Counted from the first letter of the stretch, positions 1-64,000 are shown. The stretch is 64,000 nt of DNA from Methanosarcina acetivorans C2A (GCF_000007345.1 NC_003552.1:4030001-4094000), one strand, 5' to 3'. Numbers and translations: made by a program. The notes: generated from the sequence alone by a model not told the origin.

Positions 1-23
1 CCAGACTTGAAAGTCTGGGCATT

Positions 24-662
24 GGTAAGTAGCCCAGGGGAATTTCACCCCCAGGCCCTCTCAGATCCGTACTTGAATCTCTCGATTCATACGGCTCCCA
101 TTATCCAGCCATAAAGCCTTGTTTTGTCCATTGGTTCCTCCCTTGAAGACAAGGTTGACCGCAGTTCAAAACTGGATAATACAATCCCTTCGCTCCATGC
201 CCATTACAGGCACTTCATCACTACTACGAATTGTTCCGCCCCTGTTCATCGCATCGATACTTTTGTCCTTGCGGGTCCACCGCTTGGAGGTTTCTCTTTA
301 CATCGATGAGCAGGTTCCCACGTTCCACAGAAAAGCACGAGTTAAGTTCCCGCCACCTATATACCGGTCACCATCTGGTCAGTAAACAGAGTATCTTCCA
401 GACTTATCCCAGGTTAGTCACGCCACCTGGTTTTGACGACATCATCGCGTTTTCGATACGTCTTCAGTGGTTCATTTTCATTCGGCTCCTTAACCCACAC
501 CTGACGAAGTCATAGCCTCGCCTTTTCCCATAATGCTCACTACCGTGGCTTTTGACCAAAGCAGCTTATGGGTGGTTTGGAATAACTTCCTGTAAAGCGA
601 GTCCGAGGGGTCTACCCTCATCTTTTCTGCAGCCTCGTGGCACACCATGACCCTCCGCGCTC
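24..662 (-). mobile_element. ORF-less group II intron
   Basis: The minus strand carries the 3' hallmark of a group II intron. A 34-nt domain V lies at 64-97: it begins GAGCCGTAT, has a GAGA tetraloop, and ends AGTACGGATC, with the catalytic AGC triad in place. Domain VI follows directly, a G/C-rich hairpin ending GGGCTACTTACC at about 24-35 with an A near the 3' end that could be the branch point. The 5' end is probably GAGCG at 658-662, a variant of the GTGYG consensus. At about 640 nt there is no room for a reverse transcriptase, and none of the short frames here looks like one. It would therefore depend on a maturase encoded elsewhere. Boundaries are good to a few bases. A short perfect hairpin (CCAGACTT/AAGTCTGG, 1-18) lies in the 3' flank. 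Confidence 0.8.
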
Positions 663-971
663 CTATAGCAGTAAAAAATGTATTGAAAATTTGATACAAT
701 CAAGCAAACAGGCAAACCTCTTACATGCAGTATGAAATCTGTTTAATTCAACTGTTTTTATGTTGATAAATTCGATTAATTTATAATGTTTAAAAATATA
801 CACAAAATTGTAGGTCTTAAATGAATATGTGAGTGTTTTTCGAAATAGAATTAAAACAGATAATAATAAAAAATTAGAGTTTATTGGATAAATCACAAGT
901 CTAATCTTAATTACAGATATAATGCACAATACTTGCACAGTAATGCAGACAACAATTTTGTCATTTTTCAA

Positions 972-1036
972 ATTAAAAATATAATTATGTTATCAATATT
1001 AAAAATATGATTATGTTATCAATATTAAAAATATTA
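972..1036. repeat. 26-bp direct repeat, about 2.5 copies, in AT-rich spacer
   Basis: The unit is roughly TATTAAAAATATGATTATG plus TTATCAA. It lies in the 470-bp AT-rich gap between the group II intron and the TIR gene. I see no convincing gene in 663-1130. A start-proximal Shine-Dalgarno (GGGGAGAT) for the TIR gene is near 1119-1126. Confidence 0.6.
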
Positions 1037-1130
1037 TATTATTTTCGTTGAGTTTAATAATGTAATATAAGTAGGCAAACTGGATCTAAAGTGAACATGT
1101 GTGGTTATATAATCAGAGGGGAGATCAGAA

Positions 1131-2540
1131 ATGCAAAATAAAAAAGTTTCGGCTTTTATAGGTTCTTCAAAAGAAGGGCTGGGAATTGCACAAGCAATTC
1201 AACTTGAACTGGAAGAATATGCAACTTGTACCATTTGGTATCAAGGGATCTTCGGTCTTAATGAAGGAACTCTTGAATCATTAGAAAAATCATTAGAAAA
1301 ATTTGAGTTTGCAATTCTGGTATTAACACCCGATGATGTTGTAATTAGCAGAGATAAAGTAGTACAACTACCAAGAGATAACGTATTATTTGAACTTGGA
1401 TTATTTATGGGTCGCCTTGGAAGAAAACGTGTTTTCATAGTTTATTGCGATGAAGAAAACGTCAAATTACCATCTGACCTGGCAGGAGTTACTGTGTGTC
1501 GCATCAGTAAACCAGATGAAAATAAAGAATTAAAAAAATATTCGATAACAGAATTGTTGCCAAAGATCGGGCCTGCTGTTACTAAAATTCGTTCCGAAAT
1601 ATATGAAGTTCAAAAATCTCAACCAAAACAAGTCGAAATTTACTACGTTTCTCCAACTTTGTCACATAATGAATACTACTCTCGCCTTCAGACAATTATA
1701 GAAGCTGAACTATCAAAAGTCAAAAATACAACCTGGCATTTTTGCCCACCACAGGGTGAAACATCTTATGATATATTCATGGAACTTGAAAATATACTCT
1801 CAATAACAAAACAAAATGATATTGTGCTGCTCGTCCCAAAAGATTTAAGCAATCTCCGAATAAAAAAACTGTTTCAAGAAATAATAAGAAAGTGCCCATC
1901 GGGAAAATTGGTATTTATAGATCAGCAACCTCCATCAGATTTACTAAATGATCCCTCAAATAGAATATCATTTGTGGGAATAGATAATCTCAAAGTTGGA
2001 ATCCTGGCCGCATTTGCTCTATATGACAGGATGTCAAAAATGCCTGACCGCCTTTATTGTGCTATCGAAGGACCAGGAGGAGACATGAGGAACAAAGGTT
2101 TTATAGACGGAATTAAATTTTTTGATCCAGATAACGAGGTTGAGGTTTTTACCATTGGAGATGTCGATAGATTTGAAAGTCTCCCTTACATATCGCAAAT
2201 AATCAAAAGCTGTCCTTCTGAAACAAGTTTAGGAATTTTTGCTGGAAATGACGAAACTGCACTTGCAGTTATCAGATCAGTGGAAGATTCCGAACTAAAT
2301 AACGTATTCGTAGTTGGTTGTGATGCTACCAGAGAAATGAGATCTCTTGTTGAAAGCAAAAACTCCGCAGCCATAGCTACAATAGATACGGGCCTCTTCA
2401 GTCAGGCAAAAAAAATAGTACAGGTAATCCAAACTGGAGGGGTTGAATTTCAAGAACCTAAACTCTATCCTCTGAATCTTCGCTTCAGAAAATTACTTCG
2501 AGATCAGAAATTTAGAGATATTTGGGATTCCGGGAAATGA
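1131..2540 (+). CDS. TIR-like domain fused to a RbsB/LacI-type sugar-binding domain
   Basis: 469 aa with no signal peptide, so probably cytoplasmic. Residues about 1-150 look like the TIR-like nucleotide-binding domain of the CAP12/Pycsar-effector type: it opens VSAFIGSSKEGLGIAQAI and contains DNVLFELGLFMGRLGRKRVF around residues 84-103, in which Glu88 sits where TIR NADases place the catalytic Glu. Residues about 165-455 resemble a type 1 periplasmic-binding fold, with GPGGDMRNKGFIDGIKFF, the RbsB-like FAGNDETALAVIR, and VVGCDATREMRSL followed by AAIATIDT. The likely role is a ligand-gated NAD-cleaving effector whose ligand is a sugar or nucleoside. The Shine-Dalgarno GGGGAGAT supports the start. 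The stop overlaps the kinase start as ATGA. Domain identities are fairly sure; NADase activity and a defence role are inference. Confidence 0.8.
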   Translation: MQNKKVSAFIGSSKEGLGIAQAIQLELEEYATCTIWYQGIFGLNEGTLESLEKSLEKFEFAILVLTPDDVVISRDKVVQLPRDNVLFELGLFMGRLGRKRVFIVYCDEENVKLPSDLAGVTVCRISKPDENKELKKYSITELLPKIGPAVTKIRSEIYEVQKSQPKQVEIYYVSPTLSHNEYYSRLQTIIEAELSKVKNTTWHFCPPQGETSYDIFMELENILSITKQNDIVLLVPKDLSNLRIKKLFQEIIRKCPSGKLVFIDQQPPSDLLNDPSNRISFVGIDNLKVGILAAFALYDRMSKMPDRLYCAIEGPGGDMRNKGFIDGIKFFDPDNEVEVFTIGDVDRFESLPYISQIIKSCPSETSLGIFAGNDETALAVIRSVEDSELNNVFVVGCDATREMRSLVESKNSAAIATIDTGLFSQAKKIVQVIQTGGVEFQEPKLYPLNLRFRKLLRDQKFRDIWDSGK

Positions 2541-3394
2541 ATAAAAATATAGTAATTGCTGGGTCGGCAACTGTAGATAAAATTGTCCAAAAAGGGACTA
2601 TAACTGTTAAAATAGGCGGAGTTGTTACTTATGCAGGAATTACATTCAAAAAAAAGAATTTAACTCCTATTATTATATCAAATGTATCTCACACCAATAA
2701 AGACATTATTGATTTTTTTCTAAATCAAAAAATAAGATTCATAAACGGACACACCGAGAGAACAACTGAGTTCATTAACTATATTGATGAGGAAAATAGG
2801 AAACAGGAAATGCCTTGTTGTGCCATTCCAATTGATCTTGGTACAAAGTTGAAAGAGATAGATCGCGTAGAACACATTCATTTGGGGCCTTTACATCCTG
2901 AGGATATACATCCATCTTTTTTTAAGGAAACTGAGAAAAAATTCTTTGTCAGCTTAGATGTTCAGGGTTATGTTAGAAAAGCCGAGCAAAATAAAATCAA
3001 ATACTGTGTTTCAGAGAATTTACATGACGTTCTAAATATGTCAGATGTGATAAAAGCTGAAATTAAAGAATTTGGTGAAATCCTGAAAACATATAAAATG
3101 ACTCCTGAAGAACTAATTAAGCACTATAATCTAAAAGAAATCGTAGTTACCACCGGAAAAAAAGGCGGATATATCGTGTCCGATTCCGGAAAAAGAACAG
3201 AATATAGAGCACATAGAGTCAAAAAAGTCGTAGATACAACAGGAGCAGGAGACGTATTTTTTGCATCTTATATTGCTTCGAGGTACTATAGAAAACGTGA
3301 TGCAAAAGAATCAAGCAATTATGCAGCATATATATCTGCAAAACATATTGAGGGGAACTATATCCACCAAGAACTACTGGAAATAAATATCTAA
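2537..3394 (+). CDS. PfkB/ribokinase-family sugar or nucleoside kinase
   Basis: 285 aa from the ATG at 2537. That start overlaps the upstream stop as ATGA, so translation is probably coupled; a TTG at 2522 is a poorer alternative. The C-terminal PfkB signature DTTGAGDVFFASY is intact, with catalytic-base Asp at about residue 239. An N-terminal glycine pair (KIGGVVTYAGI, about residues 28-38) fits the substrate-binding site. The family phosphorylates sugars, nucleosides or related alcohols with ATP. The middle of the protein is divergent and I cannot assign a substrate. Its coupling to a TIR protein with a sugar-binding domain suggests that it makes or removes the ligand sensed there (inference). 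Base composition is more AT-rich than in genes from 3545 onward, which fits an acquired unit. Confidence 0.8.
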   Translation: MNKNIVIAGSATVDKIVQKGTITVKIGGVVTYAGITFKKKNLTPIIISNVSHTNKDIIDFFLNQKIRFINGHTERTTEFINYIDEENRKQEMPCCAIPIDLGTKLKEIDRVEHIHLGPLHPEDIHPSFFKETEKKFFVSLDVQGYVRKAEQNKIKYCVSENLHDVLNMSDVIKAEIKEFGEILKTYKMTPEELIKHYNLKEIVVTTGKKGGYIVSDSGKRTEYRAHRVKKVVDTTGAGDVFFASYIASRYYRKRDAKESSNYAAYISAKHIEGNYIHQELLEINI

Positions 3395-3544
3395 TTAACT
3401 ATTGTAATATTGAACTGTTGTGACATTTAACTATTGTAACCATCCAACTTTGCCAAAACCAGTTAAAAGAGATTGATTTTTAAATTGAATACTAATCGGT
3501 AACTTATGAAAAATTAAAAATATACAAAAGCGGGACGAAAAAAC

Positions 3545-4519
3545 ATGAAAAAAATAGGGATCGCGATCACCGACCCGGAAGACTGGACAGCCCGGGCACT
3601 CATCACTGCAGCGAAGGAAAAAGGCTTTTTTCCTTTTATTCTGGACCTCAGGATAGCAGAGGTTAGCATAAGTTCAAAAACTTCCGAGCCGGCAACTCTT
3701 TTTAAAGCAGGGGAAATCCTGCTCTCGGATCTTGACGCCCTTATTGTCAGAGATGTAGGGGCAGGGGCTTTTGAAGGAGTGTCTTTCAGGTTTGATATCC
3801 TGAGGGAACTGGAGGCAGGAGGAGTCACGGTCATGAACTCTCCGGAAGCAATTCAGAATGCAGCAAACAAGTACCATGCTTCTTACCTCCTGGCAAGAGC
3901 CGGGCTGCCAGTGCCTGAGACTGTAGCCGTCCAGAGCGTTGAAGCAGCCTTAAGGGCAGCGTCCGGGTTCGGAGATGCCGTCATAAAACCTGTTTTTGGA
4001 TATAAGGGAAAGGATATCGCAAGGGTAAAAGACGGAGAAATCAGGTTTTCAGACCGGAAAACAGGACCTGGAACTGTGGAAGAGATTCTTGAAAAGCTGC
4101 TTGAAGAGAGGGGGATGCTGTATATTCAGGAATTTATAGAAAACCCTGGGAGGGACATCAGGGCTTTTGTCGTGGGAGGCAAAGCAATAGGTGCAATTTA
4201 CCGAAAAGCTGCTGCAGGTTCCTGGGTAAACAACCTCAGCCGAGGAGGAAGTGCAGACCGCTGTGTACTTGCAGAGGAACAAAAAGAAATCGCGGAAAAA
4301 GCCGCCCTTGCAGTAGGCACGACATTTGCGGGTATTGATATAATAGAAGGGGCCAAAGCTCAAACTGGCAATGAAAATAAAAAAACTGAAGATAAAAGCA
4401 CTGGCCAGGGCTCCAGGATACTTGAAGTCAACGGAACGCCTTCAGGAAAAGGGATTTTCGATGCATGGGGGATTAACCCTGCCGAATATATCCTGGAATA
4501 CCTGCAAAATATTTTATGA
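3545..4519 (+). CDS. mptN: ATP-grasp ligase, tetrahydromethanopterin:alpha-L-glutamate ligase (MptN-like)
   Basis: 324 aa of the RimK-like ATP-grasp family. After an N-terminal Rossmann-like part come [37 protein letters not shown] (ATP-binding Lys), [20 protein letters not shown] and the metal-binding [12 protein letters not shown] near the C-terminus. In Methanosarcina the family member with this layout adds glutamate to tetrahydromethanopterin to give tetrahydrosarcinapterin, the C1 carrier of methanogenesis. The specific substrate is inferred from organism and similarity; other RimK homologues act on F420 or on proteins. A hydrophilic insert at about residues 278-297 ([20 protein letters not shown]) precedes the final metal motif and is probably a surface loop. 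It seems monocistronic. Confidence 0.75.
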
Positions 4520-4556
4520 ATTAACTATAAATGTTATTGTGGATAGTAAACATATT

Positions 4557-4646
4557 TTAGGAAGATCTCCAATATTAGGAAGATCTCCAATATTAGGAAG
4601 ATCTCCAATATTAGGAAGATCTCCAATATTAGGAAGATCTCCAATA
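4557..4646. repeat. 18-bp minisatellite, five copies
   Basis: Tandem GAAGATCTCCAATATTAG units start at 4561, 4579, 4597, 4615 and 4633; the last is truncated. They lie in the gap between mptN and pth2. Each unit contains AGATCT, and 18 bp keeps reading frames open on both strands, which explains spurious repetitive ORFs here. Confidence 0.95.
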
Positions 4647-4861
4647 GAGATATTTTCAACTCTGTAAATATACCAATATCTATAAACTATCCCCCATATC
4701 TGTAAACTATCTGACCTGTGAAAACAGTAAGCAGCCTGTAAAACCAAAGCTTTAAAAGAAGACTTTAAGAAACCCCTGAAGAAACAGTCAAGCTCGGTCC
4801 GGAAAGCTGTACAGAAAACATTTAAGATATAGGTTGACCTTGACTATGCCCGAGGAAAAGG

Positions 4862-5209
4862 ATGAGCGAATACAAACAGTGTATAGTTACCCGGGACGAC
4901 CTGAAGCTTTCAAAAGGTAAGTTTGCCGTACAGGTAGCTCACGCAGCTCTTTCTGCGGCTGAATGGGCAAGCAAAAGCGACCTTGAAAAATGGAAAGAAG
5001 GAGGACAAAAAAAAATTGTCCTGAGAGTTCCCACCATTAAGGACCTGTATGAACTTAAGGAAAAAGCAAGACGGGAAGGACTCCCGACAGCCCTGATACA
5101 GGACGCAGGCCTTACGGAAATTCCGGCTGGGACGGTCACGGTGCTTGGGATAGGCCCGGCAAAAGAAGAGGTTATAGATAAGGTTACGCGGGATCTCAAA
5201 CTTGTTTAA
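4862..5209 (+). CDS. pth2: Peptidyl-tRNA hydrolase, archaeal/eukaryotic type (Pth2)
   Basis: 115 aa, the normal length for Pth2. It releases peptides from peptidyl-tRNA that has dropped off the ribosome. Recognisable features are the opening [20 protein letters not shown], the conserved VAHAAL segment, and the end [20 protein letters not shown] followed by VLGIGP, which holds the conserved Gln/Asp/Thr region of the family. An AGGAAAAGG stretch directly precedes the ATG. It stands alone between a minisatellite and the transglutaminase-like gene. Confidence 0.93.
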
Positions 5210-5321
5210 ATGCCACAAAAAGGATTGAACCCGTTCTAAAAAAGTGAGAAAAGGATACCTGAAGAGATGTTTCCACGGACAGAAAAAAGTTCTGCCTGTT
5301 ATTCTATTCAGGAGGGCATCA

Positions 5322-6572
5322 ATGAATAACCCGGAGTTTTCAGAAAAAAACGCACCAGAAAAAAACGCACTCTCGATTATTGCTGTCTTATTTATATGCC
5401 TTGTACTTGTTACAATTATCGGGTTTCTCTTTTCGGAGTCAATTGGCAATTTTACGAATGACTTAAAAGGTTATCTTGGATTGGGCGCGGAGCCTGAAAT
5501 CTCTGAAGAGGTATTCATACCTGAGAGGGCTTCTTTTACTTTTCCGGCAGTCCCTTCGTACTCCACTTCGAATAAAGAACTTACTCCAGTCCTGAGAACT
5601 CCATTGCAGCCCGGTTTTTCTCTGAGCAGCAATTACCAGACCTCGGAGTATTACCAGGGTGGAATAAGTTATGTTAAAATCAGCATTAAAAACGAAGGTC
5701 GAAACCCGATCTTTATTGATAGGTACGGAGTTTCGGTTAACGCCTCCGTAAACCGTATCTTTTCCGAAGACTGCGGAGTTTTGCTTGTTCCGGGGGAAGA
5801 GCAAAATCTCGGGGTAATCGCAGTTGAGGTCCCTGAAGAAGAAAAAGCCACCATCAACATAGTCCTCTGGCTGCTTGCCTCGACCTCGGAAGGGAAATGG
5901 CACGAGTACGAGCCCTATTTTATGAACGGAGTCGTTACCGATCTAAAGCCAATGCCCGAAAAAATTACTCCGAAATACCGATATAACCCTTCCTATTACT
6001 TTAAAACAATAAACCGACTTGTGGAGCCATCCGAACCGGACGTGAGAGCCAGAGCAGCCGAAGTAGCTCGTTCATATCCCGGAGCTTATAATATCTACCA
6101 GATCTGCGCCCTCTTTGACACGGTAAAAGAAGATATCGAATACGTAAGTGATCCGAGGGGTAACGACATATGGGAACCAGCCAATGTTACTCTGAGAATA
6201 GGAGCCGGAGACTGCGAGGATCAGGCAATTCTTCTTTCCTCCATGATCGAAGCTGTGGGAGGGACTACCCGGGTTTACCTGACAGATAACCATGCCTTTG
6301 CAGCCGTTTATATAGGCAACGGAACCGATGCAATTGAAGCCGAAGTTAAAGGAATAAGGGCTTATTACGGAAATGTTGACGTAAACTACCTGACTGACGA
6401 ATACGGTTCCTGGCTCATGCTCGACCCGACTTCCAGCCTTTATGCAGGCGGGCTTCCCGGAAAAACAGCCCAGACAAAGGTCCATGCCGTCGGGGAAAAC
6501 GAAACTTACAGGAGCTGGACCTTCATAAACACAAGCACAGTTAAAGTCATTGACATAAGTCCCGGGGATTGA
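5322..6572 (+). CDS. Membrane-anchored transglutaminase-like (cysteine protease fold) protein
   Basis: 416 aa from the ATG at 5322, chosen because GGAGGG lies 5 nt upstream; a GTG at 5244 would give a longer form without a good ribosome site. One N-terminal membrane segment (LSIIAVLFICLVLVTIIGFL, about residues 17-36) is followed by an extracytoplasmic part. The transglutaminase core has GDCEDQAILLSSMI (catalytic Cys), TDNHAFAAVYI (catalytic His) and, near the end, WLMLDPTS (candidate Asp). Archaeal members are usually predicted proteases or amidases of the cell envelope; the substrate is unknown. The region between anchor and catalytic domain (about 80-220) looks like a beta-sandwich. Confidence 0.75.
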   Translation: MNNPEFSEKNAPEKNALSIIAVLFICLVLVTIIGFLFSESIGNFTNDLKGYLGLGAEPEISEEVFIPERASFTFPAVPSYSTSNKELTPVLRTPLQPGFSLSSNYQTSEYYQGGISYVKISIKNEGRNPIFIDRYGVSVNASVNRIFSEDCGVLLVPGEEQNLGVIAVEVPEEEKATINIVLWLLASTSEGKWHEYEPYFMNGVVTDLKPMPEKITPKYRYNPSYYFKTINRLVEPSEPDVRARAAEVARSYPGAYNIYQICALFDTVKEDIEYVSDPRGNDIWEPANVTLRIGAGDCEDQAILLSSMIEAVGGTTRVYLTDNHAFAAVYIGNGTDAIEAEVKGIRAYYGNVDVNYLTDEYGSWLMLDPTSSLYAGGLPGKTAQTKVHAVGENETYRSWTFINTSTVKVIDISPGD

Positions 6573-6751
6573 AATCGGTTCCGTATATTAACAAGTGAGA
6601 CCCTTTCAGGAAGAAAATATATCCGGAGGGATCTGCATCAGACAATCAGCCGATTAGCTGTTAATCAGTAGTTTTTACCTTTTTAATTATCCTTACTTAA
6701 AGAATCCAGCCTTAAATTTTACCCATTTATAAAGAGGAGTGTTTGCAACCC

Positions 6752-8068
6752 ATGGAAGTTCCAGAAATTGAAAAACAGATCGGAATAAATCTTTACTCTA
6801 CTAACACCGAAGGTCTCGGAGGTCGACTCCGGCAGGAAGTGGAGGATTTTATTGTTAAAGAGATTACAAATAGAGAGGAAGGAAAGGATGGGAGATACCT
6901 TGTTCTCGAACTCACAAAACGCGACTGGGATACCCACCACTTTACCCGGACCCTGGCAAAAATCCTGCAGATAAGCCAGAAGCGAATAAGCGTTGCAGGC
7001 ACAAAAGACAAGCGAGCCCTCACCACCCAGAAGATCAGCATTTTCGATATCGATGCCCTGGAAATTGAAAAAATCCATTTAAAAGATGTAGAGCTGAAAG
7101 TCCTGGGTCGATCCCGAAAGTCCGTGGAACTCGGAGACCTGTGGGGAAACGAGTTTATAATTACAATCAGGGACATATCAAGTTCTCCCGAAGAAACCAG
7201 AACCATACTGGAGAAAACAAACAGCAAAGTCCTGACCCAGGGAGGAGTCCCGAATTTTTTCGGGGTCCAGCGTTTCGGCTCTGTCCGCTCTGTGACTCAC
7301 CTGGTCGGAAAAGCCATTGTTGAAGGAAACTTTGAAAAAGCTGCCATGCTCTACATTGCCGAGCCCTTCCCGGAAGAACCCGAGGAGACAAAAGCAGCCC
7401 GCCAGTTCGTAAAAGAGACCCGCGACTTCAAAGAAGGCCTCAAAACCTATCCCCTCCGCCTGGGCCACGAAAGGGCAATGATGAACCACCTCATCTCAAA
7501 CCCTGAGGACTATTCCGGAGCCTTCAGCGTGCTCCCTAAAAACCTGTACAGGATGTTCGTACACGCCTACCAGTCTTATATTTATAACATGATCCTCTGC
7601 CGCAGGATCGAAAGTGGCATCTCCTTAAACAGGGCAGTGGAAGGAGACATCGTCTGCTTCAGGAACGAAGCCGGGCTTCCGGACTCATCAAAGACGGAAA
7701 AAGTCACTTCCGAAACCGTAAACGCCATGAACCGCCTGATAAAGCACGGCAGAGCCTTCATAACCGCCCCTCTTCCGGGCTTTAACACCGAATTTGCATC
7801 CGGGGTCCCCGGAGAAATCGAAAGTAAGATCCTTAAAGAACTTAGAGTTTCGCTTGAAGGCTTTAATGTGGAAGAGTTCCCGGAAATGAGTTCGAAAGGT
7901 ACCCGCAGAGAAGTCCTCCTGCAGGTTGAACCGAAATTTGAGGTTGGAGAAGACGAGTTAAACCCTGGAAAATCAAAAACTGTGCTTGAGTTCATGCTGC
8001 CCAAGGGAAGTTACGCTACAACCGTGCTGCGGGAATACATGAAAGTTGATCCCTTGCAGATGAGCTGA
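6752..8068 (+). CDS. truD: tRNA pseudouridine synthase TruD
   Basis: 438 aa from the ATG at 6752. The TTG at 6743 is only 2-3 nt from the GAGGAG Shine-Dalgarno, so the ATG is preferred although its spacing is long. The protein converts a uridine (U13 in bacterial tRNA) to pseudouridine. The family motif AGTKDKRALTTQ, with the catalytic Asp, is at about residues 81-92. NFFGVQRFGSVRSVTHLVG and the C-terminal LPKGSYATTVLREYMK are also characteristic. The length fits archaeal TruD, which carries a large inserted domain. It is flanked by spacers of 180-260 bp and appears monocistronic. Confidence 0.93.
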   Translation: MEVPEIEKQIGINLYSTNTEGLGGRLRQEVEDFIVKEITNREEGKDGRYLVLELTKRDWDTHHFTRTLAKILQISQKRISVAGTKDKRALTTQKISIFDIDALEIEKIHLKDVELKVLGRSRKSVELGDLWGNEFIITIRDISSSPEETRTILEKTNSKVLTQGGVPNFFGVQRFGSVRSVTHLVGKAIVEGNFEKAAMLYIAEPFPEEPEETKAARQFVKETRDFKEGLKTYPLRLGHERAMMNHLISNPEDYSGAFSVLPKNLYRMFVHAYQSYIYNMILCRRIESGISLNRAVEGDIVCFRNEAGLPDSSKTEKVTSETVNAMNRLIKHGRAFITAPLPGFNTEFASGVPGEIESKILKELRVSLEGFNVEEFPEMSSKGTRREVLLQVEPKFEVGEDELNPGKSKTVLEFMLPKGSYATTVLREYMKVDPLQMS

Positions 8069-8329
8069 TATACTGAGAACTCAAAACAAACCGGACTGAA
8101 GAAAAAACTTGAAAAATAGACTTTTCGAGCCGAAATCTGCTGTTATTGCCTGGAAAACTGATCCCCTCTACCTCAATCGGGGTGCTTTTCAGGATGTATC
8201 GGAGATTTGAGAAGTTCAAGAAGAAACAATAAAAGCCAGTCTTAAAAGAGAAGGAAAAAGAGGATATCGCAGCCAAGTACATTGAATTAATTTGGTAAAT
8301 TGGAGAAAAAGCGGCAATATTCGATATTC

Positions 8330-8662
8330 TCAAAACTGCCTCCTCTTTCGGATCCCATACATAAGAAATGCAATGCCAAACAAAAAGATTACAAACATAA
8401 ACAAGAAGGCAAGAGCAACAAAGAATCCGAATCCAAGCCCGGCGTTATAAGGTTCTATAGCTTTAATAGAAAGAAGAATAACCCCCGTAAGAGCTATTAA
8501 CCAGGAGCCAAAGACAAGGACTCTGTTATTCATTTTTATCAGAAGTATTACCAGCAGGATTAGCATTGCAGCTATGGCGACCTGAGGAAAATAATAGGAT
8601 GCAGAACTCTCGAGACCCTTTGTAAAGGAGACCCTTTGTAAAGAACAGACCTTAATCTCCAT
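8330..8662 (-). CDS. Small membrane protein, three to four helices
   Basis: 110 aa from the ATG at 8660-8662. I do not recognise a family. Three hydrophobic stretches are clear (ending LLVILLIKM, SWLIALTGVILLSI and FFVALAFLFMFVIFLFGIAF), followed by a basic tail RKRRQF that suggests a cytoplasmic C-terminus. The start overlaps the stop of the decayed PQQ gene upstream, so the two were probably cotranscribed. A perfect 16-bp tandem duplication lies near its N-terminus and shifts frame, so the first dozen residues may be altered. It could equally be the C-terminal membrane part of the neighbouring damaged gene. Confidence 0.5.
   Translation of the reverse strand: MEIKVCSLQRVSFTKGLESSASYYFPQVAIAAMLILLVILLIKMNNRVLVFGSWLIALTGVILLSIKAIEPYNAGLGFGFFVALAFLFMFVIFLFGIAFLMYGIRKRRQF
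8612..8643. repeat. Perfect 16-bp tandem duplication
   Basis: GAGACCCTTTGTAAAG occurs twice back to back (8612-8627, 8628-8643). Sixteen is not a multiple of three, so the duplication changes the reading frame at the junction of the PQQ pseudogene and the small membrane protein. Confidence 0.9.
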
Positions 8663-10179
8663 GTTCAAAAGCATACAGTGTACCCTCAGTTGAAACCAGG
8701 TATAATTTGTTTTTGTAAAGTAAGGGCTTCGAGACGTCATATCCTTTTATTCTGCTACTGCTCTATACGAGTTCTCCAGTGCCGGAATCAAAAAATTGTA
8801 TACTGCTCGAATTCGTACAATAGATGAATTTATCACCAATCACAGCTTTGAAAAAACTCACATTTGAATAGGAGTACTCATTAAGAATTTCACCGGTTTC
8901 AGGCTTTAGGACACTGGGATTTGAAAAACCAACAAATAATTTGCCATCTGTTATTTCAATGACATTTTCAAACCCCCTATTGTTTGTTTTCCAAACTTCT
9001 TCTCCGGATTCGACAGACAATGCAATAATGCTCCTCGGTCTCGAAGCATAAACCAGGTCTTTGTAAAGGAAAGGTTCGAGATTTAAAATCTTGCCCGGAT
9101 ATACGAATTCCCATTCCATGTCTCCTGTATGTGCATTGAGCGCAATTATGCCCTCATTGTCAGGCCATTCCTTATATCCGAATACCACACAATTTCCATT
9201 CACCAGAGCCTTTGAAAGCTCATAGCCATAGCCTCCGGTTCCAGCGTCGCTTACATTTAGTTTATATTCCCACTTCAAAGCCCCGTTTTCAGTGTCAATA
9301 GCAGACACATATCCGTCTCCGGACGTGTTGATAAATAGGGTATTTCCAAATGCAACGGGATTACCCCACCAGATATCCGAGTTTTCTTTACTCCACAATA
9401 TTTTTCCGGTTTTTGCGTCCAATGCATCAATGTTTGAGGAGTGAACGGCAAACAAGACCCCTTCCTTATACCCCATGTCAACACTCGATTCATCACTCCA
9501 TTCTTTACTCCAGAGTAAGGTACCTGTTTCCGCACGAGGGCTATAATAATAGCATCTCCAAAATCCTCTCTACCAATGTAGAGGATCCCGTCCGCGGCAA
9601 GCGTTACCCCGGGAGGTATCTCGTACCCGAGATTCCAGGGCAACTCATAAGTCCAGGCAACTTCCAAAGGTGGCTCCAGGGTTATGGGCTCCGCTTCACT
9701 CAAATGGAGTGTGAGGTTGTAAAACTCAAAGTCGTCGTAATTACTGCCATCTGCATTACTCCCGGAACTGATTTTGATGGTATTGTCCCTGGATTGAAAA
9801 GAGTTGGATGGACCGGAATTTCAATATCCACTTCAGCGTCATCCGGGGTTCCTGCCGGGACATAGTCATTAATGGCTCCGATTTCTATTTCGTTGAGGTA
9901 AACTTTATCAAGAAATTTGTCAGTCGGCCCCAGAACTATGTTTTTGACTGCAACTCTGAGTTCCACACTTCTTATATCCGCTGAACCCAGAGTAAAAGTT
10001 GCCGTATAAACCGGACCTTCCGGATCACCCGGATTCAATTCTTCTTTAAAATTATCCCCAAGGTGGTGGTGTTCAGTGTCGAGAACTATTTCAGTCGCTG
10101 AAGCTCCTGAGATGAAAGCAAATAAAGAAACAAATAAAAATAACGCAAGAATACATGATTTTTTTATTACAGGATACAT
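8652..10179 (-). pseudogene. PQQ-like beta-propeller exported protein, disrupted
   Basis: Three reading frames join into one exported protein. It starts at the ATG 10177-10179 (preceded by GGGGTTGA) with a signal peptide (ILALFLFVSLFAFISGASA). A beta-sandwich region follows, then PQQ/WD-type propeller repeats (DALDAKTGKILWSK, SAIDTENGALKWEY, IALNAHTGDMEWEF, IALSVESGEEVWKT). A one-base deletion near 9787 (GGG where GGGG would restore NPGDNTIKIS) and another near 9541-9553 (restoring YYSPRAETGTLLWSKEW) shift the frame. An in-frame TAG at 8763-8765 interrupts before the last repeat (LYLVSTEGTLYAFE), and the natural end is TAA at 8652-8654. Either a decaying gene or sequencing errors; the TAG could in principle be pyrrolysine. 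Such propellers are abundant extracellular proteins in Methanosarcina. Confidence 0.8.
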
Positions 10180-10220
10180 ATGTTTCAACCCCAAAACAAA
10201 AGATTCAAACCACATGCAAA

Positions 10221-11486
10221 TCAGCGCCTATTTATAATACAGACTGAAATCAAAATTCCTAACAAAGTAAATATTGCCCCGAGACCTGGAGTACTCACCG
10301 ACACCCGTGAATCTTTCGCCGATTCTTCGGTTACGTTATATTCTTCGGTTCCTGCTGTTTCTTCGGTTATTTCGAGATTTTCCATCTCCTGTAAAGTTTC
10401 CATATCTTCTTGAACAAATCCTTCATAACTGAACACAACAGGTACATCATTAACTCCGATTTCTTTTCCCGCCTGATCAAATATGTTATAAATATTATCC
10501 AGAGTTGAATTGTTGACTTCCGAACCTACCAGAACTCCTACAGTTACACAGTTTTCAATGCTACAGCCATAACTAATAACCGGTCCCTGAGGGTAAAAGT
10601 AAAGTCTCATATTGTCCCTTGAAAGATCGCAGATAGTATGAAGTTGCTCGAACCATTCTTGCCTCTGGCCTTCAATGTAGAACTCGCGTTTCATTCCATA
10701 CCTGGCGATTAGCATGCTTTTCTTTTGAGCTTCAATTTTATCAAGCCCTTTTTTTGCAGATAAGCGAACTCTTTCATCTTCATCATTCAGGGCATCTGTG
10801 AGCGGTTCAATTGCACGCTCATCTCCTGTTCTACTAAGAGCCTCAGCTGCACGCGCCCTGACCTCAGAATCTTCATCATCAAGAAGCTGGATTAAAGGTT
10901 CTACGGCTGGTTCGCCCATCAGACCCAGGTGATAACCAAGATCTGCTTGAAGTTCCGGTTCTTCCTTCAGTGCCTGAATCATGGGCCGGATTGCCCTTTC
11001 GTCTTTGATTCCGGCGAGAACCTCAATTGCCTTCGTCCGAAGGAAAACATTTTCGTTTTCATTCTGCAGGATCTCAATCAGAGGTTCCGTGGCAGGTTCT
11101 CCGATTGAAATAAGGGCATCAGTGGCTGCTTTTTCAACCTCCCACACTTCATCCGTCAATAGTTCAGCCAGCGGCTGTACAGCTCTTTCGTCCTTTATTT
11201 TGCCGAGAGTGATAGCAGCATTTTCCCTGATATCCGGATCTTCAGTTCCAAGTACCTGAATTAAGGGTTCAACTGCAGGCTCCCCAATTTCAACCAGGGA
11301 TTTTACGGAATCCGCTTTAACATTTACATCCGAAGCATTAAGACCTTTAATTAAAGCGTCTATTTCCGACTCTTCAGAAGCAGCGCCGGCGGTATGAACT
11401 CCGGAAAAAAGAGAGAACTGAATAATCAACAATGCAAAAAGCATGAAAATAGTTTTTGAACTAACTTTTAATTTCCTAACCCTCAT
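10221..11486 (-). CDS. Exported HEAT-repeat protein with C-terminal sorting-type anchor
   Basis: 421 aa from the ATG at 11484-11486, with AGGTGAT just upstream; an earlier ATG at 11528 lacks a ribosome site. A signal peptide ([16 protein letters not shown], then AGAA) is followed by about seven PBS-lyase-type HEAT repeats up to residue 270, with recurring motifs such as [20 protein letters not shown] and [20 protein letters not shown]. Then comes a globular region containing two Cys ([12 protein letters not shown]), and a Thr/Glu-rich stretch. The C-terminus, [16 protein letters not shown] plus Asn-Arg-Arg, looks like a PGF-CTERM-type archaeosortase signal. It is probably a surface-exposed scaffold or binding protein. 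It lies directly upstream of the damaged PQQ gene on the same strand. Confidence 0.8.
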
Positions 11487-11576
11487 TTCATCACCTGAAT
11501 GGATTATCTTAGAATTCCAAAACCTCAAAACCTGAACACTAAGTTCGATAACCTCAAATTAAGAAACAAATAATGT

Positions 11577-12056
11577 TTATTCCATTCCCCTTACCATGCC
11601 AAGAAACACGAGTTTTTTTGCTTCCTGTACAGGGAGAAGGTAGCCGTCGAACTCGTCAATTTTGGGATTTGAGGGGTCTACCCCGTATTTTTCAATATAA
11701 GCTGCCCTTGCTTCCTCTATTATTGCTAACATTTCCTGCTCGTTCATCACAACATCATAATCCACACCTTCTTTCGAACCCTCCGGAGGTTCACCTGTCT
11801 CGGTGACCAGAACTCTTGAGTTACTTTGAAGAACAGTACCTTCAAGGTAATTTGGAAGTTCTCCCCTGGCAAATTTCAGGTCATTTTCCGTAATCTCGTA
11901 TTTGTCATACATATCCTGCAGTTCCTCTTCCGTATAACTCAGATGGCCGGTAAGAACCATATCAGCAGCTGCCTCAACCTGGCTATTGTGAAATGCTCCG
12001 AGAATCCCAACGACACACCCAAAAAATACGATTACTGCTACCCATGTTTTATTCAT
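11577..12056 (-). CDS. Hypothetical exported or membrane-anchored protein
   Basis: 159 aa from the ATG at 12054-12056, which follows GGAGAGGC with good spacing; an in-frame ATG at 12089 has no such site. An N-terminal hydrophobic segment (WVAVIVFFGCVVGILGAF) is a signal peptide or anchor. The rest is acidic, soluble and helical, with EEELQDMYDKYEITENDLKF and a C-terminal EEARAAYIEKYGVDPSNPKI. I do not recognise a family. It is transcribed in the same direction as the HEAT-repeat gene, about 90 bp upstream of it. Confidence 0.65.
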   Translation of the reverse strand: MNKTWVAVIVFFGCVVGILGAFHNSQVEAAADMVLTGHLSYTEEELQDMYDKYEITENDLKFARGELPNYLEGTVLQSNSRVLVTETGEPPEGSKEGVDYDVVMNEQEMLAIIEEARAAYIEKYGVDPSNPKIDEFDGYLLPVQEAKKLVFLGMVRGME

Positions 12057-12281
12057 GAAAGCCTCTCCGATGGTCAATGTCGAATACAAAAAATCAAGTA
12101 CATTACAAAATAAAAAAGAAATTTTAAATAATATAATGTTTCTGTAAAAAAATCAAATTTTTCAAAATTATAAAATAATTTAGTGAAATAAAATTTAAAT
12201 TTTCTATTTAGTTAGATAGTATGGAGAGAAAAAGACAAATAGACCCTATATCCAAAAATTGATGAAGTGGAGGGTTAAAGT

Positions 12282-12341
12282 ATGCAAAAGGGAAAAGAAA
12301 AATGGGAAGCGAATAGCAGAAGAAAACAGGTAAGAATATGA
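12282..12341 (+). CDS. Possible 19-aa leader peptide
   Basis: A good Shine-Dalgarno (GTGGAGGG, 12267-12274) precedes the ATG at 12282. It opens a 19-codon basic peptide (starting MQKGKEKWEAN) whose TGA overlaps the next gene's ATG as ATGA. This could be a translated leader coupling ribosomes to the 154-aa gene, which has a poorer site of its own. It may also be chance. Confidence 0.3.
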   Translation: MQKGKEKWEANSRRKQVRI

Positions 12342-12802
12342 AACATGGAACAGCTGCGCTGGTCTTAGTGTTCTTCCTGGTAATTGTCTTCTTTATACCG
12401 ACTGAGGATACACAAGAAGCTGCAGGTAGCGGAAGAGAAGAAGAGGCTGGTGAAAGAACTGCCAGTGCACCCTGGTTTAATGAAGGCGATCCCTGGTTTG
12501 TTGAAGGTGACGAATTAAACCGGATGAGCGGTGAAGAACTCCGTGCCCTTGCCGAACAGAACGAGACGGTAAGGATAATGCTCGAAGAAGACCAGAAGCC
12601 TGAGCCCGTCAGGATCGAAAGTCTTGAGGATCTGGAACACCTTCCGGAAAACTATCCTGAAGAATTAAAAAAACAGATAATTGAAGATTACCTTGCGAGA
12701 CAGAACTTCTCGGAAGAAACAGCAAAAACTTCTGACAATATCACAGAATCAACAACAAATGAAGAAAACGAATTAACAACAAGTAGAAACGAATCAACGT
12801 AA
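12338..12802 (+). CDS. Hypothetical exported acidic protein
   Basis: 154 aa. An N-terminal hydrophobic segment (GTAALVLVFFLVIVFFIPT, residues about 3-21) is followed by a very acidic, probably extended region. That region contains two APWF/PWFVEGD-like Trp motifs, LRALAEQNETVRIMLEEDQK, and a Thr/Ser/Glu/Asn-rich tail that resembles a flexible cell-surface linker. No family is recognised. It may be coupled to a 19-aa leader ORF by an ATGA overlap. It is divergent from the 11577-12056 gene. Confidence 0.6.
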   Translation: MKHGTAALVLVFFLVIVFFIPTEDTQEAAGSGREEEAGERTASAPWFNEGDPWFVEGDELNRMSGEELRALAEQNETVRIMLEEDQKPEPVRIESLEDLEHLPENYPEELKKQIIEDYLARQNFSEETAKTSDNITESTTNEENELTTSRNEST

Positions 12803-12884
12803 AAATCCATGTATCCAGATTACAGAAAAAACATTCAGGCCAGAAAAATCTGGCCGGAAATGGATATAAAATCCTTATAATGAT

Positions 12885-13472
12885 TTATAGACTTGAACCT
12901 TCTCTCTTTTCCACCAATCTTCCGTACATGTCTGCAAAGAATATCATGTTTGCAAACAACATTGCAGGTATTCCCACAAGTACTATTGAGAGGATCAAAA
13001 AGATAAAGTTAAGGGCATACTGTTTCAGCGCTGTAGTGATGTACTCTCCAATATTATCTCTGACAACTTTCAGAATGTCAAACTCAAAGAAAGACTCAAC
13101 GGTTTGTTTCCTGTAGAAGTTAATGGCAAGCATCGGAATCACAAAGACCCCTAACAACAGACTGACAAGGCTCCCCAGGACTTCGTTAACATACATTGCA
13201 GCAAACAGTACAACTGAATATACTATGTAGAAAGGAAGAGCTTTCAGGAAAAACAGGAATCCGAGCTTCAGGTCTTCCATAAAATCGAGCTTGATAAGCC
13301 CCTCATATCTGCCTTCAATAAATTCATTAACAATCCTTACAGAATAGCCTAAAAGTGCAAGCCAGCCTATTATCGGAACAATTAATAGCAGTACATATAG
13401 AAGCCTTTGCGGTTTTTTGAATGGATATTTCAAAGCCTCTGAAAAAATTATGGTTTCTATAATAATCACCAT
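12885..13472 (-). CDS. DUF4013-type multi-helix membrane protein
   Basis: 195 aa. The opening ETIIFSEALKYPFKKPQRLL, followed by VLLLIVPIIGWLALLGYSVR and a later LKYLKL-like segment around FLFFLKALPFYIVYSVV, matches the DUF4013 architecture common in Methanosarcina. It has four or five membrane helices and a central NEFIEGRYEGLIKLD loop. The function is unknown. It is monocistronic; a 500-bp AT-rich spacer lies upstream (13473-13980) with no gene that I can support. Confidence 0.7.
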   Translation of the reverse strand: MVIIIETIIFSEALKYPFKKPQRLLYVLLLIVPIIGWLALLGYSVRIVNEFIEGRYEGLIKLDFMEDLKLGFLFFLKALPFYIVYSVVLFAAMYVNEVLGSLVSLLLGVFVIPMLAINFYRKQTVESFFEFDILKVVRDNIGEYITTALKQYALNFIFLILSIVLVGIPAMLFANMIFFADMYGRLVEKREGSSL

Positions 13473-13984
13473 ATATAATCCGGCTTTCTAAGTATATAAA
13501 ACTTATTAAAAATAAAATAATAGATATGAACAAAAATAAACATATTAATTTACAAAGAGGCAGGAGATTTTAAAAGTAGAGCCGGAAAAAATTCTGTTTT
13601 AAATGAAAAAATATAGAAGATAAAATCGGAGAATAAGGTCTAAAAAAGCCCTAAATAAGCAAAAAGAAAGTAAAATTGAAAAAAATAGTTTTATATGTGA
13701 ATGTAGCACTTTAATGACTTATTATAAACATTTGAATTCTGGTTACCGTATATCAAGCCATCAGAAAGATTGAAAATGCAACCTATTCGTATGATTTCTG
13801 CATCTCTGATATTATTATATTTTTATTTAAGTTGCTTTCATAAGTGTACAAAATACTTAATAATTGAGCTTTGAAAGTCTGAAAAGAGAAAACATAAGTC
13901 AAGATGTGACAATTTTTAAAACTTCAGTAAGCTAAAAAGCCGGAATTAAAAGTCCTCAAAATTGCGCAGGGACTGATAAGAAAT

Positions 13985-14014
13985 GTCCGGGACCGGGTTT
14001 TATAAGCCCCGGAC
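13985..14014 (-). terminator. GC-rich hairpin downstream of the 44-aa gene
   Basis: GTCCGGG (13985-13991) pairs with CCCGGAC (14008-14014), with further inner GGG/CCC pairing. It lies about 40 bp past the stop of the minus-strand 44-aa gene, in otherwise AT-rich DNA, and reads into ATTTCTT on that strand. A terminator or a stable 3' UTR structure is likely. Confidence 0.55.
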
Positions 14015-14055
14015 CCTCTCACGAATGTAAAACAAAAAGAGAAAGATATCAAAGG

Positions 14056-14190
14056 TTATTTTTTCTTTCTTTCCTTTGCAAGCTTCTTCTTTGCGTCCTT
14101 GCTGCCCGCAGAAGCCAGTTTTTCCAGTTCCTGCATCTTTTCTCTCTTAGCGCTTTTTTTCTTCTCCAAATCTTTTTTAGACATTGCCAT
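14056..14190 (-). CDS. Small Lys-rich protein, 44 aa
   Basis: This short gene starts at the ATG 14188-14190 (GAAGGT a few bases upstream; a second ATG at 14184) and ends TAA at 14056-14058. The product is strongly charged and helical (KKDLEKKKSAKREKMQELEK, then a KKLAKERKKK tail). Such small basic proteins are conserved in Methanosarcina and may bind nucleic acid or ribosomes (inference). A GC-rich hairpin follows the stop, as expected for a short monocistronic transcript. No homologous family is known to me. Confidence 0.6.
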   Translation of the reverse strand: MAMSKKDLEKKKSAKREKMQELEKLASAGSKDAKKKLAKERKKK

Positions 14191-14544
14191 GTTGCATACC
14201 TTCATAGAATTAATGAAGTCAAGAATATCCATACAGATACCAATTCAATACAGTACCTCAACAGATATCACATTAATCCCTTACTTTCATTTTTAAAACT
14301 ATTTAGTATTTTCCCGCAAGAGAAATCCTCCGCTCCCCGTATGAAGGATATAAAGAGCCTAAAAACCGGTTTTTCAGGAATTTCAGTTAAGAGATCTCAG
14401 TTAGGAATTTCAGTAAGAGAAGCTAGGTTAGAGAATCTAAGTTAAGAAATCCAGGTTAATAATTGAAAAAAGCAAAAAAAAGATTATAGAGAGAGCAAAT
14501 TCTCTCCAATCACTCTGGTAGGGTTTATTGTCCTTCCTTCAGGA

Positions 14545-16173
<1,629 letters not shown>

Positions 16174-16430
16174 CTAATAAAGGGTTTTAGACCAAAAGAT
16201 TCCTGTGAATTTCAGACTAAAAAACAATCAGATAATATATCAAATGATTTACTTCAATGCTTGTGTACGAACACAATACCAATATCTTCATGATATAAAA
16301 AATACTCTCTAATTCCCTAAAAGAACAACCTCAAATAGTAAACGGAAACCGGAGCCTGCTTACAACGACACCTTGGAAAAAGCTAAAAAAAGAACCGGAA
16401 AACTCAAACATGGAAAATTTAATTAAGAAA

Positions 16431-16620
16431 TTAAGCAGGAAAAAATTAAGCAGGAAAAAAATTAAGCAGGAAAAAAATTAAGCAGGAAAAAAATTAAGCA
16501 GGAAAAAAATTAAGCAGGAAAAAAAGTAAGCAGGAAAAAAATTAAGCAGGAAAAAAAGTAAGCAGGAAAAAAAGTAAGCAGGAAAAAAATTAAGCAGGAA
16601 AAAAATTAAGTAGGAAGGAA
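16431..16620. repeat. 16-bp minisatellite, 12 copies
   Basis: Consecutive units of TTAAGCAGGAAAAAAA, with G-for-T at the first base in three copies and small changes in the first and last. The periodic array fills the spacer between pyrG and the 245-aa gene. The rest of 16150-16750 holds no gene that I can support. Confidence 0.95.
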
Positions 16621-16750
16621 ATTCAGATAAACGAGCTTATCCGAAAAATCCTGCCAACTGGAAATTATACTTTTCAGAAAATCTGATTCCGACCGAATAT
16701 ATTTCATCCGGACTGCAAAATAAAATACAAATCCGGTCTTTCGACGTCAC

Positions 16751-17488
16751 TCAACCTTCTTCCATGATTTTTAGCAGGATGTAAGTAGTACAGGTCACAA
16801 ACAGGATTGAGAATAAAAGGGCCTGAGGAAAACTGACACTGAACTGGAGCCCGGCTGGCAGAATGAAGTACAGGAAGAATAAGCACACGAGCAGCAAAAA
16901 ACCTCCGAAAGCCAGGACAAGGGGAAACCTTTCGTTCTGTCCCATACCTCTTCGGGTCCTTTTTCCCGGAGAGGAAAATCCTCCTTTAAAGCCCCCCAGG
17001 ATCCCGCCAGAACCGCCTCCTGTCCTTGAACGTGAGGTTTTCTTTACAGGCTCTGACACTGAAGGCCTTGAGGATATAAATTCTTCAGTATCTTCTTCCC
17101 ATTTCTCAGGCTCATCCTTTGAGGACTCCTGCGGCTTTGCCTCGACCTTCCCGAGCTGGACAGGAAAACCTTTCTTTTTTGAACCGTACCCTGCAGTGAT
17201 GAAGATCTGACCATTTGTAAGTATCCTGCCTTCCTGCGGGATTCTTGCAACTGCGGATACGTATTCCTTCTGGAGCACATAGGGGTTGTCCCGCAAAAAA
17301 GTGATCTGGCCTTTCAGTTCTTCACTAACGGAAAGGTGAATATGGGTTGGAGATCCGTGATTTGTAATCAGGATTTCGAAAGTTTTCTCTTCACCGGGAT
17401 AGAGAGGGATCTCAATGCTTTCTTTTTCAAACTCTATAGAGTTTATTTCCTGCCGGTTAATGACAACGTTCTGGAATATCTGCTCCAA
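16751..17488 (-). CDS. Hypothetical membrane protein with beta-sandwich N-terminus
   Basis: 245 aa. Residues 1-120 look like a CARDB/immunoglobulin-like beta domain (SIEIPLYPGEEKTFEILITN, then GRILTNGQIFITAGYGSKKK). A Ser/Gly/Arg-rich linker follows (SRSRTGGGSGGILGGFKGGF), then two C-terminal membrane helices (FPLVLAFGGFLLLVCLFFLY and ALLFSILFVTCTTYILL). There is no signal peptide, so the N-terminal domain is probably cytoplasmic. It lies 14 bp downstream of the Trm112-like gene on the same strand, which suggests cotranscription. Function unknown. Confidence 0.65.
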   Translation of the reverse strand: MEQIFQNVVINRQEINSIEFEKESIEIPLYPGEEKTFEILITNHGSPTHIHLSVSEELKGQITFLRDNPYVLQKEYVSAVARIPQEGRILTNGQIFITAGYGSKKKGFPVQLGKVEAKPQESSKDEPEKWEEDTEEFISSRPSVSEPVKKTSRSRTGGGSGGILGGFKGGFSSPGKRTRRGMGQNERFPLVLAFGGFLLLVCLFFLYFILPAGLQFSVSFPQALLFSILFVTCTTYILLKIMEEG

Positions 17489-17502
17489 GTTAAACCCTCA
17501 CA

Positions 17503-17685
17503 TCAGTTTCTGAGGTCCGGAGGAAGCAAATTCGGAATCCCCTCATCTATAGGATAATGCTCTTTACAGACTGGGCAGTAGAGGGTTCCGGATATGACCT
17601 CTTCTTCATTTTCTTCAACAACGTTCAAGATCAGGTTGCCCTTACATACAGGGCAGGCCAGAATATCCATAAGATCTTTTTTCAC
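17503..17685 (-). CDS. Trm112-family zinc protein
   Basis: 60 aa. MDILACPVCKGNL and TLYCPVCKEHYPIDEGIPNL give two CPxC knuckles and the closing IPxLLP motif of the Trm112 family. Trm112 is the small partner that activates and stabilises several SAM-dependent methyltransferases acting on tRNA, rRNA and release factors. Length and motif order are typical. It is followed after 14 bp by the 245-aa membrane protein gene. The 750-bp upstream spacer (17686-18444) contains no gene that I can support. Confidence 0.85.
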   Translation of the reverse strand: MKKDLMDILACPVCKGNLILNVVEENEEEVISGTLYCPVCKEHYPIDEGIPNLLPPDLRN

Positions 17686-18444
17686 AAAAATTCACCATCA
17701 AAGCCACTTTTGCGATAGGGGAGACAGAATGATACTTTTTGCAGGGAATTTCAGGGCTCCTTAATATAAGTCTCGTTTCTTATTATTCCATTTCCTGCTT
17801 CTTAGTCCTTCATCCTGAGATAAAAATCTGATACTGATATTTACTAGTAATTCTTCTATATTCGCCAGGGTTGGTTTACTTATACTTTTTGCAGATCTCG
17901 TATCCTTTTGAAAGCCTCTTCTTTCCTATCCTTGAGATTCGGCGTTCTGAGGCCCCTGCCTCCTGGCATTAATTAGTCCTGAAGATTCCAGGTACTGGCT
18001 TATTTATTCATTTCACCGGACTTTTCTCATCTGTATCTTTTTATCTACGTTATTCCGGGTATTTAATATATTCAGTTAATCTTTCTTCTACTCAGTTAAT
18101 CTTCTTCAATTCATCTTCCTATTTTAATGTGATCTATGGCGTACTTACAGATAACTATTATTTTACGAACTACTTATGATTTGAGTTTTTAACGCTTCAA
18201 GTGAGATAACAAATTAAAATAGGTATTAACAAATTGCTTTTTTTTAAAAAGGTTTATAAAATATATAACATTTGATAATCCTGAATAATTTTTTTCCTAA
18301 CTGAACAAGTTGAACTTCGGCAACCGGATAAAATTAGCTCAATATATTTCATGATCACAAGTTTCAGAAAACCCCCTGATTCAGGAAGCGGAAACTGAAT
18401 TCCGGGAAGGAAATATAAAACATTGTAAAAGTGTGGGAAAAGAA

Positions 18445-20319
18445 ATGAAGCAGACAGCATTTGAGAAAAGCATTGACTCTGCCAGCCAGATAATGCTCCA
18501 GAAAGCAGAAGATGAAGGTATAGAAACTGCCTGGGACCGGTATGAACAACAACTGCCCCAGTGCAGCTTCGGGCAACTCGGAATCTGCTGCCGGAACTGT
18601 AACATGGGCCCCTGCAGGATAGACCCTTTCGGAGAAGGAACCGAGAAGGGAATATGCGGTGCTACTGCAGACATCATAGTTGCAAGAAACCTCCTGAGAA
18701 TGATTGCCGCAGGGGCAGCAGCCCATTCCGACCATGCAAGAGACGCAGTATTAACTTTTAAGAAAATGAGCGAGGGAAAAGCCGGAAGCTACAGGATAAA
18801 AGATGAAGCAAAACTATACTCCCTTGCTTCGGAATACGGAATTTCCGCTGAGGAAAAGAGCCGGGAAGAAGTTGCAGTCGAACTTGCCAGCGCTCTACTT
18901 TCGGAATTCGGAAAACAGGAGGGGCCAATTTTATGTACAAAACGGGCTCCGGAATCAAGGCTCAAGCTCTGGTCTGAACTCGGGATTGAGCCCAGAGGAA
19001 TCGACCGGGAAATTGTAGAATGTATGCACAGGACGCATATTGGTGTGGACAATGACGCAACCCATATTCTCCTGCACGGGTTAAGGACCAGTCTATCGGA
19101 CGGCTGGGGAGGTTCCATGATCGCAACTGAGATACAGGATGTTCTTTTTGGAACCCCAGAACCAAAAAAGAGCACTGTAAACCTTGGAGTGCTCTCCCAT
19201 GATAAGGTAAACGTAATAGTCCACGGACACGAACCAATCCTCTCGGAAATGATTGTGGAAGCTGCAGAAGACCCTGAACTTCTTGAACTTGCAGAGGAGA
19301 AGGGGGCAACGGGTATCAATGTTGCTGGGATTTGCTGTACCGGAAATGAAACCCTGATGCGTCACGGAACCCCTATAGCAGGTACCTTCCTCCAGCAGGA
19401 ACTTGCAGTAATTACAGGAGCTGTGGAAGCTATGGTCGTTGACGTCCAGTGTATCATGCCGTCTCTTGGAAACCTTACCGGCTGCTACCATACAAAATTC
19501 ATATCCACATCACCAAAAGCCGATTTTCCCGGAACCGCGAGAATGGAGTTCCATGAAGAGGAAGCTTATGCGACCGCAAAAGAGATCGTGAAGGCAGCCG
19601 TAGAAAATTTCCCGAACCGGAACCTCAAAAAGGTAAGCATTCCGGAAGAAAAGCAGGAATGTATGGTTGGATTCAGTGCGGAAGCGATCCTCAAAGCTCT
19701 TGGCGGAAGTCCTGCTCCTCTAATTGAAGCAATTGCAGGAGGCGCAATTAAAGGAATCGGGGCAGTAGTGGGGTGCAATAACGTAAAGATCCAGCACAAT
19801 TACGGGCATGTGAACCTTGTAAAGGAGCTGATTAAAAATAATGTCCTGGTAGTGACCACAGGATGTAATGCAATTGCCTGCGCCGAAGCCGGGCTCCTTG
19901 TGCCTGAAGCTGCTGCTCTGGCAGGAGACGGACTTAAAGGTGTCTGCGAAGCCCTTGGCATCCCCCCGGTCCTGCATATGGGTTCCTGTGTTGACATAAG
20001 CCGCATCCTGGTGCTCGCTTCGGCAGTTGCAAACAGCCTGGGGGTGGACATAAGCGACCTTCCTGCTGCCGGTGCCGCCCCTGAATGGATGAGCGAAAAA
20101 GCCGTGAGTATAGGTGCTTACGTTGTTTCCTCCGGAGTGTTTACCGTGCTCGGCACGATCCCGCCAGTCCTTGGAAGCCAGGCAGTTACGGCTCTGTTGA
20201 CGAAAGGCCTAGACGGCGTTATCGGAGCAAGCTTTGCCGTTGAGCCTGACCCCTTCAAAGCTGCAGACCTTATGCTTGAGCATATTGAAGGAAAAAGAAA
20301 AGCTCTGGGCTTGAAATAA
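18445..20319 (+). CDS. cooS: Anaerobic Ni carbon monoxide dehydrogenase catalytic subunit
   Basis: 624 aa from the ATG at 18445 (a GTG at 18433 is possible). It oxidises CO to CO2 at a Ni-Fe-S C-cluster. The N-terminal cysteine motif (CSFGQLGICCRNCNMGPCRI, then GICGAT) binds the D and B clusters. Other family features are HTHIGVDN, GINVAGICCTGNETLMRHG, DVQCIMPSL, VGCNNVKIQHNYGHVNLVKE, TTGCNAIACAEAG and HMGSCVDISRIL. Length is right for bacterial-type CooS rather than the archaeal Cdh alpha subunit. It is followed after 13 bp by a CooF-type ferredoxin. A CO-tied role in energy or anabolism is inferred from the family. Confidence 0.95.
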   Translation: MKQTAFEKSIDSASQIMLQKAEDEGIETAWDRYEQQLPQCSFGQLGICCRNCNMGPCRIDPFGEGTEKGICGATADIIVARNLLRMIAAGAAAHSDHARDAVLTFKKMSEGKAGSYRIKDEAKLYSLASEYGISAEEKSREEVAVELASALLSEFGKQEGPILCTKRAPESRLKLWSELGIEPRGIDREIVECMHRTHIGVDNDATHILLHGLRTSLSDGWGGSMIATEIQDVLFGTPEPKKSTVNLGVLSHDKVNVIVHGHEPILSEMIVEAAEDPELLELAEEKGATGINVAGICCTGNETLMRHGTPIAGTFLQQELAVITGAVEAMVVDVQCIMPSLGNLTGCYHTKFISTSPKADFPGTARMEFHEEEAYATAKEIVKAAVENFPNRNLKKVSIPEEKQECMVGFSAEAILKALGGSPAPLIEAIAGGAIKGIGAVVGCNNVKIQHNYGHVNLVKELIKNNVLVVTTGCNAIACAEAGLLVPEAAALAGDGLKGVCEALGIPPVLHMGSCVDISRILVLASAVANSLGVDISDLPAAGAAPEWMSEKAVSIGAYVVSSGVFTVLGTIPPVLGSQAVTALLTKGLDGVIGASFAVEPDPFKAADLMLEHIEGKRKALGLK

Positions 20320-20332
20320 AGAGGCGGTTCAT

Positions 20333-20848
20333 ATGAAAGACGTGATAATCCGGCCCGAACGCTGCATGAGCTGCCATTCCTGCGAAGTTGCCTGTGCTGT
20401 TGCACATTCAAGGAACAAAAACCTCTTTTCGGCAGTAGGAGAAGACCCCACCCCAAGAAAACGCATCTCTGTTGAGTTCCTTCCAGCTCTTGGAGCCTCC
20501 ATGCCGGTCACCTGCCGCCACTGCAAAGACGCACCCTGTGTTTCGGTTTGCCCCACAAAAGCCCTTACTCAGGACACAGATACGGGCATGGTAATCCGCA
20601 ACCTTGAACGCTGCGTGGACTGCTGGACATGTTCGACCGTCTGCACCCGTTTTTCGTCTCTGTACCAGTTAATTCTTGCTACAGGATGCTGGAACTCTTC
20701 CATGCTCTGCACTCACAAAATAATCGACAGGCGGACTGAAAAAGGAACCGCGATTAAATGCGATCTCTGTGAGGGTAGAGAACTCCCCGCCTGTGTGGAA
20801 GCCTGTCCCACCCATGCCCTTGTGTTTGCGGAAGTAGAAGGGCGTTAA
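20333..20848 (+). CDS. cooF: CooF-type iron-sulfur electron carrier
   Basis: 171 aa, preceded by GAGGCGGTT. Cys motifs for four [4Fe-4S] clusters are visible: CMSCHSCEVAC, CRHCKDAPCVSVCP, CVDCWTCSTVC and CDLCEGRELPACVEACP. It would take electrons from CooS. The third motif is odd: after CSTVC the usual Pro-Phe is absent, and about 25 extra residues with two additional Cys (FSSLYQLILATGCWNSSMLC) come before the next cluster motif. This could be a real insertion or a compensated frameshift. The partner that accepts electrons from it is not encoded in the window. Confidence 0.88.
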   Translation: MKDVIIRPERCMSCHSCEVACAVAHSRNKNLFSAVGEDPTPRKRISVEFLPALGASMPVTCRHCKDAPCVSVCPTKALTQDTDTGMVIRNLERCVDCWTCSTVCTRFSSLYQLILATGCWNSSMLCTHKIIDRRTEKGTAIKCDLCEGRELPACVEACPTHALVFAEVEGR

Positions 20849-21174
20849 AGAACAAATGCGATGAGAATCTTCTGAAACCTGCAAACCGAATCAAAAATGC
20901 ACTTGCAGACCCTGCTGCAGGTAAAGGGGATTTGTTTACATCACATTTTAATTCTGCAAAAAGAGAACTGGACCTGTCATGTTGTAATTTTGAGGTTAAA
21001 TAGCTTGGGCGCTCATTCCACAGCTAATTGTTGATATTACCCAGAGCTGTCGAGATCTTTTTTTTGGTTTCTTCCCGGTATCGCACAGGGCTGGAACCAA
21101 CCCTGCCATGTTAGAAAAAATAGCCCGCAAACAGGCAATTACTGGAGACAAAATACTGAAGATCTGCCTCTCGG

Positions 21175-21410
21175 TTCAGGAAAATATTTATCCTGAACCC
21201 TGAAACCCGTTTTTCAATTTACAGGTAAACAGAAACACTTCCTTCAGCGGTAGCTTTCTTGGCATTCGGTCCTCCTGAGCGTAGCTCACTGCCATACCCA
21301 TGAATAACTCCACTTGAGAGAATAAGATCACCACTCTAACCCATAAATTAGTCCTCTTGAGCGCAGCGAAACATTAATTAGTCCTTTTGGACTCTTCCGG
21401 ACTGATACTA
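21175..21410. repeat. Dispersed intergenic repeat, copy 1 (partial)
   Basis: This segment shares an AATATTT...CTGTTTTTCAATT-like start, a CTGAGCGTAGCTCACT module and a CTTGAGCGCAGCGAAAC module with the copies near 37.4, 41.9 and 51.4-52.2 kb. It fills most of the gap between cooF and the first UspA gene; no gene is seen in 20849-21469. Confidence 0.55.
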
Positions 21411-21469
21411 TATAAAGGATTATTGCCCTATTAACATAAAGAACTTGAAAGAAAAAAGGGGAGTAAGGC

Positions 21470-21928
21470 ATGAACAGCAATATCTACAGGAAGATAATGA
21501 TTGCAACCGATGGTTCGGAACCCGTCAAAAAAGCGGTTGATACGGCGATTGAGATCGCAAGACTGGGCGGGGCAAAGCTCTATGCTGTATACGTGATCGC
21601 ATCCGGAGGGCTTTCCCTGACTCACCCGAGAGATGTGGGATGGGATAAGGCAATGAAAGAGCACCTCACTACCGAAGGAAAGGAAGCAACAGCTTATGTC
21701 GAGACCGGAGGAAAAGCAGCAAGTGTTGAGGTCGAACCCGTAATCCTTGAAGGAAACCCGGCGCATGAAATTGTCGAGTTTGCAGAAAAAAATGATATAG
21801 ACCTGATCGTGATGGGAACACACGGCAGGACAGGAGTCCAGAGGTTTTTACTGGGGAGTGTGGCTCAGAACGTGGTGAGACATTCCAGAAAAGCCGTACT
21901 CGTCGTAAGAGAGACTGAAGCCGAATAA
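21470..21928 (+). CDS. Universal stress protein (UspA family)
   Basis: 152 aa. It opens YRKIMIATDGSEPVKKAVDT with the ATP-contacting Asp. The C-terminal nucleotide motif GTHGRTGVQRFLLGSVAQNV is complete, so an ATP-binding type is likely. Members respond to stress and growth arrest by unknown mechanisms. GGGGAG precedes the ATG. A close paralogue lies at 24283-24735. Spacers of 600 bp before and 245 bp after suggest its own promoter. Confidence 0.92.
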   Translation: MNSNIYRKIMIATDGSEPVKKAVDTAIEIARLGGAKLYAVYVIASGGLSLTHPRDVGWDKAMKEHLTTEGKEATAYVETGGKAASVEVEPVILEGNPAHEIVEFAEKNDIDLIVMGTHGRTGVQRFLLGSVAQNVVRHSRKAVLVVRETEAE

Positions 21929-21984
21929 TACCGCAGTACCGGATGTAAATTCATGGCCAGGGTTGTAGAAATAAAGGGAAAAGA

Positions 21985-22062
21985 CCCAATACAGACAAAG
22001 GTAAAAGGCCAGATACAAGCAAAGGTAAAACAACAGGTACAAACTACGGTAAAACGCTACTT
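21985..22062. repeat. Imperfect tandem repeat of about 24 bp, three copies
   Basis: Units of the form CAGATACAAGCAAAGGTAAAA recur with drift between the first UspA gene and the folded leader of the Gate protein. Confidence 0.6.
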
Positions 22063-22099
22063 ATAAACTCTAAATGTTAAACCATTAACCTTAAAAACA

Positions 22100-22173
22100 T
22101 GGAGTTTTCAGGGCAGGAGTCCCGAACTTTTTCGGGATAGATTGATTTACCTGCCCGCCCCAAATAAGCTCCA
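22100..22173 (+). promoter_or_regulatory. Folded 5' leader abutting the Gate-protein start codon
   Basis: Three nested stems can be drawn. TGGAG (22100-22104) pairs with CTCCA (22169-22173), directly before the ATG. GGGCAGG (22111-22117) pairs with CCTGCCC (22150-22156). Inside, TCCCGAA (22120-22126) and TTCGGGA (22131-22137) enclose a CTTT loop. There is no separate Shine-Dalgarno, so the outer stem could mask or present the start. It could be a cis-regulatory RNA, or a terminator of the upstream gene. Confidence 0.5.
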
Positions 22174-23112
22174 ATGATAGAACTTTTCCTCAGTGTACTG
22201 GATTTTGCTCTCCCGATACTTGTAATGATTTTTGTGGGGCTTGTAGGTACCAGCGTGCTTGTGGAACTCGGCCTTATGCAGAAAATCTCAAAACTTGTGA
22301 GCCCTATTTTTGCCTATACGAACCTGCCAGAAACCTGTGCTTCAGCCTTCGTTGTGGCAATCGGGTCTGCTGTTGCTGCAAACAGCATGCTTTTTCAGGC
22401 AAAAAAGGAAAACTGCCTTGACGACAGGGAGGTCGTGCTCTGTTCAATGATGAACGCAACCCCTGCCTATTTTCGTGAACTCTTCACCTACCAGATCCCT
22501 ATAGTGCTGCCTGCGCTCGGGCTCGTTGTCGGGGGATTTTACTCTCTTGTATTTGTGGTCACTGCAGTGTTCAAGATCCTGGTAATTGCGGTTGCAAGCA
22601 AGATTTTTCTTAAAGGAGACTCCTGCAAAGCCCCCGAGACTAGGAGCACGGAAAAGGTGTCTCTGAAGACCGCTTTAAAACGGGCGCTTAAAAAAGAGTT
22701 CAGGGTCTTTCTGAAGATTGCAGGAGTTTATCTTATAGCAACCACTATCATCTTTTTCCTTCAGGAGCAGGGGGCATTCGAAATATTCAGTGTACTTCCC
22801 CTTGCCGAACTTTTTAAAATTCCCCCGGAAACAATTGTCCCCCTGACAAGTTACGTTGCAAGCCCCATACTAGGGATTTCACTTCTCGGGCCCATGATCC
22901 ATTCGGGAGAGATTACAAATGTGCAGGCAATGATCGTGCTTATGCTCGGTAGCATGTTCATGCTCCCCATCTTTGCCGTCCGCAGCCAGCTCCCGAGAAA
23001 AGTAGCTATTTTCGGGACACGCCTTGGGGTACAGATTGTTGCGTATTCTACGGCAATAAGCATATTTGTAAGGCTCATAGCTTTGTTAGTATTGCTTGGC
23101 ATGGCTTCCTGA
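22174..23112 (+). CDS. Nucleoside-recognition (Gate) domain membrane protein
   Basis: 312 aa with about eight hydrophobic segments. The Gate signature is in ILVMIFVGLVGTSVLVELGL and FAYTNLPETCASAFVVAIGS, and again in the second half near PLTSYVASPILGISLLGPMI. Each half holds one Gate-like copy, as in SpmA/SpmB-like proteins and nucleoside transporters of this superfamily. The transported molecule is unknown; a nucleoside or small metabolite is a guess from the family name. Its start codon touches a strongly folded leader. It is monocistronic. The 1.17-kb spacer downstream (23113-24282) has no supportable gene apart from a 10-codon ORF at 23740 behind a strong GAGGAGGT. Confidence 0.75.
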   Translation: MIELFLSVLDFALPILVMIFVGLVGTSVLVELGLMQKISKLVSPIFAYTNLPETCASAFVVAIGSAVAANSMLFQAKKENCLDDREVVLCSMMNATPAYFRELFTYQIPIVLPALGLVVGGFYSLVFVVTAVFKILVIAVASKIFLKGDSCKAPETRSTEKVSLKTALKRALKKEFRVFLKIAGVYLIATTIIFFLQEQGAFEIFSVLPLAELFKIPPETIVPLTSYVASPILGISLLGPMIHSGEITNVQAMIVLMLGSMFMLPIFAVRSQLPRKVAIFGTRLGVQIVAYSTAISIFVRLIALLVLLGMAS

Positions 23113-24282
23113 AGTCTTATTACAGGTTCTCAAGAAAAGTGGCATTTTAAAGGGTAATCATTTTTAAGTCAATCCCAAAACTCAAAATTTGCTTATTTGG
23201 ATCTCTTAGTTTAAGCGACTAATCGGGCTTCTGATTACGAAAGCAATCCTGAATAACGTTCTGATAATCGAGATTAAAACTGGGTTTTGGGATGGGCTCT
23301 TTTATAAATTTGAAACCCGAATGCTTTCAAACTTCTACCGGCATGCCTTTTAGATTCCTGCTGACAGGCTTTTTGATTTTTACTGACAGGCTTTTTGTTT
23401 GCAATTTTTGACCTTTTTTACCTTCAGTCCGAAAAGAACAGATCGAGAATATACCGAGTGTACAGAATATAAGTATCAAATAATACAAGTTATCCAATAC
23501 AAGTTATCCAAAAGAACAACAAAAACAACAAAAATTTTTCCACCCAGTAAATATTCCCTACAACGGGGAAGTATTTCCTGAAAAAACCTTTTTCAGAGGT
23601 TAGTGTTCAAAAAAATAGAGGAAGAAAATTTCAAAGGAAAGTCAAATAGACAAAATGGAACTAAATTTTACTTGAATAAACTTCCAAAAAATATAATGAG
23701 CAAATTAGTGAACGGGGATTTTTAGAGGAGGTTAAAATATGTTGGATTTGATTATAATCAAAAATATTTGATTTTGAGCTTTACCCGTTCACCAAACTCT
23801 TCTGAGGAGTAAACCATATATAAACTTTTTGGCACATAAAAAGGACAACACCCTTTTGTGCAAGAAAAAGAAGAAAAACACTGAGTTTGGAGAGTTTTTG
23901 TCCTGAAATGGCAGGTTAATAGGATAGTTAGCACATAAAATGCAGGTAGGGTATTTCGCTTAAAGAATAAAAAGCCAGAAATAGGAACAAAAAGGGTAAA
24001 AATATCTGCCAAAGATATTTAAATCGGTTTTTATCTCAGTTCCGGTGCCGGAAGATAGTATAAATTGCTTAGAAATATATGGAAAACAGCATATAATAAT
24101 TGGCAGAACATAGTGTAAAGCAGGTGTTACTTACATGAAAGTGTTCACTTACAGCAGGTGTCACTTACAGGCAGATTTGCACTTATATGGAGATTATGCA
24201 GGATAGGCTTCAGAAAACAGAGCTGATCCCGGAATGAGAGGAAAATAACTTACAGGGAATAAAAAAAGAGAGGGGGTAAGGT

Positions 24283-24735
24283 ATGAGAGAAGGAACTTAT
24301 AAAAAAATAATGGTTGCAACCGATGGTTCGGTCCTCGTCAAAAAAGCTGTTGATACAGCGATTGAAATTTCCAGGCTTAGCAAAGCTAAACTTTACGCTG
24401 TATATGTTATGGTTCAGATGACCCCTCCCGTCAGGGGTTTTGGCTGGGAACAGGCTGCAATAGACCATTTCAGAAAGGAAGGAGAGACAGCTACACTTTC
24501 TGTGAAAGAAGCTGCTAAAGCCGCCGGAGTGGAAGTGGAACCCGTACTGCTTGAAGGCCATCCCGCAGACAAAATAATAGAATTTGCGGAACAGAACGAC
24601 ATGGAAATGATCGTGGTTGGGACTCTGGGGAAAACCGGAATTGACAGGTTCCTGCTCGGGAGTGTAGCTGAAAATGTTGTGAGGCATTCAAAAATACCTG
24701 TACTCGTGGTCAGAGGTGAAGTCCCGGAGGAATAA
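24283..24735 (+). CDS. Universal stress protein (UspA family), paralogue
   Basis: 150 aa and clearly related to the protein at 21470-21928, sharing YKKIMVATDGSVLVKKAVDT and KLYAVYVM. The ATP motif GTLGKTGIDRFLLGSVAEN is intact. A GGGGGT site precedes the ATG. It probably arose by local duplication, with the Gate-protein gene between the copies. Its spacer upstream contains short GTGTTCACTTACAGCAGGTG-type repeats (24121-24170). Confidence 0.92.
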   Translation: MREGTYKKIMVATDGSVLVKKAVDTAIEISRLSKAKLYAVYVMVQMTPPVRGFGWEQAAIDHFRKEGETATLSVKEAAKAAGVEVEPVLLEGHPADKIIEFAEQNDMEMIVVGTLGKTGIDRFLLGSVAENVVRHSKIPVLVVRGEVPEE

Positions 24736-24907
24736 AGCAAAGTCAATAGACAAAAAACAGATATCCAAACCAGAGGTTTACTATTTATATTTTTCAAAAA
24801 AGAGATTTGACCTCAGGAGTGTACCTCGAGGTCGAGTTCCTGGCATCTGAGCCTTGCCTTTGAAGCCAAAAAGCCAGATTGCAGTTGATTCAGGGTACAG
24901 TCTTATT

Positions 24908-26227
24908 TTATCCTATTACACTCATACCGGAAACCCGGATTGAAGGCGTTATTATGCCTCCGACTTTTCTGACGTCAAAGCCTGCACCTGTAATGTTTTT
25001 CAGGAGTTCGAAAGCGTTGCCCGAAATCATGAGAGATTTTATGGGTTTGTCCAGGGCTCCGTCTTTGATTGTGAAGGCGTTTCGGGCTTCCACTGAAAAG
25101 TCCCCGGAGATTGAGTTTGCAGTATGAGCCCCGATGATCGTGGTTACGAAAACTCCGGAAGCAGTATTTGCAATAATGTCTTCCTGAGGGTAGTCGATAA
25201 CGAAGTTCCTGAGCCCTACTGAGGGAGGGCTTGTATAGGAGGACCTTGAGCCGTTGCCTGTGCTCTTTACACCGGCTTTTCCTGCGGTATAGCTGTCATA
25301 GAGGTAGGTTTCAAGCACACCGTTTTTAAGGACCGTGGTGTGCTGCGAAGGAACGCCTTCATCATCCGAAGCCGCGGTCTCTATACCCGCTTCAACCAGC
25401 CCGTCATCGTAAATACACAGTTCCGGGACAGACACCTCTTCCCCGAGCTTATCGATCAGGCCTGACCTCCCTTTCTGCACATTGTCCGAATCAAGCGAGG
25501 GGGCAAGGGCATCATCGAGAATGTCCGAGAAAGCAAATGGGTGAAAGATAACATCGGTTTTCTGCGGCTCTATTTTTATTCCTCCCCTGGACTTCAGGGC
25601 AAGGTCGGAAGCATTTTTCCCGAGAGCAAAAAAGTCAATATCAAGGGAGCGAGAAACGGCGAAGTCATAGGCTGTTGAGGTGTCCCCGTTTACGGTAATC
25701 ACATCGACAAAACCGGATACTGTCGTTGATTTCTCTTCAATTTCTATTCCGTTTGTGTTCAGGATTAAACGCCTGCTCCTTGAACGTGTAAAGCCTCCGG
25801 AAGTCGGGAGAGTACCGGGCATCTCTTTTGTCCCGTCAACGAGTTCTACGGCATAGCCAATACATTCTTCAAGTTCAAGAGCTTCGACCTTTTTGTCAAA
25901 GATACCCGAAACCTCAGGGTATTTGCCGTTTGAAGGAAGGGATACCCAATCAGGGTCGTTTTCCCGGACCCGGGCTTCTGCAACCGCAACCTTTACGGCA
26001 TTTTCGAGATCTTGTGCAGAGTTAGTGCTGGAAAAACCCACCGCGCCGTTTACAATTGCACGGATTCCCAACCCTTCCGAGAAACGGTCTTTAGCGTTCT
26101 CAAGGGAATCTTTTTTGAAATTGACACCTGTGGAGTGGTTTGCAAAATAATAGATTTCAGCTTCTTCAGCCCCTGCTTCTTCTGCCAGTTTCAGGGCTTT
26201 TTTTGCAAGCTCGTACAATTCATGCAC
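24908..26227 (-). CDS. pmbA: TldE/PmbA-type metalloprotease partner
   Basis: 439 aa as drawn from a GTG at 26225-26227. That GTG lies inside the GGAGGTG ribosome site, so the TTG at 26216-26218 (7 nt away) is a credible start giving 436 aa. PmbA/TldE features include AEEAEIYYFANHSTGVNFKK, GIRAIVNGAVGFSSTN, GVPSQHTTVLKNGVLETYLYDSY (split here for length) and GIITPSIRVSGMSVIG at the end. It lacks the HExxxH zinc motif of TldD, as expected for the non-catalytic partner. TldD/TldE cleave unfolded or modified peptides, and in bacteria they also mature RiPPs. It overlaps tldD by 8 bp. Confidence 0.9.
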   Translation of the reverse strand: MHELYELAKKALKLAEEAGAEEAEIYYFANHSTGVNFKKDSLENAKDRFSEGLGIRAIVNGAVGFSSTNSAQDLENAVKVAVAEARVRENDPDWVSLPSNGKYPEVSGIFDKKVEALELEECIGYAVELVDGTKEMPGTLPTSGGFTRSRSRRLILNTNGIEIEEKSTTVSGFVDVITVNGDTSTAYDFAVSRSLDIDFFALGKNASDLALKSRGGIKIEPQKTDVIFHPFAFSDILDDALAPSLDSDNVQKGRSGLIDKLGEEVSVPELCIYDDGLVEAGIETAASDDEGVPSQHTTVLKNGVLETYLYDSYTAGKAGVKSTGNGSRSSYTSPPSVGLRNFVIDYPQEDIIANTASGVFVTTIIGAHTANSISGDFSVEARNAFTIKDGALDKPIKSLMISGNAFELLKNITGAGFDVRKVGGIITPSIRVSGMSVIG

Positions 26228-27560
26228 CTCCTACAAGGGCTTTTGAGATTGCAATATGAGGAGAACCATCCGATACGGGGACAAGCTGCCCGGCTTTTCC
26301 GCATCTTCCGGCAGTCATTTTCAGGTCATTGCCCACAAGGGTTACATGGTTGAGGATTTCAAGGGTCTTGCCTGAGAGAGAGACGTCCCTTACGAGCTCG
26401 GTAAGCTCTCCGTTCCTGATAAGGTACCCTTTTTCGGCATTGAACTGGAAGATACCTTCTCCGGTGTTTACCTGCCCGCCCCTTGAACCTACAAGGTACA
26501 TGCCGTCCCTGACTTCTTCCAGCATCTCTTCAAATCTGGAATCCCCGTTATCGATGAAAGTATTGCTCATCCTGACAACAGGCATGGAATAGCCCTGAGC
26601 CCTGCAGTTTCCGGGAGTGCCTCCGAGTTTGGCTGCAGTTTCGCGGGAATGAAGGTAGGAGTTAAAAATTCCGTCCCTGATGATCTCGGTTCTTTTCGAT
26701 TCGGAACCTTCGGCATCAAAAGGATAATACCCGAACTCATGCAGAGTAGGGTCATCAATAATCGTAACAAGTGTAGATGCAATCTGTTCTCCTATCCGGT
26801 TTTCAAGAATAGAGTCCCCTTCAAGCACCAGGTCTGCTTCCGAAGCATGTCCTACGGCTTCATGGGCAAAAACTCCTGCCAGTTCCTGGTCAAGCACCAC
26901 AGGCATTTCTCCGCCTTTGGGGGTCTTCGCCTTCAGGAGTTCGATTGCGGTCTTTCCTGCTTTTCCGGCAAGCTCGAGGACATTTTCTTTCTCAAAAAGC
27001 TCATAACCGTATCCGAAACGACTTTCCCTGCCTGCCTGGTAGACGCCGTTTTCCGAGGCAACCGCAGAGACTGCAAAACCGACATTCAAAAGTTCATATT
27101 CACATTCCAGCCCTTCCGAACTCCGGTACTGAACTTTGAATTCGGACTCGAGATACATTACCTTGGTACTGTGAACGCCTGCGATCTTTGCATGTCCCTC
27201 AATACTCTTCAAAAGGTTTACTTTTTCTTCAATTGCAACGTCTCTCGGATCGATCCTGATTTCAGGAAGGTCTTTTACTCCGGGGGGATTTATGGCTGCA
27301 AGTTCAACTTCTTCTTTAGGGGTGCTCGCATTCATAGAAAAAGCAAGTTTTGAGGCAGCATCGACCCCGCGTTTGAGGTCTATATCCCCTTCAACAGCCG
27401 TATAACCCCAAGAACCCCCGCAGAGGGCCCTTACTCCGGCCCCCTTTGTGAAGTTTCTGGATATTTCTTCAATCTTTCCGTTATCCAGAATGATAGAAGT
27501 GGAACTGCCCTCTATCACCCTGCAGTCATAAAATTTAATGTCCTGCATAATACTATTCAT
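26220..27560 (-). CDS. tldD: TldD-type zinc metalloprotease
   Basis: 446 aa from the ATG at 27558-27560; AGGAACTGAGC upstream supports it, and a GTG at 27575 inside lonB is an alternative. The zinc motif HEAVGHASEADLVLEGDSIL gives HExxxH at about residues 236-241. Other family features are GVRALCGGSWGYTAVEGDID, NRIGEQIASTLVTIIDDPT and GSRGGQVNTGEGIFQFNAEK. Together with the PmbA partner it forms the TldD/TldE heterodimer that degrades short or partly folded peptides. The order lonB-tldD-pmbA, with overlapping ends, makes a proteolysis operon. Confidence 0.92.
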   Translation of the reverse strand: MNSIMQDIKFYDCRVIEGSSTSIILDNGKIEEISRNFTKGAGVRALCGGSWGYTAVEGDIDLKRGVDAASKLAFSMNASTPKEEVELAAINPPGVKDLPEIRIDPRDVAIEEKVNLLKSIEGHAKIAGVHSTKVMYLESEFKVQYRSSEGLECEYELLNVGFAVSAVASENGVYQAGRESRFGYGYELFEKENVLELAGKAGKTAIELLKAKTPKGGEMPVVLDQELAGVFAHEAVGHASEADLVLEGDSILENRIGEQIASTLVTIIDDPTLHEFGYYPFDAEGSESKRTEIIRDGIFNSYLHSRETAAKLGGTPGNCRAQGYSMPVVRMSNTFIDNGDSRFEEMLEEVRDGMYLVGSRGGQVNTGEGIFQFNAEKGYLIRNGELTELVRDVSLSGKTLEILNHVTLVGNDLKMTAGRCGKAGQLVPVSDGSPHIAISKALVGGA

Positions 27561-27562
27561 GC

Positions 27563-29695
27563 TCAGTTCCTGCACCCGAAAAGGTTCATAGCCTGTACGG
27601 AAGCGGGTGTAACTTCCGGAATATCGAAACTTAGTTTTGTAATATTTTTGAGTTTTTCGATAATTGTATTCTTTTTCGGGCCCATAAGGCTGTGTTCCAT
27701 TACTTCCGCAATTGAGGAAACAGGAATGATCTGGATCTTCTCCCTGTATGCCTTTTCAACAAGAACGTCTGCCTCGTTGGCTTTTGGTATAATGACTTTC
27801 TTCAAGCCGGCCTGAGCTGCAGCTTCGATCTTGTAGGTGACTCCGCCAACAGGCAGGACATCTCCCCTGACGGAAAGCGAACCCGTCATTGCAACAGTCT
27901 GGTCCACAGGGATCCTTTCAATAGCAGAGATTACGGCAGTTGCTATGGAAACCGAGGCACTGTCCCCTTCCACACCTTCATACGTCCCCACGAACTGTAT
28001 GTGGACATCGTGACGGGAAATATCGGTCCCGGTCATGTTCTTTATCACCGCGGATACGTTCTGCACGGCTTCCTTTGCAATGGCCTTGAGTTTCCCGGTT
28101 GCAATGATCCGGCCTTCGGCTCCTGAGAGTGCAGGTGTAACTTCGGAGACAATGGGGAGTACGATTCCCGAATCTCCACCCATGACTGCAAGTCCGTTGA
28201 CTCTGCCCACAGCCGAACCTTTCCTCAGGAAGGACTCGTATTCCTTGCGCTGTTCGAGGTAGCTGTCTGCAAGCTGCTGTTCGATGGATCTTGCGATCCT
28301 CTTTGCTGCAAGCACATGCTCGGCAGTTGTGATCGGAGCTCCTTCGGAGTGAGCAATGTCTCCTGCCACACGCACAAGCCCGCCAAGGTCACGGAGCTTC
28401 AGGGTAAGGTGGCCTTTCCTGCCTGCACGCCTTCTGGCTTCCCGGATCACTTCTCCTACAGCTCCCTCGTCAAAGTGAGGGATATGCCCGTCCCTGACGA
28501 CTTCCTGGGCAACGAAGCGGGCCAGTTTCTTCCGGTTTTCGGGAGAGTCTGCCATGGAATCTCGCATGTAGACTTCGTACCCGTAACCTTTTATCCTCGA
28601 CCGGAGCGCAGGGTGCATTTTCTGTACGGCATCCAGGTTCCCTGCAGAGACCATGATAAAGTCACATGGCACAGGCTCGGTCTTGACAAGAGCTCCCGAG
28701 CTTCTCTCGGATTGCCCGGTAATCGGGTATTCTTTTTCCTGAAGCGCAGTTAGGAGACTCTGCTGTGACTCAAGTCTCAGGGTATTGATTTCATCAATGA
28801 AAAGCACACCCTTGTGGGCTTTGTGGATATCCCCTGCTTCTACCCTGTCGTGGGCAGGAGTCTCAAGCCCTCCGGACTGGAAGGGGTCGTGCCTGACATC
28901 TCCAAGCAGAGCGCCTGCATGGGCTCCGGTTGCATCGATGTACGGGGCGTGCTCCTTGTCATAATTTGAAACCGCCAACTTCGGAATCATCATTTCCTCT
29001 TTTGGTAGGAACTGGCGGGTTAACATAAGAATCATAATGCCTGCAATGATACCCCAGAGCAGCTGGGCGACGAAGTAAGAATAGATGATGATACCCACAA
29101 CAAAGAGCATCATAAGCATGTTCCGGGCCTGGGCTTTCTTTCTTGCCTCCATCTTGTGAGCCATGACAATTTCTCGGCCCTTCCCGGCGGGAACCTCCCT
29201 TATCTTGGGATTGTTAAGGTCCTCCAGGTTAGGATATACAAGGATATCCTTGAGCTCTTCTTTAGGAAGAAGTTCTGCCATTGCCTTTGCAAGCAGGGAC
29301 TTTCCTGTGCCTGGTGTCCCTATCATCATGATGTGCCGTCTCTGGCCGGCGGCTTTCCTTACGACTTCCACGGCATGTTCCTGCCCCAGCACCTGGTCAA
29401 TAAGGAGTTTTGGGACCTCGATGTTCGAAGTGTCCTCAAACCGGAAGCCGATGTCTATATCTTCATCTATTTCTTCACTTAACTCAGACTCGGCCATGAC
29501 CTGAGTAGACTCATGAGTAGGCTCATCCTGTGTCTGATGAGTAGGCTCATCCTGTGTCTGATGAGTAGGCTCATCCTGTGTCTGGTCGGCCGCAGACGTG
29601 TCTAACTTCGGGACAGACTCCTCCACTACTTCATTGGCTTGCCTGTCCATATTCTCTGAAGACCCGTCTATGTTCTGATTACTATTATACACCAT
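27563..29695 (-). CDS. lonB: Membrane-bound ATP-dependent protease LonB
   Basis: 710 aa. Walker A is GTPGTGKSLLAKAMAELLP, and Walker B lies in GVLFIDEINTLRLESQQSLL. Two transmembrane helices are inserted in the AAA+ domain (MLMMLFVVGIIIYSYFV, then LLWGIIAGIMILML), typical of archaeal LonB. The protease domain has the Ser-Lys dyad in EGDSASVSIATAVISAIERI and GGVTYKIEAAAQAGLKKVII. The first 60 residues are acidic and carry three THQTQDEP repeats encoded by a 24-bp tandem repeat, a length-variable tail not expected in other LonB. It is the first gene of the lonB-tldD-pmbA operon and would degrade membrane and soluble proteins at the cytoplasmic face. Confidence 0.96.
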   Translation of the reverse strand: MVYNSNQNIDGSSENMDRQANEVVEESVPKLDTSAADQTQDEPTHQTQDEPTHQTQDEPTHESTQVMAESELSEEIDEDIDIGFRFEDTSNIEVPKLLIDQVLGQEHAVEVVRKAAGQRRHIMMIGTPGTGKSLLAKAMAELLPKEELKDILVYPNLEDLNNPKIREVPAGKGREIVMAHKMEARKKAQARNMLMMLFVVGIIIYSYFVAQLLWGIIAGIMILMLTRQFLPKEEMMIPKLAVSNYDKEHAPYIDATGAHAGALLGDVRHDPFQSGGLETPAHDRVEAGDIHKAHKGVLFIDEINTLRLESQQSLLTALQEKEYPITGQSERSSGALVKTEPVPCDFIMVSAGNLDAVQKMHPALRSRIKGYGYEVYMRDSMADSPENRKKLARFVAQEVVRDGHIPHFDEGAVGEVIREARRRAGRKGHLTLKLRDLGGLVRVAGDIAHSEGAPITTAEHVLAAKRIARSIEQQLADSYLEQRKEYESFLRKGSAVGRVNGLAVMGGDSGIVLPIVSEVTPALSGAEGRIIATGKLKAIAKEAVQNVSAVIKNMTGTDISRHDVHIQFVGTYEGVEGDSASVSIATAVISAIERIPVDQTVAMTGSLSVRGDVLPVGGVTYKIEAAAQAGLKKVIIPKANEADVLVEKAYREKIQIIPVSSIAEVMEHSLMGPKKNTIIEKLKNITKLSFDIPEVTPASVQAMNLFGCRN
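29515..29586. repeat. 24-bp in-frame tandem repeat inside lonB
   Basis: Three copies (29515-29538, 29539-29562, 29563-29586) encode the octapeptide repeat in the LonB N-terminal tail. The third differs by one base near its end. Confidence 0.95.
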
Positions 29696-30151
29696 GGTTA
29701 GCTCACATATTCGAACGTTATTTGATAGACGTTATCTGATCGAGATTATATACTTGACGCTTTTGAAAAAAACAATAAACTTAATGGTAGAATAATGGAC
29801 AAAAACGGCTGCTACAATAACAGACTCCTGAAGTTACTGTAACCCCATCCATACTTTGGCTAATTATATAAACTAACGGTATATAAAATTAACCTACCGC
29901 TATATATACAGTATATAGAAACCTTTTGTTATAATTATTTGCTGGCTGGACATTAGAGTAGAAAACTTGATCAGAAAATCAATTACAAAATTAACCTGTA
30001 AGAGGTTTTTGGATATTTTTTACATACCTATGCCGCATCTACTATATATAATTAAATATCATCTTTGCAGAAATTTGTGTAGAGGAAATCGGCCCGTACC
30101 TGTAAATCGATATCGACAGCTATTTAAAAAAACAAAGGGGATTTTTCTCAT
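29696..30151. promoter_or_regulatory. Divergent promoter region between lonB and the first TPR gene
   Basis: The sequence is AT-rich. It contains TAACGGTATATA (about 29875-29886) and ACCGCTATATATAC (about 29896-29909), which look like two BRE/TATA-type elements for opposite or nearby starts. No gene is seen in it. Confidence 0.4.
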
Positions 30152-30916
30152 ATGGCCAGAAGCAAGGTAAAAAATCTTCTCCTCCTGAAGCAGATCCACA
30201 GTGCTGTGACCCAGATCAAGAAAGGCAAACTGGATAAAGCCCTCGACACCCTGGATAAAGCCGAGAAATCTGCAAGACAGGCGAAATCCACGGATGCCCT
30301 TTACTATATTCTCTTTACCCGCGGAGGGATCCTTTACTCGGCAAAAGAGTATGACCGAGCCCTTGAGACCTATGAAAGAGCCCTCAAAGTAGGTTCCGAA
30401 CTCCTGGAAACAGACTCGGAAAATACCGATTACCAGCATTACATGGGCACAACCCTGAGCAATACGGGAAATCTCCTCCGGAAAAAAGGTGAAATTGACA
30501 GGGCTGTCGAATCCTATTCCTCTGCCCGTAAAATATATTCGGACCTCATCACAAAGGACCCCGAAAATGCCGTTTACCGCTCATACGCCGGAGAAAACCT
30601 GAATAACTACGGATCCCTCCTCCTGGAAGCCGACTCCCCGGATTCAGCCTGTGAAATCCTGAAAGAAGCCGTAAAAATCTACGAAAAACTCTTTGAGGAA
30701 AAGCCTGAAAATCTGGGTTATCAAGCCGAACTCTCAGTCGTGCTCAGTCAGTTAGGAAGCTGCCTCAAGCAACAAGACCCAGAAGAAACCGAAACCGCAA
30801 AAAAGGCCCTGGAAAGAGCCCTGGAAATGCAGGAAAATCTACTCTCCCAGCAGTCTGATAACGAGAAAATCAAAGAGGCTATCACCCTGACAAAAGAGAG
30901 GCTGGAAGGACTTTGA
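30152..30916 (+). CDS. TPR-repeat protein (254 aa)
   Basis: It has about five tetratricopeptide-like helical pairs: LDKALDTLDKAEKSARQAK, YDRALETYERALKVGSELLE, DRAVESYSSARKIYSDL, SACEILKEAVKIYEKLFEEK and a C-terminal KKALERALEMQENLL. There is no signal peptide, so it is cytoplasmic. TPRs form protein-binding superhelices; no enzymatic domain is present. The N-terminal logic (sensor-like 40-residue helical head, then kinesin-light-chain-type TPRs) is shared with the genes at 31901 and 32850, so the three form a paralogous cluster. The Shine-Dalgarno is weak. Confidence 0.85.
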   Translation: MARSKVKNLLLLKQIHSAVTQIKKGKLDKALDTLDKAEKSARQAKSTDALYYILFTRGGILYSAKEYDRALETYERALKVGSELLETDSENTDYQHYMGTTLSNTGNLLRKKGEIDRAVESYSSARKIYSDLITKDPENAVYRSYAGENLNNYGSLLLEADSPDSACEILKEAVKIYEKLFEEKPENLGYQAELSVVLSQLGSCLKQQDPEETETAKKALERALEMQENLLSQQSDNEKIKEAITLTKERLEGL

Positions 30917-30936
30917 GAGTGGAATTACAGGTTTTC

Positions 30937-31377
30937 TTACAGGTTTTTCCCGGAAAACAGCAGCATATGGACATAGAGCAGAACCATCAGTCCTACCACA
31001 AGCCCCCAGACAAACTGAAAAGTAAGATATGAATAAACGCCAAGAACAAGCACAAATAAAGCGAGGAAGACATTTGCCAGCCTGACCCTCCGCTTCATCC
31101 CGGGGTCGTGCGGAATCCCGGCTTCGTCTTCGTTCAGATCGCATTCTCTGAAATAACGCCTCTCCTGCTGCATGTAGTAGTAAAGCCTCAGGATGAGGAG
31201 ATCTATAACTACGCCCCAGAGAAGCTGCCCTATATAAAGAGTGTAGAAAAAGACAGCTACAACGAAGATAGCTACAAGTATCACATACAATTTTTCATAC
31301 TTGCTTTTTCCAGCAGCTTTACCGTCATCCCTGTCTGAACCTTTATCCCTTTTTTCTTTCTCTGCTTCCCTGTCCAT
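30937..31377 (-). CDS. Small four-helix membrane protein resembling the LonB membrane hairpin
   Basis: 146 aa: a charged N-terminus (REAEKEKRDKGSDRDDGKAA), then two hairpins of membrane helices, FYTLYIGQLLWGVVIDLLI and GVYSYLTFQFVWGLVVGLMV. Both match the inserted membrane hairpin of the neighbouring LonB (IYSYFVAQLLWGIIAGIMIL) in the pattern Tyr-x5-6-Gln-x-hydrophobic-Trp-Gly. It lacks any ATPase or protease domain. It is convergent with the TPR gene at 30152. It may bind LonB in the membrane, or merely share ancestry with its anchor (inference). Confidence 0.65.
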   Translation of the reverse strand: MDREAEKEKRDKGSDRDDGKAAGKSKYEKLYVILVAIFVVAVFFYTLYIGQLLWGVVIDLLILRLYYYMQQERRYFRECDLNEDEAGIPHDPGMKRRVRLANVFLALFVLVLGVYSYLTFQFVWGLVVGLMVLLYVHMLLFSGKNL

Positions 31378-31559
31378 GCTGACCCCCCTATCTGTACATT
31401 TCCTTTCCTAATGTCGATAAGCAGCAAGATGTCCAGAAAACGTGAATTAAAGAAAGGTATAGAACTTCGAACACCTATAATTAAGCTTTTAATAATATAT
31501 AAAGGAGTTGGGAAAAAGCAGGCACATGGAGGAAAAACAGGGCTATTGCACAACAGATA

Positions 31560-31850
31560 ATACTAACTATGTTGCCAATACGACGCTCTCATAATATGAC
31601 TATGCCACCAATACCATGTTATCAACTATGCAACCAACACTTGCAACCAACTATACTACAATACCATGCTACCAGCTATGCTACCAACATTATGCAACCA
31701 ACCTTGCCCCAATAATACGCTCAACAGGATCTATGATATTAAACTATGCCATAATACGGCTTTCATTACAACAAAACCTGTGTTACAGGAAAACCTGTGT
31801 TCGAGATACTGCCCAATATGACCCACCATGTAACAAAATCTACACTACCG
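31560..31850. repeat. Low-complexity ACCAAC/CTATGC-rich leader
   Basis: Short irregular repeats of CTATGCAACCAAC and ATACCATGCTACCA fill the spacer before the second TPR gene. A frame stays open through it, but its composition is unlike the gene and I regard it as untranslated. The rest of 31378-31900 shows no gene. Confidence 0.5.
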
Positions 31851-31900
31851 GTCTATGCTGCAGCAGAACCTATAAAACATTACAGGCGTTTTTTTTAGAT

Positions 31901-32671
31901 ATGTCCGAGACACCCCAGAAATTGAGAGAAGAAGCAGTAAAATATTTTAATGAAACCCTGGATCTGATGCAAAAAGGAGAAAACGCTGAAGCCCTCGAAT
32001 CCCTCCGGAAGGCCGAAAGCTCCGCCCAGAAAGCAGAAGACGGCCCCATTCTGTTCCACATCTTAAAAGTAAGAGGACAGCTGCTCCAGTCCCTGGACAT
32101 GCTTGAAGAAGCCCTCGAAACCTACGCCTTTTCCTTAATTATGAGCGAAAAACTCCTCTCCGAAGACCCGGAAAACAAACTCTACACCGACACCCTCCAC
32201 CTGAACCTCAACAACCTCGGAAACCTCGGCAACGCCTTCCAGAGAATGGGCAACTTCCCTTCCTCAAAACAGGCCTACGAAATAGGCATCGAAATCTGCC
32301 AGAACCTCCTCAATTCCTATCCCGAAAACGAATTCTACCGGATGTACGCCGGAAACACCCTCAACAACCTCGGAGAACTGCTTTTCACAATGGGTGAGCC
32401 CGAAGAAGCAAAAGAAAAATACGAAGAAGCCCTCAAAACCTATTCCCTCCTCCTCAAAAATTCCCCGGAAAAACCGGAATACCTCTCAGACACAGCAATG
32501 ACCCTCAACAACCTCGGAAACCTCTATTCCGAAAAAGGGCAAGAGGCAGAGGCAAAAGAAAACTTCGAAAAGGCGCTTGAGATCCTGAAAAAACGGAGTG
32601 AAAAAGAACCGGGGAATGAAAAGCTGAGGGAAGAAATCAGAATCACGCAGGAAAAACTCGAAGCGATTTGA
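31901..32671 (+). CDS. TPR-repeat protein (256 aa)
   Basis: The start at ATG 31901 (MSETPQKLREEAVKYFNETL) is chosen because it aligns with the start of the paralogue at 32850 (MSGSLRDSAIDHFNKTISLM); the frame upstream is low-complexity. It has about five TPR-like units with the recurrent LNNLGNL motif, for example TLHLNLNNLGNLGNAFQRMG and TAMTLNNLGNLYSEKGQEAE. The protein is soluble, with no catalytic motif. No clear Shine-Dalgarno precedes the ATG, which suggests a leaderless or unusual transcript, as for the gene at 32850. The 180-bp gap to the next gene leaves cotranscription open. Confidence 0.82.
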   Translation: MSETPQKLREEAVKYFNETLDLMQKGENAEALESLRKAESSAQKAEDGPILFHILKVRGQLLQSLDMLEEALETYAFSLIMSEKLLSEDPENKLYTDTLHLNLNNLGNLGNAFQRMGNFPSSKQAYEIGIEICQNLLNSYPENEFYRMYAGNTLNNLGELLFTMGEPEEAKEKYEEALKTYSLLLKNSPEKPEYLSDTAMTLNNLGNLYSEKGQEAEAKENFEKALEILKKRSEKEPGNEKLREEIRITQEKLEAI

Positions 32672-32849
32672 AATTTTCCTCCTCACAGCCTGAGCAGGCT
32701 AATTTTCGCGAATATCTCCACGCGCCTTCAGAAGACTTTCCCTGTATTCAAAGAAAAAAGGGCGAATAATTTCTTATTCTCTAATTTTTTGTGACAATAG
32801 ATGTGTAAAAAACGCAAAATTTAAGCTTCCCTGAATTCATTCTTTTAAC

Positions 32850-35069
32850 ATGTCCGGGAGTTTGAGAGATTCAGCTATAGATCACTTCAATAAGACTATA
32901 TCCTTGATGCAAAAAAGACAAAACAAAGAAGCTTTAGAAGAACTTGAAAAAGCTGAAGAAGCTGCAAAGCAAGCGAAAGCAAACGACATTCTCATCCATA
33001 CCGTGAACCTGAGAGGGCAGCTTATGCTTACTCTGGGCGCTCTCGATGAAGTCCTAAGGATCTGCGGATTCGCTTCAAACTTTTTTGCGGACATACTTTT
33101 GAAAGACCCCGAAAATGAATTCTTCCAGCAAAGTTTTCAGATGAACCTCAACAACCTCGGAACTACCGGCAACTTTTACCATAACACAGGAAGATTCCCT
33201 CAAGCAAAAAAAGCCTATGAAACCGGACTTGGCATCACTCTAAAACTTCTGCAATCTTCTCCTCAAGACGATTTTTTACAAAACTATACCGGAACGACGC
33301 TAAACAATCTAGGAAACTTGCTTTCGGATATGGGGAGAATTGAAGACGCGAAAAACAGGTACGAAAAAGCACTCGAAATGAGAGAAAAACTACTCGAAAA
33401 AGACCCCGAAAATGTAGCATACCAATCATACGTAGGAGGGACACTAAACAATTTAGGAAACTTGCTTAAAAATATGGGGCGCATCGAAGACGCGAAAAAC
33501 AGGTACGAAAAAGCACTCGAAATGAGAGAAAAACTACTCGAAAAAGACCCCGAAAATGTAGCATACCAATCATACGTAGCAATGACGCTAAACAATTTAG
33601 GAAACTTGCTTAAAAATATGGGGCGCATCGAAGACGCGAAAAACAAGTACGAAAAAGCACTCGAAATGAGAGAAAAACTACTCGAAAAAGACCCCGAAAA
33701 TGTAGCATACCAATCAGACGTAGCAATGACGCTAAACAATTTAGGGACATTGCTTTCGGATTTGGGGAAAATTGAAGATGCGAAAAACAGGTACGAAAAA
33801 GCACTCGAAATTTACGAAAAACTACTCGAAAATGATCCCGAAAATGTAGCATACCAATCTTACGTAGCAATGGCGTTAAACAATTTAGGAAACTTGCTTA
33901 AAAATATGGGGAGAATTGAAGACGCAAAAAACAGGTACGAAAAAGCACTCGAAATGAGAGAAAAACTACTCGAAAACGACCCCGAAAATGTAGCATACCA
34001 ATCAGACGTAGCAATGACGCTAAACAATTTAGGGACATTGCTTTCGGATATGGGGAGAATTGAAGATGCGAAAAACAGGTACGAAAAAGCACTCGAAATT
34101 TACGAAAAACTACTCGAAAAAGACCCCGAAAATATAGCATACCAATCAGACATAGGAGGGACACTAAACAATTTAGGGACATTGCTTTCGGATATGGGGA
34201 GAATTGAAGATGCGAAAAACAGGTACGAAAAAGCACTCGAAATTTACGAAAAACTACTCGAAAAAGACCCCGAAAATATAGCATACCAATCAGAAGTAGG
34301 AGGGACACTAAACAATTTAGGGACATTGCTTTCGGATATGGGGAGAATTGAAGACGCGAAAAACAGGTACGAAAAAGCACTCGAAATTTACGAAAAACTA
34401 CTCGAAAAAGACCCCGAAAATATAGCATACCAATCAGAAGTAGGAACGATGCTAAACAATTTAGGAAACTTGCTTTCGGATATGGGGAGAATTGAAGACG
34501 CGAAAAACAGATACAAAAAAGCACTCGAAATTTACGAAAAACTACTCGAAAAAGACCCCGAAAATATAGCATACCAATCTTACGTAGGAGGGACACTCAA
34601 CAATTTAGGAAACTTGCTTTCGGATATGGGGAGAATTGAAGACGCGAAAAACAGATACAAAAAAGCACTCGAAATTTACGAAAAACTACTCGAAAAAGAC
34701 CCCGAAAATGTAGCATACCAATCATACGTAGGAACTATGCTAAACAATTTAGGGACATTGCTTTCGGATATGGGGAGAATTGAAGACGCGAAAAACAGAT
34801 ACAAAAAAGCACTCGAAATTTACGAAAAACTACTCGAAAAAGACCCCGAAAATGTAGCATACCAATCTTACGTAGGAGGGACACTCAACAATTTAGGAAA
34901 CTTGCTTTCGGATATGGGGAGAATTGAAGACGCGAAAAACAGATACAAAAAAGCACTCGGAATTTACGAAAAACTACTCGAAAAAGACCCCGGAAACTTA
35001 GCATATCACTCAGAAGTGAACACGATCCAATGTAAAGTAAAAAAAGTTAAAGGTTCCGGGAGATGTTGA
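32850..35069 (+). CDS. Large TPR protein with about 12 nearly identical repeats
   Basis: 739 aa. A head of about 160 residues like that of the 31901 product is followed by about 12 copies of a 48-residue kinesin-light-chain-like TPR unit. The core is NNLGNLLSDMGRIEDAKNRY, then KALEIYEKLLEKDPENVAYQ. Copies differ at few positions (EMRE/EIYE, DPENV/DPENI, KNMGR/SDMGR). Such regularity gives a long solenoid for protein binding. There is no membrane segment and no enzyme domain. It ends 1 bp before the TPR-nitrilase gene, so the two are an operon and the products likely interact. The number of repeats is expected to vary between strains. Confidence 0.88.
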   Translation: MSGSLRDSAIDHFNKTISLMQKRQNKEALEELEKAEEAAKQAKANDILIHTVNLRGQLMLTLGALDEVLRICGFASNFFADILLKDPENEFFQQSFQMNLNNLGTTGNFYHNTGRFPQAKKAYETGLGITLKLLQSSPQDDFLQNYTGTTLNNLGNLLSDMGRIEDAKNRYEKALEMREKLLEKDPENVAYQSYVGGTLNNLGNLLKNMGRIEDAKNRYEKALEMREKLLEKDPENVAYQSYVAMTLNNLGNLLKNMGRIEDAKNKYEKALEMREKLLEKDPENVAYQSDVAMTLNNLGTLLSDLGKIEDAKNRYEKALEIYEKLLENDPENVAYQSYVAMALNNLGNLLKNMGRIEDAKNRYEKALEMREKLLENDPENVAYQSDVAMTLNNLGTLLSDMGRIEDAKNRYEKALEIYEKLLEKDPENIAYQSDIGGTLNNLGTLLSDMGRIEDAKNRYEKALEIYEKLLEKDPENIAYQSEVGGTLNNLGTLLSDMGRIEDAKNRYEKALEIYEKLLEKDPENIAYQSEVGTMLNNLGNLLSDMGRIEDAKNRYKKALEIYEKLLEKDPENIAYQSYVGGTLNNLGNLLSDMGRIEDAKNRYKKALEIYEKLLEKDPENVAYQSYVGTMLNNLGTLLSDMGRIEDAKNRYKKALEIYEKLLEKDPENVAYQSYVGGTLNNLGNLLSDMGRIEDAKNRYKKALGIYEKLLEKDPGNLAYHSEVNTIQCKVKKVKGSGRC
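33340..35008. repeat. 144-bp tandem repeat, about 12 copies, within the TPR gene
   Basis: The repeat period is 144 bp (48 codons), easily followed by the recurring AAAAACAGGTACGAAAAAGC and its AAAAACAGATACAAAAAAGC variant. Variants occur in blocks (early copies with EMRE, later ones with EIYE and KNRYKK), which points to duplication in groups. Confidence 0.95.
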
Positions 35070-35070
35070 A

Positions 35071-37065
35071 ATGTCAGATAATAAAGAGTCTTTAACTGAT
35101 ACTGAAGAAAAAAATATTGATTGTTTTGAAGAAATAAAGACAAGTCTTGAATATGTTTTAACTGTATCCGAAAATCAACTTAAAATTGATATTGAAAATG
35201 ATGCATACCAATCATTAGTTGTCACAACTTCGAATAGCCTCTCATCCTTATTTCAGCATGTTGGTTTGATAGAAATAGCTAAGAAACACTTAAAGCGATC
35301 AATTGAACTTTGTAATAAAAAAATAGAGGCAGATCCACATAACTTGGCTTACAAATTAGATAGGGCAAAAGCTATATACATTCTAAGGAAAGTAGAGAAT
35401 TTTTTATTTAAACGTACTTTGAGTAAAGATAGTGAAAGCGTACAAAAAACCCATCAAAAAACAACAAGTATCTCTAGCTACGAGAATAATTATTACAATA
35501 GTTTAGTTGAAAACATCGAATTAATCAAGCAAACGGAAAAAGAAGATGAAGATTACGAATCATTTGAAAATTTATACTCTCAGTTAATCGATGAAATGAA
35601 AAGTTTTAATCCAGAAATTTTCTACAACAACTGGAAACTAACAATCAAATTTGACTCCAAAAAAGTTAAAGGAAAACTGACAATAAAAATTGGAGCCACC
35701 ACATTTTTTGATCGTCAACTAACTGAAGAAGAGGCAAAATATAACGAAATTGAAATCGATTTACGGGAGAGGAAATATTTTCCCAAAGGAAAAGAGTTTA
35801 TCACCTTTGAAATTCCAAACCATATGCCAATAATAAAGGAATTTGACTATTTTGAAACAATAGATGGAAAACACAAAACAAGAATCTTGCAACATGATTG
35901 TTGTGGAAATCTATTTACTGGAAAGAACTTGCGGATTGCAGCAGTTCAGCTCAAGTACAATGCATATAAGGAAAATTCGGTTGTGAAAATCATGGCTGAT
36001 GAAGCCTATCACCGAAAAATATTGGCGGTTCTTAAAGCTTTAAGGGGAGAAACAGACATTATAGTTTTTCCTGAATTTTCTATCCCATTTGATTTTCTTG
36101 AAGAGATACAGCAATTCTCAGATGAAAACAGAATTATTGTTGTGGCTGGAAGCCACTATGTCATCGATGAAAATATCGAAAAATATGGGAAACTATTCAT
36201 TCACGAATTCGAAGAGGCAGACTTATTAAAAAATGTTTCACCTATTGTGATTCCTTCATCGAAAATAGTACATAATGAAAAGTATTTAGGAGCAAGAATA
36301 GAAGAACCTGTATTTTTTGAAGATGGAATGGAACCGGGAGAAATAAACCACATTTTCAAACTTCAAGAAAACCTCAACATTGGAATTTTGATTTGCTATG
36401 AGTTTCTGAATACAGAGTTGAGACATCGCTTAGTTCCGATTTGTAATGTAATTCTTGTACCACAGACAAACCCGAAGCCTCAAAGCTTCTACGAAATGGC
36501 TTTGAATGATATTAATCGTCCTCTGGGAGGAGGAAATACGGCTTTTGTTATGGCAAACGGGATCTTTACTGTCGATGGAGAAAAAGGGATTCAGGGAGGA
36601 TATACAGGGATTGCCTTAACGCTGGACAAGCACTCAAAAACGCTAGAAGAAGAAGGTATTATCTTTCCTGTTGGGGGATCCATGGAGCAGCTTGTATTTT
36701 TAGCTTCTATAAACACTGACTATTTCCCTGCCTGGGAAGGCCAAGTAGGACAAGTACCAATCACGACAAGACTCATCCATATCTTTGAAGAATCTGAAAT
36801 ACTTAGGAATCCTGAGGGAAACGGAAAGGAGTTCATCGAATTAATAAGGAAAATTAATTCCTGTGAGAATCGGGAAAAATTAAGAGAGCTTCTTGAGAAA
36901 AACCGTAGAGATCTGAAAAATAGTGAAGATGCAGATAAAGGTAAGGAAAAATCCCTAATAGAACAATACTCCCCCCTCATGAATAAACATATCCAGAACA
37001 TTGAAAACCTCAAATTAGAAAAGATGAAGAAAAAATGCTGTTGTATCCTGATCCCTGCAGAATAA
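35071..37065 (+). CDS. TPR-nitrilase (carbon-nitrogen hydrolase) fusion protein
   Basis: 664 aa. Residues about 20-110 are helical and TPR-like and keep the AYQSLV phrase of the upstream repeats. Residues about 195-285 look like a beta-rich domain (WKLTIKFDSKKVKGKLTIKI). Residues about 286-560 are a nitrilase-superfamily domain with an apparent Glu-Lys-Cys triad: Glu near 334 in IVFPEFSIP, Lys near 397 in PSSKIVHNEKY, Cys near 442 in GILICYEFLN. These enzymes hydrolyse amides or nitriles, or transfer acyl groups; the substrate is unknown. The C-terminus ends in a basic, Cys-rich tail (KKKCCCILIPAE). It starts 1 bp after the large TPR gene stops. The architecture is unusual to me. Confidence 0.82.
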   Translation: MSDNKESLTDTEEKNIDCFEEIKTSLEYVLTVSENQLKIDIENDAYQSLVVTTSNSLSSLFQHVGLIEIAKKHLKRSIELCNKKIEADPHNLAYKLDRAKAIYILRKVENFLFKRTLSKDSESVQKTHQKTTSISSYENNYYNSLVENIELIKQTEKEDEDYESFENLYSQLIDEMKSFNPEIFYNNWKLTIKFDSKKVKGKLTIKIGATTFFDRQLTEEEAKYNEIEIDLRERKYFPKGKEFITFEIPNHMPIIKEFDYFETIDGKHKTRILQHDCCGNLFTGKNLRIAAVQLKYNAYKENSVVKIMADEAYHRKILAVLKALRGETDIIVFPEFSIPFDFLEEIQQFSDENRIIVVAGSHYVIDENIEKYGKLFIHEFEEADLLKNVSPIVIPSSKIVHNEKYLGARIEEPVFFEDGMEPGEINHIFKLQENLNIGILICYEFLNTELRHRLVPICNVILVPQTNPKPQSFYEMALNDINRPLGGGNTAFVMANGIFTVDGEKGIQGGYTGIALTLDKHSKTLEEEGIIFPVGGSMEQLVFLASINTDYFPAWEGQVGQVPITTRLIHIFEESEILRNPEGNGKEFIELIRKINSCENREKLRELLEKNRRDLKNSEDADKGKEKSLIEQYSPLMNKHIQNIENLKLEKMKKKCCCILIPAE

Positions 37066-37162
37066 AATGGACTTCATAATATGCAAGTTGGGACGAAAAA
37101 CCGCATAACTGACTGAAAACGCTAAAGAAAGCTAAAGACTTTTAAAACTGATTCTTCTTTTA

Positions 37163-37323
37163 CAGGCTGTCTCAAAACTAAAGTTAATTCTACAATTGTG
37201 TCAAATTTTTCTACTACAAGGTTAATTCATGTGTAAATTTTTCTAATTTAGGTGGTCTTGTTTTTAAATTCAACGTTGCTCATTATCCAATTGTAGAAAT
37301 GGTTTGAGTTTTGAGACAGCCTG
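37163..37323. mobile_element. MITE, 161 bp, copy A
   Basis: It has perfect 17-bp terminal inverted repeats (CAGGCTGTCTCAAAACT at 37163-37179 and its complement at 37307-37323), further inner CTACAATTG/CAATTGTAG pairing, and a TTTA target duplication at 37159-37162 and 37324-37327. It is almost identical to the copy at 51770-51930. The termini match those of the IS at 55897-57732 at most positions. It is non-coding. Confidence 0.93.
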
Positions 37324-37339
37324 TTTACTTCATTTTCAC

Positions 37340-37560
37340 GCGCAAACCGCTCTCCTGCGTCGAGCGTGACAAGAACGACCCGATACAGCAAATATGGTTT
37401 TATGGGTCAGAATAGGTAATTAAGTCCTCTTTCAGTCCTCTTGAGCGCAGCGAAAAGGACATCGTGCTCCCGAAGCGAAACTCGGGTAGGACACCGTGCT
37501 CCCGAAGCGAAACTCGGGTAGGACACCGTCCTCCCGAGACGGGACTCGGGCGGAAAAGTT
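37340..37560. repeat. Dispersed intergenic repeat, copy 2, with 32-bp hairpin array
   Basis: It carries the ACCGCTCTCCTGCGTCGAGC module shared with copies near 41965 and 52047, then CTTGAGCGCAGCGAAA, then three tandem 32-bp units at 37456-37553. Each unit can form a CCCGA...TCGGG hairpin. There are no spacers, so it is not a CRISPR. No gene is seen between 37066 and 37627. Confidence 0.7.
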
Positions 37561-37627
37561 AATCATCTAAAAATTAAAAAAAGGGCTGTGGAAAAAGTTC
37601 CATAGAAGAGTTCCTTATTCACGGATT

Positions 37628-37837
37628 TCAGGTGAACAGGTCGAAGATATTTCCAAGCGTGCTGCTGTCTGCCTGGTAGAATTCGGTGTATTTGCAGCGT
37701 TTGCAGGTGACATGAGTGAATTTTTTGTTCTGGACATCGAGGACTTTACTGAGGAAACCGCCTGTTGCGCGGATCTCACCTAGAACGTAGGAGTTGTTTC
37801 CGCATTTTGGACAGACGAAATTAATATTTTTGCTCAT
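37628..37837 (-). CDS. Small zinc-ribbon protein
   Basis: 69 aa from the ATG at 37835-37837, with GTGAGG upstream; a longer start at 37852 is less likely. Two zinc knuckles, FVCPKCGNNSYVLGEI and VTCKRCKYTEFYQAD, frame a segment GGFLSKVLDVQNKKFTHV. This is the pattern of the small nucleic-acid-binding zinc-ribbon family seen in many archaea and bacteria. The function is unknown. Its terminal half abuts a dispersed repeat. Confidence 0.8.
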   Translation of the reverse strand: MSKNINFVCPKCGNNSYVLGEIRATGGFLSKVLDVQNKKFTHVTCKRCKYTEFYQADSSTLGNIFDLFT

Positions 37838-38166
37838 ATTTTTTAGCCTCACTATTGTTTTTTAGATAGTTAAAAGAATAAAATAGCTTTATTCTTGCAC
37901 TATTTAATCTTATTGTATAAATTGGGATAGAAAGGACGAATCCGGAACAGATTAAATGGATGCAAAAATAAGAGAGATGATTATGGATGAATATTACATC
38001 TTTATTGGATGATGTTATGCATCATTATAAATTTCATACCGTCATTATGAATTCAGATAAAAAGTTCGTCTGGAAGTAAAAAGGTTAACCGGACTTTTTC
38101 CTTCAGGGGACAGGTTCGGCAGGAAATAAATATATTAGAAAAGAATACAAATACAGCGTTAGACAC

Positions 38167-38631
38167 ATGAAAGTAAAAGCTATAATTACGATCGCCCTGA
38201 TCATCTCGGCTGCTTTATTGGCTGCAAGAGTCACGCCCGGAATTAATCCAAATCAGTTCAGAGAAGGAAAATATATTCATCTTGACACTATGGTAATTGA
38301 ATTTGATAAGACGGATGCGAACGTCCGGATAAGTTACCACCTCAGTCCCTTCGCTCAGGTTTACATGTTCATGTTCGGGAGCAAGCACCTTGAGCCCAAA
38401 ATAGAGGAGATTTTCTTTGATTTTGAGAACATAGAGATCCAGAGAATAGGGATAAACAGTGCTTTGATTCATGTAAATGATATTTCCAGACAAAAAGACG
38501 AAGATTACCTCCATGACTCGAGAGAGTTAGGAATGCAGCCAGATGTGCTTACCCTTGTTTACCCCAACGGTAAAAGGAAGAATATTGAGCACGCTAAAAA
38601 CACTTCAGACATTTTTTATGAGGAGACGTAA
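38167..38631 (+). CDS. Hypothetical membrane-anchored or exported protein
   Basis: 154 aa. An N-terminal hydrophobic stretch (KAIITIALIISAALLAAR) forms a signal anchor, followed by a soluble mixed alpha/beta domain (YIHLDTMVIEFDKTDANVRI and IFFDFENIEIQRIGINSALI). No motif that I recognise. It is monocistronic between the Zn-ribbon gene and cysteate synthase. Part of 38632-38957 is AT-rich promoter-like spacer. Confidence 0.6.
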   Translation: MKVKAIITIALIISAALLAARVTPGINPNQFREGKYIHLDTMVIEFDKTDANVRISYHLSPFAQVYMFMFGSKHLEPKIEEIFFDFENIEIQRIGINSALIHVNDISRQKDEDYLHDSRELGMQPDVLTLVYPNGKRKNIEHAKNTSDIFYEET

Positions 38632-38957
38632 AAATATGGAACAAGCTAAATAATACTCCAGTACTATAGTTTTTAATGAGAGCTAAAAAATTTAATCCAA
38701 AGTTTTTAAAAATTTTCTTGATTGTTTTTCTGAATACTTTCATCGGCGTCTCCGCATAATTCATAGCCCGCTCCTGCTCCTGTTATGCATTCTCAGCGTT
38801 CTATTTTTAACTTAATTTCATTTCAACGGTCTTCCATTCATTAAAAACAATTAACCTAATAAGACAATACATCTCAATAAATAATACATAAAGGATAGTA
38901 AGTCTGAATTTCAGGAACATATATGTAGCAAAAGAAACCCAATTTTCTTTGATAGCA

Positions 38958-40208
38958 ATGGGAAGATTCATATTAAAATGTCTGAAATGCGGCAGAGAAT
39001 ACAGCCAGGAATACAGGCTGACCTGCGAGAATGACGACTCCTTTTTGCGGGCGGAATACCTTGAAAAAAAACTTGAGCTGAGAAAGCAGCCAGGGATAGG
39101 AAGATTTCACTCATGGCTTCCGGTTCAGGAAGAGCTTACTACCGAAGCCGGGCCCATCACGTACAAAAGCGAAGCTCTTGCGAGGGAACTTGGGCTTTCG
39201 AATCTGTACATAGGGTTCAGCGGGTACTGGCCCGAGAAAGGAGCTTTTATCAAGACCTGCAGTTTCAAAGAACTCGAAGCCCATCCTACGATGCAGCTTC
39301 TCAAGGAATCCGGGGGAAAAGCCATAGTCCTTGCCTCTGCAGGGAATACGGGGAGGGCTTTTGCACATGTTTCGGCACTTACCGGAACCGATGTTTATAT
39401 CGTGGTTCCCGACTCAGGCATCCCTAAACTCTGGCTGCCTGAAGAACCGACCGATTCCATTCACCTTATCAGCATGACTCCGGGGAACGATTACACCGAT
39501 GCTATCAACCTTGCAGGAAGAATTGCAAAGCTTCCTGGAATGGTCCCTGAAGGAGGAGCCAGAAACGTTGCCAGAAGAGAAGGAATGGGTACTGTAATGC
39601 TTGATGCAGCCGTAACCATAGGAAAGATGCCTGATCACTACTTCCAGGCTGTCGGAAGCGGGACGGGAGGAATCTCAGCCTGGGAAGCTTCTCTGCGCCT
39701 CAGAGAGGACGGGCGTTTTGGTTCCAAACTTCCAAAGCTCCAGCTTACCCAGAATCTCCCCTTCGTTCCCATGTATAATGCATGGCAAGAAGGCAGGAGG
39801 GATATAATTCCCGAAATTGACATGAAAGATGCAAAGAAGCGGATCGAAGAGACCTACGCCACTGTACTTACCAACCGAGCACCACCTTACTCCGTGACAG
39901 GCGGGCTCTATGACGCACTTGTCGATACGGACGGGATAATGTATGCAGTAAGCAAAGAAGAAGCCCTTGACGCAAAAGCGCTTTTTGAGTCCCTTGAAGG
40001 AATAGATATCCTTCCCCCATCTGCCGTTGCTGCTGCTTCCCTCTTAAAAGCCGTGGAAGCCGGAAATGTCGGAAAGGACGACACTATCCTCCTGAACATT
40101 GCAGGCGGAGGTTTCAAACGGCTGAAGGAAGACTTCACACTATTCCAGATTGAACCTGAAATTACTGTCTCGAACCCGGATGTGCCGCTTGAGGAACTGA
40201 AGCTCTGA
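38958..40208 (+). CDS. Cysteate synthase (PLP-dependent, threonine-synthase-like)
   Basis: 416 aa from the ATG at 38958; a TTG at 38949 is less likely. It converts O-phospho-L-serine plus sulfite to L-cysteate, the first dedicated step of coenzyme M synthesis in Methanosarcinales. A zinc-ribbon-like start (LKCLKCGREYSQEYRLTCEN) precedes the PLP fold. The PLP Lys is in the segment EKGAFIKTCSFKELEAH, and the phosphate-binding loop includes LASAGNTGRAFAHVSALTG and VGSGTGGISAWEAS. It resembles the enzyme that evolved from threonine synthase in Methanosarcina. It is followed on the same strand by the sulfopyruvate decarboxylase. It has no obvious Shine-Dalgarno. Confidence 0.9.
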   Translation: MGRFILKCLKCGREYSQEYRLTCENDDSFLRAEYLEKKLELRKQPGIGRFHSWLPVQEELTTEAGPITYKSEALARELGLSNLYIGFSGYWPEKGAFIKTCSFKELEAHPTMQLLKESGGKAIVLASAGNTGRAFAHVSALTGTDVYIVVPDSGIPKLWLPEEPTDSIHLISMTPGNDYTDAINLAGRIAKLPGMVPEGGARNVARREGMGTVMLDAAVTIGKMPDHYFQAVGSGTGGISAWEASLRLREDGRFGSKLPKLQLTQNLPFVPMYNAWQEGRRDIIPEIDMKDAKKRIEETYATVLTNRAPPYSVTGGLYDALVDTDGIMYAVSKEEALDAKALFESLEGIDILPPSAVAAASLLKAVEAGNVGKDDTILLNIAGGGFKRLKEDFTLFQIEPEITVSNPDVPLEELKL

Positions 40209-40348
40209 GGCCCTGCAGGCTATAATCGAAGGCCTGAAACAGTAAAAAGAAAAATAAGCTCAAAAAACGGAAGAATAAACTCAAAAAAGAGAAAAATAAA
40301 CTCAACGAAGAGAAAAACTAAACTCAAGACATATGCACGGTAAGAGGT

Positions 40349-41512
40349 ATGTACGTGGTAAACCCGGAAGAAAAAGTAATAGAAATCATGAAACAAACAG
40401 GTATTGATCTTGCTGCAACGCTTCCCTGCGACAGGATCAAGAACCTGCTTCCCCTGGTCTCGGAAAATTTTCCAGAAATCAAATTGACAAGGGAAGAAAA
40501 CGGAGTGGGGATCTGTGCAGGCATCTACCTTGCAGGCGGAAAGCCAATGATGCTTATCCAGAGTACGGGGCTCGGGAATATGATCAATGCCCTTGAATCC
40601 CTGAACGTAACCTGTAAAATCCCCCTTCCGATCCTGGCTAGCTGGCGCGGTGTATATAAAGAAGGCATCGAAGCTCAGGTTCCCCTGGGAGCCCACCTCC
40701 CTTCCATCCTTGAAGGGGCCGGACTTACATACACAATAATTGGCGAAACTGAAAAGCTTCCTCTTCTTGAAAATGTAATTCTTGACGCCTTTGAAAACTC
40801 GAGACCCCATATTGCCCTGGTCTCCCCTAAAGTTTGGGAAGCTTCGGAATGCTGTGCTTGGCAGGCTGCAGGGATGCCGATAAAGCCGGAAATTATGGAA
40901 AGGACCTGCAGGTTTTCCCTCACAAGCGGGACTCTCAAGCCTTTTATGCTCAGAAACGATGCAATCTGCACCTTAGCCTCCGAGCTTGATGACGAAATTA
41001 CCGTGACAAACCTCGGAGTCCCCTGCAAGGAGCTTTACGCCTGCAGGGACAGGGAACTCAACTTCTATATGTTCGGCTCCATGGGGCTTGTTTCTTCAAT
41101 AGGGCTTGGTCTTGCCCTGCGCTCGGAAAAGACAGTTATCACTTTTGACGGGGACGGGAGCCTTTTAATGAACCCAAATGCCCTCCTTGAAATTGCAAAA
41201 GAAGCCCCGAAAAACCTCATAATCATTGCCCTTGACAACGGCGCCTATGGTTCTACAGGTTCTCAGGAGACCTGCGCCCTCCGCTACATTGACCTTGAAA
41301 TCTTTGCAAACGCCTGCGGGATTCAGAACACCGCCAAAGTGAACAGCAAAGAAGGGGTGATAGAAGCTTTCAGGAAATTCAAAGCCATGAGAGAGCTCTC
41401 CTTTATCCATGTGATCCTGAAACCCGGGAACACAAATGCTCCCAATATTCCTATGAGCCCTGAAGAAGCAACAAAACGCTTCAAAGAAACACTGGATGTA
41501 AAAAAGTTTTAA
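40349..41512 (+). CDS. comDE: Sulfopyruvate decarboxylase, fused alpha and beta (ComDE)
   Basis: 387 aa, TPP-dependent. The N-terminal half corresponds to ComD (YVVNPEEKVIEIMKQTGIDL, EENGVGICAGIYLAGGKPMM, SWRGVYKEGIEAQVPLGAHL). The C-terminal half corresponds to ComE, with the TPP motif FDGDGSLLMNPNALLEIAKE and IIALDNGAYGSTGSQ. It decarboxylates sulfopyruvate to sulfoacetaldehyde in coenzyme M synthesis. In other methanogens the two halves are separate proteins. The ATG at 40349 touches the AGAGGT site; a GTG at 40355 has better spacing and would shorten the protein by two residues. It lies 140 bp after cysteate synthase, the gap being filled with AAATAAACTCAA repeats. Confidence 0.9.
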   Translation: MYVVNPEEKVIEIMKQTGIDLAATLPCDRIKNLLPLVSENFPEIKLTREENGVGICAGIYLAGGKPMMLIQSTGLGNMINALESLNVTCKIPLPILASWRGVYKEGIEAQVPLGAHLPSILEGAGLTYTIIGETEKLPLLENVILDAFENSRPHIALVSPKVWEASECCAWQAAGMPIKPEIMERTCRFSLTSGTLKPFMLRNDAICTLASELDDEITVTNLGVPCKELYACRDRELNFYMFGSMGLVSSIGLGLALRSEKTVITFDGDGSLLMNPNALLEIAKEAPKNLIIIALDNGAYGSTGSQETCALRYIDLEIFANACGIQNTAKVNSKEGVIEAFRKFKAMRELSFIHVILKPGNTNAPNIPMSPEEATKRFKETLDVKKF

Positions 41513-41699
41513 AACGAAATTTTTCGTAGAAAAGCGCAAAGGATCTCTCATTTACTGAAAAATCGATTTCGGAATCAGGGAGAAAGAATCTTTCTTTTAT
41601 CTCTCCTTGCGCCGCATGATGATTGAATCCTGCTGTCAGCCAGTAAGAAGTGACCTAAAAACAGACCTTGCGATAAAGAAAGATAAATATTGAAGGAAA

Positions 41700-42180
41700 T
41701 GCTCCCGGGGCAGAGAGAATATTTTCCTTAAACCACAAGAAACTGTTTTTCAATTCACAAGTAAATATCAGCGCCTCCACCAGCCTGTCTGGAAGCTCTT
41801 CACAAAAAGCGAAAAAAAGAGATCAGAATGAAAAAGATACACAGAAGAAGGGTATTTTTTTGATAGAACTTGATTTCTTCTTTTCCGTTTGTTATTGCAG
41901 CTTCTTTGATAGTTTCTTATTTTACTGTTTTTTTCTCATTCTTTTCAGTCTTTTTGAGAAAGACCGCTCTCCTGCGTCGAGTGGGACAGGAACGACTCAA
42001 TAAAGCGAATATGGTTGCACGGGTTAGAAAATTCGTAATTCAGTCCTTTTTAGTTCGCGTGAGCGCAGCTCACTTCTTACCCATAAATAGTCTGCTTGAG
42101 CGAAGCGAAACAGACCGCGTACTCCCGAGGCGCAATTCGGGCGAGACGCAATTCGAGAGGCGGAAATCCCGATAAATTCT
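41700..42180. repeat. Dispersed intergenic repeat, copy 3 (long)
   Basis: It contains CTGTTTTTCAATTCACAAGT, CTGTCTGGAAGCTCTTCACA, GACCGCTCTCCTGCGTCGAG (near 41965-41984) and CTTGAGCGAAGCGAAAC (near 42093). The same order of modules recurs at 51395-52200. It fills the gap between the convergent comDE and comF-like genes; frames open here are low-complexity and not credible genes. Confidence 0.7.
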
Positions 42181-42251
42181 ATTTTAGTCGCCCTCATAGT
42201 CGCTTTCAAGATGAATATATGTTTATTCTCCAAAGCTTATTTTAAAGCCCT

Positions 42252-43568
42252 TTATTCTCTCCAGCTTATTTTCTCCACCGGTTCCTTGAGTCTGAATTTT
42301 CCTGAAAGGACCTGAGCTTTAAGTTCTTCTGCGGCTTTTACCGCTCTTGCCCGGTCTGACTGGCGCAGGGTTACTTTTATATCTCTGAAACAGCCTCCGA
42401 CTGCACAGCTGACAGTCCCGAGCTTTGCGCTGAAGGCTTCTCCTTTGCACCTTGAGATACAGAGTCCGCAGTTAAAACAGAGTTCCGGATTGTGCACTGC
42501 TCCGTTTTCTCCTTTGCTGACTGCCCCCATGGGGCATGCCTCGGCCACGCAGCAGATCTTGCAATCAATGCATTTTTCGGGCTCGTATTTTACACTCAGG
42601 TCGGTGTTATCCCAGACATCCCCGTAGGTGATCTCGCAAAGAGGGAGCCTGCCTGCAAGGTCTACCAGTTTGAGCGGGATCTGGCTGTCCAGCTGAAGGA
42701 TATTTTCCAGCATTTCCCGGGAAAGGACAGGGATGGGAACTGCCCAGGTGTTGACAATTTCGGGACCTGCTGAAGTTACAAAGCCTCCCATATACTCTGG
42801 AGTCATGTCATGGAGGTCTGCAAAACCCGTAAGATTGGGATTATCCGGAGCACTGCGAGTACCCTGACCTGTAACGAACCCTTCGGCCCCGTTGATCAGG
42901 ACTCTTGTCCCTATTCCTATTGTCTCGAGCTTGGGGTCATTTTGAATCGGGTTTAACTCGCCACAGCCGCAGAAGGTCAGTTCCCTGAATTCGCCTTCAA
43001 AGGGTAAAGCATGAAAAATAGTTTTAATAGACTCTTTTCCCGGGTTTACGAATGCCCGATAGTTTTTGAAGGCATGTCTTGTTGCATAAAGCCGCGCAAA
43101 GGGCATCTCGGAAAGACGGGTCTCGACTGAAAAAAAATCTCCTACGCTTGTGGTTACGTCCACGGTAATGCTCTTTCCTTCAACCATATCCCTGAAAAGG
43201 TGCCCACCTCCGTAGCGGGAATCAGTTTCACTGTGAGCCGTCCCGAGTACGATAAGGTCCAGAACCCCAAGCCTTTCGTTCGGGCAGGGCCCGACTATTG
43301 CCGGCACGCCGTTCAGCAGGACTTTAGAAGCTTTTACAAAAGAATCGGGTTCAGAAACTTTGAAGGAGAAAACCGCATACGTTCCGCTCATGATCCCGCG
43401 TGTTGCGGTAGTTACGACATCAATATCTTCAAGCCTGATCTCTCCCCCTGCCCTGACCTTTGCGCCGATTTCCTCAGCCGTAAGGACAACAGCTTCTCCA
43501 GCGTCGATTTTTACCTGTATTTCCTGGATTGTCCGGGGTTTTTCTGTGTTATCCAATGCTCCGTTCAT
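42252..43568 (-). CDS. comF: DUF39/ferredoxin protein, methanogenesis marker 16 type; probable ComF (CoM sulfur insertion)
   Basis: 438 aa. The N-terminal DUF39 part has TTATRGIMSGTYAVFSFKVS, LNGVPAIVGPCPNERLGVLD and FCGCGELNPIQNDPKLETIG. The C-terminal 110 residues hold two ferredoxin-like [4Fe-4S] motifs, CIDCKICCVAEACP and CFNCGLCISRCKG. DUF39 relatives insert sulfide into aspartate semialdehyde to make homocysteine. The methanogen-specific branch has been linked to thiolation of sulfoacetaldehyde, the last step of coenzyme M synthesis. Convergent placement next to cysteate synthase and ComDE supports that role. The ComF name is from memory and less certain than the family call. Confidence 0.75.
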   Translation of the reverse strand: MNGALDNTEKPRTIQEIQVKIDAGEAVVLTAEEIGAKVRAGGEIRLEDIDVVTTATRGIMSGTYAVFSFKVSEPDSFVKASKVLLNGVPAIVGPCPNERLGVLDLIVLGTAHSETDSRYGGGHLFRDMVEGKSITVDVTTSVGDFFSVETRLSEMPFARLYATRHAFKNYRAFVNPGKESIKTIFHALPFEGEFRELTFCGCGELNPIQNDPKLETIGIGTRVLINGAEGFVTGQGTRSAPDNPNLTGFADLHDMTPEYMGGFVTSAGPEIVNTWAVPIPVLSREMLENILQLDSQIPLKLVDLAGRLPLCEITYGDVWDNTDLSVKYEPEKCIDCKICCVAEACPMGAVSKGENGAVHNPELCFNCGLCISRCKGEAFSAKLGTVSCAVGGCFRDIKVTLRQSDRARAVKAAEELKAQVLSGKFRLKEPVEKISWRE

Positions 43569-43671
43569 ATTACCCTCAGCGGAATTATTGTATTCATTCT
43601 ATTTTAGAGGCGTGTTCATTCTATTTTATAGGGCAGGTCTTCCGGAACCAATATCATACTTACAGAAACGA

Positions 43672-43735
43672 CCCTGAGGAAATAATCCAGAGGAAATAAT
43701 CCAGAAGAAATAATCCAGAAGAAATATTCTGAGGA
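43672..43735. repeat. 14-bp tandem repeat upstream of the tRNA cluster
   Basis: Units of GAGGAAATAATCCA occur about four times with A/G changes, followed by diverging GAAATATTCT copies. It is non-coding. Confidence 0.75.
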
Positions 43736-43935
43736 AATACTCTGGAGGTAATAAATTGAGGCAGGCCAGAGAATATTTTGACAGAGAATATTTTGGTATA
43801 TTCATGAGGTAAAGCAGGAGCTATAAGTTGATAACCCGGAAAATGAAAGTAGAACCAAAGATTCTTTACAAAACCTGTAATATTTTTGCTTTCCGGGGGT
43901 TAATTCGAACAGAAAAAACACGAACCACCCAAAAC

Positions 43936-43944
43936 TTATATAAA
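43936..43944 (+). promoter_or_regulatory. Probable TATA box for the tRNA cluster
   Basis: TTATATAAA lies about 63 bp before the first tRNA-Val. It is the only strong box A in the upstream region. Transcription would start near 43968, leaving a short 5' leader for processing. Confidence 0.5.
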
Positions 43945-44006
43945 TGATGATGCGTACTATGGTGTTGCACTTCGGTGCAAGAAACAGAAGCAATACACAT
44001 GGTAAA

Positions 44007-44080
44007 GGGCTCGTGGTCTAGACGGTTATGACGTCGCCTTGACATGGCGGAGGTCCTGAGTTCGAATCTCAGCGGGCCCA
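44007..44080 (+). tRNA. tRNA-Val (GAC), copy 1
   Basis: The acceptor GGGCTCG pairs with CGGGCCC. The anticodon loop TTGACAT is flanked by CGCC/GGCG, giving GAC. The T arm holds GTTCGAATC. Discriminator A at 44080; the 3' CCA is not encoded. Confidence 0.95.
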
Positions 44081-44216
44081 CTAAAAACACCGAATTATAC
44101 CCAAAAACGGTCAAAATTTTTCCTGAGTTCTTTCAGGAAGGAAAAAACTAAAAATAACTGCTACCTCTTTTAAATATCAGTTCTGAAGGAGCAATTCAAC
44201 AGCAAATTATCTGCAT

Positions 44217-44291
44217 GCCCAGGTAGCTCAGTGGGAGAGCGCTGCCCTGAAGAGGCAGTTGTCCCCGGTTCGAATCCGGGTCTGGGCACCA
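44217..44291 (+). tRNA. tRNA-Phe (GAA), copy 1
   Basis: The acceptor GCCCAGG pairs with TCTGGGC. The anticodon loop CTGAAGA on the stem CTGCC/GGCAG gives GAA. The T arm is CCCCGGTTCGAATCCGGG. The 3' ACCA is present in the DNA. Confidence 0.95.
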
Positions 44292-44314
44292 CAAAAAGAA
44301 AAGAAAAGTATAGA

Positions 44315-44386
44315 ACATCAGTAGTGTAGCGGTCATCACCGGGCGTTGCCAACGCTCGAACCCGGGTTCGAATCCCGGCTGGTGTA
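44315..44386 (+). tRNA. tRNA-Gly (GCC), copy 1
   Basis: The acceptor ACATCAG pairs with CTGGTGT. The anticodon loop TTGCCAA gives GCC. The T arm is CCCGGGTTCGAATCCCGG. The first base A (paired with T) is atypical for tRNA-Gly. CCA is not encoded. Confidence 0.92.
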
Positions 44387-44450
44387 TAACTTTTTTGATA
44401 CCTTATTCCAAACACCTTTTGTAATAAGGAGTAGAAACATGCATCTTAGA

Positions 44451-44524
44451 GGGCTCGTGGTCTAGACGGTTATGACGTCGCCTTGACATGGCGGAGGTCC
44501 TGAGTTCGAATCTCAGCGGGCCCA
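44451..44524 (+). tRNA. tRNA-Val (GAC), copy 2
   Basis: Identical in sequence to the tRNA at 44007-44080 and exactly 444 bp downstream of it, in the second copy of the tRNA cassette. The flanks are also similar, differing at scattered positions. Confidence 0.95.
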
Positions 44525-44660
44525 TTAAAAACATCGGATTACACCCAAAAACGGTCAAAATCTTTCCTGAGATCTTTCAGGAAGGAAAAAACTGAAAATA
44601 ACTCCTATCTCTTTTAAAAACCAATTCAGAAAGAACATCTTAGTAATAAATTATCTGCAT

Positions 44661-44735
44661 GCCCAGGTAGCTCAGTGGGAGAGCGCTGCCCTGAAGAGGC
44701 AGTTGTCCCCGGTTCGAATCCGGGTCTGGGCACCA
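44661..44735 (+). tRNA. tRNA-Phe (GAA), copy 2
   Basis: Identical in sequence to the tRNA at 44217-44291, 444 bp downstream, including the encoded CCA end. Confidence 0.95.
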
Positions 44736-44765
44736 TAAAAACGAAAAAGAAAAGAAAAGCACAGA

Positions 44766-44837
44766 ACATCAGTAGTGTAGCGGTCATCACCGGGCGTTGC
44801 CAACGCTCGAACCCGGGTTCGAATCCCGGCTGGTGTA
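44766..44837 (+). tRNA. tRNA-Gly (GCC), copy 2
   Basis: Identical in sequence to the tRNA at 44315-44386. It is displaced 451 bp rather than 444 because of a short A/G-rich insertion before it. T-rich DNA (TTTTTTGATTGATTTTTTG) follows and may terminate the cluster. Confidence 0.92.
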
Positions 44838-45333
44838 TAACTTTTTTGATTGATTTTTTGATTGATTTTTCAACCCATTTCCTTATCATTTAACTTTTTG
44901 CTCATCTACATATTCTTTACCAGGCCCACCTTTCCAAATATCAAATGATCACCAAACCAGCATCATTATATTAAAGTATCGGTATTGATAAACAGATAAT
45001 TCGTAAGATAATTAATTGATGACCAAATATTCTTAAATTTTATTTTAAAATAGAGATTCTGAACTTATTATGTCAATTATTCAAACGAGATCAGCTACAA
45101 TGTTAACATCTACATTTTGTCAGAAATAAAGATACGTTGTACTTCTAACAACTGAAAATGATGGAATGTTAACCAAAGGATCGTTAACCAAAAGATTAAT
45201 TAAAACAGAAAATCATTACAATATTGGATATAAATCTCTAAAAGAGAACAGATTCATGAAAAACAACAGAGTCTGCTTGGCGAGATTATACCCACTATGT
45301 TGCAAACCTGAAAAATCGTAAGGAGATTTGAAC

Positions 45334-45462
45334 ATGACGGGAAAGTTCCAGAAAAGAAATGCAGAACGTAAAGGTATCAGAAAAGAATATGAACTGGAGC
45401 AGAAGTTAATAAAGGAAATTGTAGACGAAATTCAGGTAAGCGGCGGTGGAACACTAGATTGA
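45334..45462 (+). CDS. Small coupled protein upstream of the ubiquitin-like gene (42 aa)
   Basis: A strong AAGGAG sits just before the ATG at 45334. The product is charged and helical (FQKRNAERKGIRKEYELEQK, then LIKEIVDEIQ) and ends in a flexible SGGGTLD tail. Its TGA overlaps the TTG start of the ubiquitin-like gene (TTGA), so the two are translationally coupled in fixed ratio. No family is known to me. The 450-bp spacer before it (44838-45333) shows no other gene. Confidence 0.65.
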   Translation: MTGKFQKRNAERKGIRKEYELEQKLIKEIVDEIQVSGGGTLD

Positions 45463-45671
45463 GTAAAAGGTTATACATAACAATTCAAGCTGGAGAGATT
45501 TCTGAGCAGACCGTAGAAGTAGCCGAGAGCGCTACCTACGAAGACCTGCTTGATACGCTGAACATAAATCAGGAAACAGTACTTGTATTAAACGGAGGGA
45601 ATGCGGTTCCACTTGACGGGGCTATAAATTCCGATAGGCTTACAATCCTTAAAGTTGTTACAGGTGGCTGA
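45459..45671 (+). CDS. Ubiquitin-like ThiS/MoaD/SAMP-type protein with C-terminal Gly-Gly
   Basis: 70 aa, initiated at TTG 45459. The beta-grasp pattern is clear: RLYITIQAGEISEQTVEVAE, then EDLLDTLNINQETVLVLNGG and a final SDRLTILKVVTGG. The exposed C-terminal di-glycine can be adenylated by an E1-like enzyme and then either carry sulfur (as ThiS, MoaD) or be conjugated to lysines (as archaeal SAMPs). Which role applies cannot be read from sequence; no E1-like or other partner enzyme lies beside it. Translation is coupled to the 42-aa protein, and a GC-rich terminator follows directly. Confidence 0.85.
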   Translation: MSKRLYITIQAGEISEQTVEVAESATYEDLLDTLNINQETVLVLNGGNAVPLDGAINSDRLTILKVVTGG

Positions 45672-45674
45672 CCT

Positions 45675-45705
45675 GCCCCCAAAGGGCGGGGTCCCTTCTT
45701 TATTG
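45675..45705 (+). terminator. Hairpin terminator after the ubiquitin-like gene
   Basis: CTGCCCCC and GGGCGGGG around AAA form a GC stem, followed by TCCCTTCTTTATT. Confidence 0.7.
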
Positions 45706-45783
45706 CAACTGATTTTCCCCCATTTTTGAAAGATTCATAAGGTTACTTTTCTATTCTGGCATTCTTCAATAACGCTTATTCTC

Positions 45784-45836
45784 AACTAGATATTCTTCAG
45801 TACCGGATATTCTTCAGTACCGGATATTCTTCACTA
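45784..45836. repeat. Tandem repeat of about 18 bp, three copies
   Basis: AGTACCGGATATTCTTC recurs back to back with small end changes, in the spacer after the ubiquitin-like gene. No gene is seen between 45706 and 46284. Confidence 0.8.
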
Positions 45837-46284
45837 ATCAGTACATTTCTCATCATATCACCTCATTCTTGCGGGGCTTTGTTCATTCAGAATTTCATAT
45901 TCATCATGAATTCAAATGACTGAAAGGTTTGTAAAGAGACAGAGCAAGAAGTAAAAAGCGTAAAATTAGCAAAGAGGCTGAAAAAATGCCATAAACAAGA
46001 ATGCAGGATGTGGTCAAATCCCAGAATATTCATAAATACCAGAGTGTACGGAATGTCTAGAAAAAGTTGCAGGTACAGAGAAGGATACAGGGAAGTTGCG
46101 GGTACAGGGATATCGGAAAGTGAAAACCGGGAAATGAAGGGAAAAACAGAAAAAGAACAAAAAGAAGAAAAGACCTTGAAAGAGACAAAATTAGAGAGAT
46201 GAATTAAGAAGGATTTGAATTCCATAATGGTGAATTCCGGGAAGGACTGTCAGCCATTATGGAGCTAACCCTTTTGGAGAGCCT

Positions 46285-46683
46285 TTACTTTGTGGGTGTT
46301 AAAGGCACCTTTTTGCTCATAACCTTCAGTTTTTTGATTGCTGAGATCGTTGCCTGAGATTCCTTATAGATTTTATCTTCATAATAGCTTATGATCTCAT
46401 CAACAGGAGCTGCAAGGGAATAGATTTTTATCGGGCGCCCTTTACCGGGTTTCTTTTCCGAACGTACATTAACCCAGGACTGGTTCCGCATCAGCCTCAT
46501 TGCAAGACTTACTTCGGGTTGCCTCAGTCCAGTACTAATTTCAATTTCGCGGGATGAAGCTTCGTCGACATTCATAAGATATGCCATAGTTGTAGCTACA
46601 TTTCTTGACATCCCGAGGTTCCTTAACGTTTCAATAAAAATGTGGTCGTTTTCGTCCAGCACTTTTACTTCATAGTCTTTCAT
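46285..46683 (-). CDS. Winged-helix transcriptional regulator
   Basis: 132 aa from the ATG at 46681-46683, preceded by AAGGGG; a longer frame from 46704 lacks a ribosome site. The winged-helix DNA-binding part is at about residues 15-90: NVATTMAYLMNVDEASSREI, then EISTGLRQPEVSLAMRLMRN (recognition helix) and a basic wing KKPGKGRPIKIYSL. A C-terminal helix follows (EIISYYEDKIYKESQATISA). The family is abundant in Methanosarcina, with unknown targets. Palindromic elements upstream (46817-46839 and 47001-47031) could be its own operators. Confidence 0.8.
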   Translation of the reverse strand: MKDYEVKVLDENDHIFIETLRNLGMSRNVATTMAYLMNVDEASSREIEISTGLRQPEVSLAMRLMRNQSWVNVRSEKKPGKGRPIKIYSLAAPVDEIISYYEDKIYKESQATISAIKKLKVMSKKVPLTPTK

Positions 46684-46816
46684 GATAACCCCTTCATTTT
46701 CCAATTTTTATAATTTAATCTGCCAGCTAAAGAATATCACGGTAATTATGCCCAGACCTTGAAGGGTAGCTTTCATAAGCACCGCGTAAAGCCAACAACA
46801 ACTTCCAAAATTTAAC

Positions 46817-46839
46817 ACCGCATATATATTTATATGGTG
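46817..46839 (-). promoter_or_regulatory. Imperfect palindrome over a TATA-like element
   Basis: ACCGCATATATATTTATATGG reads nearly as an inverted repeat (CACC-CATATA...TATATG-GTG) and includes a TATA box on either strand. It lies about 135-155 bp upstream of the HTH regulator gene, a plausible promoter-operator for autoregulation. Confidence 0.4.
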
Positions 46840-47000
46840 CCCTATCCCGTTTTAAAACATTGAATTCAATAAAAAGCGTTTTTTCACAATCTAGCGGATT
46901 GTTTACGTTTTAAGCCCAACAACCGGTTATCAAAAACAAACGTAACATATTTTCATAACCGATTACCAGAGAACCGTTTTGTTAAATTGATGGGAAGAGA

Positions 47001-47031
47001 CGTATAGGTTCAGCAATTAAACCTGTATACG
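47001..47031. promoter_or_regulatory. Inverted repeat, possible operator
   Basis: CGTATAGGTT (47001-47010) is matched by AACCTGTATACG (47020-47031) with one bulged base and a 9-bp centre. It lies in the 950-bp spacer between the HTH regulator and the ccmF genes, where I find no credible gene. Confidence 0.4.
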
Positions 47032-47653
47032 TATATAATTAGAAGGTTATTCATCTCTATCAATTAATAACGTACTCATACTATTTAAAGTTGTATATAT
47101 TAAAAGGGAATTGAAAAACTTTCAACCACACCTGACATTAGCAATTGTAAAAAAATAATCAAACGTAAGAGGCATAATAATCCAATTATTCGGATAAAAA
47201 CCTGAAGGAATCACAACAAAAATATTATAATTGTACAGATCAAAGAAATTCCAGGAAGACATCCTGCCAATAAAACGTCAAGGATAATTTAGAAATGTTT
47301 ATATCCTGACTCTGACGCAGATCAAAAAAATCGTCCTGAAAAACCGGAGAAAACTGTGGCAATCTTCCCAACTTATTTGAGACATTTCCTGAAAGTATTC
47401 AAGCAGGGCAAAAATAGAAAAAAACAGAAAATCTGGAAAAAAACAAAAAAGAAGTAAAAATTCCTGGAAAAGGTAAGACCCGAAAAAGGCTAAAATTTCA
47501 TGCGGCCACTGAAATTCCATGCAGCGCTTTTTTCCCGGGCTTCGTTCCTGGACTTTTAGGGGGTTTATCTTGCTGGCTAAATCCGCCAGCCATTGCTGCG
47601 TGTTTCTCCAACTCTCTTTTAGCTAAACTCTTCCTCAATAATATTTGCTAAAC

Positions 47654-48715
47654 TCATTCCTCGCTAAAATACTTCCTGACAAGGAGAACTGCACTCGAAC
47701 CGATAAGAACCACCAGAAAGAGAGCAATTATCATCCCTTCCATTGTGAAATCCTGCCAGGAATGCACAGATACCCAAAGCCCGCTTCTTGTGACAAAGGT
47801 CGAGAAGATGACCAGAATAAAGGATACAAGTGCCAGCATAGGGAGCAGGAAACCATATTCTCCCTGCCGGGCCCTGAGCTTTGCGTGCAGATAAGCTGTT
47901 GCCGTAAGCCAGGGAATCAGGGACGAAGTCTCTACAGGATCCCAGGTCCAGTACCAGGCCCCCCAACCAAGCACCTCATACGCCCAGAAAGCTCCAAAGC
48001 CTATCCCGAGGGTAAGAAAGAGCCAGGAGACACGCATCCAGCCTGTTGCAAGTTCGGACCACCGGCTGTCTTTGAGGACAAGGCCTCCGATTGCAGCAGA
48101 GAACGGGAGGGTGAAGGCTGCATAGCCGAGGAACAGGAGAGGGGGGTGGATAGCCATCCAGGGGTTCCTGAGCAGGGGATTCATGCCCTGTCCGTAAGAA
48201 ACAACGAAAGGTTCCGCAAAGAGATTCCAGTTTGTAACATCAGGCACTCCCGTACCTGTATAATAGTACATGGAGAACGGGTTTTTCAACGCCAGGAGCA
48301 GCAGGAATACCGAGGCTACAAAGAGCGAAACCGACCTCATAATTGAAAAGATCTCGGTCTCCCGGAGGACTTTACCGGTGCCTGTAAAACGCGTTATTGC
48401 AAGCATTACGAAGATAAAACCTGTCCAGATCAGAAACGAGCCTTCCTGCCCTGCCCAGAGCGCAGAAAACCTGTAGTGCCAGGCAAGGTCGGTGCTTGAG
48501 TGCTGAAAGACGTAACTGTATTGCGTATCCACACCAAGCAAGTAGAAAGCAAGCAGGAATATAGCGAATACCAGTCCGACCCCTGCGATAAGTTCCAGTT
48601 TTTCGGAAAGGGCCAGAAATTTCCTGTCCTGCCTGAAGAAGTAAAGCAGGGAGGTTAAAAAAGCAAGCAGTCCGGAAGCCCCCGCTATCCAGATGAGTCC
48701 CATTCCAGTATTCAT
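47654..48715 (-). CDS. ccmF: Cytochrome c biogenesis protein, CcmF N-terminal half
   Basis: 353 aa and strongly hydrophobic. It carries the heme-handling tryptophan-rich motif WGAWYWTWDPVETSSLIPWL with downstream THR-like FVTRSGLWVSVHSW. Conserved His are in SSTDLAWHYRFSALWAGQEG and NPWMAIHPPLLFLGYAAFTL. This equals the first half of bacterial CcmF (about 650 aa), which attaches heme to c-type apocytochromes outside the membrane. The remainder is encoded by the gene just upstream, so CcmF is split here. GGTGAT precedes the ATG. Confidence 0.85.
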   Translation of the reverse strand: MNTGMGLIWIAGASGLLAFLTSLLYFFRQDRKFLALSEKLELIAGVGLVFAIFLLAFYLLGVDTQYSYVFQHSSTDLAWHYRFSALWAGQEGSFLIWTGFIFVMLAITRFTGTGKVLRETEIFSIMRSVSLFVASVFLLLLALKNPFSMYYYTGTGVPDVTNWNLFAEPFVVSYGQGMNPLLRNPWMAIHPPLLFLGYAAFTLPFSAAIGGLVLKDSRWSELATGWMRVSWLFLTLGIGFGAFWAYEVLGWGAWYWTWDPVETSSLIPWLTATAYLHAKLRARQGEYGFLLPMLALVSFILVIFSTFVTRSGLWVSVHSWQDFTMEGMIIALFLVVLIGSSAVLLVRKYFSEE

Positions 48716-48739
48716 ACGATCACCATCTGCACACCTGTC

Positions 48740-49759
48740 TCATACATTTTTTTTGCTAACGCGCTTCTTTTTACTGTCATTTTTGATTCCGTTTACCTGA
48801 GCTTCTCTTTCAGAATCAAGGGTTCCGGAAAGGCCGTTTCCGGGAGAACCTTTTTCCCCTGCAAGGGAATCCGAGATGAAGAGCATCAGGATACCCAGCA
48901 CCATCAGATAAAACCCGCCCCAGAGAGAAGTCATGAAGGGAACCTTTCGTACATAAAGTTCCACGGTCTGGGTTTTTGTATCCACGGATTTGGGGGCGAT
49001 AAAGAGTTCTTCCAGAAGTCCTCTGTGAATATAGGTCTCAGTGTAAGACTGTTCCCATTTGAAGTCGCTTATGTACCTGACCTGTCCGCTGTCAAAAGGC
49101 TGGCCCCACCTGTACACATCAAAATATACGGTGCTTACATAAGCCGAACCCTGGTAGTTCCCATAAGGAGCCCCTTCGATTCCCGAGGTGATGTTGGTAA
49201 CATGAATGCTGTATCCCATGGACTGGAAAGTGCCCACCTCTCCCACAGGGACAGCAGCAGAGTCTTCAAGCTTCATGTTGGTGCTGAAGAGAATGCCAAC
49301 AAGGAGCAGGACTACCCCAAGGTGGATGATATGAGAGCCTGCCCTCCGAAGAGTTCCTTTCAGGGTCTTTTCCTTAGAAGAAAGTAGCCTGTACATAACC
49401 GCAAAGAGAGCTACTGCGAGGAGTGAAAACGAGATATTGACAGGCAGACTTGAAAAAGGGGAAAAAACAACCGAAAGTACGGAGCCTGCAACTCCGAGCC
49501 CGAGTGCGAGAAGAGCTTCCTTTTTCCCTGCACTCCCGAGCAGGAGACACAGGGTCAAAAGCATTACGAGGGCAAGGGTAGGCAGGGCTGCCCGCAGATT
49601 AAAATAGGCAGAATCGAGCAGGATTTCTTCTCCTGTACTGACCCTCAAGATAAATGGGGTTAAAAGCCCCATCGTTATCAGAGCGGCAAGCAGCACCAGC
49701 ACAGAGACTGTAGCAAATATGGTGCTGCGAACTGTGAGAACATCGCTTAGCTTTTTCAT
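48740..49759 (-). CDS. Cytochrome c biogenesis protein, CcmF C-terminal half
   Basis: 339 aa from the ATG at 49757-49759 (KKLSDVLTVRSTIFATVSVL). Five or six membrane helices surround GSHIIHLGVVLLLVGILFST, matching the His-containing segment of the CcmF C-terminal part. An exported beta-rich domain follows (GSAYVSTVYFDVYRWGQPFD), then a final helix and a basic tail. It precedes the N-terminal half by 24 bp on the same strand, so the two parts occur in inverted order as an operon. No other Ccm genes lie in the window. Confidence 0.75.
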   Translation of the reverse strand: MKKLSDVLTVRSTIFATVSVLVLLAALITMGLLTPFILRVSTGEEILLDSAYFNLRAALPTLALVMLLTLCLLLGSAGKKEALLALGLGVAGSVLSVVFSPFSSLPVNISFSLLAVALFAVMYRLLSSKEKTLKGTLRRAGSHIIHLGVVLLLVGILFSTNMKLEDSAAVPVGEVGTFQSMGYSIHVTNITSGIEGAPYGNYQGSAYVSTVYFDVYRWGQPFDSGQVRYISDFKWEQSYTETYIHRGLLEELFIAPKSVDTKTQTVELYVRKVPFMTSLWGGFYLMVLGILMLFISDSLAGEKGSPGNGLSGTLDSEREAQVNGIKNDSKKKRVSKKNV

Positions 49760-50073
49760 AAAAAACCTTGAGAAAGTGAATAAAAAATAAAACTTCATAA
49801 ATAAATACAATTAAATGGGGAATAATAGTTTACTTAAACGCCCATTATTTAAAAGTACCTGAAAAAGTCGCAGGATACGGGAAGAAGAGAGCGGAAAATA
49901 ATTATATTGTCCACCTGCAAGCAAGTCATGCAAAAAAATAAAAAGAATAAGGATATGGAAGGAACTTAACTTCTGCCTCAGGAAAGGATAAACCGGAAAT
50001 TAGAGCGTTATTAAAGATTAGAAAGTTAAGAGTTGATACTACGATCGAGCTGATAATCAAGGCATTCTGGCTG

Positions 50074-50601
50074 ATGCTTCCTGCCTACCTCTCCAACCCC
50101 TTCGCAGCCGTCTTCGGGGGAGGAAAGCCTATTGACGGGGGTAGGACTTATAAGGACGGGAGAAGGATTCTCGGAGACGGGAAGACCTACAGAGGACTCT
50201 TTTCAGGCATATTTTGCGGATTTCTTGCAGGATGCATTGAGATCTGGCTGAGTATGAGAGGTTTTGAGATCATGGGAATCAAAATGCCTACCTTTGGCCC
50301 GAACTACGCAAGCGCTCTGATTGTTGTTCTTGCCCTTCCCTCCGGCGCCCTGTTCGGGGATATGTTCAAGAGCTTTTTCAAGCGCAGGATGGGCCTGAAA
50401 AGAGGAGCGTCCCTGCCTCTTGTAGACCAGCTGGACTTCGTTGTAGGTGCCTGGTTTTTCACATACCTTGCAGCCCCGGAATGGTTCGTGAGCAATTTCA
50501 CAACCGGGATCGCGCTTACAGTCCTCATAATGACTCCCCTGCTCCATCTTACAACAAACATAATCGGATACTTTATAGGGGTCAAGAAAGAACCCTGGTA
50601 A
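50074..50601 (+). CDS. carS: CDP-archaeol synthase
   Basis: 175 aa as drawn. CarS joins CTP and unsaturated archaetidic acid to give CDP-archaeol, the activated lipid for archaeal polar head groups. The family motifs FGGGKPIDGGR, RRILGDGKTYRGLFSGIFCG and SLPLVDQLDFVVGAW are intact, with four to five membrane helices. Coding similarity appears to extend upstream of the ATG (codons from about 50017 read IRKLRVDTTIELIIKAFWL, a normal first helix), but the frame contains no ATG, GTG or TTG there. Either an ATT start at 50017 is used or the start is damaged. Cotranscribed with pyrE on position. Confidence 0.9.
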   Translation: MLPAYLSNPFAAVFGGGKPIDGGRTYKDGRRILGDGKTYRGLFSGIFCGFLAGCIEIWLSMRGFEIMGIKMPTFGPNYASALIVVLALPSGALFGDMFKSFFKRRMGLKRGASLPLVDQLDFVVGAWFFTYLAAPEWFVSNFTTGIALTVLIMTPLLHLTTNIIGYFIGVKKEPW

Positions 50602-50714
50602 AAAATTCTCCAGAAAAAATTAATGAAACTCCGCATGAGAAGAAGACCCTGTATAAGGAAGACCCTGTATGAGAGAAAAACTTGAGAAAAATGGGAAAAA
50701 CTACTGGTGAAAGA

Positions 50715-51278
50715 ATGAGCCAATCAAAACCAGATACCGGAAACGAAATAGAGACACAGAAACAGGAACTGATCGCAGCCCTCAAAGCCTGCGGAGCTGT
50801 CCGCTACGGGGACTTCACGCTCTCCTCGGGAAAGAAAAGCAAATACTACATCGATATCAAGAAAGCCAGCACCGACCCCAAAACCCTGAAAATCATTGCC
50901 AGGCAGGCAGCCCTCCGGGTAAAGGAAATGGGTGTGGGTACCGTTGCGGGTGTGGAACTCGGAGGAGTACCCCTGGCAACTGCAGTTTCCCTCGAAACAG
51001 GGCTCCCCCTGTTGATAGTCCGAAAATCCGTAAAGGAATACGGCACAAAAAGCAGGTTTGTAGGAGACCTCAGACCCGAAGACAGGCTGGTAATGCTCGA
51101 AGACGTAACAACCAGCGGAGGCTCGGTCCGGGACGCAATCAAGGTTGTAAGGGAAACCGGAGCCTGCGTCAAATACGTAATCACCGTAGTGGACCGGGAA
51201 GAAGGAGCAAAGGAAAAACTCAAAGAAGCAGATGCCGAACTCGTGCCCCTGGTAACTGCAAGTGACCTCCTAAAGTAA
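50715..51278 (+). CDS. pyrE: Orotate phosphoribosyltransferase
   Basis: 187 aa from the ATG at 50715, chosen for the GGTGAAAGA site and family length; a start at 50682 is less likely. It converts orotate and PRPP to orotidine monophosphate in pyrimidine synthesis. The opening FTLSSGKKSKYYIDIKKA, VAGVELGGVPLATAVSLET, LIVRKSVKEYGTKSR (catalytic Lys loop) and the PRPP-binding MLEDVTTSGGSVRDAIK are all present. It follows carS by 113 bp on the same strand. Confidence 0.95.
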   Translation: MSQSKPDTGNEIETQKQELIAALKACGAVRYGDFTLSSGKKSKYYIDIKKASTDPKTLKIIARQAALRVKEMGVGTVAGVELGGVPLATAVSLETGLPLLIVRKSVKEYGTKSRFVGDLRPEDRLVMLEDVTTSGGSVRDAIKVVRETGACVKYVITVVDREEGAKEKLKEADAELVPLVTASDLLK

Positions 51279-51394
51279 GGGAAGTGCCTGAACACTTTCC
51301 CGGTCCTCTATTTTAACGATATAACAGACGAACCATACTGACGTCAAGAGAATGACGCCAAAAGAAACTGAATCCATAATTGTCCTCACTGTTC

Positions 51395-52200
51395 AAAGAA
51401 TATTCTCTTGACCCAGAGAACCGCATTTAAATTCACAGAGAAACCTAAGCACCCCCGCCAGCTTGTCTGGCGGCTCTTCACAAAAAGCAGAAAAAAGAAG
51501 TTTGATTAAAAAAGAGACAAAGAAGAAGCCTATATTCGGCAGGTCGACATTAGATTTTGAGAATTTTTACTGATTATGTTTTTCATACATTATATTAATA
51601 GATAAGTGGTTTGAAACTGGTTAACATATAACTCAAATCTTACGACCTATATAAGTAACGAAACATTTTTGCAGTAATGTTTAATGTGGAAGAAAATGTG
51701 TTTTCCCACAAAAACACTATCAGTAAAAATACTTGGAAAAAATCAAGTTACCTGCCGAAAGCAGGAAGACAGGCTGTCTCAAAACTAAAGTTAATTCTAC
51801 AATTGTGTCAAATTTTTCTACTACAAGGTTAATTCATGTGTAAATTTCTCTAATTTAGGTGGTCTTGTTTTTAAATTCAACGTTGCTCATTATCCAATTG
51901 TAGAAATGGTTTGAGTTTTGAGACAGCCTGAAGAAGAGTATTTTTTCGATATAATTTGATTTGTTCTTTCTCGTTTGTATTACAGCTTCTTTGATAGTTT
52001 TTTACATTACTGGTTTTTCTTCTTCTTTTCAGTCATTTTGGAAAAGACCGCTCTCCTGCGTCGAGCGGGACATAAACGGTTCAGGATAGTGAATGACATT
52101 GAACGGGTCAGATAGATCTATTATTTTAGTTCGCCTGAGTGAGTTTCACAATTCCAAGCCATAAATTAGCCATCTTGAGCGAAACGACCTGTAAAAACCC
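51395..52200. repeat. Dispersed intergenic repeat, copy 4, interrupted by a MITE
   Basis: It shares the module order of the 41700-42180 copy: GCCAGCTTGTCTGGCGGCTC, CTTCACAAAAAGC, GACCGCTCTCCTGCGTCGAG near 52047, and CTTGAGCGAAACGAC near 52178. The copy is split by extra DNA including the 161-bp MITE at 51770-51930. Confidence 0.65.
51770..51930. mobile_element. MITE, 161 bp, copy B
   Basis: It differs from the copy at 37163-37323 at about one base. It has the same 17-bp terminal inverted repeats and its own AAGA target duplication (51766-51769, 51931-51934). No coding capacity. Confidence 0.93.
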
Positions 52201-52465
52201 ATCAAAAACGTTAAAACTAACTGATTTTTTATATAAATTTGAGCTTGACAATGAGAAGATATTTATCAGAAGAAATAGAGAATTAGGAAATCCTTTTATT
52301 GTGTTATTGGTTAAAAATATCACCCATAAAGATAAAAATACTTTTGAAGTAGAAAGAAAGGTCTTGCGAACCCCAGAATCCATTACCTTTTCTTCACTGA
52401 ATTTCCCCCTTAGATATCAAGAACAAATTCAGGTTAAAATAAATTTTTTTGAACAAGGAGAATGA
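52139..52465 (+). pseudogene. Gene remnant or chimeric hypothetical protein upstream of purD
   Basis: 108 aa. The first 20 or so residues are read from the dispersed repeat, while residues 28-108 have normal composition (FLYKFELDNEKIFIRRNREL, then NPFIVLLVKNITHKDKN and NFPLRYQEQIQVKINF). This suggests the 3' end of a gene whose beginning was replaced. Its TGA overlaps the purD ATG as ATGA, behind AAGGAG. I do not recognise the domain. It may survive as a short protein, or only as a leader that couples translation into purD. Confidence 0.45.
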
Positions 52466-53787
52466 AAATGAAGATTTTGCTCATCGGCGGCGGCGGAAGG
52501 GAACACGCAATTGCCGAAGGAATTAAGGAAAGCAAGCATAACCCCATCCTTTATGCGTTAATGGCAAAGAAAAACCCCGGAATTGCCGCCCTCTGTGAGG
52601 ATTTCCTGCTTGAAAAGGAAACCGAGGTTGAAAAAATCGTTGAATATGCAAAAGCCAGGAACATTGAAATGGCTTTTGTGGGGCCTGAAGCGCCGCTTGC
52701 TGCCGGAGTTGCAGATGCCCTCTGGGAAGCCGGGATTCCTGTCGTAGGCCCTAAAAAAGCCTGTGCGGTTATTGAGTTTGATAAGGCATGGGCAAGAAAT
52801 TTCATGAAGAAATACGGAATCGAAGGCTGCCCTGCTTATGAGGTTTTCACGGAAGAAGCTCCTGCACATGCCTTCATTGAAAAGCTGGGCGATGTTGCAG
52901 TCAAGCCCTCGGGGCTCACGGGCGGGAAAGGCGTAAAGGTTATGGGCGACCAGCTTCCTGACCTCAAAGCTGCCAAAGATTATACAAGCGAGCTTCTGGA
53001 AAAAGGGCCCGTAGTTATTGAGGAGCGTTTCATAGGAGAAGAATTTACCCTCCAGGCTTTTGTGGACGGAAAAAACCTTGCTTTTTTCCCTGCGGTGCAG
53101 GATCATAAGAGAGCTTATGAAGGGGACCTCGGCCCGAATACGGGCGGGATGGGCTCATATACCGATGCGGGAGAAATTCTTCCTTTCATGCTTGCCGGAG
53201 ATATCGAGCAGGCAAAAAAGATCATGCAGCATACCGTAACAGCGCTTCATGAGGAAACAGGGACGGGATACCAGGGCGTTCTTTACGGGCAATTTATCCT
53301 TACAGCCAGCGGCCCCAAAGTCGTGGAGTTCAATGCGCGGTTCGGGGACCCTGAAGCCATGAATGTTATCCCCCTTATCGAGACTGATTTTACAGAAATT
53401 ATGTCGGCTGTGGTAAAAAGCACCCTTGATTCCCTGCCTGTAAAGTTCAGCAGGAAAGCGACGGTCTGCAAATACGCAGTCCCGGCAGGCTACCCGGATA
53501 ATCCAGAAAAAGACAGTGAAGTGCTTGTAGGAGACGTGGGAGAAGCTTCAGTCTACTATGCAAGTGTGTATGAAAAGGAAGGAAAAATTTACACCACCGG
53601 CTCCCGAGCCGTTGCTGTTGTAGGGCGTGCGGAAACAATAGATGCTGCAGAAAAAATCGCCCAGAATGCTCTTGAAAATATTCAGGGTAAACTCTTCTTC
53701 CGGAAAGACATCGGCACTGCCAGTCTTATCCAGAAAAGAATCGACCATATGAAAGAACTTAGAGGCGGACTGTCTCAAAAGCAATGA
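52462..53787 (+). CDS. purD: Phosphoribosylamine-glycine ligase (GARS)
   Basis: 441 aa of the ATP-grasp superfamily. It adds glycine to phosphoribosylamine in purine synthesis. The opening [71 protein letters not shown] and [20 protein letters not shown] are all diagnostic. AAGGAG precedes the start; a second ATG 6 nt later is possible. It is coupled to a short upstream remnant by ATGA. Confidence 0.95.
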
Positions 53788-53893
53788 AGGAGTACAGCGC
53801 GTAAATAATGCGTTAATAAATACTGCGTTAATAAGTACTATGCAGTAGTATAAAAATTCAAATTCGGCCAGAACGAAGTCGGGGTTTGAGACG

Positions 53894-54802
53894 ATGAAGA
53901 GAGATGTACTTTCAATAACTGACCTGTCGAAGGAGGAGATTTACGAACTCCTTGAATCGGCAGCGGACCTGAAAGCAAAGCGCAAGGCAGGAGAATCTAC
54001 CGAGTACCTGAAAAACAAAAGTCTCGGGATGATTTTCGAAAAATCCTCTACAAGGACCAGAGTATCCTTTGAGGTTGCAATGACTGATTTCGGAGGGCAT
54101 GCCCTTTACCTGAACTCCAGGGACATCCAGGTCGGCAGAGGCGAGACAATTGAAGATACAGCCAGGACCCTTTCCGGTTACCTGCACGGGCTGATGGCAA
54201 GGGTCATGAGCCACGATACCGTGGAAAAGCTTGCCAAATATTCAACCATGCCCGTGATCAATGCCCTCTCAGACAGGGAACACCCCTGCCAGATCCTCGG
54301 GGACTTCATGACCATCATGGAGTTTAAGAAAAAATTCGAAGGCCTGAAGTTCGCCTGGGTAGGAGACGGAAACAATGTCTGTAATTCAGCCCTGCTGGGC
54401 TCGGCCATCATGGGAATGGAGTTTGCCGTTGCCTGCCCGAAAGGCTACGAGCCCAAAGCCGAGTTCCTCGAACAGGCAAAAGCTCTCGGAGGCAAGTTTA
54501 CAATTACAGATGACCCGAAAGTTGCAGCCAAAGACGCCGACATTATCTATACGGATGTCTGGGTCTCCATGGGTGACGAAGCCGAACAGGAGAAGCGCCT
54601 GAGAGAATTTGCTTCCTTCCAGGTCAACACCGAACTCCTCGGCGTTGCAAAGCCGGACGTAATAGTGATGCACTGCCTGCCCGCCCGGAGAGGCCTTGAA
54701 ATTACGGACGAGGTAATGGACGGCCCGAACTCCGTAATCTTCGAAGAGGCAGAAAACCGCCTGCATGCCCAGAAAGCCCTTATCCTGAAATTGATGAGAT
54801 AA
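53894..54802 (+). CDS. argF: Ornithine carbamoyltransferase
   Basis: 302 aa, typical length. It makes citrulline from ornithine and carbamoyl phosphate in arginine synthesis. The carbamoyl-phosphate loop [61 protein letters not shown] and the ornithine-site [11 protein letters not shown] are intact. It follows purD after about 106 bp, with AT-rich spacer, so it may have its own promoter. Confidence 0.95.
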
Positions 54803-55008
54803 ATTTTCATCAATTTCCCCCCTTTTCTTCAAAAGCCCATATCCGAATGGGTCTCGAGCCTGAAAGGAAAACATTATTACCTTCTTTCCTTACGAAGCAA
54901 AAGCCTTAAAAAAGTGATCCGGCTTTTCATATCCCGAAAAGGATTTCAAGGAAAAAGTATAAAAACAAAGAGCACTACTATGTGCTGCTGAAACATAAGC
55001 TACATAGT

Positions 55009-55093
55009 GCGAGAGTTGCCCAGCCAGGTCAAAGGCGCCAGGTTCAGAGCCTGGTCTTGTAGGAGTTCGTGCGTTCGAATCGCACCTCTCGCA
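55009..55093 (+). tRNA. tRNA-Leu (CAG)
   Basis: A class II tRNA with acceptor GCGAGAG/CTCTCGC, anticodon loop TTCAGAG on stem CCAGG/CCTGG, a long variable arm (about TCTTGTAGGAGTTC), and T arm GTGCGTTCGAATCGCAC. Discriminator A at 55093; CCA is not encoded. The IS1-like element begins about 40 bp downstream. Confidence 0.93.
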
Positions 55094-55135
55094 CTCTTTC
55101 TTTTTTTAAAAGACATATTATCAGCCATTACAGCA

Positions 55136-55881
55136 TTTGGCATTGGTAGTTAATTATAGTTGTATATTATGAAAACCTATATTTCTGCATGAACTGCCCA
55201 AGATGCAAAAGTTCCAATCACACAAAAAACGGTATAGTTTGTGGACGTCAACACTACAAATGCCACGATTGTGGATATAACTATTCAGTCGAGCTAAAAT
55301 CAACTGCTAGTTCTCCTTTAGTTAAGAGACAGGCTTTGCAACTTTATCTTGAGGGATTAGGATTTCGCTCAATAGGACGATTTTTAGGGGTAAGTCATGT
55401 TTCTGTCCAAAAATGGATAAAGAAATTTGGTCAGGAGATAGAGGAGCTAAAAAGCGAAAATGAGATCTCTATTGTTGAACTGGATGAGATGCACACTTAC
55501 ATCGGTAACAAAAAAAATATTGCTGGATCTGGATTGCTGTTGATAGAGTTGGGAAAAAGTTCATCAACTGCTCTTTTGGTAGCAGAGGAACGAAAACTGG
55601 ACAACTACTCTGGGAAAAATTAAAGAAGAAAGAGATTGGAGAAGTGATGACTGATCACTGGAGGGCATATGCAGAGTTTATTCCTGAAACCATTCATACT
55701 CAATCCAAAGCAGAAAAGTATACAGTTGAAGGATATAACAGCATATTGAGGCACTTTCTGGCAAGGTTGAGACGAAAGACAAAGTGTTATACGAAGAGTC
55801 TTGAAATGCTAAAGTACTCTGTTCTTCTATTGATGAAACACAGAAATAAAAAGTTATCTATATTTAATTAACAATACCAAA
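55136..55881 (+). mobile_element. IS1-family insertion sequence
   Basis: Imperfect inverted ends, TTTGGCATTGGTAGTTAATT at 55136-55155 and the complement of TTTGGTATTGTTAATTAA at the right end (55864-55881), enclose a frameshifted IS1-type transposase. No clear target duplication is seen, and the boundaries are approximate. The IS1182-like element begins only about 15 bp later. Confidence 0.65.
55189..55871 (+). pseudogene. IS1-family transposase with -1 frameshift
   Basis: An N-terminal zinc ribbon (MNCPRCKSSNHTKNG, then YKCHDCGYNYS), a helix-turn-helix (LGFRSIGRFLGVSHVSVQKW) and the IS1 catalytic residues, Asp in VELDEMHTYIG, Asp in TDHWRAY and Glu in VEGYNSILRHFLARLRRKTK, are in place. Frame is lost at a run of eight A at about 55510-55517. 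A -1 shift there restores GNKKKYCWIWIAVDRVGKKF and continues to the second frame from 55644. It could be programmed slippage or inactivation. Reads as a 227-aa protein if shifted. Confidence 0.8.
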
Positions 55882-55896
55882 TAAAAATACATTGTA

Positions 55897-57732
55897 CAGG
55901 TTGTCTCAAAACTATACTCTATCATACATTTGGGTCAGAAACCCGTAATCTTTATCTTTTTTACAAAACAAATTCCAGTGTTTCCCATGTTTCGAAAGTA
56001 CGATCAAAAGCAGCAGTTTTTACTTCCGTTAGCCTTGGAAGATTTTGTTCCTGAAAACCATATCGCCAGAGTACTAAACGACATCGTAGATGTCGTTGAT
56101 ATCACTGCTATTGAATCCACTTACTCTAAGGAAGGCTGCCCAGCCTATCATCCAAGACCTCTTTTAAAAATATTACTCTATGATTACCTTATAGGCATTA
56201 GAAGTTCACGTAAACTGCAACAAATGACTCAAACTGATACTGCATTTATGTATCTGGCAGCCATGCAAAAACCTGATTTTCATACGATTTGTCGATTCCG
56301 TTCAACTCATCTTGGCCCTATAAAAGAAATCTTTTCCCAGGTTGTCACATTTTGTAAAGAAATGGATATGATTGGTTCCAGTATCTCAATTGACGGAACA
56401 AAGGTTAAGGCAAATGCTTCATCAAGACAGAGCAAGAGTTCGGATGCTCTCGAAAAAGAAATAGATAAGATACTCAAAGAGAGTATTGAGACAGATAAAC
56501 ATGAAGATGAAATTTATGGTGACTCAACACCATATCAGATTCCAGAAGAGCTTGTTGACAAGAAGAAAAGACTGGAAAAAATAAAAGCTGCTAAGAAGAA
56601 GCTTGATGAAGAAAAGCTGAAAAAAATAAACATCACAGATAACGATGCTCGAATTATGAAGCATAAAGATGGAAGCAAGAAACCTTCCTACAATTGTCAG
56701 GTTGCTGTTGATGAAAAAGAGCAAATAATCGTTGCAGCAGACGTTGTCAACGAAGAAAACGACCTTCATCAAATAGAACCAATGATACAGAATGTAAAAA
56801 ACACACTGGGATATAAACCAACAATAGTACTTGCAGATGCAGGTTATTTCTCATATGAGAATCTGGAATTTTTACAGGAAGAAGGCATTGATGCTTATAT
56901 TCCTGACAATTTCTATAAAGCTGAAAAAGAAGGAAAAACCAGGAAGTTCAGGAAGTCTCTTTTTACATACGATGAAGAAAAAGACTGCTATTATTGTCCT
57001 GCTGCATTTGAAATCCCCTTTACAAGAATACAAAAGAGGAAAGGTGAACCTGATTTAAGGTATTATGTATGTAGCTATTGTTCTCAGTGTGTGCTGAAAA
57101 ATGCATGTACTAAGAGCGGAAAAAGGACAATAACAAGAGATCCTAGTACATCGATTCCAAATTATGGGAAGAATTGGACTTTGAAATCAGCACTGGTCAA
57201 TGTTTTTTCTATGAGAAAACCACAAACGGACAAGAATAAACACGAATTGAAAATATTTGTGTTCACTTGTTTTCATTCATGGTTTATTGAGGATATATGG
57301 AATCGATGTACTAGGGAACATTTGATGGAGGATATGAGGGATAAACTGAACACAGAGAAGGGGACGGAAAAGTATCAGAAAAGAATGTCTACCGTAGAAC
57401 CTGTGTTTGGTCAGATGAAACAGGATAGAGGGTTCAGAGAATTCTTATTGAGAGGAAAAAGGAAGACAGGAATTGAATTTGTTATGATGTGTACTGTACA
57501 TAATATAAAGAAAATAGCAGACTTTATAAAAAGAGAAGGGAAAAACCTGAAAAGTATGCTGAAAATGATAGTTGGAGGAGGAAGTAAAGGATGGAATAAA
57601 GGGGGAATTCGAGCGAGAATAACAAATACTCTATGTTGACCCATGAAAATTATCTCTCATTGTTGAAATGAAATAAAAATTGAAATGGGTATTACCCAAT
57701 TGTACAATTTAAAATGGTTATGAGACAACCTG
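55897..57732 (+). mobile_element. IS1182-like insertion sequence
   Basis: 1836 bp. The left end CAGGTTGTCTCAAAACTATA and the right end, complement of CAGGTTGTCTCATAACCAT, give terminal inverted repeats of about 13 bp. The target duplication TGTA is at 55893-55896 and 57733-57736. A single intact transposase is inside. The left end starts about 15 bp after the IS1-like element. Confidence 0.93.
55987..57639 (+). CDS. Transposase, IS1182 family
   Basis: 550 aa from the ATG at 55987 (MFRKYDQKQQFLLPLALEDF). This opening, HPRPLLKILLYDYLIGIRSS, FHTICRFRSTHL, SIDGTKVKANASSRQ and the DADAGYFS-like VLADAGYFSYENLEFL contain the DDE catalytic Asp residues. The Glu is in STVEPVFGQMKQDRGFREFL near the C-terminus. 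A Cys-rich insertion (YYCPAA and CSYCSQCVLKNAC) is usual in this group. It appears intact and could act on the two MITEs, whose termini resemble those of this element. Confidence 0.92.
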   Translation: MFRKYDQKQQFLLPLALEDFVPENHIARVLNDIVDVVDITAIESTYSKEGCPAYHPRPLLKILLYDYLIGIRSSRKLQQMTQTDTAFMYLAAMQKPDFHTICRFRSTHLGPIKEIFSQVVTFCKEMDMIGSSISIDGTKVKANASSRQSKSSDALEKEIDKILKESIETDKHEDEIYGDSTPYQIPEELVDKKKRLEKIKAAKKKLDEEKLKKINITDNDARIMKHKDGSKKPSYNCQVAVDEKEQIIVAADVVNEENDLHQIEPMIQNVKNTLGYKPTIVLADAGYFSYENLEFLQEEGIDAYIPDNFYKAEKEGKTRKFRKSLFTYDEEKDCYYCPAAFEIPFTRIQKRKGEPDLRYYVCSYCSQCVLKNACTKSGKRTITRDPSTSIPNYGKNWTLKSALVNVFSMRKPQTDKNKHELKIFVFTCFHSWFIEDIWNRCTREHLMEDMRDKLNTEKGTEKYQKRMSTVEPVFGQMKQDRGFREFLLRGKRKTGIEFVMMCTVHNIKKIADFIKREGKNLKSMLKMIVGGGSKGWNKGGIRARITNTLC

Positions 57733-57830
57733 TGTAATAAATATTTTTTATTATTTGATTTTGATAACGTCATTTAATTTACTTGAAAAGTTTAAGAGTT
57801 TATTATAAAAAACATAAAAAAGAATTATCA

Positions 57831-59269
57831 ATGGATGCACAAACAACTTATGGTGCTCTTGCCCTGCTGCCTCCACTTGTTGCTATCGTACTTTCTATCT
57901 GGAAGCGTCAGGTCATTGTTGCCCTTGTGTTAGGGATCTAGATTGGTGCAACCATCGTCAACGGATATAATCCCTTCATAGTGTTGCTAGAGACTTTTTC
58001 CACTTACATTGTGGGAAATGCCATTGCAGACGTCTGGAACGCCGAGCTTCTTGTTTTCTGTCTTGCCATAGGTGGGATGATAGGGATTATATCCAAGATG
58101 GGAGGCACAAAAGCTATTGCCACCTCCCTGGTGAAAAAAGCAAAAGATGACAGGTCCACGCAGCTTGCAGCCGCATTTCTATAGCTCCGGTTTCAACCTG
58201 GATTGCAATAGAAATAGGCCTGATTGGAGGTGCCCTCAGTTCCATCAATATAGAGGCAAACCCGATAATCGTCTTTTTCCAATCCCTGCCTTTCCGCTTC
58301 TACTCGATTTTCGCCATTCTTCTTATGTTCACCCTTATTACCCAGAGAAGAGACTTTAGCAAAATGCTGAAGGCTGAAATCCGTTCACATGAGACCGGAA
58401 AGGTCTATGCCGAAGGTTCTATCCCGCTCTTTGTGGAAGACCAGAATCTGCTTCCTCCCGACGGTCTGGAGGCTTCGGTCTGGGACGCAGCAATTCCGAT
58501 TCTTAGCTTCGTAATCGTTGCAACCGCAGGGCTCTGGTACAACGGATACGAACCCGGGATGAGCATCAGGGACGCTTTCGGGAATGCAGATGCTTCAGTT
58601 GCCCTTACCTGGGCTGCTTTTCTCAGTTCCATAGTCGCACTCTCGATAGGTCTGGCAAAGAAGTGTTTTTACCTGGACGAGGGAGTCCGGGACTGGATTG
58701 ACGGGCTCAGGTCCATGATAATTGCAGTGATCATCCTTGCCCTGGCCTTTGCCCTCAAATCAGTTATTTCCGAGATGCAGCTGGCAGAATGGCTGGTCGC
58801 GGTTATAGAAGGGGCTCTCTCAGGCGCCGTTCTTCCCACCCTGACCTTCGTCATCGCTTTATTCATCGCCTTTGCGACAGGAACTTCCTGGGGGACGAAC
58901 TCCATAGTCATGCCTATCGTAATCCCGATCGCAGCTTCGATTTCCGGGGCAACGGATGCTGTAACCCCCCTCATGATCACAACCATAGGGGCCGTCCTGA
59001 CAGGTGCGGTGCTGGGGGACCACTGCTCTCCGATTTCGGACACCACCATCCTATCCTCAATGGCATCCGGCTCTGACCACATTGACCATGTGAGTACCCA
59101 GCTCCCCTATGTGGCAGTAGCCGGAACACTTGCGGTTGTCTTCGGCTTCATCCCCGCAGGGCTCGGGATTTCTCCCTGGATCTCCTTGTTCGCAGGTCTC
59201 GTGACCATCACAGTACTGGTGAGGTTTGCAGGGAAACGCATTGATGACAACGGAAATATCATTTCCTGA
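57831..59269 (+). pseudogene. NhaC-type Na+/H+ antiporter, disrupted
   Basis: One antiporter of about 480 aa can be read from the ATG 57831 to 59269 if two lesions are bridged. The first is an in-frame TAG at 57939-57941 where TGG (Trp) is expected in GIWIGATIVNGYNP. The second is a one-base loss near 58180, restoring AAAFLIAPVSTWIAIEIGL. The C-terminal part from about 58325 has TGTSWGTNSIVMPIVIPIAA and TGAVLGDHCSPISDTTILSS, the NhaC signatures. It has about 10-12 membrane helices in full. Since TAG may encode pyrrolysine in Methanosarcina, only the frameshift is clearly inactivating. It lies next to the IS cluster. Confidence 0.82.
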
Positions 59270-59559
59270 TCAGCTTATATACTGCCGGTAGACAGATTAT
59301 CCCGGCAAATAGAGACTCTGTAAATTGATATTTAGCAAATAGAATACTTTCCTGGAGAGACAAATAATCTCTCATGCTCTTTTTTATGATATTTTCTGCT
59401 ATTCTTCCCTTTACCCCCATGTCAGATTTGTTTCTTTACTTTTCTAACCGTAACTTAGAATTATTTTAAGTTGAAGTCTGATAACAGGGACTACAGCAGG
59501 GATCGATAGAAATATTAGCAGGAGGATTTAAGCAAATAAGAAGCATGCATAATAAGAAA

Positions 59560-59690
59560 CAAACTTGACAGGAAGCAAACCTAACCAGAAAAAATCTAAA
59601 AAAACCAAACCTGACAGGAAACAAACCTGGCCAGAAAAAATCTAAAAAGAAACAAATCTGACAGGAAGTAAAGCTGAAAGGATACGAAAA
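59560..59690. repeat. Imperfect repeats of about 18-50 bp
   Basis: AAACAAACCTGACAGGAA and CCAGAAAAAATCTAAAAA alternate with drift in the spacer after the antiporter remnant. No gene is seen in 59270-59771. Confidence 0.6.
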
Positions 59691-59771
59691 AGATAAGGAA
59701 TAAACTCAAGTAAAACTGAGGAGAAAGCCCAACAGGGCTACTTCTTAAAAGTACAGGCAGGTTCCTTTCCT

Positions 59772-60179
59772 ATGAAAATTGTTATAGAAACTCCCAAATA
59801 CAGTTTTTCTAAATACCGAAAAACAGAAAAAGGCTATGAAAGAGCTTTCATTTCTCCTCTGCCTACTATCTTTAATTACGGCTTCATAGAGGGTACGACA
59901 AGTCCGGACGGTATGGAGGAAGATGTTGTAGTGCTCGGCCCCCGCCTTCCAAGAGGCAGTATACTCGAAAGAGAGAACTTTGACGGAGTGGTAAGGTTCC
60001 TTGATGATTCTATCAGGGATGATAAAAAACTGGTGTATATCAGTGGCTTTTGCTCGCCAGCCCTGCTAGCTTTTTATTTCAGGCTTTATGCCCTTTTCAA
60101 AGTCTTTCTCTATGCTTTTCGGGACGGAAAAATCACAAAATGCCGTTTTGAAGGAATTACATTCGAGAATCTAAACTGA
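59772..60179 (+). CDS. Inorganic-pyrophosphatase-like protein
   Basis: 135 aa. The core FNYGFIEGTTSPDGMEEDVVV, then LGPRLPRGS, resembles the type I soluble pyrophosphatase segment NYGFIPGT...DGDPLDVLVL, but several acidic metal ligands (DPxD) are changed to MEED. It is also shorter than typical archaeal PPase (about 170 aa), and ends with a hydrophobic stretch (LLAFYFRLYALFKVFLYAF). It may be a diverged or inactive relative. No operon partner is evident. Confidence 0.55.
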   Translation: MKIVIETPKYSFSKYRKTEKGYERAFISPLPTIFNYGFIEGTTSPDGMEEDVVVLGPRLPRGSILERENFDGVVRFLDDSIRDDKKLVYISGFCSPALLAFYFRLYALFKVFLYAFRDGKITKCRFEGITFENLN

Positions 60180-60227
60180 TTCCCGGAATCAAACTGATGC
60201 TTGAGTCATACTTTTTGTGTTGGGTAC

Positions 60228-60404
60228 TTATTCAAGTACAATTATTCGTGCATTCGGTGCGTTTTCTTTTACTGACTGGATCCCTTTAATGCAACCTTCC
60301 TCGCTTTTGTAACCCTGGCTTACGGCTATAATCTGTCCATTTCTTGCTCTTAACCTGAAACGGTATTTTCCGCCTTCATCAAGATAAACTTCAAACTTAG
60401 ACAT
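60228..60404 (-). CDS. DUF1508 (YegP-like) protein
   Basis: 58 aa from the ATG at 60402-60404, chosen for the GGGGGAATAG stretch upstream. The YegP/DUF1508 repeat is seen as KFEVYLDEGGKYRFRLRARN, GQIIAVSQGYKSEEGCIKGI and QSVKENAPNARIIVLE. One copy of the repeat is present (many members have two). Function unknown. It is convergent with the 59772 gene. Confidence 0.85.
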   Translation of the reverse strand: MSKFEVYLDEGGKYRFRLRARNGQIIAVSQGYKSEEGCIKGIQSVKENAPNARIIVLE

Positions 60405-60839
60405 TCTATTCCCCCAACTGTTTCTCTCTATCCCGAGATTCAGTCTTTTAAGAATCTGCAATCAGTTTCAAATGAGCTATGCGCTTTTAGAACATTTTTC
60501 AGGATATCTGTTAAATAATCACTGGAACCTAAACTTCAGTGATTAAGGAAATATTCGGGGTGGGTTTGAAAACCCCTTTAAAAGATTTGATTCCATTAAC
60601 TAAAGAATAATCCATCTAAAAAGGGTAGGAAACTAAAATTAGAACTAAAATTGAGGTTTTAGCAAATTTACCTGTTGCATCAAATGTGTCCATCTGTTAG
60701 TAGAGAGAAAATATCAAAAAGAGAAAAAGCATCAAAAATCAGGAAATAAGGCTGGGAATAAAATCCTTCTACAGGGAGATGATACTTTTAGAAAGCTACT
60801 AATAATTTAAAGAAGCTTAGAAAATAAGGAGCTTTAAAT

Positions 60840-61982
60840 ATGCCTTTCCATGTGATGCTGATCCCTACCCTGGGCTGTCCCGCCAACTGTAATTATTGCT
60901 GGAGTTCTGAGGAAAAATCCCCGATAATGAGCATCGAAACCATTAAAGAAGTGGTTGAATGGCTTAAAGTTTTCAGGCAGGATTCGGTTACTTTTACCTT
61001 CCACGGGGGGGAACCTCTCCTTGCCGGGGTTGATTTTTACCGGGAAGCCTTACCTTTGCTGGCTGAGGGTCTGAGTCCCAGGAATATCGCTTTTGCCATA
61101 CAGACGAACCTCTGGAAACTTACTCCGGAAATAGCCGAAATTTTTGCCAGATACGATGTCCCCATTGGTTCCAGTCTGGACGGTCCCCAGGAGCTTAACG
61201 ACCTGCAGAGGGGAAAGGGCTATTACGAAAAAACCATGAAAGGCTATGAGATTGCGAAGGCTCATGGACTTACTGTGAGATTTATCACTACTTTTACCTC
61301 TCACTCCGTAAAGTTCAGGGAGGATATTTTCAATTTCTACCTGGAAAAAGGTTTAACCCTTAAGCTGCATCCCTGCCTGCCTTCTTTGAAAGGGGACAAT
61401 CCCGAAAAATGGGCGCTTGATCCTGAAAAATACGGAGAACTCTTAATTTACCTTCTGGACAAGTACCTTGAAAACATGGGCAAAATCGAGGTTATGAATA
61501 TTGACCAGCTGTGCAAATGCGTGTTCACAGGTAGAGGCACTGTCTGCACCTATGTAGACTGCATGGGAGATACTTTTGCAGTTGGCCCTGACGGAGGCAT
61601 ATACCCCTGTTATCGCTTCGTGGGCATGCCGGAATACGTAATGGGGAATGTCTATGACCGTCCGACCATGGCAGACCTTGCCCAGTCCGATGCCTGGAAG
61701 CTTATGCACAAATATAAGGAATTTGTGGACAGTGAATGCGGTAAATGCTCTCATATCAAGTACTGCAGGGGTGGATGTCCTTACAATGCCATAGTTCCCA
61801 CCGACGGGGAAATAAAAGCTGTTGACCCACACTGCGTTGCCTACAAGATGATATTCGATGAAATTACCGATCGCGTAAACCAAGAAATGTTCGGGTCTGC
61901 TGGCAGCATGGATATGTTTTTGCCCCAGACAATGAAACCTTCCAGACCGGGTATAATGTCCCTAATGCTCAAGAAAATTTGA
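60840..61982 (+). CDS. Radical SAM/SPASM peptide-modifying enzyme
   Basis: 380 aa. The SAM cluster motif is CPANCNYCW at about residues 13-21, followed by FTFHGGEPLLAG and SLDGPQELNDLQRG. A C-terminal SPASM-type Cys region contains CTYVDCMGDTFAVGPDGG plus YPCYRF, then CGKCSHIKYCRGGCPYNA. Such enzymes install thioether or other crosslinks in peptides, or activate enzymes as anSMEs do. The methanogen branch is thought to modify a small peptide; the name of the specific subfamily (Mhun_1560 type) is from memory. A 46-aa Cys-rich peptide is encoded opposite, 265 bp downstream, and could be the substrate. Confidence 0.85.
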   Translation: MPFHVMLIPTLGCPANCNYCWSSEEKSPIMSIETIKEVVEWLKVFRQDSVTFTFHGGEPLLAGVDFYREALPLLAEGLSPRNIAFAIQTNLWKLTPEIAEIFARYDVPIGSSLDGPQELNDLQRGKGYYEKTMKGYEIAKAHGLTVRFITTFTSHSVKFREDIFNFYLEKGLTLKLHPCLPSLKGDNPEKWALDPEKYGELLIYLLDKYLENMGKIEVMNIDQLCKCVFTGRGTVCTYVDCMGDTFAVGPDGGIYPCYRFVGMPEYVMGNVYDRPTMADLAQSDAWKLMHKYKEFVDSECGKCSHIKYCRGGCPYNAIVPTDGEIKAVDPHCVAYKMIFDEITDRVNQEMFGSAGSMDMFLPQTMKPSRPGIMSLMLKKI

Positions 61983-62039
61983 AAATAAACCAGAGAAAAC
62001 GGGAAGGTCATAGGTAGAGTAAAAGTCCCAGCAAATTAA

Positions 62040-62220
62040 CCATAATCTTTTTTATAGCTTTTTAAGAGCTTTAATATTGAATTATAGTTCTTTAATATTG
62101 AATCAAAGCTCTTTAATATTGAATTTTCTCCTTTTGAGTTTAAAAGCAGGAGATTAAAGAAGAGGAGATTAAAAAAAGAGATTAAAAAAAGGAGATTAAG
62201 GAAAAAAGAGATTAAAGAAA
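62040..62220. repeat. Two adjoining short tandem repeats
   Basis: First, CTTTAATATTGAAT-type units (three) to about 62125; then GAGATTAAAAAAAG-type units (five) to about 62220. They fill the gap between the radical SAM gene and the Cys-rich peptide gene. Confidence 0.7.
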
Positions 62221-62247
62221 AATATCGGCATTCCTCATGGAGACTCG

Positions 62248-62388
62248 TCACGCATAAATCATTATTGAATCGAGTCTTACGGTGCCTACTTTTGTCCAGT
62301 ATCTGCAAACATCACAGTACTGGGTCTCGCCATCGGAGCGCAATTTCAGGTTAGAGTTACATTTTGGACATATTTTTAGATGTTTCAT
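62248..62388 (-). CDS. Cys-rich 46-aa peptide, candidate radical SAM substrate
   Basis: A short gene behind AGGGGT, starting at the ATG 62386-62388. The product has two zinc-type knuckles, ICPKCNSN and QYCDVCRYW, separated by 14 residues, then a TKVGTVRLDSIMIYA tail. It may be a tiny zinc ribbon. Its position beside a radical SAM/SPASM gene, and its YCxxCxY core, make it a possible substrate of that enzyme (inference). The genes are convergent, so it would be separately transcribed. I find no other gene in 62389-62872. Confidence 0.65.
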   Translation of the reverse strand: MKHLKICPKCNSNLKLRSDGETQYCDVCRYWTKVGTVRLDSIMIYA

Positions 62389-62872
62389 AATAAACCCCTG
62401 GATTTTCTATTTTTCAACTGAATAAATAATTCTAAGACAGTGTAAGAAGAAGCCCAGAGGCGCTGTATCTGCTGCATTCCCCAAACAGTTCCTTCGAATA
62501 TTGTGCTCCCCCAAGCAAATTGATTCGAAGAAAGGATCAGCGACCTCAGGAGATTCTTTCACGGCTCTTATTTGAAATTCTTTGAAGTTCTCAGTTTCCT
62601 CCTTATCTGTTCCCCAACTCCAGTATATAGTAATAACATAAGTTATATTAAATAAATTATATGAAAAATTGTTTTCAAACAAAAAATAGTTTGATGTAAA
62701 AAATTTCAAGCCCATTATCTCTTTTTCTTAAGCAGGACTTGGTGATTATATAAAATAAGCAACAGAAGGAATGTTCATTAAATTAAAATCTGACATTTAT
62801 TTTGAAACATTTTGAAACCTTCATTTTGAAAATTGAGATGATTTATATAGATCCACTTTCTAAACTAAACAT

Positions 62873-63244
62873 ATGGAAGAGGGTAAGATTAAGAACACGA
62901 TAACAAGGAGTTTTGAACTTCAGGACTACAGGATAAAAGGAACAGAACTTTCTGGCTTCTGGGCAGACCTGCTCAGCAAAGAAGAACTGACGGTTGAAGT
63001 AAACTATAGGCCTGAAAATAAAGAAACCTTCAGTCCCGAAGAAACTGAGGCTCTTATCCGAGAGGTCTGCGGAAAATGCAGAAGCTTTGAAGCTCAGCTT
63101 CCCGAAAATATAAAATGTGAAGTCACCTTCAAAGATTTCGGAGAAAAAGTTTATAAAACCTCCCAGCCTGATTTTGAACTGAAGCCAGGGGAAATGGACG
63201 AAGTTAAGGTTGCTTACCGCTTCTATGTAGCATATTACGTTTAA
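62873..63244 (+). CDS. Hypothetical soluble protein
   Basis: 123 aa. A TATA-like TTTATATAG sits about 30 bp before the ATG and there is no Shine-Dalgarno, which suggests a leaderless transcript. The protein is acidic with one CGKC pair (residues about 65-68), followed by beta strands (ENIKCEVTFKDFGEKVYKTS, then VKVAYRFYVAYYV). I do not recognise a family. Cys spacing alone is insufficient for a redox call. Confidence 0.6.
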   Translation: MEEGKIKNTITRSFELQDYRIKGTELSGFWADLLSKEELTVEVNYRPENKETFSPEETEALIREVCGKCRSFEAQLPENIKCEVTFKDFGEKVYKTSQPDFELKPGEMDEVKVAYRFYVAYYV

Positions 63245-63330
63245 CTTTCATGTTTAACTTATTCGTTTAACTTATTCGTTTAACTTATTCGTTTGACTTA
63301 TTGCGTTTAACTTATATGTTTGGCTTATTA
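63240..63330. repeat. 14-bp tandem repeat, about five copies
   Basis: GTTTAACTTATTCG units follow the stop of the 123-aa gene, with changes in the last copies (GTTTGACTTATTGC, GTTTAACTTATATG). Confidence 0.8.
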
Positions 63331-63413
63331 TATTTAATATTGAACTAGGCAAAGATATCTTCTGTCAAAGAATTAGCCAAAAAAACCAAAAACCTGTAAA
63401 GGAGCGTAAAAAA

Positions 63414-63659
63414 ATGCCTCAACCACGTAAAAACCCGGGCTTTGCTGCAGTACTTTCATTCTTTATCCCGGGTCTCGGGCAGATCTATAATGGGCAGATC
63501 ATGAAGGGAATTATTTTTATTATTCTTGCCTCGATTTTCGGCTTCCTGACAGTAGTTTTTATCGGTTATATCCTTTATCCGCTGTTCTGGGTATACAACC
63601 TCTACGATGCCTACAATACTGCCAGGGAAATTAATGAGAGGTACGGTGGATATTATTGA
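63414..63659 (+). CDS. TM2-domain-like small membrane protein
   Basis: 81 aa. It has the two-helix pattern of TM2/DUF5683-type proteins: PGFAAVLSFFIPGLGQIYNG, then KGIIFIILASIFGFLTVVFI, and a final YPLFWVYNLYDAYNTARE. GGAGCG precedes the ATG. Function unknown; it may act as a small anchor or in membrane protein assembly. Confidence 0.75.
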   Translation: MPQPRKNPGFAAVLSFFIPGLGQIYNGQIMKGIIFIILASIFGFLTVVFIGYILYPLFWVYNLYDAYNTAREINERYGGYY

Positions 63660-63770
63660 ATAAAATTTCAGGATAAACTTCCGGAAATAAACTTTCTGAC
63701 AGGGATTTTTCTCTCACTATTTCGAAACAGACAAATAAAACTCCCAGCAACCTATTAACGGTGACAGGTA

Positions 63771-63968
63771 ATGAATATCGAACTCACTATGAACATGATA
63801 ATCATTTTTTTATTTTTTGCATTTGTTTTCTTACTAATAATGTTTATTTATACAAAGAAGGTCACAAAAAAAATGCGTGAAGAGAGAGAGAAAGCCGAAG
63901 CCGAAAGAATTGCCCGGCAGATTGCTGAGAAGAAAAGACTTAAAGAGCTGATGGAAGAAGAAGACTAA
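63771..63968 (+). CDS. Small single-pass membrane protein with coiled-coil tail
   Basis: 65 aa. One membrane helix (MIIIFLFFAFVFLLIMFIY, about residues 9-27) is followed by a highly charged helical tail (KKMREEREKAEAERIARQIA) that should form a coiled coil. GGTGACAGGT lies just before the ATG. The family is unknown. Confidence 0.6.
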   Translation: MNIELTMNMIIIFLFFAFVFLLIMFIYTKKVTKKMREEREKAEAERIARQIAEKKRLKELMEEED

Positions 63969-64000
63969 AATTTGCCGACTTTCTGAAAAATTGAGACAAA

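Follow-up and report, generated by a model that had tools for sequence, protein, structure and literature searches.

In the 64,000-nucleotide window of Methanosarcina acetivorans C2A (the whole stretch of DNA that was analysed), two adjacent genes, which we will call ORF1 and ORF2, are best explained as a TPR-nitrilase effector of the antiviral type whose gene has been split, so that each half yields its own product, and in which a TPR sensor would gate a nitrilase toxin. We give this reading a probability of about 0.58. The enzyme half is probably an immune effector, because it has parts in common with CRISPR and other antiviral proteins. We will first describe the pair and its single-chain relatives, then the enzyme and its ties to known systems, and finally the explanations that compete with this one.

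The window features given here with coordinates are all on the plus strand. ORF1 (32850..35069) encodes a 739-aa protein that is TPR from end to end (Pfam TPR_10, 1.7e-125), with an N-terminal cap and an array of about 12 homogenised units of 48 aa (144 bp) at 33273..35006, the ends being approximate. ORF2 (35071..37065) encodes a 664-aa protein. As a preliminary description had it, the two are separated by 1 bp: the TGA of ORF1 is found at 35067-35069 and the ATG of ORF2 at 35071, in a different frame. Direct reading of the sequence gives a probable ribosome-binding site for ORF2, GGGAG, which is embedded in the end of ORF1 (35058..35062), 8 nt upstream of the ATG. ORF2 opens with a degenerate TPR (about residues 14-102, 35113..35376) that is related to the ORF1 repeats (39% identity, E 9e-12), and the common TPR origin that had been suspected from a shared AYQS phrase is thus confirmed. 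It continues with a beta-sandwich that is seen in the AlphaFold model and kept across relatives (residues 182-276, 35614..35898), a nitrilase (CN_hydrolase) domain recognised by Pfam, by fold match and by PADLOC (residues 284-558, 35920..36744), and a C-terminal helical tail (36748..37062) that finishes with KKKCCCILIPAE and has conserved SPLM and K..C positions. The two TPR paralogues announced just upstream are indeed there. The one at 30152..30916 is a TPR-only protein of 254 aa that occupies the same place in relatives and is also kept in genome G077, beside a mere nitrilase remnant. The other TPR-only paralogue, at 31616..32671, can be annotated as 351 aa and has orthologues of 254-280 aa in L030, L031, L032, L035 and L036; its start is probably near 31900, because its relatives measure 254-259 aa. 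A sigma-70 promoter scan, which says little in an archaeal host, gave no excess over chance.

Most of the intact relatives, which come from Methanoperedens and from other Methanosarcinaceae, have the two parts joined in one protein of 966-1466 aa. Its order is an ORF1-like N-terminus, a variable array of 48-aa TPRs, a helical linker of about 275 aa that starts with YTEPMQYLTIG, the beta-sandwich, the nitrilase and the conserved tail. Residues 1-706 of ORF1 are 73% identical to the N-terminal half of the longest of these (L036, 1466 aa), and the predicted model of a 979-aa relative (L046) has an unbroken alpha-solenoid over residues 1-489 (pLDDT mostly 80-95), followed by the sandwich and the nitrilase. 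The linker was found by hmmsearch in neither ORF1 nor ORF2 (E about 2), and the N-terminus of ORF2 is a single degenerate repeat akin to the ORF1 array. For these two reasons, the window pair looks, on sequence comparison, like a derived fission: what relatives have as one gene is here in two pieces and has lost the linker. We reject a mere frameshift, or an error of sequencing at the junction of the two ORFs, since the linker of about 275 aa is missing from both, and since ORF1 ends in the manner of the TPR-only paralogues. In G086 (L041), too, the TPRs are in one ORF (264 aa) and the linker and nitrilase in another (750 aa). What had been presented as a pairing of two genes is therefore conserved as a fusion and not as a two-gene system. 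Our literature search on TPR-nitrilase fusions found no paper.

In ORF2, Pfam CN_hydrolase (PF00795) matches residues 288-538 with an E of 8.8e-6, above the gathering score. The AlphaFold prediction, built on 15 family sequences, has an overall pLDDT of 72.7, with low values at residues 28-65 and 115-177, values mostly of 75-93 in the beta-sandwich, and variable ones, largely 60-93, in the nitrilase. Residues 284-555 of this model adopt the nitrilase fold (Z 18-20 against many solved nitrilases with VIA-align), although a sequence search of solved structures with the family profile gave no match. The composition proposed earlier for ORF2, with TPR-like helices, a beta-rich domain and a nitrilase, is thus borne out by Pfam and the predicted fold. 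The same goes for its Glu/Lys/Cys triad, which, judged by alignment and predicted fold, is in place: the predicted catalytic residues are Glu335 (VFPEFSIP, codon at 36073..36075), Lys404 (HNEK, 36280..36282) and Cys442 (ICYE, 36394..36396), and across the aligned nitrilases these columns hold Glu in 29/29 sequences, Lys in 28/29 (with one gap) and Cys in 28/29, the exception being the G080 homologue, with a Gly. This half of the pair is under purifying selection. Indeed, over the beta-sandwich and nitrilase, the comparison with the closest relative (G098) gives a dN of 0.144 and a dS of 1.01, for a dN/dS of 0.14, which is a pairwise value that in part reflects the time before the split.

The connection to antiviral systems comes from both the nitrilase and the linker. 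Among PADLOC models, ORF2 matches RTasNitrilase (2.7e-17) and RT_UG5-nitrilase (1.3e-12), in alignments confined to the C-terminal portion of these models, where their nitrilase lies. The distant homologues gathered with a profile built from the C-terminal half of the family are CARF-, TIR-CARF-, NACHT-HEAT- and STAND-linked. The window genome has one of them at 2.39 Mb, where csm-type genes are followed by a 1078-aa CARF-TPR-nitrilase and then by a 459-aa CARF-nitrilase. TIR-CARF-TPR-nitrilases lie within the type III-A loci of G098 and G006, while G081 carries a 2005-aa DUF4062-NACHT-HEAT-nitrilase and G272 a nitrilase-STAND-HEAT protein. The family linker aligns with the TPR-to-nitrilase region of the CRISPR-linked proteins with an hhalign probability of 99.7% (E 4.7e-27), and its hmmsearch match to L078 reaches 5e-45. 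A search with the linker alone, which covered up to 393 genomes from the phylum and 31 from the genus, found it only in the TPR-nitrilase family and in the CARF-TPR-nitrilases of type III-A loci. The fused relatives have both this linker and the nitrilase, and ORF2 of the window retains the nitrilase alone. In the nitrilase tree, the window family (98/99) and the CARF proteins (100/98) each come out as a group of their own, but support for where the two stand with respect to each other is weak (71/52), so that the window family is not securely adjacent to either the CARF or the RT nitrilases, and for that reason we do not claim that the window family or the CARF group arose from the other. The idea of a sensor-effector arrangement is thus strengthened by the one-chain relatives and by the presence of linker and nitrilase in type III CRISPR effectors; what does not hold is a conserved pair of genes.

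Several domains of the known systems were not found in the pair. ORF1 and ORF2 gave no match to CARF or Csx1/Csm6, unlike L078, no reverse transcriptase domain by Pfam, and no NTPase (STAND) domain, and homology between the family linker and the helical region of the RT-nitrilases was not detected (hhalign probability 0.1%). TPR-CHAT proteins (Craspase-type) offer a case of a TPR solenoid that directly controls a hydrolase without an NTPase, the effector there being a caspase-like protease under the control of a CRISPR complex. For nitrilases themselves, the DRT1 nitrilase is a phage-triggered abortive-infection effector, which forms a tetramer, is kept inactive within filaments and acts on a substrate that is not known (PMC13275509), a UG5 RT-nitrilase gave protection from phage together with a transmembrane partner (PMC9122126), and nitrilases are among the listed effectors that are switched on by Cas10 products (PMC8157118). 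They serve as precedents for the window protein, not as tests of it.

Compared one by one, the known systems each share a part of the layout. The CARF-nitrilase effectors (PADLOC PDLC01989, CARF_m7--CARF_nitrilase) have a nitrilase-family effector, as in the window family, and some of them (L078, L079 and L104) carry TPRs and the same helical linker ahead of the nitrilase, like the fused relatives; but they have a cyclic-oligoadenylate-type CARF sensor, in some with a TIR, and sit beside csm/cas10, whereas the window family lacks CARF, has a beta-sandwich before the nitrilase and occupies a fixed housekeeping site. DRT1 and UG5 also place a Glu/Lys/Cys nitrilase at the C-terminus, after an alpha-helical region; they have a reverse transcriptase, which the window family does not, and the helical regions are not detectably homologous. 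The NACHT/STAND-HEAT-nitrilases (L080 and L081) likewise join a repeat solenoid to a nitrilase homologue in one chain, but their repeats are HEAT repeats and they have an NTPase switch, which the window family lacks. The statement that no described system has this layout is right in part only, since nitrilase effectors are on record with CARF (PADLOC) and with RT (DRT1/UG5). On the best reading, the family would be a variant of the known nitrilase effectors in which TPRs serve as the sensor and CARF, RT and NTPase are all absent; in the window it is split.

The 48-aa TPR units are homogenised within each array, and their copy number varies among genomes. In TPRs, positions 2, 5, 9, 12 and 13 form the concave ligand groove, and they vary in TPRs generally. 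When the ten core repeats of ORF1 are compared with one another, there are 0.263 nonsynonymous differences per site at these positions against 0.064 elsewhere, a concentration that five randomly drawn positions equal in 0.4% of draws (1-2% in G075, G081 and G078). This fits a role in recognition; it is no proof of diversifying selection, because of the general variability of groove positions and because the overall ratio of ORF1 is <1. The G080 homologue joins the linker and nitrilase of the family to a different, NPHP3-type TPR array.

The family is patchy. A match was found in 14 of the 31 Methanosarcina genomes, and some copies are decayed: that of G076 is interrupted by stops, that of G102 is without its N-terminal part and that of G077 is reduced to about 50 tail codons. 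The majority of copies share one orthologous site, which is no defence island: it is flanked by lonB on one side and, on the other, by a PLP-enzyme gene and genes resembling those of coenzyme M biosynthesis, with TPR-only paralogues nearby, and others (G098, G080, G110 and Methanoperedens BLZ2) are found elsewhere. A species-level scan, which used exact-motif seeds and misses distant members, returned Methanosarcinales only, plus a distant match in Kordia. The neighbours in the window are lonB, TldD/PmbA and PLP- and TPP-enzyme genes; no type III cas genes were found among them, PADLOC gave no strong match on ten other window proteins, and no homologues were found in phage, plasmid and viral collections or viral contigs. 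Presence, loss and sensor swapping suit an immune effector, while the fixed housekeeping site, and the fact that no mobile copies were found, call for a cautious view of the immune reading.

The fixed site would also suit a metabolic or regulatory amidase with an ordinary task in the cell, such as amide hydrolysis in the turnover of nitrogen compounds, polyamines or protein N-termini, the TPR solenoid being a scaffold for docking to its partners. The fixed chromosomal site by lonB and biosynthetic genes, the strong purifying selection and the best structural matches of the ORF2 model, which are ordinary amidases, carbamoylputrescine amidohydrolase and Nit2, all point in that direction. We consider it possible but doubtful, as the gene is missing from about half of the Methanosarcina genomes and decayed in others, its nitrilase is set apart in the tree from the canonical nitrilases of the same genome, its linker is common only to type III CRISPR nitrilase effectors, and its TPR arrays are homogenised and copy-variable.

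It could also be that the window pair is a decaying remnant, in which fission and linker loss uncoupled the sensor from the enzyme, so that at most the TPR-only protein still works. The linker that is in neither ORF, and the decay of the same gene in G076, G102 and G077, would be expected from such a process, but a complete triad, the low dN/dS against G098 (read with the qualification above) and the separate start codon and probable ribosome-binding site of ORF2 make it unlikely. Finally, the shared kind of linker and nitrilase, and the CARF-TPR-nitrilase and CARF-nitrilase found after csm genes in the same genome, might suggest that the pair assists type III CRISPR and is switched on in an indirect way, through either the CARF-TPR-nitrilase or cyclic oligoadenylate. 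As no CARF was detected in either ORF and the loci are far apart, we regard this as very improbable.

We thus come back to the split antiviral effector. In the ancestral single chain, a TPR solenoid with a changeable ligand groove would sense a proteinaceous signal, and the helical linker would relay the resulting change to the C-terminal nitrilase, which would be activated probably by oligomerising, as nitrilases do. Once active, it would hydrolyse an essential amide- or amine-bearing metabolite, so that infected cells would stop growing or die. As for the window genome, sensor (ORF1) and effector (ORF2) would be separate proteins encoded by translationally coupled genes and would presumably act in trans, the effector having kept one remnant TPR but not the linker. 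With the linker absent from this version, the coupling of ORF1 to ORF2 stays putative. A more specific picture can be put forward tentatively, as a whole: a stand-alone methanogen immune receptor, free of NTPase and of second messenger, whose groove may diversify by repeat exchange and recognise viral proteins directly to trigger a nitrilase toxin, this toxin being the module that type III CRISPR also uses as an effector, there under the control of CARF.

Nitrilases serve as effectors in several antiviral systems, and their substrate there is unknown. A family in which the linker and nitrilase are constant and the sensor is swapped (CARF, TPR or NPHP3-type TPR) offers a route to this substrate, and to the way in which a repeat solenoid can control an enzyme with no NTPase involved. 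If our reading is true, it would add a candidate innate-type receptor to the methanogenic archaea, in which, to our knowledge, few such receptors have been described.

Close to the split TPR-nitrilase pair, the window contains a TPR ORF of 351 aa (31616-32671), whose orthologues (254-259 aa) are devoid of its first ~95 codons, and its start probably lies near 31900. Further along, a tRNA-Val/Phe/Gly cluster is found in tandem duplication (44007-44837), and a radical SAM protein (60840-61982) gave a weak PADLOC match to viperin (pVip, 1.2e-8); the latter is probably an ordinary radical SAM enzyme.

Elsewhere in the M. acetivorans genome, at about 2.389-2.394 Mb, a single type III-A CRISPR locus (L078) carries two nitrilase effectors, a CARF-TPR-nitrilase (4752-7985) and, directly after it, a CARF-nitrilase (8014-9390), and the Glu motif there reads SE where PE is usual. 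In another Methanosarcina genome, a protein of 2005 aa (L080 2085-8099) associates DUF4062, NACHT, HEAT repeats and a nitrilase, the HEAT units being numerous and near-identical. Other nitrilase homologues are fused to a STAND-HEAT protein (L081 1309-3897) or to a radical SAM-like protein (L105 176-2065), and one adjoins a separate 539-aa ORF that has the appearance of an NTPase (L106 4986-7453). Archaeal proteins of ~1030-1080 aa (L101, L102 and L103) resemble the UG5 antiphage type: they end in a nitrilase domain and contain the reverse transcriptase motif YVDD.

The region L042 3-10922 includes a TPR-nitrilase in which the catalytic Cys is replaced by Gly. The genes upstream of it encode an orphan protein of 611 aa and a TPR protein of 1566 aa, the second of which weakly matches SMC/ABC-like ATPases; this may be a different system with a dead nitrilase.
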